Source: a virus
Reading direction: 5' to 3' (one strand)
Length of the DNA: 35,120 bases
Virus record (IMG/VR): IMGVR_UViG_3300048024_000375
Location: 1-35,120 of that record
The translations under genes and the position numbers were made by a program. The notes beneath the pieces were generated by a model. That model did no database searches and had not been told where the DNA came from. It worked only from the letters and a program-made list of their open reading frames with translations. Shown in pieces: positions 1 through 35,120 of this stretch; the stretch's first letter is position 1, and each line of letters starts with the position of its first letter.

Positions 1-2621
1 GTTATGAACTGTCGGTTTGTTGATGTTTTTGTTGTTATTACATCAGCAGTTTTTAAAGTTGTGCTTGAAGTGTAAGAGTTAATTTTTTCATCTAGTATAC
101 TACCAAATGCTCTAGCAATCCTAGGATCATCACCAGGTCCTTCTAATCCTGGAACTAATTGGGACGACCAAACAGGAATTTCTCTTGCTGTTTCTTCTAT
201 ATTTTCTTCATTTTCTGGTTTTGGGTTTTCACCATCTGGGTCGTCAGATGAATCACTGGATGTTGGACTATTAGCATTTGCTGATATTCTGTTTTTTGTA
301 AGTTGGGCGTTTACGGCTTGTCTTAAACTGTCACTTTTTCGTATGGCTTCAACCAAATCTGATTCTTCTTTACTACCTTTATTTGTTAATGCTGTTTCTA
401 AAAATTCTCTACCAAACATTCCTGTATTTGGATTTGCTAATTGTTCTGTTAGTCCACTTGCTTCAGCCTTTAATTCGCCTGCATCATCTTTTAAATCATT
501 AATAAATTTTAAAATATTATCTTTTTGTTGCTGTTCGGTAGCCTTATCACTAGGTGAATTTAACAGCACATTGTCAGACTTGTTTGCTTCATCTAAAGTT
601 AAATCACCTGATAATGCATATGCTAATTGTTCTTGCGGATTTCCCATACCATAAAAAGGTACACTAAGTACATAGGCTTCATCAAATTTTAAATCCATAT
701 TTATGATCTGGTCGTTCAACCCTGTAAACATATAGAGGTATTCTTTTGATATTTTTAATTCATTTAATCTAGAGGTGATATCCTCCGCACTTAAAGACAT
801 GCTTAGTTCATTTGCCGAAATACCAATATCAGCTCTAGCATTTTTTATTAATGTCACTGAGTACTCGATTTTGGATTTATAGTTGTTATTTAATGGATCG
901 TATGCACTATCACTTAGATCAGTATTAATAAAATGTTCAATATCATACCAATATACATATGTTTGGTCTGTGTTTACGCCTTTAGATGGGTCTTCAAAAT
1001 CTACCAGTCTAGTTGCTTTGCTCATAAGATCATAACATAAACTCATAATACTGTTTACAGCATCATATACTGACCTGCCTTGCGGAATGTTTATTCTTAC
1101 GCGGCTAGGCTCTTCTAAAATTGTTTTAAATTTTTGTCTATTTGCTCCCTCTTTATATTTTTCGGTACTAAAATCTGTTGCCACCGCAGATATGGGAGAA
1201 CTGTTTAATGATCCTGGTGGCTCTAAATTAATAGTACCATAATTAGTATAAACTGTAGGAGCATCATTACTTTGAAAAGAGGCATCTCCATAGGCACCCA
1301 CATGTGAACTATACCACTCAGGGGTATTGGCTTTCTCTACTGGAGTTACTTTTTCTGGATCAATAAACAGTTTGTCACCTATGTAGTCAAGTGTATCTTT
1401 GTATGTGATTAAATTACCATTTTTATCAAATTGTTCTCCAGTTTCTGGATCTTCATTCCATACCTCAGGCCTAAAAATATTATTAAAATTAATCCTAAAT
1501 TCTGTTTTTGCTGGATTACCTTCTGAAACTAAATCATTCTGAACAGAGTTCAATCTATTCTGCAAACTAAATAATAGAGATGATATAGTGTCTCCTTCAA
1601 TTACTATTTCTTCTTTTAATAATGTATACTCAGGGAATCTAGCAACATCTTGCCCAATATGGGCAGTACAATTATATGTGGTTCCTTGTGGTTGTATATC
1701 CATATCAAATTTAAGATATGCTAGTTCATATATAAATTTTCTACCAATTTGCTCTGGGTCTGCTTTTCCATTTGGTTCATCTCCACTTGGGTCATCTGGA
1801 TAACCTTTAAAAGTAACTTCTAAATAAAAAGGCACTAGTCCGCCACCTGTGATTACTGCTTCTTGGTTCTTATTTGTAGGTTCAAATGAACCAGTGTTTG
1901 TGTAACCCAAGTATGCTTTAGCGGCCGCTAACCTATCCAGTAAACTTACACTACCAGGTTCAGTTAAAGTAAATCCAACACTAGTACCAACACTAGTTGT
2001 TTTTCCTTTTACTGGTTCTGATAGGAAGTGTTCTATATCCATATTATCTATTGTGATATCTGTAGCACTAGTTTCTGCTATTACTACTATTTTCTCTGCT
2101 TCTTCTGGAAGATCTATTTCATATTTAATTGAGCTTTTTTCATCTGGAACTTCCTGATTACGCATTGAGTTAACCCAGTTTCTTTCCATCATAAAAAGTC
2201 TTAAATGGTAGTTAGGTGTGGCATAACTATCTAGTATATTTTCGTTTACTCTGTTTGGTAAGTATTTCCCATCTCTTACAGCCGATACTGCATCTTCATC
2301 TGTTGTGTCAATATCATCAAGTAAGTTGTTGGCAATGGAGTCACCAAAATTATTATTGAAATTGTTTCTTATCTCTAATATTTGTTCGTTACTTAAAAGT
2401 TTAAAATTTTCATTTTGTTTTTGTAGAAATGAATTAATATCATCCATTGATGACGTGCTATTAAGTTTTTTGTATGCCTCATTAACTTCTCCATAGGCCG
2501 AAGTTTGTTGTTTATAGGCATTTAAAAGCAGATCATATGATTCGGATTGCAATTTATATGCTTGATTTTTCTGTCCTATCAAGTCATCTAAATTAAATTC
2601 TTCTCCGTAACCACCACGCAT
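1..2621 (-). CDS. Large baseplate-associated virion structural protein (partial, C-terminus off the window)
   Basis: Reading the minus strand from ATG at 2619-2621 gives an open frame of 873 codons that runs through the left edge, so the C-terminus is missing. The start follows an AGGA ribosome site and lies 1 nt after the gp53-like gene's stop. The first ~120 residues are Gln/Asn/Lys-rich and probably coiled. The middle has beta-rich segments such as PFYLEVTFKGY and INIPQGRSVYDAV. Near the left edge comes a disordered Ser/Asp/Glu/Pro-rich stretch. I see no lysozyme or protease motif. It is last in a minus-strand cassette behind gp48-like and gp53-like genes, so a baseplate hub or wedge role is inferred from context. 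Large virion structural proteins of this kind are known in marine T4-like phages. The exact T4 counterpart (gp5/gp27 or another) is not established. Confidence 0.6.
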   Translation of the reverse strand, partial: MRGGYGEEFNLDDLIGQKNQAYKLQSESYDLLLNAYKQQTSAYGEVNEAYKKLNSTSSMDDINSFLQKQNENFKLLSNEQILEIRNNFNNNFGDSIANNLLDDIDTTDEDAVSAVRDGKYLPNRVNENILDSYATPNYHLRLFMMERNWVNSMRNQEVPDEKSSIKYEIDLPEEAEKIVVIAETSATDITIDNMDIEHFLSEPVKGKTTSVGTSVGFTLTEPGSVSLLDRLAAAKAYLGYTNTGSFEPTNKNQEAVITGGGLVPFYLEVTFKGYPDDPSGDEPNGKADPEQIGRKFIYELAYLKFDMDIQPQGTTYNCTAHIGQDVARFPEYTLLKEEIVIEGDTISSLLFSLQNRLNSVQNDLVSEGNPAKTEFRINFNNIFRPEVWNEDPETGEQFDKNGNLITYKDTLDYIGDKLFIDPEKVTPVEKANTPEWYSSHVGAYGDASFQSNDAPTVYTNYGTINLEPPGSLNSSPISAVATDFSTEKYKEGANRQKFKTILEEPSRVRINIPQGRSVYDAVNSIMSLCYDLMSKATRLVDFEDPSKGVNTDQTYVYWYDIEHFINTDLSDSAYDPLNNNYKSKIEYSVTLIKNARADIGISANELSMSLSAEDITSRLNELKISKEYLYMFTGLNDQIINMDLKFDEAYVLSVPFYGMGNPQEQLAYALSGDLTLDEANKSDNVLLNSPSDKATEQQQKDNILKFINDLKDDAGELKAEASGLTEQLANPNTGMFGREFLETALTNKGSKEESDLVEAIRKSDSLRQAVNAQLTKNRISANANSPTSSDSSDDPDGENPKPENEENIEETAREIPVWSSQLVPGLEGPGDDPRIARAFGSILDEKINSYTSSTTLKTADVITTKTSTNRQFI

Positions 2622-2622
2622 G

Positions 2623-2925
2623 TTAGTTCCTCACAACTCTTTGTACAGCACTTTCAGACGGTAATATAATATCTACACCTGTTTTAAAATCTCTTATTGG
2701 GTCATACAGTACATCTGGATTTCTTAATGCAAATACCCACCACAGTTCTGAAGAACCGTATAGTTTATCTGCTAACACATCAGGTCTTTCATCGTAATCA
2801 GGTTCTATAGTGTATACTGCATCACCATTGCTTTGCACAATTTTAGGCAGAGTATTTAAATCCAAAAACTTCTTGTCAAAAATTCTTGGGCTTTTAATAA
2901 ATGAGTTTTTGTTATACTTAGACAT
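2623..2925 (-). CDS. 53: Baseplate wedge protein, gp53-like
   Basis: This 100-residue protein contains the block RPDVLADKLYGSSELWW (about residues 48-64), followed by FALRNPD. It closely resembles the conserved segment of T4 gp53, PEELANAIYGNPQLYW. gp53 is a baseplate wedge subunit needed to assemble wedges around the hub. The protein is about half the length of T4 gp53 (196 aa), as in a minimal or LysM-like version of the domain. The C-terminal GVDIILPSE segment is also LysM-like. The ATG overlaps the stop of the upstream gp48-like gene (TAATG), implying coupled translation, with AAGGATT as a weak ribosome site. Family assignment is by motif recognition; a generic LysM-type baseplate protein is the alternative. 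Confidence 0.65.
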   Translation of the reverse strand: MSKYNKNSFIKSPRIFDKKFLDLNTLPKIVQSNGDAVYTIEPDYDERPDVLADKLYGSSELWWVFALRNPDVLYDPIRDFKTGVDIILPSESAVQRVVRN

Positions 2926-3812
2926 TAAATAAATCCTTTCTTGTAATTTTTTCCACTTCTTAGAGCATCCAGATCAAATTCTTTTCTGACTTTCTTAGGT
3001 GTGTATGCTGGTGTTAAGTTAATCTGTAGGTTAAATCTAACAGGAACATAAGTAGTTTGTTCTCCAGTCTCACCAGGTATCTTTGATTTTACAGGAATAT
3101 AGTCTACATCATTAGGAAGTTGTAAGTTATAGTCTCTAACAACTACAGGAACTTTGTTAAATCCGTGATCGCCCATGTACTCAAATATTAACACTGGCGG
3201 TGGTGTACCATATCTACCGTTCTCTATTGCACTTTCTCCAAAATAGGATTTTGTAACCGATCTGCAGAAATGTATTATTGCTAAAAGATATTGAGCTTCA
3301 TAAATATCATTTGCAAAAAAATCTGCTGTAACAGGTAGCATAGGCGGTCTACTATAATTATAAGTTACCACAGGATAATTCATACCATGTGCTAAATGCT
3401 CATTGTATTCGTTTAAACCAGCCAAGAAGATAAGTGGTGTCTCTTGCCAAATCAATCCACCTCTTTTTTTAAGTGGTGCTAATAAACTGTTAGGGTCGTT
3501 TTCTGTTCCATATATAGAGTCTTTTCCTGCATTTTTAGGCCGTAGTCTTGCTCGCCAGTCAACATTCCTAGGTTTTGCACCTGCTTGATCTTTTACTGAT
3601 ATTAGGCCTGAATTTGCTACTTGTTGTTGTAGTGTAGCAGAACGGTTTGCTAACAAGTCCATGAAAGCATTATCTTTATAGTTTTCTATTCCGCCGCCTA
3701 AACCAGGAAAAAAAGCACCCACAATGGATTGTAACCTGGGATCAAGTTTACCCATCTCTTTGCCGATTTTGTTATTAATTTTGCTATTAACTGATTTAAA
3801 AAATTTTGACAT
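2925..3812 (-). CDS. 48: Baseplate tail-tube cap protein, gp48-like
   Basis: This 295-residue virion protein is inferred to cap the baseplate end of the tail tube. An Ala/Gly-rich N-terminus is followed by DWRARLRPK, then GGLIWQETP, YNYSRPPMLPVTADF, a helix DIYEAQYLLAIIHFCRSVTK, then GTPPPVL, and VPVVVRDYNLQLPNDVDYI. This order is typical of marine T4-like gp48/gp54-type junction proteins. I chose the ATG at 3812 rather than the in-frame ATG 11 codons upstream at 3845. A strong AGGAG lies just before 3812, and the late-promoter box at 3830-3837 predicts an mRNA start near 3824, downstream of the first ATG. First gene of a minus-strand late operon with the gp53-like gene. gp54 is the main alternative. 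Confidence 0.65.
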   Translation of the reverse strand: MSKFFKSVNSKINNKIGKEMGKLDPRLQSIVGAFFPGLGGGIENYKDNAFMDLLANRSATLQQQVANSGLISVKDQAGAKPRNVDWRARLRPKNAGKDSIYGTENDPNSLLAPLKKRGGLIWQETPLIFLAGLNEYNEHLAHGMNYPVVTYNYSRPPMLPVTADFFANDIYEAQYLLAIIHFCRSVTKSYFGESAIENGRYGTPPPVLIFEYMGDHGFNKVPVVVRDYNLQLPNDVDYIPVKSKIPGETGEQTTYVPVRFNLQINLTPAYTPKKVRKEFDLDALRSGKNYKKGFI

Positions 3813-3829
3813 TTTATCTCCTGTACTAG

Positions 3830-3837
3830 TATTTATC
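3830..3837 (-). promoter_or_regulatory. Late promoter (GATAAATA) for the baseplate operon
   Basis: Minus-strand GATAAATAC, one T-to-G change from the T4 late consensus TATAAATA, which sigma gp55 reads. The predicted start near 3824 gives a leader of about 12 nt containing the AGGAG of the gp48-like gene. Confidence 0.75.
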
Positions 3838-3872
3838 GTTTTCATTAAAACATATTTTAATTGGCCGCTTTT

Positions 3873-3880
3873 TATAAATA
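3873..3880 (+). promoter_or_regulatory. Late promoter candidate (exact TATAAATA) upstream of gp55
   Basis: An exact T4 late consensus, TATAAATAC, pointing at the gp55 cluster, 12 nt upstream of the start of a sigma70-type -35 box. It would give a late transcript with a leader of about 70 nt over gp55, gp47 and gp46. Match by sequence only. Confidence 0.5.
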
Positions 3881-3884
3881 CTTA

Positions 3885-3912
3885 TTGACATACACTAAAG
3901 ACTGTGTATAAT
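3885..3912 (+). promoter_or_regulatory. Sigma70-type early promoter
   Basis: Exact TTGACA at 3885-3890 and exact TATAAT at 3907-3912 with a 16-nt spacer, inside a TGTGTATAAT context. This is the best host-type promoter in the window. It sits about 40 nt before gp55, fitting early or middle expression of the late sigma factor and recombination nuclease. Confidence 0.8.
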
Positions 3913-3954
3913 ACTAACAATATAAATGAATTATAATTTTGAGGAGAGTTATTA

Positions 3955-4815
3955 ATGGCACAGCCTAAAAAAGTAAATTATCTTAATAATAAAGATATTC
4001 TAAAAGAAATTCACAAAAGTAAAATGACATTCTGCTGGTTAGCAGACGAAAAATACTCTGAATTCGATATTATACTGCAAGATGTTAAAAAAATAAACAG
4101 AAATAGTATAAAAGCCGCAAGAGAAAATAGAGCATCAAAGATGCAATCTGAAGGATATCAGGCCGCAATGGCAGTTCATGACCCTAAGGATTATAAGAAC
4201 AAGCCCAAGCAAAAACAATTTGCTGTAGACCCTAAAAGTATTCCTGTAGAGGATTTAGTGTTTCGTGTTATGACTATGGAACATATTCCTGAAGAGCCAG
4301 GCAGAAAGAAAAATCCTAAAACTGAAGCAGAGTTTTTAGCAAAAGTAAATTTTCCTCCATTTAAGCATTATGCATATGTTAGTGACGAGGTTAAAGAAGT
4401 ATCCAGAAGTCATTGGGAAGGTGGTTTAAGCAATGGTCAATTTAATTGTAAACACGGTAAAATTACTAACAAGTTAGGTCATATGTTTTTAAAACTTGTA
4501 GAAAGATATTCCCACAGAGCAAATTGGAGAGGGTATACTTACATTGATGAAATGAGAGGACAAGCATTAGTACAATTAAGTTACATCGGCTTACAGTTTA
4601 ACGAAATGAAATCAGACAACCCTTTTGCATATTATACAGCCGCAGTTAATAACAGTTTTACACGAATACTTAATTTGGAAAAAAGAAACCAAACTATCAG
4701 AGACGATATACTGATTGAGCAAGGACACTTACCAAGTTATGGCAGACAGATACAGCATGAGAACGAGATGAGAATCATTCGTGAACAAGCGAATCAAACA
4801 GATATAAACACTTAA
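3955..4815 (+). CDS. 55: Late-transcription sigma factor gp55
   Basis: Sigma factor that redirects host RNA polymerase to phage late promoters, with the sliding clamp and co-activator in T4. The hallmark region is residues ~155-255: SHWEGGLSNGQFNCKHGKIT, NKLGHMFLKLVERYS, NWRGYTYIDEMRGQALVQLS, QNPFAYYTAAVNNSFTR (here DNPFAYYTAAVNNSFTR) and LNLEKRNQTIRDDIL. These are strongly conserved in T4-like gp55. At 286 aa it is about 100 residues longer than T4 gp55 (185 aa). The basic N-terminal part (VNYLNNKDILKEIHKSK, then PVEDLVFRVMT and KVNFPPFKH) matches what I remember of marine T4-like forms. ATG follows a strong GAGGAG. gp47 follows after 5 nt. The GATAAATA boxes found across the window are its expected targets. 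Confidence 0.93.
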   Translation: MAQPKKVNYLNNKDILKEIHKSKMTFCWLADEKYSEFDIILQDVKKINRNSIKAARENRASKMQSEGYQAAMAVHDPKDYKNKPKQKQFAVDPKSIPVEDLVFRVMTMEHIPEEPGRKKNPKTEAEFLAKVNFPPFKHYAYVSDEVKEVSRSHWEGGLSNGQFNCKHGKITNKLGHMFLKLVERYSHRANWRGYTYIDEMRGQALVQLSYIGLQFNEMKSDNPFAYYTAAVNNSFTRILNLEKRNQTIRDDILIEQGHLPSYGRQIQHENEMRIIREQANQTDINT

Positions 4816-4820
4816 TACAT

Positions 4821-5837
4821 ATGTCCCAACTGTTTAAAACAGCGGCATGCTTCACGGATATTCATTACGGATTAAAACAGAACAGCCGTTTACATTTAGA
4901 AGATTGTGCCAGGTATGTGGATTGGTTTATTGCGGAAGCAAAAGCCAGAAATGCAGAAACATGTATATTCCTAGGAGACTGGCATCATCATAGAGCAAGT
5001 GTTAATGTTGCAACAATGAATGCAACTATAAAGGACCTTAAGAAAATTAATGAAGCATTTGAAACTGTTTACTTTATAACAGGAAATCATGATTTATATT
5101 ACAGAGAAAAACGTGATTTAAATAGTATAGAGTATGCTAGAGATCTATCTAATTTTGTTATGGTAGATGAGCATTTCCTACAAGATAATGTTGCTATTAT
5201 ACCTTGGCTAGTGGGCGATGAACACAAACAGGTAGCAAAAATGGATGTCAAATATATGTTTGGACATTTTGAGTTACCCTACTTTAAAATGAATGCAATG
5301 GTAGAAATGCCCGACCACGGAGGCATTAATGACAAAATGTTGAGTGGTCCTGAATATGTGTTTAGTGGTCATTTCCACAAACGTCAATATAAAAATAATA
5401 TACATTATATTGGTAATTCTTTCCCACACAATTACGCAGATGTGGACGATGACGAACGTGGCGCAATGTTCCTAACATGGGGTCAAGAGCCTCAATATGT
5501 AAATTGGACTGAGTGTCCCAAGTACAGAGTTTTTACACTAAAACAGTTATTGGATGATCACCAAAATTTATTAGACGAATATACTTATGCTAGAGTTAAA
5601 TTGGACATCAATATTAGTTATGAAGAAGCAAACTTTATCAGAGAGAAGTTTGCAGAGCAATACAAAGTACGTGAACTCCAATTATTGCCTGTAAAGGAAG
5701 AAGAAGAATTTGAAGGCGGAGAAATTAGTTTCGAAAGTGTTGACCAAATTGTTATACAACAATTAGAAACAATAGAAAGTAAAACAGTAGAAAAAGAACA
5801 ATTAATAAACATTTATAACAGCATAGAGATTGAATAG
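4821..5837 (+). CDS. 47: Recombination nuclease subunit gp47 (Mre11/SbcD-like)
   Basis: Nuclease subunit of the gp46/gp47 complex, which resects DNA ends for recombination-dependent replication and takes part in host DNA breakdown. The calcineurin-like phosphoesterase motifs are all present in order: DIH (Asp13, His15), GDWHH (Asp53), GNHD (residues 88-91), FGHFE and SGHFH. These supply the two-metal site. Length (338 aa) matches T4 gp47 (339 aa). The C-terminus is Glu-rich and would contact gp46. There is no clear Shine-Dalgarno before the ATG, so translation may depend on coupling to gp55, which ends 5 nt upstream. The TAG stop overlaps the gp46 GTG start. Confidence 0.94.
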   Translation: MSQLFKTAACFTDIHYGLKQNSRLHLEDCARYVDWFIAEAKARNAETCIFLGDWHHHRASVNVATMNATIKDLKKINEAFETVYFITGNHDLYYREKRDLNSIEYARDLSNFVMVDEHFLQDNVAIIPWLVGDEHKQVAKMDVKYMFGHFELPYFKMNAMVEMPDHGGINDKMLSGPEYVFSGHFHKRQYKNNIHYIGNSFPHNYADVDDDERGAMFLTWGQEPQYVNWTECPKYRVFTLKQLLDDHQNLLDEYTYARVKLDINISYEEANFIREKFAEQYKVRELQLLPVKEEEEFEGGEISFESVDQIVIQQLETIESKTVEKEQLINIYNSIEIE

Positions 5838-7603
5838 TGTTAAAGATTAAAAACGTATCAGCAAAAAACTTTATGAGTGTTGGCAATAACACACAGGCAG
5901 TTAATTTTGATAACTGCCAACTTACACTTGTACTGGGTCATAATTTAGACATGGGTGGAGACGGTAGCAGAAACGGTACTGGTAAAACTACTATAATAAA
6001 TGCACTCAGTTATGCATTGTATGGAGATGCACTAACAAACATTCGTAAAGATAATCTCATAAACAAAACTAATGGCAAAGGCATGATTGTTACTGTAGAG
6101 TTTGAAATAAAAGGCAAACAATACAGGATAGAACGTGGCAGACGTCCTAATATACTTAAATTTTATATTGATGGCCAAGATGCATTAGATGGTGAACAAC
6201 AAGGCGACAGCAGAGAAACACAGAAAGAAATTGAGCGAATAATAGGCTTTCCACATAATATGTTTAAGCATTTAATTGCACTAAACACTTATACTGAGCC
6301 TTTCCTGAGCATGAAAAACAACGATCAAAGGGATATGATAGAGCAATTACTGGGTATAACTGAGTTATCTCGTAAAGCAGAAGTGTTAAAAGAAAGGCAA
6401 AAAAATACTAGAGATTCAATAAAAGAAGAAGAAATTCGTATAAATGCTGTTGAAGAAAGCAATAAACGTATAGAAAAAAATATTGCTGAAATAGAAAGTC
6501 GCGGTAAGGCTTGGGAAGCCAACAAAAACTTAAAAATAGAAGAGCTTGGTAATGCTATTGTGAGTTTAGAAACTATTAATATTGACGAAGAATTAGACAA
6601 ACATAAAATAAAAACCACTCTAAAAGAACAGCAACAAGCAAAAAATATTGCAGAGCAGGAACTCAACAGAACAAAAATTTCGTTAGACAGAAGTTTAGAA
6701 AAAATAGACGAATTAAGAAGCAATCTTGCAAGTGCCGAAGCAGGTGTTTGCCCAGCATGTGAGCAACCTACGTCACATTTAGATACACACGAAGAATATA
6801 CACAAGACTTAAAAATAAAAATTGATACTGAACAAACGTATTATGACGATTTATTCCAAAGAGTTAATGGTTTAGAAGAAAGTCTCACAGATTTTGGAGA
6901 CATGCCTGAAGTTCCTGTTACATCATATAGTAATATCGAGGACGCCTTACAACACAAACACAATGTGGAAACCATGATGTCACAACTTGAGGAAAAGGCA
7001 CAGGATGAAAATCCCTATTTAGAACAGATAGACAGTTTGACAAGAACTGGAATACAAGAAATAAGTTTTGAGACTATGAATGAACTCACACACTTGCAGG
7101 AACATCAAGAATTTTTATATAAACTATTAACCAGCAAAGACAGTTTTATCCGTAAAAAGATTATAGACCAAAACATTGCATACTTAAATCACAGATTAGC
7201 ATTTTATCTGGAAAAATTAGGCTTGCCACATGATGTTAAGTTTAGTAGTGACCTTAGTGTTGAGATTACTGAATACGGTAGAGATTTAGACTTTGATAAT
7301 TTAAGTCGTGGAGAGCGTAACAGACTTATCTTAGGTTTAAGTTGGGCATTTAGAGACATGTATGAAAGTTTAAACAGGCCTATGAACCTGTTATGTATTG
7401 ACGAACTTGTGGATTCAGGTATGGATACAATGGGTGTAGAAAATGCTCTTGCAGTACTTAAAAAAATGCATCGTGAACAAGGCAAAAATATCATGTTAAT
7501 TTCCCACAAAGAAGAACTTGTGGGCAGAGTAAACAATGTATTAACTGTAGTAAAAGAGGGCGGGTTTACAGCATATAATACTGACACAGACTATGTTAAT
7601 TGA
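5837..7603 (+). CDS. 46: Recombination nuclease ATPase subunit gp46 (Rad50/SbcC-like)
   Basis: SMC-type ATPase partner of gp47. Walker A is GSRNGTGKT (residues 43-51). The Q-loop region follows. Two long coiled-coil arms flank a zinc hook, CPAC (305-308). The ABC signature is LSRGE (489-493) and Walker B is LLCIDE (518-523), with an H-loop SHKEE near 556. Every catalytic element is intact, and the 588-aa length is close to T4 gp46 (560). It starts with GTG, overlapping the gp47 stop by one base (TAGTG), so the two subunits are translationally coupled. The late segment DSGMD replaces the usual D-loop (SALD-type) wording. Confidence 0.95.
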   Translation: MLKIKNVSAKNFMSVGNNTQAVNFDNCQLTLVLGHNLDMGGDGSRNGTGKTTIINALSYALYGDALTNIRKDNLINKTNGKGMIVTVEFEIKGKQYRIERGRRPNILKFYIDGQDALDGEQQGDSRETQKEIERIIGFPHNMFKHLIALNTYTEPFLSMKNNDQRDMIEQLLGITELSRKAEVLKERQKNTRDSIKEEEIRINAVEESNKRIEKNIAEIESRGKAWEANKNLKIEELGNAIVSLETINIDEELDKHKIKTTLKEQQQAKNIAEQELNRTKISLDRSLEKIDELRSNLASAEAGVCPACEQPTSHLDTHEEYTQDLKIKIDTEQTYYDDLFQRVNGLEESLTDFGDMPEVPVTSYSNIEDALQHKHNVETMMSQLEEKAQDENPYLEQIDSLTRTGIQEISFETMNELTHLQEHQEFLYKLLTSKDSFIRKKIIDQNIAYLNHRLAFYLEKLGLPHDVKFSSDLSVEITEYGRDLDFDNLSRGERNRLILGLSWAFRDMYESLNRPMNLLCIDELVDSGMDTMGVENALAVLKKMHREQGKNIMLISHKEELVGRVNNVLTVVKEGGFTAYNTDTDYVN

Positions 7604-8396
7604 TGTATATTTTGGTGAAAACAAGTCTCACAAACTGACATATAGAATATATGACACAGACCACGGCAGATTGTTTTATGACAGAATGAAACAACAAGCC
7701 AATAATATAATCAGCAGAAAAGAATTTTATGGATTTGGTGAAACAGAACAAGACATTGTTACTGAACTGGATAAAATTAAGAATTTTGTAGCAACCAGAC
7801 TACCTGACAAGGATCTAGGAGACGATTTAAATGTCTTACACAGTGAGTTTGTGGAACTTCATGATTTTGCAGAACAAAACGACCCCGAATTGCATCAGGA
7901 ACTCAGAAACTTTAACAGCAGAATACATCATTTAGAATTTTTACAAAACAAACTCAACAGCTCAACAATTTATTTTATGTGCGATGGCGATGCTGGTGTA
8001 CCTTTACCAGAGTCTGCACTTAAACACTTTACGATTACACGAGAACCCGGAAAGTTATACATGGCATATCCACATGTGGGTAAATCATTTTATTCAATAT
8101 ATCTGGACAACGATTTAGATATTACACCTGAACAAGTAGAATGCACTACTCTGATGCGTAATACATTGTTTATGTGGTTTGGCCAAGGCGTTTATAATAC
8201 TGTAAGCAAACAGAATACTCAGATGCGTAGAATGTTTAACTTTTATACTAAGGTGCAGGAAAAAATGCCGTATGATTTTAATGATAAAAGATTAACTGTG
8301 GGTAATTTATTGTTGGGAGAACTTATTGATATGCCTGACAACATAGTAGAAATACTGGCAAAACACAAATATTTACATAGTTGGAAATGTATATAG
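7593..8396 (+). CDS. Conserved-looking hypothetical protein in the gp46/47 operon
   Basis: A 267-residue soluble protein I do not recognise. It has no signal peptide, membrane segment or nucleotide-binding motif. The N-terminus reads LIDVYFGENKSHKLTYRIYD. The middle is helical and acidic (ELHDFAEQNDPELHQELRNF). The C-terminal half includes LYMAYPHVGKSFYSIYLDND and MRNTLFMWFGQGVYN and ends in HSWKCI. Its ATG lies 11 nt inside gp46, so it is coupled to the nuclease genes and probably acts with replication or recombination. Codon use and AT content match its neighbours. Function unknown. Confidence 0.8.
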   Translation: MLIDVYFGENKSHKLTYRIYDTDHGRLFYDRMKQQANNIISRKEFYGFGETEQDIVTELDKIKNFVATRLPDKDLGDDLNVLHSEFVELHDFAEQNDPELHQELRNFNSRIHHLEFLQNKLNSSTIYFMCDGDAGVPLPESALKHFTITREPGKLYMAYPHVGKSFYSIYLDNDLDITPEQVECTTLMRNTLFMWFGQGVYNTVSKQNTQMRRMFNFYTKVQEKMPYDFNDKRLTVGNLLLGELIDMPDNIVEILAKHKYLHSWKCI

Positions 8397-8409
8397 ACAC
8401 TTCGTGTCT
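8395..8409 (+). other. Small hairpin over the stop codon
   Basis: AGACAC (8395-8400) pairs with GTGTCT (8404-8409) around a TTC loop, overlapping the preceding gene's TAG stop. Only three T residues follow, so it is a poor terminator alone but could stabilise the mRNA end together with the next hairpin. Confidence 0.4.
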
Positions 8410-8471
8410 TTACAAACTACATTCAATCGTTTCGTTTCACTCAACTCATTCATTTGTTTGTAATTTTTTTT
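8410..8471 (+). terminator. Candidate terminator of the gp55-gp47-gp46 operon
   Basis: TTACAAAC (8410-8417) can pair with GTTTGTAA (8456-8463), followed directly by eight T residues (8464-8471). The 38-nt loop is long for a classical intrinsic terminator. Placement right after the last plus-strand gene supports it. Confidence 0.5.
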
Positions 8472-8880
8472 AAAGCCGTTATCATGTATGGTGAAGTCAT
8501 AATTCACCTATAAAGGTGAAGAATGAGTCATCATGTGATGGCATCATCATCTCAATCTCGGGTGCTACTAGGAGGCGGTGAGCCTTGTCCCCCCTTACAC
8601 TACCGTCACTGGTATCTCACGGGAACCACATTACCTGGATGAGTTCGGTTTTGTGGCTAACAGGTTGCTATCTCAGAGCCTGTATCTTTTAATACTGTTT
8701 GTCGTTTGTCTGTATTTCATTTAACGCCATACATACTAGAATCTCGCACCGGGTGTTTGCATTGCCGGATTGTCAAAGTAATCGATATTATCAGCCTCGA
8801 TGGGGTGGTGTATGGACCTATGTGTGCCTGTATTATGCCCTGATGTGATTGTGTTCTAACTTTCGTTTTAACACACCTAC
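8472..8880. other. Gene-free convergent region with several inverted repeats; possible structured RNA
   Basis: No convincing ORF, tRNA or known riboswitch core is visible on either strand. The stretch looks less AT-rich than the flanking genes and contains many possible pairings. TTCACCT (8503-8509) pairs with AGGTGAA (8514-8520), in competition with GGTGAA at 8490-8495. CCACA (8626-8630) can pair with TGTGG (8652-8656) while ACCTG (8633-8637) can pair with CAGGT (8661-8665), an H-type pseudoknot order. CCATACA (8727-8733) can pair with TGTATGG (8809-8815), closing a domain with inner CACC/GGTG, CCGG/CCGG and ATCGA/TCGAT pairings. Plus-strand genes end before it and minus-strand genes end after it. 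It could be a non-coding RNA, a replication or packaging site, or terminators for both strands; I cannot decide. Confidence 0.4.
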
Positions 8881-9303
8881 TTATAAGGTTTTTAATGTCT
8901 CTTTAAGGATTTTTGAACCACCTATTCTGACGTTGATGATTCCATTATAATAGTCGTCAGTTTCAAGTACTCGCCTTTCAAATTGCTCTCGGGCTTCTAT
9001 GTAACTTGCTACTCCTCGGCTAGGGCAATAGTATAGTATTTCTCTACGAAACTTGTCCTCTCCTAGTTCTATCACATCAGCATTTAAATGATCTGAACTC
9101 CCCCAATAAGTACGCCAGTCACTTTCTTTTGTGCCACGACGTTTGTTCTTTTTTCCTTTAAGAGGAGGTTTAGTTGTTTTAAATTTTGCTAACTTTTTGC
9201 CAACATATTTTTTGTCGTTAGTTAGGTTTGTGATTAGATATACAAATGCCTCACAATCGTTTGGTAGTGTTGTAACTTCTTTGTCTTTATAAAACCAACT
9301 CAT
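8881..9303 (-). CDS. GIY-YIG-like endonuclease-domain protein
   Basis: A 140-residue basic protein with a GIY-YIG-like layout: VYL at 21-23, YVG at 33-35, a Lys/Arg-rich insert (KPPLKGKKNKRR), SDWRTYWGSS (61-70), a helix EDKFRREILYYC, a candidate metal-ligand Glu103 in YIEAREQF, and Asn120 in YYNGI. GIY-YIG domains cut DNA and occur in phage Seg-type homing endonucleases. This version has no separate DNA-binding tail and resembles a short protein common in T4-like marine phages, so it may be a resident nuclease and not a mobile one. Its ATG overlaps the stop of the gp51-like ORF (TAATG), placing it last in the gp26 operon. The first motif is degenerate (VYL for GIY), so activity is uncertain. 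Confidence 0.6.
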   Translation of the reverse strand: MSWFYKDKEVTTLPNDCEAFVYLITNLTNDKKYVGKKLAKFKTTKPPLKGKKNKRRGTKESDWRTYWGSSDHLNADVIELGEDKFRREILYYCPSRGVASYIEAREQFERRVLETDDYYNGIINVRIGGSKILKETLKTL

Positions 9304-9500
9304 TACATGTCTTCACTAGCAGGTTTTCCTGACTTCGCCTTGAAAAAGTTATTAATAATTTTTGCAGTTAGTTGTCTTTGAGGTAAACTCATACTCCAAA
9401 CATCACTCATTGTTAAACTGCCTTGTGCATAGATAACCATCTCAGTTACTTCTTTATTAATGGCTTCAGTATCTTCATTGAGCTTCCTAAGGTAAGCCAC
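9303..9500 (-). CDS. Small hub-assembly/tail-chaperone protein, gp51-like; likely also the C-terminal part of a gp26 frameshift product
   Basis: As a free ORF it begins at GTG 9500 and encodes 65 residues: YLRKLNEDTEAINKEVTEM, then GSLTMSDVWSMSLPQRQL and a basic C-terminus. The GTG is an unconvincing start, because the nearest GAGG is only 2 nt upstream. The same frame is open without a stop back through 12 further codons (HGFLARAEPEEV) to a TTTTTTC heptamer inside gp26. The upstream part looks as protein-like as the rest, so I favour expression as a -1 frameshift extension of gp26 giving about 368 aa. By position (between gp26 and the tape measure) it corresponds to T4 gp51, the hub assembly catalyst, but similarity to gp51 is not proved. 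Confidence 0.65.
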   Translation of the reverse strand: MAYLRKLNEDTEAINKEVTEMVIYAQGSLTMSDVWSMSLPQRQLTAKIINNFFKAKSGKPASEDM

Positions 9501-9523
9501 TACCTCTTCAGGCTCTGCACGAG

Positions 9524-10408
9524 CTAGGAAGCCGTGAAAAAATTTACAGTATTAAAGTTTACAGCACTTTCAAATGTAAACTCGTCTCCTTCTGGTAATT
9601 TTTCACTACAGGGTTCGCATGTTAATTGCATACGTTTTTGGATACCTTTATCGCCCATGTCAGTAATAAACTTCTCTAGTTCTTTGCCTATAGAGGCATC
9701 ACAGTTTTCTAAAAACTCCTGAATATGTAATTTGTCTTTAACTACAACAGGCTCGTTTTCTCCTTCAGAAGGAGGAATAGAAATAGTATTAACACAATCT
9801 ACTAAAATATCAAAGTTTAAATTTGCAAGTTCTATAAAATTAGTATTAAATGCTTTAATTTTTTCTAATTCATCATCTATATTTGCAATCGATTGTAAAC
9901 TTCTTTCACTTCTAAAATTGGCAACGCCTGCCTTTACAGCAGTTTCATAACTAAAAGGAACCATAGAAATTAATAGACCAGAGTCTGTATTGAACTGGTA
10001 AGTATCATTAAGTGTGTCCATATTGGATAAAATTGCTTCTGTGCTTATTATAGCAGATGCATTCTCTCCACATTGTGGGCATGGTGCTCCTACATCTAAT
10101 TCATCTCCGAATGTAGCACCCTGTATAGCAACTAGTAGTGCATCAACATCATTAGCAATTAGCATTCTGGGTGCTATGATGTTAGGTATGCAACTGGCTA
10201 TTACTTGAGCTACTGCTTCACCATTTAGCAAAGCATCAGGATTTTTCATCATGATCTCATCTTTAGCCGTCATGGGATAAACTGGTAATTCACCTGTGCT
10301 GGGTAAATTTATTATAGTTTCGTCATAAAATTTACCTTGACTTGGTAAACTAGTATATAATTTTGGTGTCCTAAAGTGACCTGCTAATGGGTTTTGTGTA
10401 TTGGACAT
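9524..10408 (-). CDS. 26: Baseplate hub assembly protein, gp26-like
   Basis: 294 residues. The N-terminal block SLPSQGKFYDE, then ELPVYPMTAKDEIMMKNPDA, is typical of T4-like gp26. Two Cys pairs, CPQC (110-113) and CEPC (264-267), form a plausible zinc site. gp26 helps assemble the central baseplate hub around the tape measure. ATG follows CAGGAG, with a GATAAATA box about 60 nt upstream. The zero frame ends ...NFFTAS with TAG at 9524-9526, but the codons AAT TTT TTC contain a slippery T-TTT-TTC, so part of the product may carry the downstream small ORF as a C-terminal extension. The divergent neighbour is the tape measure, as expected for a tail-assembly chaperone. Confidence 0.75.
   Translation of the reverse strand: MSNTQNPLAGHFRTPKLYTSLPSQGKFYDETIINLPSTGELPVYPMTAKDEIMMKNPDALLNGEAVAQVIASCIPNIIAPRMLIANDVDALLVAIQGATFGDELDVGAPCPQCGENASAIISTEAILSNMDTLNDTYQFNTDSGLLISMVPFSYETAVKAGVANFRSERSLQSIANIDDELEKIKAFNTNFIELANLNFDILVDCVNTISIPPSEGENEPVVVKDKLHIQEFLENCDASIGKELEKFITDMGDKGIQKRMQLTCEPCSEKLPEGDEFTFESAVNFNTVNFFTAS
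9536..9542 (-). other. Predicted -1 ribosomal frameshift site (T TTT TTC)
   Basis: On the minus strand gp26 reads GTA AAT TTT TTC ACG GCT TCC TAG. The heptamer T TTT TTC fits X XXY YYZ. A -1 slip continues CAC GGC TTC CTA GCT and so on, with no stop, into the 65-codon ORF. lambda gpG/gpGT-type tail chaperones use the same strategy. No downstream stimulatory structure was identified. Confidence 0.6.
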
Positions 10409-10432
10409 ATTAAAACTCCTGTTAATTAAAAT

Positions 10433-10440
10433 GATAAATA
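10433..10440 (+). promoter_or_regulatory. Late promoter (GATAAATA) for the tape measure gene
   Basis: GATAAATAC on the plus strand. The predicted start near 10446 gives a leader of about 58 nt to the TTG start at 10504. Confidence 0.7.
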
Positions 10441-10463
10441 CATATAAGTGTTTTATCAGATAA

Positions 10464-10471
10464 TATTTATC
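10464..10471 (-). promoter_or_regulatory. Late promoter (GATAAATA) for the gp26 operon
   Basis: Minus-strand GATAAATATT; the predicted start near 10458 gives a 50-nt leader to the gp26 ATG. It faces the plus-strand box at 10433, and the two predicted transcripts overlap by about 13 nt at their 5' ends. Confidence 0.7.
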
Positions 10472-10503
10472 ATCATAAAATACGTACTTTATGGAGAAAC
10501 CGG

Positions 10504-13221
10504 TTGGCTGACAGAGATAAAAGAATAGAATTCGAGCTTCCAGAAGAAGGATCCAACAGAGGATCAGTTTTCATACCCCCATTAGCAATGGACAGTACTC
10601 TGCAGGAGTTGTTAAAAAATAATGTAAAATTAAAAACAAATCTAGACAAATATCTAATGGCAGTAGCCAGAAAGATGCAAGATAGCAACAAGCAGAGTGA
10701 AGCATTAGACGAATTAATTAAAACTTTAGAGAAAAAATCAGACTCAACAAAAGAAGAAACCAAAGAAGCAAAAGAGTCATTGGTTGATTTATCCCAAACT
10801 GTTGACGGTGCCTCTGATGCTGTATCAGAGCTAGATAAAAAATTCACTGAATCTGCTGACGACCTAAGGGTAAAGACTAACCAGTTAAGCAAAACAATGG
10901 TAGCTCTTAGTAAAGACTTTACATTTACTCTAAATGCATTTGATTTTGTTGTTAAAAGTTTGATGTCTTTTGGCACAATCACAGGTGGATATCTAGTAGC
11001 CAGTGTGGGCAATACAGGTAACGCTCTTAATAGTTTAACTGATGTAGGTCAAGCCTTTGGCGATGTGACCGGTGAAGGTATAAAAACAACCATTGACAAT
11101 ATTAATGCCTTAAATAGAATGGGTTTAACAGTTGACCAGGCTACTCAAGTTTTACAAACATTTTCTAGATCAGCCGCAGTTTTAGGACAAACCCGTTTTA
11201 CTGACCTCGGTAAACAATTTTTAGAGCTTACAAATTATGGTGCAGATTTTGGTGTAACCCTGGACGACGCTGTACAGTTATTCCAGGAAGATCAGGAATT
11301 CAGAAGCAGAATTTTAAACAGAGACCAGATGATGGATCAGGCTAATGTTCGTAGGTCTGTGGAGTCTATAAAACAGTTAAGGTTATTTTCTACAGCATTG
11401 GGTGTTAGCACAGATGAATTAAGACAAGGAGCAATGGGTTTGCTGTCTAGCAACCAGAGTATTCAGTCTTTAATAATGCAAATGGGCCAGAGAGGGCCTG
11501 AAGTTCAATCAGCATTAACAAATTTAGTTGCAGGATTGCAGAGTTCTGGAATAGATGATCAATTTATACAGGGTATTTTAGAAGTGGCCTCGGTGGGAGC
11601 AACTGGTGCCAGTGATTTCCTTAACAGAATACTTCCTAATAATCCTGAGGCCTATTCTGCCTTGACTGATATAGGGTTGAGTATTAGAAATGGTGCTATA
11701 ACACTAGATGATGTACCAAATTACCTAAACAGTATTTTAGGTACGTTTTCAACAATAGATAGAAATGGTAAAATACAGGCTTTATTGGCAAGTGAAGTTG
11801 GTGGTGATTTACAAGGCCCCACTCGTGCTTTAATTGAAAGTTCTCGTAATGCAGAAATTGCCGCGGCCAATTTTGCCAAACTGGCCGAACAGGCCGGCAT
11901 GGGTGACAGACTGTATAGTGAAGTACAAGACGCATTAAACCAGATCAGGAATAGTTTTAAAAGAATTATAGGAACGGCTAGTGTTTTCCAAACAGCTCTG
12001 GTTGGCTCCCTTGGTGAAAGTTTTACCTCATTTATAAACAGTGATAAAAAAAGAAATGGTGTTTTAGATGATTTTGCTAAGAGAGTAGGAAAAATAGGTA
12101 ACTTAGTTGGTGAGGCAATAGGCAATTTTATAAAAAAACTAGGTGGCGGTGGTCCTAACAGTTTAGAAAACGGAATCCAAAAATTCTTAGATACTTTCTC
12201 GGCATTAGGTGAAAGATTTGCTGAATTTGTTGGAGATGTTCTGGATGGATTTCTGGATAAAAATAACAATATAGACATAATGGGTGGTATAACAAATTAT
12301 ATTAAAGAAAGTATTGCCTTTATAGTCCCCATAGTTTTATCTGCAATTGGCGATGCCCTAGTAGTTGGCTTTAAGACACTTTTCAGTTCACAGGGTGCAT
12401 ATTTAAGTACTGTGTTGTTAGGTCTGTTTGCAGGTAAAGTAGCCATGAGAGCATTAGCAACAGGTATAGCAGGTATGTTCTTTAGTTCTAGTGCAAGTAT
12501 GACGGCTAGTCAGGCAACTTGGTGGACAGGTTTCTCAACCATGATGACTACTCAGTTTGGCATATTAATGACCCGTCTAAATGCAATGGCAATGGGCGGC
12601 TCCTTTATGGGTCCAATGAGAGGTGCAGGTGGTGGTCTTACCCGCGGAGCCGGATTTCTGGCAACAGCAGGTACTATGGCAACTCGAGCCACACCATATC
12701 TTGTTGGAGGAATGATTCTTAAAGATGGATTTGATATAGTCGCAGGAACAGACGGCGGAGCAACTAAAGAAAATATTGGTGGACTAACAGGTGGACTTGG
12801 TGGTGCGGCCATAGGAGCGGCAATAGGTTCAGTAGTTCCTGTAGTAGGTACATTGCTTGGTGCGGCCATAGGAGGCTTAATAGGTAACTTTGCCGGTGAA
12901 AAAATTGGTAGCAATTTAGATGAAAAAGATGCTAAAGTTAACCAACCTCCTGGGACTATTGCAGTACAAGATTCCAGTGGAAATGTTCAATATGTACAAA
13001 CAGCACAACCACAACAACCTAACATAAACAGAATTAAATATCATGCTATTGAAGATATTGCAAATAGAACGGCGAATAAAGGTGGTATGAATAGCCAAGA
13101 TGCACACAGAATAAATGATTTAAGTGATGAAGCCAAAATTCTAACACAAATTTTAGTAGAAAATAAAACAGCCAAAAAACTTCTAAACTCTATAGATGCT
13201 AATACAAAAGAACTTTCCTAA
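10504..13221 (+). CDS. Tail tape measure protein (gp29 functional equivalent)
   Basis: 905 residues. The N-terminal ~150 are charged and helical (coiled coil). A long helical middle follows. Hydrophobic helices lie near 603-628 (IAFIVPIVLSAIGDALVVGF) and 632-660, and a Gly/Ala-rich segment at about 761-803 (GGAAIGAAIGSVVPVVG) could insert into membrane. This plan is that of a tape measure protein, which sets tail length and helps DNA pass the inner membrane. It is much longer than T4 gp29 (590 aa), so a longer tail is inferred. It starts at TTG 10504, preceded by GGAG with 7-nt spacing; the ATG at 10491 is in another frame and stops after six codons. It diverges from the gp26 operon. Confidence 0.82.
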   Translation: MADRDKRIEFELPEEGSNRGSVFIPPLAMDSTLQELLKNNVKLKTNLDKYLMAVARKMQDSNKQSEALDELIKTLEKKSDSTKEETKEAKESLVDLSQTVDGASDAVSELDKKFTESADDLRVKTNQLSKTMVALSKDFTFTLNAFDFVVKSLMSFGTITGGYLVASVGNTGNALNSLTDVGQAFGDVTGEGIKTTIDNINALNRMGLTVDQATQVLQTFSRSAAVLGQTRFTDLGKQFLELTNYGADFGVTLDDAVQLFQEDQEFRSRILNRDQMMDQANVRRSVESIKQLRLFSTALGVSTDELRQGAMGLLSSNQSIQSLIMQMGQRGPEVQSALTNLVAGLQSSGIDDQFIQGILEVASVGATGASDFLNRILPNNPEAYSALTDIGLSIRNGAITLDDVPNYLNSILGTFSTIDRNGKIQALLASEVGGDLQGPTRALIESSRNAEIAAANFAKLAEQAGMGDRLYSEVQDALNQIRNSFKRIIGTASVFQTALVGSLGESFTSFINSDKKRNGVLDDFAKRVGKIGNLVGEAIGNFIKKLGGGGPNSLENGIQKFLDTFSALGERFAEFVGDVLDGFLDKNNNIDIMGGITNYIKESIAFIVPIVLSAIGDALVVGFKTLFSSQGAYLSTVLLGLFAGKVAMRALATGIAGMFFSSSASMTASQATWWTGFSTMMTTQFGILMTRLNAMAMGGSFMGPMRGAGGGLTRGAGFLATAGTMATRATPYLVGGMILKDGFDIVAGTDGGATKENIGGLTGGLGGAAIGAAIGSVVPVVGTLLGAAIGGLIGNFAGEKIGSNLDEKDAKVNQPPGTIAVQDSSGNVQYVQTAQPQQPNINRIKYHAIEDIANRTANKGGMNSQDAHRINDLSDEAKILTQILVENKTAKKLLNSIDANTKELS

Positions 13222-13251
13222 TATCTAACTCTATCTAAATAAAACATATAC

Positions 13252-13280
13252 TTGACATTTTGGGATAAATAGTGTAGTAT
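13252..13280 (+). promoter_or_regulatory. Possible sigma70-type promoter overlapping the gp20 late promoter
   Basis: TTGACA at 13252-13257 and TAGTAT at 13275-13280 with 17-nt spacing, overlapping the GATAAATA box. The -10 is only 4/6 and the leader would be very short, so this may be chance. Confidence 0.3.
13264..13271 (+). promoter_or_regulatory. Late promoter (GATAAATA) for the head operon
   Basis: GATAAATAG; the predicted start near 13277 gives a 21-nt leader with AAAGGA before the gp20 ATG. Confidence 0.75.
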
Positions 13281-13297
13281 AAGTTAAAGGATTTTTT

Positions 13298-15007
13298 ATG
13301 AGCTGGAGAAAACATTTCACATCGGTAGACAACAGTGGTTTACCATTAAACGTAACAGGTGATCGCAGTAGCGAAGGCGGGCCTGGTGCGGCTACAAGCA
13401 GATATGCTAGTTGGTTACCTGAAGTATATGCAGGTTCTCCTAACAGACTCATGCGATATATTCAGTATGATCAAATGGATACTGACCTGGAAATTAATAG
13501 TGCATTGGATACTATTGCAGAATTCGGTACTCAGGAAGACGAATACACTGGTTTACCTTTTGAAATCAACTGGAATACAGATCCTTCAGATACAGAAAAC
13601 AAAATTTTAAGTAAGACTCTAACACAATGGTGCAGAATGAACGAAATGCACAAAAGAGCATACAGAATATTCCGTAGCACAATTAAATACGGTGATCAGT
13701 TTTTTATCAGAGACCCTGAAACATACAAGTTGTACTGGATAGACCCTGCTAACATTGAAAAAGTAATTGTAAATGAAAGCGATGGCAAAAAGATACAGAC
13801 ATATTTTATTAAAAACTTACAACCTAACTTTGAACAACTAGTTGCAACAGACGTAGCACCTATTCACAGCAGACCTTACGGCTCAGGTGGCGGACTAACA
13901 AGTGGATTCAGTACAGTTAATAGCAAATCTAATAATTATATGACAGGTGCCATGGACGGTGTAGATCAGGGAACACCTGTAGATGCCAAACATGTTGTAC
14001 ATGTTAGTTTAACAGAAGGCATGGATCATAGTTGGCCTTTTGGTGTAAGCATATTAGAACCAATTTTTAAGGTTTTTAAACAAAAAGAACTATTAGAAGA
14101 CTCAATTATTATATACAGGGTACACAGAGCACCAGAAAGACGTGTGTTCTTTATTGACGTTGGTAATATGCCACCTCACAAAGCAAGACAGTATTTGGAA
14201 CAAGTAAAATACGAAGTACAGCAAAAACGTGTACCTAATAAAAAATCAGATGGTTCCAGTGTTGCCGATAGTGCCTATAATCCAATGAGTATGTTGGAAG
14301 ATTATTTCTTTGCCACCACAGCAGAAGGCAGAGGAAGTAAAGTTGATACACTACCAGGTGGTGAAAACTTGGGTCAAATAGACGATTTAAGATACTTTAA
14401 TAATAAACTATTAAGAGGTCTCAGAGTACCTAGCAGTTACCTGCCTACCGGTCCAGAAGATGGAAGTAGTGTTTATAATGATGGTAAAGTGGGTATTGCA
14501 TATATTCAGGAATACAGATTTGCCAGATATGTGGAAAGATTACAAAAACAGATTCAGGAAGATATGGATAATGAATTCAAAATGTTCCTGAAGTACCGTG
14601 GTATAGAAATGGACAACGGAGATTTTTATATTACTCTAAACAAACCAATGAACTTCAGTAGTTACAGGGATCTACAACTGGATACAGAAAGAGCTAACCT
14701 GTTTAACACATTGGCGGCTACTCCATTCCTAAGTAACCAATTTAAGCTCAGAAAATATTTGGGACTTAGTGAAGACGAAATCAAAGACAATGAACAACTA
14801 TGGCGTAGTGAAAACGGTTACGAGAAGTTTATAGATGATAACAGATCATTGGATCTTAAAAATGTTGGTGTCAGAGCAGAGCCTGATGTAAACGTAGATC
14901 CAAATGCTGATTTAGATTTAGGAATACCTCCAGAAGGAGCACCGGAGATAAATACTGATATACCACCAGAAGGGGGTACTGATTTAGATGCTGGAGAACC
15001 ATTATAA
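13298..15007 (+). CDS. 20: Portal vertex protein gp20
   Basis: Dodecameric portal at the head-tail vertex, through which DNA is packaged and ejected and on which the head is nucleated. 569 aa (T4 gp20 is 524). Recognisable gp20 blocks include MRYIQYDQMDTDLEINSALD near the N-terminus, IFRSTIKYGDQFFIRD, VVHVSLTEGMDHSWPFGVS, IYRVHRAPERRVFFIDVGNM, YLEQVKYEVQQKRVPNK, and LRVPSSYLPTGPEDGS. The C-terminal tail is acidic and Pro/Gly-rich (NVDPNADLDLGIPPEG). It opens the order gp20, small ORF, gp67-like, gp21, gp22, gp23, the T4 head arrangement. The TAA stop overlaps the ATG of the next gene. Confidence 0.95.
   Translation: MSWRKHFTSVDNSGLPLNVTGDRSSEGGPGAATSRYASWLPEVYAGSPNRLMRYIQYDQMDTDLEINSALDTIAEFGTQEDEYTGLPFEINWNTDPSDTENKILSKTLTQWCRMNEMHKRAYRIFRSTIKYGDQFFIRDPETYKLYWIDPANIEKVIVNESDGKKIQTYFIKNLQPNFEQLVATDVAPIHSRPYGSGGGLTSGFSTVNSKSNNYMTGAMDGVDQGTPVDAKHVVHVSLTEGMDHSWPFGVSILEPIFKVFKQKELLEDSIIIYRVHRAPERRVFFIDVGNMPPHKARQYLEQVKYEVQQKRVPNKKSDGSSVADSAYNPMSMLEDYFFATTAEGRGSKVDTLPGGENLGQIDDLRYFNNKLLRGLRVPSSYLPTGPEDGSSVYNDGKVGIAYIQEYRFARYVERLQKQIQEDMDNEFKMFLKYRGIEMDNGDFYITLNKPMNFSSYRDLQLDTERANLFNTLAATPFLSNQFKLRKYLGLSEDEIKDNEQLWRSENGYEKFIDDNRSLDLKNVGVRAEPDVNVDPNADLDLGIPPEGAPEINTDIPPEGGTDLDAGEPL
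14947..14954 (+). promoter_or_regulatory. Possible internal late promoter inside gp20
   Basis: GATAAATAC within the gp20 C-terminal coding sequence (codons for EINTD). It would start transcripts near 14960, 47 nt before the small gene at 15007. It matches the window's late box but may be coding coincidence. Confidence 0.3.
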
Positions 15008-15213
15008 TGAGATTAGTAGAGTTTTACAACCCTGAGTTTGACGAATTTCAGAAGAGAAATGCTTCTGATACTAGAACTCCTAAGATGACATTAGAGACTC
15101 TCAGTAAACTCAGAAAGGCTAAAGAAATCAAGAAAGCAGAAGAGCTGGAACATGCAAAGTTTCAGAAAGTTATGTATGCTAACCCAACACAGGGTGCTGG
15201 TGGAATGATGTAA
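15007..15213 (+). CDS. Small conserved-looking protein between portal and scaffold genes
   Basis: 68 residues, strongly charged: RLVEFYNPEFDEFQKRN, then TRTPKMTLETLSKLRKAKEI, a helical KKAEELEHAKFQKVMY segment and a Gly/Met-rich tail. Small proteins of this pattern lie at the same position in marine T4-like phages as I remember them; no function is known to me. The start overlaps the gp20 stop (TAATG), so translation is coupled. A core or portal-associated role is inferred from position only. Confidence 0.75.
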   Translation: MRLVEFYNPEFDEFQKRNASDTRTPKMTLETLSKLRKAKEIKKAEELEHAKFQKVMYANPTQGAGGMM

Positions 15214-15228
15214 TAACAGTTTATTACA
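15209..15228 (+). other. Hairpin overlapping the stop codon of the small head gene
   Basis: TGTAATAA (15209-15216) pairs with TTATTACA (15221-15228) around a CAGT loop, an 8-bp AT-rich stem. No T tract follows. Possible mRNA end or processing element. Confidence 0.35.
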
Positions 15229-15242
15229 CACTACAAAAAGAT

Positions 15243-15250
15243 TATAAATA
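15243..15250 (+). promoter_or_regulatory. Late promoter (exact TATAAATA) for gp67-like scaffold through gp23
   Basis: TATAAATATT in the 180-nt gap before the scaffold gene; the predicted start near 15256 gives a leader of about 138 nt ending in AAGGAG. The rest of the gap (15251-15393) is A-rich and holds no ORF I can support. Confidence 0.6.
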
Positions 15251-15393
15251 TTCAGTAAAATCACAGATATAAGCAAAATCACTCAGAATCACAGCCTTTC
15301 CCACAAAAAAACACATGTTTACATAAGTAAATAACAAGCCGTGCTACAAGTATGAGTACCTGTGCATGGTAAATAATTTTTAAGGAGACCACA

Positions 15394-16194
15394 ATGTCAG
15401 AATCAAGAAGTAAATTAGAAGAAATTCTTGAACTTCTCCTTGCTGAGGAAAACGAAAAAGCGGAAGAAATGCTTCATGAGTATGTTGTTGCAAAAGCAAG
15501 AACAGAATATGAAAAAGTTCTAGACGAAGACGTTTCCGAAGAAGAAGCAGTTGAAGAAGCAGAAGAATCCGAAGAAGAGGCAGTTGAAGAATCAGAAGAA
15601 TCTGAAGAAGATGCTGTTGAAGAGTCAGAAGAAGTTGAAGTTGATGAAGTAATTGATCAAAGCAACGATCTAGAAGACGATATCCTAACAGACGAAGAAG
15701 AAATCGAAGCAGATGAAACCGGAATGGAAGAAATGGGCGACGAGGACGAAGATAAGGGTGACGATGATCTAGAAGATAAAGTTGACCATTTAGAGGATGA
15801 GTTAGAAGACCTTAAAGCAGAATTTGAAAAACTATTAGCAGACGACGAAGAAGGCGACGACATGGATATGGATGACGCTGAAAAAGTTGAAGACGAAATG
15901 GCAGATGAGCTTGATCTAGAATCAGTAGAATATGACCTAGATGAAGAAATTGCTGAAGAGTCAGATGAAGTTGTTGAAGAAGCAACTAAATTACAAGATG
16001 CAGTAGCAGATCCTAAAGGTGGTGAGTCAGATAACAGCGAATCACCAATGACTAAAGCACCAGCAAAATCAAAAGTTGAAGGTGCAGGCGAACCTGTTAA
16101 GGCTAAAGACGGCGGCGACGGAAACATGGGCGACAACAAGCCTTCCGACACTGGCGGATCAGACAACCTTAAAGTTGAACCTAAAAAGGTTTAA
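15394..16194 (+). CDS. 67: Acidic prohead core protein, gp67-like
   Basis: 266 residues. The N-terminal ~40 are helical (KLEEILELLLAEENEKAEEM, then VVAKARTEYEKVL), resembling the N-terminus of T4 gp67. The remainder is almost entirely Glu/Asp, with tandem EEAVEESEESE-type repeats at about 50-85 and a long coiled acidic stretch, ending in a more neutral Lys/Gly/Pro tail. gp67 is an internal scaffold protein that shapes the prohead core and is digested by gp21. T4 gp67 is only 80 aa, so this is a greatly expanded form, possibly also covering the gp68 role. Strong AAGGAG before ATG. Position just before gp21 supports the call. Confidence 0.75.
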   Translation: MSESRSKLEEILELLLAEENEKAEEMLHEYVVAKARTEYEKVLDEDVSEEEAVEEAEESEEEAVEESEESEEDAVEESEEVEVDEVIDQSNDLEDDILTDEEEIEADETGMEEMGDEDEDKGDDDLEDKVDHLEDELEDLKAEFEKLLADDEEGDDMDMDDAEKVEDEMADELDLESVEYDLDEEIAEESDEVVEEATKLQDAVADPKGGESDNSESPMTKAPAKSKVEGAGEPVKAKDGGDGNMGDNKPSDTGGSDNLKVEPKKV

Positions 16195-16225
16195 TTAGGT
16201 ATTAAAGTTTTACAGGAGAAATTCA

Positions 16226-16849
16226 ATGGCTAATAAACTATATGAATATATGAGTCCAGCTCAATCAAACTTGATTGTGGAGTCTAACGACGGCAAAGAT
16301 TTATGTATGAAAGGTTTATTTATTCAGGGTGATGTAAAAAACCAAAATGGTAGAGTATATCCCAAAGAAGAAATTAATAAGGCTGTTGAAAGTGTAAAAC
16401 AAAGATTGAGTAAAGGTGAAACTGTGATGGGCGAATTAGACCATCCAGAAGAACTACAAATCAATTTAGATAGAGTAAGCCATATCATTACAGACATGTC
16501 TGTAGATGGTAGCGATGGTTTAGGAAAATTAAAAATCATAGATACACCAATGGGTAATATTGCAAGAGCATTGTTAATGGCAGGCGCACAACTTGGTGTT
16601 AGTAGTAGAGGATCCGGAAATGTTAATGAAAGTGGTAAAGTTTCCGATTTCGATATAGTAACAGTAGACATTGTGGCACAACCAAGTGCACCTGATGCCT
16701 ACCCTAAAACAATCTATGAAAGTTTATTTAATATGCGAGGCGGAGCTCAAATGTTCGAGACCGCTCAAGCAGTAACACACGATAAAAGAGCAGAAAGACA
16801 TTTGATGAAGCAGATCACTGGCTTCATTAACGAACTTAAAATTAAGTAG
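16226..16849 (+). CDS. 21: Prohead core protease gp21
   Basis: Serine protease that trims the scaffold and capsid proteins during head maturation. 207 aa (T4 gp21 is 212). The herpes-type protease motifs are visible: GELDHPEE with His73, and LGVSSRGSG with Ser126/Ser127 as nucleophile candidates. The N-terminal GLFIQGDVKNQNGRVYPKE and VDIVAQPSAPDAYP blocks are typical of the family. ACAGGAGAA precedes the ATG. It lies 9 nt upstream of gp22, its main substrate gene. Confidence 0.93.
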   Translation: MANKLYEYMSPAQSNLIVESNDGKDLCMKGLFIQGDVKNQNGRVYPKEEINKAVESVKQRLSKGETVMGELDHPEELQINLDRVSHIITDMSVDGSDGLGKLKIIDTPMGNIARALLMAGAQLGVSSRGSGNVNESGKVSDFDIVTVDIVAQPSAPDAYPKTIYESLFNMRGGAQMFETAQAVTHDKRAERHLMKQITGFINELKIK

Positions 16850-16858
16850 GAGACTACG

Positions 16859-17974
16859 ATGGCAGTGAATTTTACAGATCTACTTGAAAATGCTGAATTA
16901 ACATCTGATGTTAAAGAGGCTCTTCAAGAAGCATGGAACTCTAAAATCTCTGAAGCAAGAGAGGAAGTGACTGCGGAACTAAGGGAAGAATTTGCACAGC
17001 GATATGATCATGACAAGAGTCAGATTGTTGAAGCAATGGACAAATTCGTTACTGAAAAAGTTTCAGCAGAAATAGCCGAAATTGCATTAGAGAAAGAGGC
17101 CCTTGCAGGCGATCGTGTTAAGTATCACAAAGCCATTAGTGAGCACGCCAAAGTTTTAGATAAGTTTGTAACTAAAGCAGTAGCAAACGAAGTCAAAGAA
17201 CTTAGAGCAGATAGAACCAGAGTTGGTGAGCATGTAACTAAATTAGATAATTTTGTTGCAGAGCAACTGGCTGGTGAACTAGCAGAATTCCACGAAGACA
17301 AAAAAGGACTTGTGGAACAGAAAGTCAAAATGGTACGTGAAGGCAAAAAACAACTTGCTGAAGCGAAAAAAGATTTCATTAAGAAAGCCGCTGATAAAGT
17401 GGAAAGTATCATCAATAAAACGATGGTTAATGAAGTTAAATCATTCCGTGATGACATCACTAGGGCTCGTGAGAACGATTTCGGTCGTAGAATTTTTGAA
17501 GCATTTGCAAATGAATTTAACGTAAGTTATCTGAATGAAGCAAAAGAAATCAAGAAAGTACAAAAACAAATCGCTGAAATGGAAGCCAAACTTAACGAAT
17601 CCAAGCAAGAAATTGTGCAGAGAGATGAGTCAGTTAAAATAACTGAATCTAAGTTAAGAGTTGCAGAAGATCGATTCGAAAGAAAAGAGAAACTAAACGA
17701 ATTAATGGCCCCACTAGGCAAAGAGAAGAAAGAAATTATGTCAGACTTACTTGAAAGTGTAAAAACAGAAAAACTGGAAGAGTCCTTTAACAAGTACTTA
17801 CCTTCAGTTATTGATGGAGATACACCTAGAGTGAAGAAGACGTTGTCAGAATCAGTTACTAGTGAACACACTGGTAATAAGGCAACTGTGGTAAACGCAG
17901 AAGCCGATGACAAAAGTGCGAATGATATCGTAGAATTAGATATGATTCGTAAATTAGCCGGACTTTCAAAATAA
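16859..17974 (+). CDS. 22: Prohead scaffold protein gp22
   Basis: Major internal scaffold of the prohead. 371 residues, nearly all charged helix with coiled-coil character from about 30 to 290. Three loosely repeated segments carry DKFVTEKV, DKFVTKAV and DNFVAEQL (residues ~60-140). The C-terminal DMIRKLAGLSK is a plausible capsid- or core-contact end. gp22 is normally degraded by gp21. It sits between the protease and major capsid genes as in T4 (269 aa there, so this one is longer). AGGAG ribosome site. Confidence 0.85.
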   Translation: MAVNFTDLLENAELTSDVKEALQEAWNSKISEAREEVTAELREEFAQRYDHDKSQIVEAMDKFVTEKVSAEIAEIALEKEALAGDRVKYHKAISEHAKVLDKFVTKAVANEVKELRADRTRVGEHVTKLDNFVAEQLAGELAEFHEDKKGLVEQKVKMVREGKKQLAEAKKDFIKKAADKVESIINKTMVNEVKSFRDDITRARENDFGRRIFEAFANEFNVSYLNEAKEIKKVQKQIAEMEAKLNESKQEIVQRDESVKITESKLRVAEDRFERKEKLNELMAPLGKEKKEIMSDLLESVKTEKLEESFNKYLPSVIDGDTPRVKKTLSESVTSEHTGNKATVVNAEADDKSANDIVELDMIRKLAGLSK

Positions 17975-17988
17975 AATAGGAGTTAGAA

Positions 17989-19128
17989 ATGGCAGATTTA
18001 TTTGAAAGCAACTGGTCCGCAACTAAGGAAGCCTTGCTTGAAGGATTAGATGGAAACAGAAAATCCTCATTAGATGTGGTCCTCGAAAATACAAAGAGAC
18101 ATTTGTCAGAGGCCGCAACTGCAGGTTCCACAGGAGCAGGTTCAGTAGCAACTTTAAACAAAGTAATGTTACCGTTAATTAGAAGGGTTATGCCTTCTGT
18201 TATCGCTAACGAATTAGTAGGTGTTCAACCTATGACTGGCCCAGTAGGGCAAATCCATACATTAAGAGTACGTTATGCGGAAACTGGTGGTGGAGCAACA
18301 GCAGGTGACGAGGCTTTAAGTCCTTTCAAACTTGCTGGTACATATGCTGGTTCTCCAGATGCAACAGCAGTTGCTGAAGGAAGTGCTGGTAGAAAAATGT
18401 CAATCCAAATCTTAAAAGAAACTGTCGAAGCAAAGACAAGACGTTTAAGTGCTAGATGGACATTCGAAGCGGCTCAAGATGCAGAAGCAATGCACGGCGT
18501 AGACGTCGAAGCAGAAATTATGCAGGCTTTAGCACAAGAGATTGTAGTTGAAATCGACCAAGAAATTATCGGTTCACTAAGAACTCTTGCAGGTGCTGGA
18601 ACAACTTTAGACTTTGGTGCATTAAGTGGACAAAGTGTATACGTTGGTGACAGACACGCGGCTTTGGCAATTGAGATTAACAGAAGTGCTAACAGAATCG
18701 CGGCTAGAACAAGACGTGGCGCTGGTAACTACATTGTTGTATCTCCAGAAGCATTGACAATCCTACAAAGTGCGTCAACTTCTACTTTTGCTAGAACAAC
18801 TGAAGGTTCTTTTGAAGCACCAGTAAACACTAAGTTTGTTGGTACATTAAACGGAACAATCAGAGTTTTTGCTGATAACTATGCGGCTGACGGTACTAAA
18901 GTACTAGTTGGTTACAAAGGATCAAGCGAAACTGATGCTCCAGCATTCTACTGTCCTTACATTCCATTAATGAGCACAGGCCCAGTAATGGATCCAAGTA
19001 CATTTGAACCAGTAGTAAGTTTCATGACCAGATACGGTTATAAAGAACTTACAAATACTGCTTCATCTCTTGGTAACGCGGCAGATTACGTTGATGCTAT
19101 TACTTTAGCCAACGTTGCATTCCAGTAA
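17989..19128 (+). CDS. 23: Major capsid protein gp23
   Basis: HK97-fold major head protein. 379 residues, shorter than T4 gp23 (521). N-terminal delta region ESNWSATKEALLEGLDGN; then the conserved block LPLIRRVMPSVIANELVGVQ and PMTGPVGQIHTLRVRY; later KTRRLSARWTFEAAQDAEAM, then GVDVEAEIMQALAQEI and FMTRYGYKELTN. The gp21-type cleavage motif (hydrophobic-x-Glu) occurs as LSE/AA at Glu41-Ala42, predicting removal of 41 residues. Strong TAGGAG ribosome site. Last gene of the head operon, followed by a strong terminator. Confidence 0.96.
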   Translation: MADLFESNWSATKEALLEGLDGNRKSSLDVVLENTKRHLSEAATAGSTGAGSVATLNKVMLPLIRRVMPSVIANELVGVQPMTGPVGQIHTLRVRYAETGGGATAGDEALSPFKLAGTYAGSPDATAVAEGSAGRKMSIQILKETVEAKTRRLSARWTFEAAQDAEAMHGVDVEAEIMQALAQEIVVEIDQEIIGSLRTLAGAGTTLDFGALSGQSVYVGDRHAALAIEINRSANRIAARTRRGAGNYIVVSPEALTILQSASTSTFARTTEGSFEAPVNTKFVGTLNGTIRVFADNYAADGTKVLVGYKGSSETDAPAFYCPYIPLMSTGPVMDPSTFEPVVSFMTRYGYKELTNTASSLGNAADYVDAITLANVAFQ

Positions 19129-19150
19129 ACCGAAACGTTTCAGGAAAATT

Positions 19151-19179
19151 AAAGAGGCTCTTTTAGAGCCTCTTTTTTT
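19151..19179 (+). terminator. Strong intrinsic terminator after gp23
   Basis: AAAGAGGCTCT (19151-19161) pairs perfectly with AGAGCCTCTTT (19165-19175) around a TTT loop, with the T run continuing to 19179. Confidence 0.92.
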
Positions 19180-19206
19180 GGCTTGAATTTCAAAATTCAA
19201 AAAACA

Positions 19207-19214
19207 GATAAATA
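19207..19214 (+). promoter_or_regulatory. Late promoter (GATAAATA) for the first fibre gene
   Basis: GATAAATAG just after the gp23 terminator; the predicted start near 19220 gives a 19-nt leader with TAGGA before the ATG at 19239. Confidence 0.75.
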
Positions 19215-19238
19215 GTTCTATAATATAGGATTTTCTAA

Positions 19239-22200
19239 ATGGCAACAAAAAAGACTTACATTAATGCAGATCAGGAATTAGTAATCCAGGGAAAACTTAC
19301 TATTGAAGGTGAGGTAGTCCAACAAGAGGATACAGTAAAGGTCAATAATCTACAATCAGATGAATTAGTGATAAATTCAGATGGCCAAAATACCACTGCA
19401 AAGATAACTTTTAACAGTAATGATACTTTCTCAAATATGAGCTATGCTGATGGAGGTAATATTGTTGCTGAGCCAGGACTACAAGGTAATTTATTTGTAG
19501 CAAGTGGCCAATCTATAATTATAGATGGTGGCGGAAGTATAGGTGGTACAGGGTTTACAGGGAATCTAACAGGTACAGCCAGTAATGCCAATGCATTAAC
19601 AAGTGCAGTAACATTAAATTTAAGTGGTGATGCAACAGGTAGTACAACTTTTATAAATGCTGGTGATAATTCAACAATCGCTACAACTTTAGCAAATACA
19701 GGTGTTAGTGCAGGTACATATGGTACTAGTAATGATGTTGCACAATTTACTGTAGACACAAAAGGCAGAATTTCAGCCGCAAGTGAGGTTGCTATAGATC
19801 ATGATGCTTTATTAAATTTTGTAGCAGACGAACATATTGCTCATAGTGGCGTAACACTCACAGCAGGAGCAGGTTTAACTGGTGGTGGAGATATTACTAC
19901 TAGTAGAACATTTAATGTAGTAGGCGGAAATGGTATAACTGTAAATGCTAACGATATTATTACTGACGACACTTATATTAAAGGATTGTTTAGTGCCACA
20001 GATTCCGGTGGTGATGGAAGTTTTAGTTACAGTAATGGTGTATTTACTTACACAGGACCAAGTGCCAGTGAAGTAAGAGCACATTTTAGTGGTGGTGACG
20101 GCATAGATTTATCCAGTGGTGTTATAGATGTAGATACCACAGTTGTAAGAACATCAGGAACGCAAAGCATTGGTGGTGCAAAAACATTTACAACAGATTT
20201 AGAAGTCCAAGGAAATTTAAATGTAACAGCAAATATAAACTCTGCCACACAGGTGGACTTATTTGTAGAAGACAGTAACATAACATTGAGAAGTGGAGCC
20301 GCAGGTGGTGGTGATGCTTTAATAATTGTTGAAAGAGGTAGTGCTGGTACGGACTCATTCCTTAAATATAACGAAACAACAGACAGATGGCAATTCAGTA
20401 ATGATGGCTCAGCATCATACAACATGCTTATTGAAAGCGAAATTGACATCACAAATTTAACAAATTACAATGCTAACCAATATGTTGATCATACTGCTGT
20501 AAATCTAACAGCAGGTGATGGTTTGACAGGTGGCGGTGATATCAGTACTAGTAGAACATTCACAGTTGTGGGTGGAGATGGTATTACTGCAAATGCTAAT
20601 GACATAGAAGTTGATAGCACAGTTATAAGAACAACAGGCGATCAAAGTTTAGCAGGACAAAAAACATTTACAGGTAATTTACTGATACCAACAACAGATA
20701 TATCAGTAGAGAATGCAATCTTTACAGATAGCAATGAAGCCTGGGTATATGTAAATGGTAGTAAAAAACAAATTACACCAACAAGCAGTATTGGCTCAGC
20801 AGAAGAGGCCAATAGCAGTTTAACTTACACAAATGTAGGTACAACTGGAACAAGCACATTCGAAGTATATGCTGGACAACGAACAGTTGGAGCAGATACA
20901 TTCCATGCTATAAAAGGTTTAGAAGCAGGTAGTAATGTATTAATTACAAATACTGCAACAGCATTAACAATAGATGCCAACATAGCCTCTATATATGAAA
21001 AATTTAGTGTAGTAAGTGGCAGTGGAGACGGTAGTTTATCCTACAATAACACTAACGGTACATTTACATACACAGGACCTACTCCAGCAGAAGTTAGATC
21101 ACATATTACAGGCTCTGGCTTAATTGGCTACGATAGTGGTACAGGTGTTATTAGTACAAGTGCAGATAATTTTGCAAACTGGCAGTTTACAACAGATAGT
21201 GCAGGTAATCAGCAAATAACAAGTGGTGGGTTATTAACATTCACAGCCGGTTCAGGTATTGATGTTACTCACAGTGGTAGCACAATTACTATTGCAACAG
21301 ACAGTGATGCCGATATATCAGGTGTACAAGCCGGAGACGGTTTAACTGGCGGTGGCGTAAGTGGAACAGTAACTCTAAATGTTGCTGGTGGTTATGGTAT
21401 CACAGCAAATGCAAATGATATAGAAGTTGCAAACAGTGACATCAGAGGATTATTTAGTGCTGGTGGCGATTTAAGTTACAACGCAAGTAGTGGTGTATTC
21501 AGTTTTACAAATGACGCAGGTGATATTGAAGGTGTTACAGCAGGATTTGGTTTAAGTGGAGGCGGCACATCAGGTACAGTAAGTTTAGAACTGGCAAACA
21601 CCAGTGTTAGAGGCCTGTTTAGTGCTAGTGGTGATATTAGTTATGATTCAAGCACCGGAGTATTTAGTTTTACAAATGATGCAGGTGACATTGAAGGTGT
21701 TACAGCAGGTGTAGGACTTAGTGGAGGTGGTACTTCAGGTACAGTTAGTTTAGCACTTGACTTTAGTGAACTCACAGACATGACAGGTGATATTTCAGGT
21801 ACCACAGAGTTTATTTTACAAAATGGAACTACTGAAAGCAGAAAAGCCGCAAGTGAAATTAAAATAAGTAATTTTAATAATGATTCAGGCTTTACTACAA
21901 ACGTAGGTGATATCACAGCCGTTGTGGCAGGAACAAATTTAAATGGTGGTGCAAGTAGTGGTAGTGCAACAGTAAATTTAGATACAGCATTAACAGGTAT
22001 GACATCAGCAGACTTTAGTGGTAATGTTGATGCAAACTTCTTTGTGGGTACAGCAACACAGGCCAGATATGCTGACTTGGCTGAGAACTATGTAGCAGAT
22101 GCAGATTATGAACCAGGAACAGTTTTGATACTTGGTGGAGATCATGAAGTTACTGTGACAGACGAAGCAGGAAGTTATAAAGCAGTTGGTGTAGTTAGTA

Positions 22201-22448
22201 CAGATCCAGCCCACTTAATGAATGTAGAATGTGAAGGCGAACATGTAGTAGCAGTAGCATTACGTGGAAGAGTTCCTTGTAAAGTTATTGGTAATGTAAA
22301 CAAAGGCGATGTACTTATTGCTAGTGATACTCCAGGGTATGCAATGGTAGGTGCTATGTCACATAATTTAAGTCCTCTACAAATAGTGGGAAGAGCAATA
22401 ACTAGTAAAACTGATGCACAACCAGGTGTTATAGAAATCTTAGTTTAA
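19239..22448 (+). CDS. Long tail-fibre/virion protein with repeats and C-terminal ARYADLAE processing-type domain
   Basis: 1069 residues. The N-terminal ~40 (KKTYINADQELVIQGKLTIE) is a likely attachment region. A low-complexity beta-rich shaft of Gly/Ser/Thr/Asn repeats follows, including GAGLTGGGDI-type motifs and two 55-residue repeats near 736-845. The C-terminal domain starts at about 936 with GTATQARYADLAENYVAD, then GVVSTDPAHLMN and LRGRVPCKVIGNVNKGD. This domain ends many marine T4-like fibres and resembles the Peptidase_G2/intramolecular-chaperone class, which aids trimerisation; some members self-cleave. It is shared with the protein at 26959-29871. Probably a receptor-binding or side fibre; attachment site unknown. 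Confidence 0.8.
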   Translation: MATKKTYINADQELVIQGKLTIEGEVVQQEDTVKVNNLQSDELVINSDGQNTTAKITFNSNDTFSNMSYADGGNIVAEPGLQGNLFVASGQSIIIDGGGSIGGTGFTGNLTGTASNANALTSAVTLNLSGDATGSTTFINAGDNSTIATTLANTGVSAGTYGTSNDVAQFTVDTKGRISAASEVAIDHDALLNFVADEHIAHSGVTLTAGAGLTGGGDITTSRTFNVVGGNGITVNANDIITDDTYIKGLFSATDSGGDGSFSYSNGVFTYTGPSASEVRAHFSGGDGIDLSSGVIDVDTTVVRTSGTQSIGGAKTFTTDLEVQGNLNVTANINSATQVDLFVEDSNITLRSGAAGGGDALIIVERGSAGTDSFLKYNETTDRWQFSNDGSASYNMLIESEIDITNLTNYNANQYVDHTAVNLTAGDGLTGGGDISTSRTFTVVGGDGITANANDIEVDSTVIRTTGDQSLAGQKTFTGNLLIPTTDISVENAIFTDSNEAWVYVNGSKKQITPTSSIGSAEEANSSLTYTNVGTTGTSTFEVYAGQRTVGADTFHAIKGLEAGSNVLITNTATALTIDANIASIYEKFSVVSGSGDGSLSYNNTNGTFTYTGPTPAEVRSHITGSGLIGYDSGTGVISTSADNFANWQFTTDSAGNQQITSGGLLTFTAGSGIDVTHSGSTITIATDSDADISGVQAGDGLTGGGVSGTVTLNVAGGYGITANANDIEVANSDIRGLFSAGGDLSYNASSGVFSFTNDAGDIEGVTAGFGLSGGGTSGTVSLELANTSVRGLFSASGDISYDSSTGVFSFTNDAGDIEGVTAGVGLSGGGTSGTVSLALDFSELTDMTGDISGTTEFILQNGTTESRKAASEIKISNFNNDSGFTTNVGDITAVVAGTNLNGGASSGSATVNLDTALTGMTSADFSGNVDANFFVGTATQARYADLAENYVADADYEPGTVLILGGDHEVTVTDEAGSYKAVGVVSTDPAHLMNVECEGEHVVAVALRGRVPCKVIGNVNKGDVLIASDTPGYAMVGAMSHNLSPLQIVGRAITSKTDAQPGVIEILV
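21444..21773 (+). repeat. Two tandem 165-bp repeats in the fibre gene
   Basis: Units 21444-21608 and 21609-21773 both encode RGLFSA...GVFSFTNDAGDIEGVTAG...LSGGGTSGTVSL. Related blocks occur in the fibre gene at 26959-29871. Confidence 0.8.
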
Positions 22449-22474
22449 AAACTGATGTTTGCATCGTAAACATC

Positions 22475-22482
22475 GATAAATA
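22475..22482 (+). promoter_or_regulatory. Late promoter placed 5 nt before the ATG (leaderless mRNA predicted)
   Basis: GATAAATA followed by TTATT and then ATG at 22488. In T4 the box spans about -13 to -6, so the predicted +1 is the A of the start codon. There is no ribosome site between box and ATG. Confidence 0.65.
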
Positions 22483-22487
22483 TTATT

Positions 22488-23564
22488 ATGAAAATTATTA
22501 AAGGTCAAACTCCTACGGAAGTTATTCTTCATGAGGACGAATATCCAACCGGACTTGAACCCACAGATATTGTAGAAATATTTCAAACTCCACTAACAGG
22601 TACTTATAATTGGGATTATACAGTACAAGACAATCGTGTTAAAAAACTATACGAATTAGGCAAACAGTTAAACTGGAATGCAGAAGTAGATGTTGACTGG
22701 ACACCAGAGTTTCCAGATATCGATACAGAAGCATTTGAGTTTGAAAACAATCAATGGAGCAAACATCCTGTATATGCAGAATGGGATAAAGAAAAGAAAC
22801 TAGAATTTATCAGAGACTTAAATGCATGGAGCATCAGCCAATTTTTACATGGCGAACAAGGTGCTTTATTAGTAGCAAGTCAGTTGGCCAGTTGTGCTCC
22901 TACATTTAATGCCAAACTATATGCGGCTTCACAGACATTCGATGAAGCAAGACATGTAGAAGCATTTAACAAATACCTGCAAACAAGACTTAAACGAACA
23001 TGGCCTATAGGCACAGCACTAAAAGGATTACTAGACAAAATATTAACTGATCCAAGATGGGATTTAAAGTTTATTGGTATGCAAATTGTTATAGAAGGAC
23101 TAGCACTTGCGGCCTTTCAGGCTAGTAAAGATGCCAGTAACGATCCTGTATACAAAGAAATGGTAGGATATATTATCAGAGATGAAGCAAGGCATGTTAC
23201 CTTTGGTGTAAACTATTTAGAAGAATATGTAAAAACACTCACAGAAGAAGAACGCCAGGACAGAGCACAATTTGCCTTAGAGGCCTGTACTGTAAGCAGA
23301 AACAGATTAAGAGCATATGATGTTTGGGAAAAATATGGTATGGATTTAGAACAAACAGAAGCATATCAAAAAGAATTTATATTTCAAACACAATTTCAAG
23401 ACATATTATTCAGTCGAATAATGCCCAACCTAAAAAGAATAGGACTACTAACGGACGAACTTATACCTGAATATGATAAATTGGGTGTAATGGGTTATGC
23501 AGATGGTGACTCAGATTTCGAAACCAGTTGGGAAGAACTAAGTAAACCACTTAAAACAGTATAA
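22488..23564 (+). CDS. Ferritin-like diiron protein (R2/oxygenase superfamily)
   Basis: 358 residues, helical, with a complete carboxylate diiron ligand set in canonical order: Glu123 (HGEQ), Glu153 and His156 (DEARHV), Glu203 (IEGLA), Glu233 and His236 (DEARHV). This pattern belongs to the ferritin-like superfamily, which includes ribonucleotide reductase R2, AurF-type N-oxygenases and hydroxylases. A metal-dependent oxidase or oxygenase is expected; substrate unknown. The surrounding sequence does not look like classical class Ia R2 (no paired large-subunit gene, no recognisable radical Tyr context), so I do not call it NrdB. It lies alone among fibre genes under its own late promoter, so it is made with virion proteins. 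It could modify a virion or host-surface component, or be an auxiliary metabolic gene. Confidence 0.78.
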   Translation: MKIIKGQTPTEVILHEDEYPTGLEPTDIVEIFQTPLTGTYNWDYTVQDNRVKKLYELGKQLNWNAEVDVDWTPEFPDIDTEAFEFENNQWSKHPVYAEWDKEKKLEFIRDLNAWSISQFLHGEQGALLVASQLASCAPTFNAKLYAASQTFDEARHVEAFNKYLQTRLKRTWPIGTALKGLLDKILTDPRWDLKFIGMQIVIEGLALAAFQASKDASNDPVYKEMVGYIIRDEARHVTFGVNYLEEYVKTLTEEERQDRAQFALEACTVSRNRLRAYDVWEKYGMDLEQTEAYQKEFIFQTQFQDILFSRIMPNLKRIGLLTDELIPEYDKLGVMGYADGDSDFETSWEELSKPLKTV

Positions 23565-23567
23565 AAA

Positions 23568-23575
23568 GATAAATA
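23568..23575 (+). promoter_or_regulatory. Late promoter (GATAAATA) with an unusually long leader
   Basis: GATAAATAT just after the diiron gene stop. The predicted start near 23581 leaves a leader of about 111 nt before the ATG at 23692, far longer than at most other late genes here. Confidence 0.65.
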
Positions 23576-23592
23576 TAAGTAGACGGAGAAGA

Positions 23593-23629
23593 CTGTGTCG
23601 ACACTCATGAATTGGTCATGAGGACACAG
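23593..23629 (+). other. Hairpin in the 5' leader of a fibre gene
   Basis: CTGTGTC (23593-23599) pairs with GACACAG (23623-23629) and, inside it, CTCATGA (23604-23610) pairs with TCATGAG (23616-23622) around ATTGG. Fourteen base pairs are broken only by a one-sided GACA bulge. It begins about 12 nt after the predicted transcription start. No T tract follows, so it is not a terminator. Confidence 0.65.
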
Positions 23630-23691
23630 ACTAGGGTTCGTAAGGCATGGTGTCCTTATCACAACTCTAGAACTGACCTGGATAATAAAGT

Positions 23692-25461
23692 ATGGCAATT
23701 TTTGGAAATTTTAAGGGGACCACTCAGTCTGAGTTTCAGATTGGAAAGACTGATAGTGGCACAAAAATATCTACAGGTACCCAGCCTAGTAGCGATATCT
23801 CCACTGGTGATATATACATAGATAGTTCTAATTCAACTTTACAAGTGTATAACGGTAATTGGGTAAGTGTAGGAAGTACTTTAAAAGACTTGAACGTTGA
23901 TTCTGGCACATTATTTGTAGACAGTAGCAACGACACAGTCTCCGTCGGCTCAACATCTAGTAATGAGAAATTATTTGTAAATGGTAATTTAAGACTAGGA
24001 ACCAACCCAAGTTTAAAATTTGCTGGTGCATATTTAGATGTACAGCATAGTAACGGTTCAGCCACACAATTAAGACTGAGAGATAACAGTTCCGGTTCAG
24101 ACCCTATATTTAAAATTTACGATGCTAATAATACAAATGAAGTATTTAAAGTACAAGGCAGAACAGTAACATTTACGGATCAAGAGTTTACAAATTCAAA
24201 CATAATGAAGTTCAACCAGATGTATACTGGTGCTTCAACTGGTAGTTACTTTACTAACGGTGAATACCAAAAAGTTGTAACAATTATTCCAGATGGAACA
24301 AGTCAAAACTATCAAGTAGTAGGACGTATTACGGCTCAAAATGCTGGTGAAACTCACACAGTTTATTTTAATACAGCATTGAGAAGTGGTGAGACACTTC
24401 CTGATTTAAGTTGGTCTACCAGTTACGAAGAAGAATACAATGGTAGTAGATACATAGATCCTCAACTGTGGACCAAAGAAACAACTACAGCAGGATTTAT
24501 TTTTGCTTTTAAAACATTAAGCACAATTTATGGAACTGTAACAGTTGACATGGAAGTTATTCCAAGAAACAGTTCACAAAAAGATAATGTTACTGTGAAC
24601 GCAGTTCAAAACAGTGAACAAAGTGCAGTTGAGACAGGTTACACTATTAACGATATGGTTAAGGGTGGGTTAAGTAAAGTTTCTAACAACATCATTATTA
24701 ACGGTGAAGTAAGCAGTCATATTTTACCAAGTGCTAATGTTACATACGATTTAGGTTCAGATGCAAAAAGATGGAGAGACTTATATCTAAGTGGTAATAC
24801 TATCAATATTGGTACAACATCCATCAGTGTAACATCAGACAATGAAATAGATTTTTCAGATAGTGCAAACACTAGTGTTAAAAGAAAACTAGTTGTTGAT
24901 GAAATAGAAATAGGCACAGGTAACGACAAAGTTGTTTTAAGAAAAGGTAACGACGGTAAATTAAAAACTGTTAGTAAAAATAGAAGTACGAAAGCAGAAA
25001 CTTCTAACAAAGTTGATCTAGATGATAACGATACAGGTGATTTATCAGAAGGTAGTAATTTATATTATACCGATGCCAGAGCAAATACAGCCATTGATGC
25101 CAAACTGGCTGGAGATTTAACATTTGGAAATGCTACGGTTAGTGGCACAACTTCAAGTGGTGTTGTTGAAGGCGTAGTATTCCAACCAATTACAGATTAT
25201 GGACTTATCACTGCTAACACCACAATTACTATTGACTATGGTGCAGTTAATGAATCAGGAACCATTCCTGCTATTGGAGATTTTGAATACTTAAATGATA
25301 TTTACGGTCCTACAGGAGATAGTTTTACAGTAGCAACAGTACCAAATGCCGCACAACCTGGACAAATGATTTATGTAAGTGATGAAACAGGCGGCCCAGT
25401 CATGGCATTTAGCGATGGCAGTAACTGGCGCAGGATTACAGACAGAACAATAGTAAGTTAA
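23692..25461 (+). CDS. Tail-fibre-like virion protein
   Basis: 589 residues, no signal peptide. N-terminus AIFGNFKGTTQSEFQIGKTD, then beta-rich repeats with SGTLFVDSSNDTVSVG and NGNLRLGTNPSLKF. A more globular region follows around 175-300 (MKFNQMYTGASTGSYF; TIIPDGTSQNYQVVGR). The typical fibre motif DLGSDAKRWRDLYLSGNTI is at about 350-368 and SNLYYTDARANTAID at about 453. The C-terminus PGQMIYVSDETGGPVMAFSD is common at the ends of marine phage fibre proteins. ATG has only a weak upstream GGATAA and follows a structured leader. Likely a fibre or adhesin subunit acting with its neighbours; no enzymatic motif seen. Confidence 0.75.
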   Translation: MAIFGNFKGTTQSEFQIGKTDSGTKISTGTQPSSDISTGDIYIDSSNSTLQVYNGNWVSVGSTLKDLNVDSGTLFVDSSNDTVSVGSTSSNEKLFVNGNLRLGTNPSLKFAGAYLDVQHSNGSATQLRLRDNSSGSDPIFKIYDANNTNEVFKVQGRTVTFTDQEFTNSNIMKFNQMYTGASTGSYFTNGEYQKVVTIIPDGTSQNYQVVGRITAQNAGETHTVYFNTALRSGETLPDLSWSTSYEEEYNGSRYIDPQLWTKETTTAGFIFAFKTLSTIYGTVTVDMEVIPRNSSQKDNVTVNAVQNSEQSAVETGYTINDMVKGGLSKVSNNIIINGEVSSHILPSANVTYDLGSDAKRWRDLYLSGNTINIGTTSISVTSDNEIDFSDSANTSVKRKLVVDEIEIGTGNDKVVLRKGNDGKLKTVSKNRSTKAETSNKVDLDDNDTGDLSEGSNLYYTDARANTAIDAKLAGDLTFGNATVSGTTSSGVVEGVVFQPITDYGLITANTTITIDYGAVNESGTIPAIGDFEYLNDIYGPTGDSFTVATVPNAAQPGQMIYVSDETGGPVMAFSDGSNWRRITDRTIVS

Positions 25462-25477
25462 AATAACAGGAATACAC

Positions 25478-26908
25478 ATGCCAAGAGCAAAAAAGCCTGC
25501 AACAACCACAGATAAAAAAGTGGTAGCAAAAAAGACAGTTAAAAATACATCTCAAGAAGTAGATTTTAAAAAGTTAAAAGCGGAACTTAAAAAAGAATTA
25601 AAAAAAGAGGTGCAAAAACAATTAGAAGAAGCTCTTTTAAACATAGAGATCGATGCACCTGAATCAGAAGTTGATTTAAGCAGTATAAAAAATGAAATAA
25701 ACAATACTTTAGAACAAAGTATTAAAGAATTAAAAAATAAGATTACACAACCTACAGAAGCAAAACTGGAAAGAGCTGAATTAAACTTAACAGGTGAAAA
25801 GAATTTTAGATTAAGTTCTGACCTGGATGGATTTTTAATTGAAGATTCAAACAAAGTACATATAGCAGTCAACAGATCAGGCACTATAGGGTTAGGCATT
25901 AGAGCACCAAAGGCATATGGCCCAGGTAGTGTTCATATAAGGTCAAATTATCCTAGTGAAGCACCTTTACCATCAAGTGGGCTTCACAGTACTAGAGGGC
26001 TTATTGTAGAGGGCGATGGTGATGATGAAAAATCCTTTAGTTTTAGAGCTTTAAGCAGACAAAATAGACAAGGATTTAATATTACAGGCGATGGCAGTTT
26101 AATTTTTGGTGATGTAAAAGATAAAAGAAGATCAAAAGTTTATTTAAATCATACAAACGCAGATGGAGATGTTTTAAATACATATGTAGGTAGTAAACAT
26201 TTTAGTGGTAATTTAATTAACATGCAAACTGGGTCTGCACCCAGAGATAATTTTAATTTTTTTAATGCTAAAGTGCATACCGACAAGAACGATGATAAAG
26301 GTATAGATGTTTTTAAAGTAGATGGTGAAGGCACAGTATATACTGAAACTGGTTACCTTTCTAATCAAGTTGGATATGCAGAACTATTTGAATGGGCAGA
26401 TCTTAACTCTAAAAACGAAAATAGGTATGGATTTACTGTTTCATTAGATGCAACAGGTAAATTACAGATTGCAGATGGAAATGACACGGTAATTGGTGTT
26501 GTAGTTAAACATGCCGCAGTTGTAGGTAATGCAGGTTGGAATGCCTGGAAGAACAAATATAAAGTTGGTGATGACGGCAATCCAGTTGCTACAAAAACTA
26601 AAGTAGTTGAATGGGTAGATGATGTAGGTATTTTACATAGTTATTATGTAAAAAGTTTAGATCCTACATTCACACTTCCAGAAAATGCCATAATATATGA
26701 AACAATGGATGATGGAAATGACATAGAAGTCACTCCATTCTATACACAATATAATACAGAACAAGAATATACACAAAGATTAAAAAGAGGCTGGACAAGA
26801 GTAGCAATGATAGGTTCAGTAGTAATGTATAAAGGACAATATGTCAATGATAAATGGCTCAAGATAGCAGATGTAAATGATGAGTTAGAACATTGGATAT
26901 TGCGATAA
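25478..26908 (+). CDS. Tail spike/fibre protein with Peptidase_G2-type C-terminal domain
   Basis: 476 residues. The first ~35 are Lys/Ala-rich. Residues ~28-110 form a charged coiled coil (KKLKAELKKELKKEVQKQLE). A beta-rich body follows (GFLIEDSNKVHIAVNRSGTI; GPGSVHIRSNYPSE). From about 298 a domain reads GYAELFEWADLNSKNENRYG, then VSLDATGKLQIADGNDTVIG and GNAGWNAWKNKY, matching the Peptidase_G2 intramolecular-chaperone family seen in phage neck appendages. Those domains trimerise and cleave themselves off, so processing is possible here but unproved. It starts 16 nt after the previous gene with CAGGA upstream, so both are probably in one transcript. Confidence 0.72.
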   Translation: MPRAKKPATTTDKKVVAKKTVKNTSQEVDFKKLKAELKKELKKEVQKQLEEALLNIEIDAPESEVDLSSIKNEINNTLEQSIKELKNKITQPTEAKLERAELNLTGEKNFRLSSDLDGFLIEDSNKVHIAVNRSGTIGLGIRAPKAYGPGSVHIRSNYPSEAPLPSSGLHSTRGLIVEGDGDDEKSFSFRALSRQNRQGFNITGDGSLIFGDVKDKRRSKVYLNHTNADGDVLNTYVGSKHFSGNLINMQTGSAPRDNFNFFNAKVHTDKNDDKGIDVFKVDGEGTVYTETGYLSNQVGYAELFEWADLNSKNENRYGFTVSLDATGKLQIADGNDTVIGVVVKHAAVVGNAGWNAWKNKYKVGDDGNPVATKTKVVEWVDDVGILHSYYVKSLDPTFTLPENAIIYETMDDGNDIEVTPFYTQYNTEQEYTQRLKRGWTRVAMIGSVVMYKGQYVNDKWLKIADVNDELEHWILR

Positions 26909-26910
26909 AT

Positions 26911-26918
26911 GATAAATA
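26911..26918 (+). promoter_or_regulatory. Late promoter (GATAAATA) for the second long fibre gene
   Basis: GATAAATAC with an overlapping imperfect copy (GATAAATG) 7 nt upstream. The predicted start near 26924 gives a 35-nt leader with TAGGGG before the ATG at 26959. Confidence 0.7.
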
Positions 26919-26958
26919 CAATTAACAAATATTGCTTTTATAAATTTAGGGGATAAAG

Positions 26959-29871
26959 ATGGCAACAGCAATTCAAAGACGTCGAGGTACCTCAACGCAA
27001 CACGGTAGTTTTACCGGATTAGCGGGTGAGATTACTATCGATACAACAAACAATACGGTCGTCGTCCATGACGGCTCAACAGCAGGTGGTCATAGACTGG
27101 CCAAGTATGCAGAAATTACAGCATTAGGTGAAGGCGATATTACAGGTATTGTTGCAGGTACAGGTTTAACTGGCGATGCAACATCAGGCGATGCAACATT
27201 AAACGTTGTTGGCGGATATGGTATTACAGCAAATGCAAATGATATAGAATTAAGTAATTCGGATGTTAGAGGTTTGTTTAGTGCAAGTGGCGATATAGCA
27301 TACGACAACAGCACAGGTGTAATTAGTTTTACTAATGACGCAGGTGACATAGAAGGTGTTACAGCCGGAACTGCTTTAAGTGGCGGTGGTACTTCAGGTA
27401 CAGTAACAGTTAATCTAAACGAAGGTTATTTTGACAAAACAGCAGGTGGAACTGGTTTAGCGGCCAACTTCGAACCAAGTGCAAATAATACATACAGTTT
27501 AGGTGCTAATGATAATGTTTGGAAAGACGTATTTATTGGTCCTGGATCGCTTTATGTTAATGGACAACAAGTTATTTCAGACAGTTCAGGTACTATTCAA
27601 ATTAGTGCTGATACAAACCAAAACATTAGTATTGTTACAGCAGGTACTGGTGACATTGAATTAACAACTGGTGGAGATATTCAATTAAAATCCAACGTTG
27701 TTATGAGTGCAGGTAAAAGTATAAGTACAGCAGGTGGTGGTGCAACACAACAGGCTGGTAACTTAGACATGAACAGTAACCAAATTAATAATGTTGGTTC
27801 TCCTGTAGCATCATCAGATGCCGCAAGTAAGAGTTATGTAGATGCACAAGTACAAACAAAAGATGCACTAAGTGAACTTAGTGGTGATACTGACGACGTA
27901 TCAGAAGGTTCAACAAACCTTTATTTTACAGATGCAAGAGCACAAACAAATGCCAATACAGCAATTGGTAATAATACAACTGACAACCTAACTGAAGGTT
28001 CAACTAACTTATACTATACAGATGCTAGATCAAATAGTGCCATGGATGCTTATCTAAGTGGTGGTACTGGTGTAACATATTCGTCAGGTGAATTTAGTAT
28101 TGGACAGGCAGTTGCAACATCAAGTGATGTAACATTTGCAGATGTTATAGTAAGCGGAAACTTAACAGTTTCAGGTACACAAACTATTGTTAATACAAGT
28201 TCTTTAAGTATAGCAGACAATCTAATGATACTAAACAGTGACGTCTCAGGTTCCCCTACCGAAGATGCTGGTTTACAAGTAAACAGAGGTTCAAGTGCTG
28301 ATGTATTCTTAAAGTATAATGAAACAACTGACAGATGGCAGTTTACTAATGATGGTTCAACATACTTAAATTTAGTAACGAGCTCATCCGATGTTTCAGA
28401 AGGAACAAACCTTTATTATACAAATGCCAGAGTTGATGCTTATGTAAACGATAGTATTTTAACAACTGATATTGATGAAGGAGATAACCTTTACTATACA
28501 AATGCTAGAGTTGATGCTTACGTAAATGCAAGTATTTTAACAACTGACATTGATGAAGGAACAAACCTTTACTATACAAATGCTAGAGTTGATGCTTATG
28601 TTAATGCAAGTATGGATACAGATGACGTATCAGAAGGTTCAACAAATTTATATTATACTGACACAAGAGCCAGATCAGCAATTAGTGTAAGTGGAGATTT
28701 AAGTTATGACTCAGGCACAGGTGTTATTAGTTTCACTAATGACGCAGGTGATATAGAAAGTGTTGTAGCAGGTGCTGGTATGACAGGTGGTGGCACATCA
28801 GGTGATGTAACACTAAATGTTATTGGTGGTTATGGTATTAGTGTAGCCGCAGATGCAGTATCAGTAGCAAATAGTGATATACAAGGATTAATTACTGGAT
28901 CAACTGGTATAACAGCAAGTTCAGGTGCAATTAGTATTACTAGCACAGGTGTTACAGCCGCAAGTTATGGTGATGCAGACTCAGTAGCAACATTTACAGT
29001 TAATGCACAAGGTCAAATAACAGCCGCAGGTTCAACAGATATAGCAATAGCCAGTGGCGCAGTTAGTGGACTGGCAAGTTCAGCCACAACTGATACTACA
29101 AATGCAAGTAACATTGGCTCAGGTACACTAGCAAGTGCTAGATTACCTGACTTAGCAGTTAGTGACTTTGGTGGTTCAGCAATACAAACTGGATCAGAGT
29201 CTTTTGCAGACAATGATACAACATTAATGACATCGGCGGCGGTTCAAGACAAGATCCTAAGTTATGGTTACTCAACTACAACAGGTGATATTACAGCCGT
29301 AACAGCAGGTAGTGGTTTAACAGGTGGTGCTTCAAGTGGTGCCGCAACATTAAATGTTGGTGCAGGTTCTTATATAACAGTAGCGGCAGACACAGTAGCC
29401 GTAGACGCCACAACAGCCGCAACAGCAAGTAAAGTTGTTGCACGTGATAGTAGTGGTGACGTTTTTGCTAACCTTTTCCAAGGTACAGCAACATCGGCAA
29501 GATATGCGGATTTGGCTGAGAAATACTCAGGACCAGAAGACTTAGCACCAGGTGATGTAGTTAGTTTTGGTGGAGACTTAGAAGTTGAAGCATGTGAACA
29601 AGATACACATCATGCAGTAGCAGGTGTTATAAGTACAGACCCAGCATATATGATGAACAGCGACGCAGAAGGACATTATGTTGCATTAGCAGGAAGGGTT
29701 CCTTGTAAAGTTACAGGACCAGTTGCTAAAGGTGACTTAATGGTTAGTTCAAGTGTTAAAGGTCATGCTAAAGCAGATAACAATGCTCCAGCAGGTAGAA
29801 TAATTGGTAAAGCAATTGGTTCTAGTGAAGGTGGAGAAGCGGTTATTGAAGTTTTAGTAAACATGATGTAA
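26959..29871 (+). CDS. Long tail-fibre protein with ARYADLAE C-terminal domain
   Basis: 970 residues. The N-terminus has the common phage fibre entry motif: IQRRRGTSTQHGSFTGLAGE, then ITIDTTNNTVVVHDGSTAGG. The shaft contains GDIEGVTAG and LSGGGTSGTV blocks shared with the fibre at 19239-22448, a QIRR-like NQINNVGSPVASSDAASKSYVDAQ motif, and tandem NLYYTNARVDAY repeats at about 484-561. From ~842 the C-terminal domain reads GTATSARYADLAEKY, GVISTDPAYMMN, LAGRVPCKVTGPVAKGD, shared with the first fibre and likely a folding or processing domain. Probably a distal or accessory fibre. A terminator follows. Confidence 0.8.
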   Translation: MATAIQRRRGTSTQHGSFTGLAGEITIDTTNNTVVVHDGSTAGGHRLAKYAEITALGEGDITGIVAGTGLTGDATSGDATLNVVGGYGITANANDIELSNSDVRGLFSASGDIAYDNSTGVISFTNDAGDIEGVTAGTALSGGGTSGTVTVNLNEGYFDKTAGGTGLAANFEPSANNTYSLGANDNVWKDVFIGPGSLYVNGQQVISDSSGTIQISADTNQNISIVTAGTGDIELTTGGDIQLKSNVVMSAGKSISTAGGGATQQAGNLDMNSNQINNVGSPVASSDAASKSYVDAQVQTKDALSELSGDTDDVSEGSTNLYFTDARAQTNANTAIGNNTTDNLTEGSTNLYYTDARSNSAMDAYLSGGTGVTYSSGEFSIGQAVATSSDVTFADVIVSGNLTVSGTQTIVNTSSLSIADNLMILNSDVSGSPTEDAGLQVNRGSSADVFLKYNETTDRWQFTNDGSTYLNLVTSSSDVSEGTNLYYTNARVDAYVNDSILTTDIDEGDNLYYTNARVDAYVNASILTTDIDEGTNLYYTNARVDAYVNASMDTDDVSEGSTNLYYTDTRARSAISVSGDLSYDSGTGVISFTNDAGDIESVVAGAGMTGGGTSGDVTLNVIGGYGISVAADAVSVANSDIQGLITGSTGITASSGAISITSTGVTAASYGDADSVATFTVNAQGQITAAGSTDIAIASGAVSGLASSATTDTTNASNIGSGTLASARLPDLAVSDFGGSAIQTGSESFADNDTTLMTSAAVQDKILSYGYSTTTGDITAVTAGSGLTGGASSGAATLNVGAGSYITVAADTVAVDATTAATASKVVARDSSGDVFANLFQGTATSARYADLAEKYSGPEDLAPGDVVSFGGDLEVEACEQDTHHAVAGVISTDPAYMMNSDAEGHYVALAGRVPCKVTGPVAKGDLMVSSSVKGHAKADNNAPAGRIIGKAIGSSEGGEAVIEVLVNMM
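28408..28641 (+). repeat. Three 78-bp tandem repeats in the fibre gene
   Basis: Units at 28408-28485, 28486-28563 and 28564-28641 encode NLYYTNARVDAYVN followed by ILTTDIDEG-type sequence (26 residues each); the last unit diverges after YVNAS. Confidence 0.85.
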
Positions 29872-29890
29872 ACTTAATAAAACTTAACAA

Positions 29891-29920
29891 AAGAGGAGCA
29901 TTTAGGTGCTCCTTTTTTTT
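29891..29920 (+). terminator. Intrinsic terminator after the fibre cluster
   Basis: AGGAGCA (29894-29900) pairs with TGCTCCT (29907-29913) around TTTAGG, followed by T residues to 29920. It separates the fibre transcripts from the curli-like operon. Confidence 0.9.
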
Positions 29921-29947
29921 GATTACATATTCATTACTTTAAAAAAT

Positions 29948-29955
29948 GATAAATA
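29948..29955 (+). promoter_or_regulatory. Late promoter (GATAAATA) for the curli-like operon
   Basis: GATAAATAC; the predicted start near 29961 gives a 26-nt leader with AGGA before the ATG at 29987. It is the only promoter I see before the co-directional genes 29987-34023. Confidence 0.75.
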
Positions 29956-29986
29956 CGAGTAGAGAGTAACAAACACAGGAACGAAT

Positions 29987-30283
29987 ATGGAAGATATCTT
30001 TACATTAATAGCGGAGGTAGGAGCCCCCATCGCTGGAAGTATGGCAATGGGCTTTTTTATCTTTTTGGTAATTAAACAAATAATGGAAGGCATTGTTGAC
30101 CAAGTTAAAACTTTAACAATCTTTTGTAAAAGTTTAGAAGCCAGAGCAAGTACAATGAGTAATGAAATGATGAAAATTGATTTGCTAGTATCAAGTGCTT
30201 TGGAATTAAGACCAGATATCGAACGTATCGCAAGAGCAGAAAACTTCGTCGAGGACGGTAAGGTTGATGCTAGGAGAGATTAA
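29987..30283 (+). CDS. Small inner-membrane protein 1, holin-like
   Basis: 98 residues with one membrane helix near 10-32 (EVGAPIAGSMAMGFFIFLVI) and a long charged helical tail (KSLEARASTMSNEMMKID). No cleavable signal. The plan resembles small phage proteins with one N-terminal membrane helix and a cytoplasmic coiled coil (UviB/BhlA holin-like class), but I cannot show homology. It heads the curli-like operon and its stop overlaps the next ATG (TAATG). It could be a holin, or an inner-membrane partner of the export apparatus. Confidence 0.65.
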   Translation: MEDIFTLIAEVGAPIAGSMAMGFFIFLVIKQIMEGIVDQVKTLTIFCKSLEARASTMSNEMMKIDLLVSSALELRPDIERIARAENFVEDGKVDARRD

Positions 30284-30576
30284 TGGATTTAGGTCAATTA
30301 ATTTCAGACTTTGGTTTTCCAGTTGTAATGACTGTAGGACTTGGTTACTTTATATATTTTATATGGAATTTTATTGGCGAACATATAGATCCTGCATTAG
30401 AAGATATGCATTTTGCATTAATAAGAGTTATAGATAAAACTCGTATGTTAGATCAGGATATGATTCGTTTACAACAAAAAGTAAATGTGGTGTTGGAATA
30501 TAAAGCAACACAAAAAATATTAGAGCAAGCCAGAATGAAAGAAGCTCTAGCGAAACAGGAAGGGAAGAAAAAATGA
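30283..30576 (+). CDS. Small inner-membrane protein 2, holin-like paralogue
   Basis: 97 residues with the same plan as the gene before it: short N-terminus (MDLGQLISDFGFPVVM), a membrane helix to about residue 30 containing LGYFIYFIWNF, then a charged helical tail ending in Lys/Glu-rich sequence. The two look like diverged copies (VGAPIAGSMAMGFFIF against FGFPVVMTVGLGYFIY). Overlaps both neighbours (TAATG upstream, ATGA downstream), so it is tightly coupled to the CsgF-like gene. Function unknown. Confidence 0.65.
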   Translation: MDLGQLISDFGFPVVMTVGLGYFIYFIWNFIGEHIDPALEDMHFALIRVIDKTRMLDQDMIRLQQKVNVVLEYKATQKILEQARMKEALAKQEGKKK

Positions 30577-31064
30577 AATTAGTATTACCAACAACATTTT
30601 TATTAGCAATATTTAGTTTTAGTCTACAAGCAGACGAAATTAAATTTAAATTCAAAAACCCTAGTTTTAGCGGACAAGGAACAGGTGCTCATTATTTAAC
30701 TATTGAAAATCAGGAAAAGTCACGTAAGGATAAAATTAAAGCAGACATTGAAGCGGCTTTAAAACAGGCTGAAAGAGAAGATCAAAACAGCACAATTAAC
30801 AAGTTTATTAGAAATTTGGAAAGCAGAATTTACAGTCAAATTTCTAAGTGCCTCGTTGATAGTATGTTTTGTGATCCAGCAACGGTAGTAGAATGTACAG
30901 GTGCAACGGAAGGTTCTTTTAGTATAGAAGGAAACACAGTCACTTATGTTGTAACAACAAATGCAGATGGCTTAGATGTGATTGTGATGACTATTGTAGA
31001 TCCAGATGGAACTATAACTGAAATTGAAATACCAATTGGCATAGGCCAAATATCGGGCGGTTAA
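30573..31064 (+). CDS. csgF: CsgF-like curli assembly factor
   Basis: 163 residues. Signal peptide 1-20 (LLAIFSFSLQA then DE). The mature N-terminus FKFKNPSFSG...GAHYLTIE matches E. coli CsgF FQFRNPNFGG...GAFLLN, the part that plugs into the CsgG pore. A charged helix (50-90) and a C-terminal beta domain (NTVTYVVTTNADGLDVIVMT, then ITEIEIPI) also parallel CsgF. In bacteria CsgF couples the CsgG channel to surface nucleation of curli. Extra features are Cys93, Cys100 and Cys108, absent from E. coli CsgF as I recall it. AGGAAGG precedes the ATG, which overlaps the upstream stop. Immediately followed by csgG-like. Confidence 0.85.
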   Translation: MKLVLPTTFLLAIFSFSLQADEIKFKFKNPSFSGQGTGAHYLTIENQEKSRKDKIKADIEAALKQAEREDQNSTINKFIRNLESRIYSQISKCLVDSMFCDPATVVECTGATEGSFSIEGNTVTYVVTTNADGLDVIVMTIVDPDGTITEIEIPIGIGQISGG

Positions 31065-32098
31065 TGAATAAAAATATTTTAATAGCACTAGTAGGTGTTT
31101 TATATTTAAGTGGTTGTGCCAGTATCGCCATTCCGGGCGATGAGCTGTGTCAGACTGACTTTCTTGAATGTGTTGAAGAACCAAGCAAAGTAGAACTACC
31201 CACATATAGAAAATTAAGATATTTGCCACCGGCTGAAGTTATGCCTGTGGTTGCTATATACCAATTTGGTGATGGAACAGGACAAAGAAAAAGTCAAGAC
31301 GGAGTTGCTAGTTTTAGTACAGCAGTTACGCAGGACGCAAAAAGTTTATTAGTAGACGCTCTAAAGGCGGCAGGTTCAGGAGAGAATCCAAAAGGAACTT
31401 GGTTTAGAGTAGTTGAAAGAGGACTAGGTTTAGATAACTTAGTTAGAGAAAGACAAATAGTTCGAAGCACTCGTTCAGAGACTGCCAAACAGGCAGGATT
31501 AGATGAGTTTCAAGAACTACAGCCAATGTTATTTGCTGGTATGATATTAGAAGGTGGTGTCATAGGATACGACACTAATGTCGAAACAGGAGGTACAGGG
31601 GCAAGATATTTGGGTATTGGGACAACAAACCAATATCGAAGAGACAGCATAGTTATATCATTAAGAGCCGTTTCCACACTTACAGGCGAAGTGATATTAA
31701 ATGTGCAAACACAGAAAACTGTTCTAAGTTCAGGACAAGCAGGAGATGTATTTAGATTTCTAGATATGGATACCAAACTGTTGGAACTTGAGAGCGGAAT
31801 GACACAAAACGAAAGTGTAACATTTGCGGTGAGATCGGCGATCGAAGCCGCGGTGTTAGAACTTATAAAGCAGGGTGATGAAAGAGGATACTGGAAGATA
31901 GTATATCCTGAGGATTGGGACAGCCAAGTTGCAGAACAAGAACAAGCATATTGGATGAGTCTCAAAGAATCAGGTGTTCTTCCTGACGAGGATGATGAAA
32001 AACAATTTTCTAAAGACCCAAACTCATTACCACTTTGGAAGAGGGTTCTTCTAAAGAATAATAAACCAATATTGGAGAAAAACAATGAAGATAATTAA
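31064..32098 (+). CDS. csgG: CsgG-like outer-membrane export lipoprotein
   Basis: 344 residues. Lipoprotein signal with lipobox LSGC, lipidated Cys18. The body aligns by eye with E. coli CsgG through its length: YRKLRYLPP, FSTAVTQDAKSLLVDALK, ERGLGLDNLVRERQIVR, LEGGVIGYDTNVETGGTGAR, YLGIGTTNQYRRDSIVISLR, SGQAGDVFRFLD, VRSAIEAAVLELI. CsgG forms a nonameric outer-membrane channel (type VIII secretion) for curli subunits. An acidic C-terminal extension (DEDDEKQFSKDPNSLPLWKR) is longer than in E. coli. The pore-constriction segment differs (see findings). The start overlaps the csgF-like stop (TAATG). Very sure of family; role in a phage is inferred. Confidence 0.93.
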   Translation: MNKNILIALVGVLYLSGCASIAIPGDELCQTDFLECVEEPSKVELPTYRKLRYLPPAEVMPVVAIYQFGDGTGQRKSQDGVASFSTAVTQDAKSLLVDALKAAGSGENPKGTWFRVVERGLGLDNLVRERQIVRSTRSETAKQAGLDEFQELQPMLFAGMILEGGVIGYDTNVETGGTGARYLGIGTTNQYRRDSIVISLRAVSTLTGEVILNVQTQKTVLSSGQAGDVFRFLDMDTKLLELESGMTQNESVTFAVRSAIEAAVLELIKQGDERGYWKIVYPEDWDSQVAEQEQAYWMSLKESGVLPDEDDEKQFSKDPNSLPLWKRVLLKNNKPILEKNNEDN

Positions 32099-32888
32099 AA
32101 ACTTAGCGGTTGGTGTCTTCGCATTTATAGGACTTATGTTCAATCCAGTACTTGCTGACGATAACGAAGTTTTACTTGACCAAACAGGTGACAACTTGGT
32201 TTTAACAATTTTACAGGCAGGAACAGGTAACACAGTATCAGGTGATGCTACACAAGGCAGTGACTTGATACTTAACGGTAATAACATAATATTGGACCTT
32301 ATACAGGACGGTGATAACAATGACTTCTTCGGTAGTCTTGTTTTAGACGGATCAGGTTCAACTGTGTTAGATTTTTACAACTTGGGAGATGGCAACATCT
32401 TTGATTTTGACGTAGGTGATAATAGTGCCGATTATGCTGATATGCTTTCAAGCATTCAGGGTGACGGTAACTTATTTGACATAGGAATAGGTGAGAACGC
32501 ACAAGCAGAAAACTTAAACTTTGACTTAGTAATACTAGGTGACAGAAATGATTTTGACACTAGTTTTACAAACAGCAAAGTTTGGGCGGCGGCTGGAACA
32601 GGTGACACTTGTGGCACAAACTGTACAGGTTCAAGTGCAATGGTAGGCATCATAATAGATGCAGACGATGTTGTATGGAACTTTGACATTACAGGTGATG
32701 ACAATGCCTTTGCTACAAAGCAAAGTGGAAACAGTGGTCATATGCTTACAACAGACATAACAGGTAGTGATGGAGATTTCCAGTTCACTCAGGATATGAC
32801 TGCAACTTGTACGAATGCTTGTAACGGCGTAATTAATGTCGAAATAGACAGCGAAAATGCTTCAGTTAGTATTAAACAAACCGACTAA
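32085..32888 (+). CDS. Secreted curlin-repeat protein 1 (CsgA/CsgB-like)
   Basis: 267 residues with signal peptide 1-24 (GLMFNPVLA then DD). The mature part is a run of curlin-like repeats, clearest at 26-51 (LLDQTGDNLVLTILQAGTGN) and 61-83 (LILNGNNIILDLIQDGDNN), then weaker ones near 98-113, 123-135, 148-158 and 200-217 (FDITGDDNAFATKQSGNSG). Q-x-G-x-x-N spacing is the hallmark of CsgA/CsgB amyloid subunits. It is strongly acidic. Two CX3C pairs (176/180 and 242/246) are unlike E. coli curlins. GGAGA precedes the ATG, which lies 14 nt inside the csgG-like gene. Likely cargo of the CsgG channel; whether it is the nucleator or main subunit is open. Confidence 0.82.
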   Translation: MKIIKNLAVGVFAFIGLMFNPVLADDNEVLLDQTGDNLVLTILQAGTGNTVSGDATQGSDLILNGNNIILDLIQDGDNNDFFGSLVLDGSGSTVLDFYNLGDGNIFDFDVGDNSADYADMLSSIQGDGNLFDIGIGENAQAENLNFDLVILGDRNDFDTSFTNSKVWAAAGTGDTCGTNCTGSSAMVGIIIDADDVVWNFDITGDDNAFATKQSGNSGHMLTTDITGSDGDFQFTQDMTATCTNACNGVINVEIDSENASVSIKQTD

Positions 32889-34023
32889 ATTCGTAGTCGC
32901 AGTTTTACTAATTGCAATAGGAAACTCATACGCCGCCGAGCCAATTGGCGGCGTAATTGAGCAAAGTGGAAAGGCTGGAAGTATTGTAAGGCTTTCAGGA
33001 GAAGAATTAACAGCAACCTTACAAACAGACATAGTTAGTTTTGACGAAGTTGAAACAGAAAATGGCAGACTTAAAATACAGTTTGTGGACGAAACGCAAG
33101 TCAGTTTAACAGAACATACATATATGGAAATAGATGAATATGTGTATGACCCAGATCCCAGTAAAAGTAAAATGGCACTAAATTTTGTACAAGGTACAGC
33201 CAGATTTGCAACTGGTGGGTTAGGCCTTGTTCCAAAAGAGAACATACAAATACAAACACCTACGGCTGTAATAGGTATTAGAGGTACAGATTTTACTACC
33301 ACAGTTGACGAATTAGGTAGAAGTTTAGTTATATTATTACCAGATGCAAACTGTGATGATAAAGTTAAACTGGAAGAAGGTTGTAGGCCTAGTGGAAGTA
33401 TAACAGTTACTAATGATGGCGGAACAGTAACATTAGAAGAAGCCTTTCAGGCTGTAATGGTAAGTACGTTTGAACAATCACCAACCCAACCTGTAACATT
33501 AGTAGACTTGGATTTAAACCAAATAGACAATATGTTTATTGTTAGTAAGCCTGATGAAATTGTTCAGGCAGAAGAAGAACAAGCAGACCAACTTAAAGGT
33601 GATGGAGGCTTGTTAGACTTTAACGGATTAGACATAGACCTTTTAGAAATTGAAGGTTTAGACGAACAAGCAGAACGACAATTAGAATTTACAGAATTAG
33701 ATATAAATTTCTTAGATGTTGACTTCTTAAGGGATTTATTAGAGATTATGGAAGAAGCAGATGCTCTAGGAGAAGAAGAGGAAAGCACAGGCAGTGATAG
33801 ATTAGTAGACAGAGGATTTGGTGTACAACCTGATAACCAGTTTAATATTATACCCGATGTTGATGGTAAAGTATTTTTCTTAAGAGTAGGTACTAATTAC
33901 ACTAGTCTAAAAATTAAAAAAGGACAAGCAGGATACATAGAAGTAAGAGATAAAGATTTAGGCGATACAGTAATGTGCCTTAATAATTGTGAAGGAATTA
34001 GGATAACAATAACACAAGAGTAA
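32857..34023 (+). CDS. Secreted FecR-domain protein
   Basis: 388 residues. Signal peptide 1-26 (VVAVLLIAIGNSYA then AEP). A FecR-type domain spans about 55-150, with NGRLKIQFVDETQVSLTEHT and IQTPTAVIGIRGTDF. From ~235 comes an Asp/Leu/Glu-rich repeat region (LLDFNGLDIDLLEIEGLDEQ; ELDINFLDVDFLRDLLEIME), then a small C-terminal beta domain with CLNNC. Classical FecR is an inner-membrane anti-sigma regulator; here there is no cytoplasmic or membrane part, so it is a periplasmic or surface protein and regulation is unlikely. It starts 32 nt inside the curlin-repeat gene without a clear ribosome site, implying coupling. Possible structural partner or surface anchor of the fibre. Confidence 0.75.
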   Translation: MLQLVLNKPTKFVVAVLLIAIGNSYAAEPIGGVIEQSGKAGSIVRLSGEELTATLQTDIVSFDEVETENGRLKIQFVDETQVSLTEHTYMEIDEYVYDPDPSKSKMALNFVQGTARFATGGLGLVPKENIQIQTPTAVIGIRGTDFTTTVDELGRSLVILLPDANCDDKVKLEEGCRPSGSITVTNDGGTVTLEEAFQAVMVSTFEQSPTQPVTLVDLDLNQIDNMFIVSKPDEIVQAEEEQADQLKGDGGLLDFNGLDIDLLEIEGLDEQAERQLEFTELDINFLDVDFLRDLLEIMEEADALGEEEESTGSDRLVDRGFGVQPDNQFNIIPDVDGKVFFLRVGTNYTSLKIKKGQAGYIEVRDKDLGDTVMCLNNCEGIRITITQE

Positions 34024-34029
34024 TAAATA
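34022..34029 (+). promoter_or_regulatory. Late promoter variant (AATAAATA) 5 nt before the ATG (leaderless mRNA predicted)
   Basis: AATAAATA, overlapping the stop of the FecR gene, then CTATT and ATG at 34035, the same 5-nt spacing as at 22475 and 34883. First base is A where most boxes here have G. Confidence 0.5.
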
Positions 34030-34034
34030 CTATT

Positions 34035-34877
34035 ATGAACATAGACGAAAGATTAAACGAAATGGAACCTAAAGATACGCCACTATTGGTATTAGGTTAT
34101 ATCTTATTGGGTATGTTTTTATTAATACCTGCTACAGCAAATGCACAAGACAATGAAGTTTTACTTGATCAAACAGGTGACAATTTAGATTTACAAATTT
34201 TACAAGCAGGATATGATAACACAATAAATTTTAGTATTGGTGGTACTAATAATGTGGTTGACTTATTACAACAAGGCAATGGTGGATATATTGGGTACAC
34301 ATCTGCTTGGGGTAGTGGTCTTGCTTGGGGCGGAGATTTAGATGGTGATTACAATAATCTTAATATTGTACAAACGTGTAATCAAGGATCATCCTGTGGG
34401 GGTGATAGATTTGAATTTCATATACAGGGTGATAGCAATGATGTAGACTTCTATCAAGGATATCACGTAACAAGTTCAGGGACGGTGTTAGAAATTGATG
34501 ATTACGAGTATGGCGGCCATTTTACACGATTAGATATTCACGGTGATAACAATAAGTTTTTAGGAAGTCAACGTTCAAACAACTCAGGACACGAACATTC
34601 AAACATTACTAACATCTACGGTAATTACAATGATGTGTACACAAGACAAGAAAGCAACCAAGACAAAACACTTAATTTAACAATCAATAATAGTAACAAT
34701 GATGTTGATATGATACAAAAGGGAAGTGCGACACATACTGCCACAGTCACACTAAGTGGAACGTATTCCACTACTTTATATATGCTTCAACAAGGAGGCA
34801 CAGCACAATCATATACACTCAGCCAAACCTGTGCAACAATAGGTGGTTGTTCAGTCTCAGTCACTCAAGGTAATTAA
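34035..34877 (+). CDS. Secreted curlin-repeat protein 2 (CsgA/CsgB-like)
   Basis: 280 residues. A hydrophilic 16-residue N-terminus precedes the signal helix (PLLVLGYILLGMFLLIPATA), with likely cleavage after ANA at 37. The mature start DNEVLLDQTGDNL is nearly identical to curlin-repeat protein 1. Repeats at 44-60 and 74-86 (NVVDLLQQGNGGYIG) are clear; weaker N/Q/G repeats continue to the C-terminus (DVDMIQKGSA; LYMLQQGGTA). Two CX5C pairs (115/121 and 266/272) are present. It is less acidic than its paralogue. Predicted leaderless from its own late promoter, so it may be made at a different level from protein 1. Major subunit or nucleator cannot be told apart. Confidence 0.8.
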   Translation: MNIDERLNEMEPKDTPLLVLGYILLGMFLLIPATANAQDNEVLLDQTGDNLDLQILQAGYDNTINFSIGGTNNVVDLLQQGNGGYIGYTSAWGSGLAWGGDLDGDYNNLNIVQTCNQGSSCGGDRFEFHIQGDSNDVDFYQGYHVTSSGTVLEIDDYEYGGHFTRLDIHGDNNKFLGSQRSNNSGHEHSNITNIYGNYNDVYTRQESNQDKTLNLTINNSNNDVDMIQKGSATHTATVTLSGTYSTTLYMLQQGGTAQSYTLSQTCATIGGCSVSVTQGN

Positions 34878-34882
34878 ACTCT

Positions 34883-34890
34883 ATAAATAT
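34883..34890 (+). promoter_or_regulatory. Late promoter (exact TATAAATA) 5 nt before the ATG (leaderless mRNA predicted)
   Basis: TATAAATA, then TTAGT and ATG at 34896. It starts 5 nt after the previous gene's stop; no ribosome site fits between. Confidence 0.65.
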
Positions 34891-34895
34891 TAGTA

Positions 34896-35120
34896 TGGTT
34901 TTTACACATACTGGACAAATGGAATCTCCTGTAGGAGATTTATTACGATTACAATTTAAAACAGAACAAAATCAAAAATATGTATATCCTATTCAAATAC
35001 ATATGACTCAAACATGTCCTCCTATAAATGATTTTGTAAGGATGGAAAATACTAAACAATTTTATTATACTATCCCACAAGATGTACTACAAGATATTAA
35101 AAACAAACAATGTGTATTAT
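34896..35120 (+). CDS. Unrecognised protein (partial, C-terminus off the window)
   Basis: ATG at 34896 opens a frame of 75 codons to the right edge without a stop. The N-terminus reads VFTHTGQMESPVGDLLRLQF, then QKYVYPIQIHMTQTCPPIND. There is no signal peptide and it is not curlin-like, so it is probably not an export substrate. Its exact TATAAATA box marks it as a late gene. Family unknown. Confidence 0.6.

Follow-up and report, generated by a model that had tools for sequence, protein, structure and literature searches.

A conserved two-hairpin RNA element in the late 5′ leader of a fibre gene from an uncultured T4-like phage

The window, that is, the whole stretch of 35,120 nucleotides analysed here (positions 1 to 35,120 of IMG/VR record IMGVR_UViG_3300048024_000375), comes from an uncultured, probably marine, T4-like phage. 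Its capsid protein shares 69.7% identity with the capsid protein of Pseudomonas phage PA5oct and relatives, and a homologue of the late sigma factor is encoded at 3955-4815 (PHROG 12791, E 2.1e-95). The gene treated below is called a fibre gene after an earlier, sequence-only reading of this DNA and after its neighbours, and not after a curated family. The gene that follows it probably lies on the same transcript. Between fibre genes, at 22488-23564, there is an AurF-like diiron oxygenase-type gene (PF11583, 37.2 bits), relatives of which occur in 132 stretches of viral contigs, many of them without this fibre among the best 80 of the 132. The window also carries, behind a late box at 29948, a curli-like set of genes that is unusual for a phage (29987-34877); it comprises CsgF (PF10614, 46.4 bits), CsgG (PF03783, 158.2 bits), an FecR-domain protein (44.5 bits), a weak curlin-repeat protein below the cut-off, and another repeat protein like it that has no match.

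The sequence-only reading had put the late transcript start about 111 nt before the fibre ATG, and this agrees with the promoter: with T4-type spacing, the GATAAATA box at 23568-23575 predicts a +1 at 23581 and, with the ATG at 23692, a leader of 111 nt. Late promoters of the form NATAAATA have been described in T4-like marine phages (PMC2984593). That other late leaders mostly measure 0-60 nt, as had also been claimed, is true of the GATAAATA and AATAAATA boxes on the + strand, whose leaders, counted from the same +1, are 0, 0, 19, 21, 26, 35, 47, and 58 nt long, but not of two TATAAATA boxes, which would imply leaders of 69 nt (gene 3955) and 138 nt (gene 15394). The fibre leader is thus longer than any other that follows a GATAAATA box, although a longer late leader may exist elsewhere in the window. 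The 138-nt leader that would follow the TATAAATA box (15243-15394) has a predicted fold of -20.1 kcal/mol. At the other extreme, an ATG stands exactly 13 nt after the start of a NATAAATA box, and thus at the predicted +1, at 22475-22488 and 34022-34035 of the window, at 3158 of contig L057, and on the minus strands of L042 and L005, which suggests that leaderless late mRNAs exist in this phage group. Ordinary late leaders in T4-like contigs (L216, L223, L226, L245, L283, and others) have the form GATAAATA-N5-AACGGA..AGAC-ATG, which agrees with the fibre leader over its first 12 nt, and the 5′ foot of the element may be derived from such a plain late leader. Another fibre gene, seen around 5070-5220 in L054 and L056 (MAFAIQRRRGTATEH in L056), has a leader of about 145 nt with possible hairpins common to both.

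A bulged hairpin of 14 bp (23593-23629), proposed earlier as the structure of this leader, is found exactly in the minimum-energy fold of 23581-23720 (7 bp, 4-nt bulge, 7 bp). The fibre leader is indeed long and structured; this hairpin, however, forms just one arm (P1) of an element with two hairpins, which spans the stretch from the predicted +1 to the ribosome-binding site (Table 1). In the predicted leader RNA, P1 and P2 stand in tandem with one A between them, and the strands that flank them are conserved (GA / A / mostly AACURA). The ribosome-binding site lies 3′ of both hairpins in the consensus and is 0.80 unpaired in the window fold. A covariance model, R1, derived from a structure-free MAFFT alignment of 19 short-form leaders, matches the window at 23569-23688 with 40.1 bits (E 1.6e-7); in a scan of the full window with filters off, the values are 22.9 bits and E 0.0031.

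Table 1. Features of the fibre leader and adjoining genes (all on the + strand of the window)
Feature	Position	Strand	Basis or remark
T4-type late promoter box GATAAATA	23568..23575	+	sequence
Whole structured 5′ leader, predicted +1 to base before ATG	23581..23691	+	fold; R1 match
P0 5′ strand CGG (tentative)	23584..23586	+	pairing with 23677-23680 needs one bulged U or is limited to 2 bp
Junction strand J1, ends in invariant GA	23587..23592	+	GA before P1 in 31/31 leaders
Hairpin P1	23593..23629	+	conserved arm 23593-23599/23623-23629; upper arm 23604-23610/23616-23622 in 8/31 leaders only
Junction J2, invariant single A, P1/P2 boundary	23630..23630	+	31/31 leaders
Hairpin P2, arms 23631-23638/23663-23670	23631..23670	+	alignments
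P2 loop insert, inner hairpin 23641-23645/23654-23658	23639..23662	+	near-constant sequence, 13/31 leaders
Junction strand J3, AACTGA (consensus AACURA)	23671..23676	+	AACTRA in 27/31 leaders
P0 3′ strand CCTG (tentative)	23677..23680	+	adjoins Shine-Dalgarno-like GGA 23680-23682
Fibre gene behind the leader, 589 aa, N-terminus MAIFGNFKGT	23692..25461	+	phrog_36222 (unknown function), 1.6e-8
Next gene, Peptidase_G2 domain, 16 nt downstream of fibre gene	25478..26908	+	domain match

A search of IMG/VR with the fibre protein gave 46 related loci, in most of which the layout is late box, ACGG, GA, P1, A, P2, AACURA, CCGG, and ATG, with the GATAAATA box at a fixed distance upstream of the element, 13 nt before the leader. 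R1 finds the element in 41 of the 46 loci (39/42 in the first set and 2/4 in the rest, L043 and L044). The loci without it are L004-L007, whose N-terminus is diverged (28% identity) and whose leader is of another kind, and L031, which is matched over residues 161-373 only and misses the fibre N-terminus. R1 was run on 95 loci out of L002-L127 (126 in all). In 47 of these it gave a single match with E 2.3e-5 or better; 39 are fibre loci, and the other 8 belong to the upstream gene and come from the same contigs. Another 7 matches had E 0.25 or worse; the remaining loci (L006, L007, L043, L044, and L101-L127) were searched separately. In the sequence searched, which includes a contig of 250,519 bases, strong matches lie only upstream of this fibre gene, one per record, whichever gene comes before it. 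Weak matches were seen within coding sequence, one in a single contig out of six further ones (21.6 bits, E 0.02) and one at 32811-32892 of the window (18.7 bits). R1 matched none of five whole records of cultured relatives (HTVC008M, Melnitz EXVC044M, P-HM1, PA5oct, and Phosso). The pattern CTGAACTRACCGGRGA occurs in 41 stretches, 10 of which are the fibre leader and 31 lack the fold (two of the latter resemble, by eye, the antisense of a tRNA gene), and GATAAATA..ACGG..AGAC occurs in at least 120, where, among the matches listed, R1 was positive in 7/80 and 3/39, all on contigs already known for the fibre. The 4227 families of Rfam gave no match at gathering score in the window and nine relatives, and none with E up to 5 for 23480-23800 of the window and 3880-4030 of L028; ARAGORN found no tRNA or tmRNA in the window.

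The fibre itself is conserved over its N-terminal ~160 residues and less so over the remainder. Fifteen phage records match it at residues 319-476 only, and its N-terminus was not found in the cultured phage records or bacterial genomes searched, 0/5 bacterial candidates being confirmed. The upstream neighbour is the AurF-like gene in 10/31 cases; in at least 17/31 the leader is preceded by the end of a large fibre-like gene. The AurF-like gene also stands on many marine contigs that have neither this fibre nor the leader. The leader therefore goes with the fibre, from which it is not parted when the upstream neighbour changes. P1 was also considered as a terminator of the upstream gene and rejected, as no T run follows it and a change of upstream gene leaves the element in place. 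A small peptide encoded in the leader was likewise rejected; a frame of 67-69 aa overlaps the leader, but loop indels of 1-2 nt in close relatives break the shared frame.

Pairing was assessed in three structure-blind alignments, A1 (19 short-form leaders), A2 (13 long-form leaders), and A6 (31 leaders, 29 distinct rows from +1), the rows of which are related sequences, so that their cells are not independent events. Over all 18 pairs of A1, 93.2% of cells are paired, against 25-40% when the partner is slid by 1-3 columns. P1 is paired in 100% (7 pairs, 6 with changes on both sides), P2 in 90.2% (8 pairs, 5 with changes on both sides), and P0 in 84.2% (3 pairs, none with changes on both sides). 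A6 gives a similar picture, with 94.0% paired over the whole structure against 19-41% for slid versions; here the outer five pairs of P1 are 100% paired, four of them changed on both sides, the three pairs of P2 are 95.4% paired, two of them changed on both sides, and P0 is 82.8% paired with no in-register pair changed on both sides. In A2, double changes occur at three pairs of P2 and one of P1. RNAalifold predicts P1 alone from A1, and P1, P2, and the inner hairpin from A2; P0 appears in neither. In paired columns, G.T outnumbers A.C by 8:3 in A1 and 26:0 in A2, as counted in the 25 of 32 leaders that could be parsed automatically; the others were read by hand (L004, of the second family described below, and L025, L026, L029, L034, L040, and L045, with bulges or junction changes), as was P2 of L010. 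Tolerance of G.T above A.C would be expected from selection on the + strand RNA, and not on a DNA cruciform. Lack of conservation in relatives, which would have refuted the sequence-only reading, is not what is seen: the lower 7 bp of its hairpin are kept with compensatory changes, whereas the upper 7 bp, like the bulge, are confined to 8 of 31 leaders. The aligned leaders show that the stems are kept by compensatory change, the shape being conserved and not the letters, and on such comparative grounds the element is real and conserved; in the searches given above it is absent from Rfam.

Thermodynamic stability says less. The predicted fold of the window's own element is only mildly unusual and would be a weak finding if taken alone (z -2.07 with 8/200 shuffles equally stable for the 111-nt leader; z -1.27 with 22/200 for 140 nt); it is by the compensatory changes in relatives that the element rises above chance. 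Over 32 fibre leaders, the mean z is -2.60 and 24/32 fall below -2, against a mean of -0.41 and 6/54 in 54 other late leaders, which are shorter (15-79 nt). Across the same 32 leaders, the predicted openness of the ribosome site ranges from 0.27 to 0.92, and the first four bases are unpaired with a mean probability of between 0.03 and 0.89. No second conformation that hides and then frees the ribosome site was found for the element.

The P1-A-P2 element, together with a weak P0 of 2-3 bp, probably forms a three-way junction that reaches from the predicted mRNA 5′ end to the ribosome-binding site. The junction is graded as probable, while P1-A-P2 is taken as shown, because P0 is weak both in relatives and in the window: its pair probability ranges from 0.00 to 0.81 over 32 leaders and is 0.00 in the window. 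In most leaders P0 is CGG/CCG; L020 and L022 form 2 bp at most, the window type needs a bulge, and L034 and L040 have, as read by hand, a longer P0 with other letters, CGUAC/GUGCG, out of alignment register. Moreover, the 5′ strand ACGG resembles the AACGGA of ordinary late leaders and may therefore be kept for another reason. If P0 does not form in the window, 12 unpaired nucleotides precede the first helix, P1, which begins 12 nt from the predicted +1; if it forms, few or no unpaired bases lie ahead of the first helix.

P1 has, as read by hand, 13 different 5′ arms among the 31 leaders, so its letters are free where pairing is kept, and its upper extension, present in the window, is a variable addition. 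Departures from the J3 consensus are limited to L034, L040, L042, and L045. The 24-nt insert of P2 is near-constant while the surrounding P2 varies, and it is distributed patchily on the tree of fibre N-termini, being present in L020 and absent from its sister L022 (support 0.997). The exact 17-mer of the insert core occurs in 20 stretches, 17 of them the fibre leader; the idea of a mobile element was rejected, since the 3 unrelated stretches are within chance expectation. For an antisense target, 12 records were searched with the 18-nt complement of the insert at up to 3 mismatches. In the 10 insert-carrying records, the leader was the sole site; the L022 record has one site with 3 mismatches, and a single exact match in the L333 record lies in unrelated sequence. 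All these records are fragments, so a target may lie elsewhere.

The diverged fibre (MAIIMNAKGTS..., L004-L007 and L351-L371) has a leader of its own with a different build, in which a hairpin starting at the predicted +1 is followed by GA, a hairpin, A, a hairpin, and A. In eight distinct rows of this second family, all cells are paired, against 9-36% for slid versions, and P1 of this family accounts for all four double changes; the first and last hairpins are almost constant and are therefore uninformative on pairing. R2, the model of this family, finds no match in 11 sources of the first family, and R1 gives nothing above 16.7 bits on 10 loci from the family-2 search. As neither model crosses over, the families share a layout and not a demonstrable ancestry, and this common layout may reflect either descent or convergence. 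In a third, more distant group (L373-L377), the leader is short and lacks the structure.

T4-type phages are known to use leader structure for control, as in the operators of genes 32 and 43 (PMC3014915) and in hairpins at ribosome sites (PMC2988022). The leader of T4 gene 32 contains a pseudoknot that acts as an autogenous translational operator (PMC3014915), and the present element likewise is folded and lies close to the 5′ terminus of a T4-type mRNA, ahead of the ribosome site. The gene 32 operator, however, as described in that source, consists of a pseudoknot and an A+U-rich stretch and serves a gene for a single-stranded-DNA-binding protein, whereas the gene here is fibre-like and no pseudoknot was found by eye in its leader. 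In T4 e, soc, and I-TevI, hairpins hide the ribosome site in early read-through RNA, and the late start trims the hairpin away (PMC2988022). The fibre gene resembles these late genes in having a late promoter close to the leader structure, but its ribosome site is outside the P1 and P2 stems, and the predicted late start does not remove the hairpin; because the box at 23568 is upstream of all of it, the late RNA would contain the whole element. The seg43(25) gene of Aeromonas phage 25 has a predicted stable hairpin beside the ribosome site, the role of which is left unexplained in its description (PMC2988022). Here too a stable structure lies directly upstream of the ribosome site in a T4-related phage and does not hide it, whereas seg43(25) is a homing endonuclease gene with a single hairpin, and the fibre gene has two with a conserved junction. 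The cis-regulatory RNAs wcaG, manA, and glnA of Rfam have been reported in T4-like marine phages (PMC9964418); they share with the fibre leader the setting of a structured 5′ leader in such a phage and differ in the gene served and in being Rfam families. As these sources present them, none of the T4 precedents (gene 32 and 43 operators, ribosome-site hairpins, and seg43(25)) has this layout or gene. No description of such a fibre-leader element was found in the open-licence full-text literature searched, although one may be published elsewhere.

The mechanism we hold to be the most likely, while giving it slightly less than an even chance, is a cis-acting leader RNA that controls fibre dosage after transcription through a recognised junction. 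Late RNA from 23581 would carry the whole element, from the mRNA 5′ end to the ribosome-binding site. The junction of the folded RNA would be recognised by a phage protein, perhaps the fibre or a fibre-assembly protein, or by the ribosome itself, and binding or folding at this junction would set the translation or the lifetime of the fibre operon mRNA. Protection of the 5′ end might arise as a side effect of the same fold. The argument turns on the invariant junction letters between freely changing stems, which suggest that something recognises the folded junction. These letters fit specific recognition better than passive protection, and the placement near the 5′ terminus fits protection. A passive stabiliser, whose fold tucks the first mRNA nucleotides away and slows 5′-end-dependent decay with no specific partner, is indeed the alternative to be taken most seriously, unlikely as we consider it. 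In 5′-terminal stabilisers of the ompA type, which lengthen mRNA half-life, the first helix is preceded by few or no unpaired bases. The element begins only a few nucleotides from the predicted +1, and the family-2 leader begins with a hairpin exactly there, but a passive block has no need of the invariant GA, A, and AACURA; in the window, moreover, P1 is 12 nt away from +1 with no P0 predicted, and the first four bases vary widely in openness among the leaders, as given above. The mRNA of T4 gene 32, which has a structured leader, has been called the most stable T4 mRNA (PMC3014915), which does not show the leader to be the cause.

An element acting directly on translation initiation, the compact fold of which would remove the 5′ tail and present the ribosome site at its 3′ foot, appears improbable. 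The 3′ strand of P0 does run into a Shine-Dalgarno-like GGGGA or GGAGA in most relatives, and the consensus leaves the ribosome site outside P1 and P2; against this, the openness of that site varies among the leaders over the range stated, and other late genes here manage without the element, some of them apparently without any leader. Conserved junction letters between variable stems would also suit a ligand-sensing, riboswitch-like element, the known Rfam classes being unmatched, but neither a terminator nor an alternative pairing is seen as an expression platform, and the element stands only before one structural gene, which makes this reading very improbable. Least credible of all is that the element is not RNA at all but a DNA site, either a hot spot of recombination for fibre exchange or the site of a DNA-binding protein, or else a chance hairpin. 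Fibres are exchanged modules, and the patchiness of the P2 insert would agree with exchange, but the variety of P1 arms is ill-suited to homology or to a sequence-specific site, and the tolerance of G.T rather than A.C and the compensatory changes also speak against this reading. In a bolder form, recognition of the junction for dosage control would define a new family of RNAs. Its members would be three-way-junction operators to which a phage protein binds, perhaps the fibre itself or a partner in its assembly, so that the amount of the host-recognition fibre is both measured and limited. A phage adhesin would then be under autogenous control at the RNA level, with a second, independently built version on the diverged fibre; this we regard as rather doubtful.

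The conserved junction is a small, defined target (about 65-112 nt) for a search for its partner, and R1 can find further members. Phage fibres decide host recognition, and their dosage is usually ascribed to promoters and gene order. If control through the recognised junction is true, the amount of fibre would also be set at the RNA level, by a leader that travels with the fibre through changing neighbourhoods.
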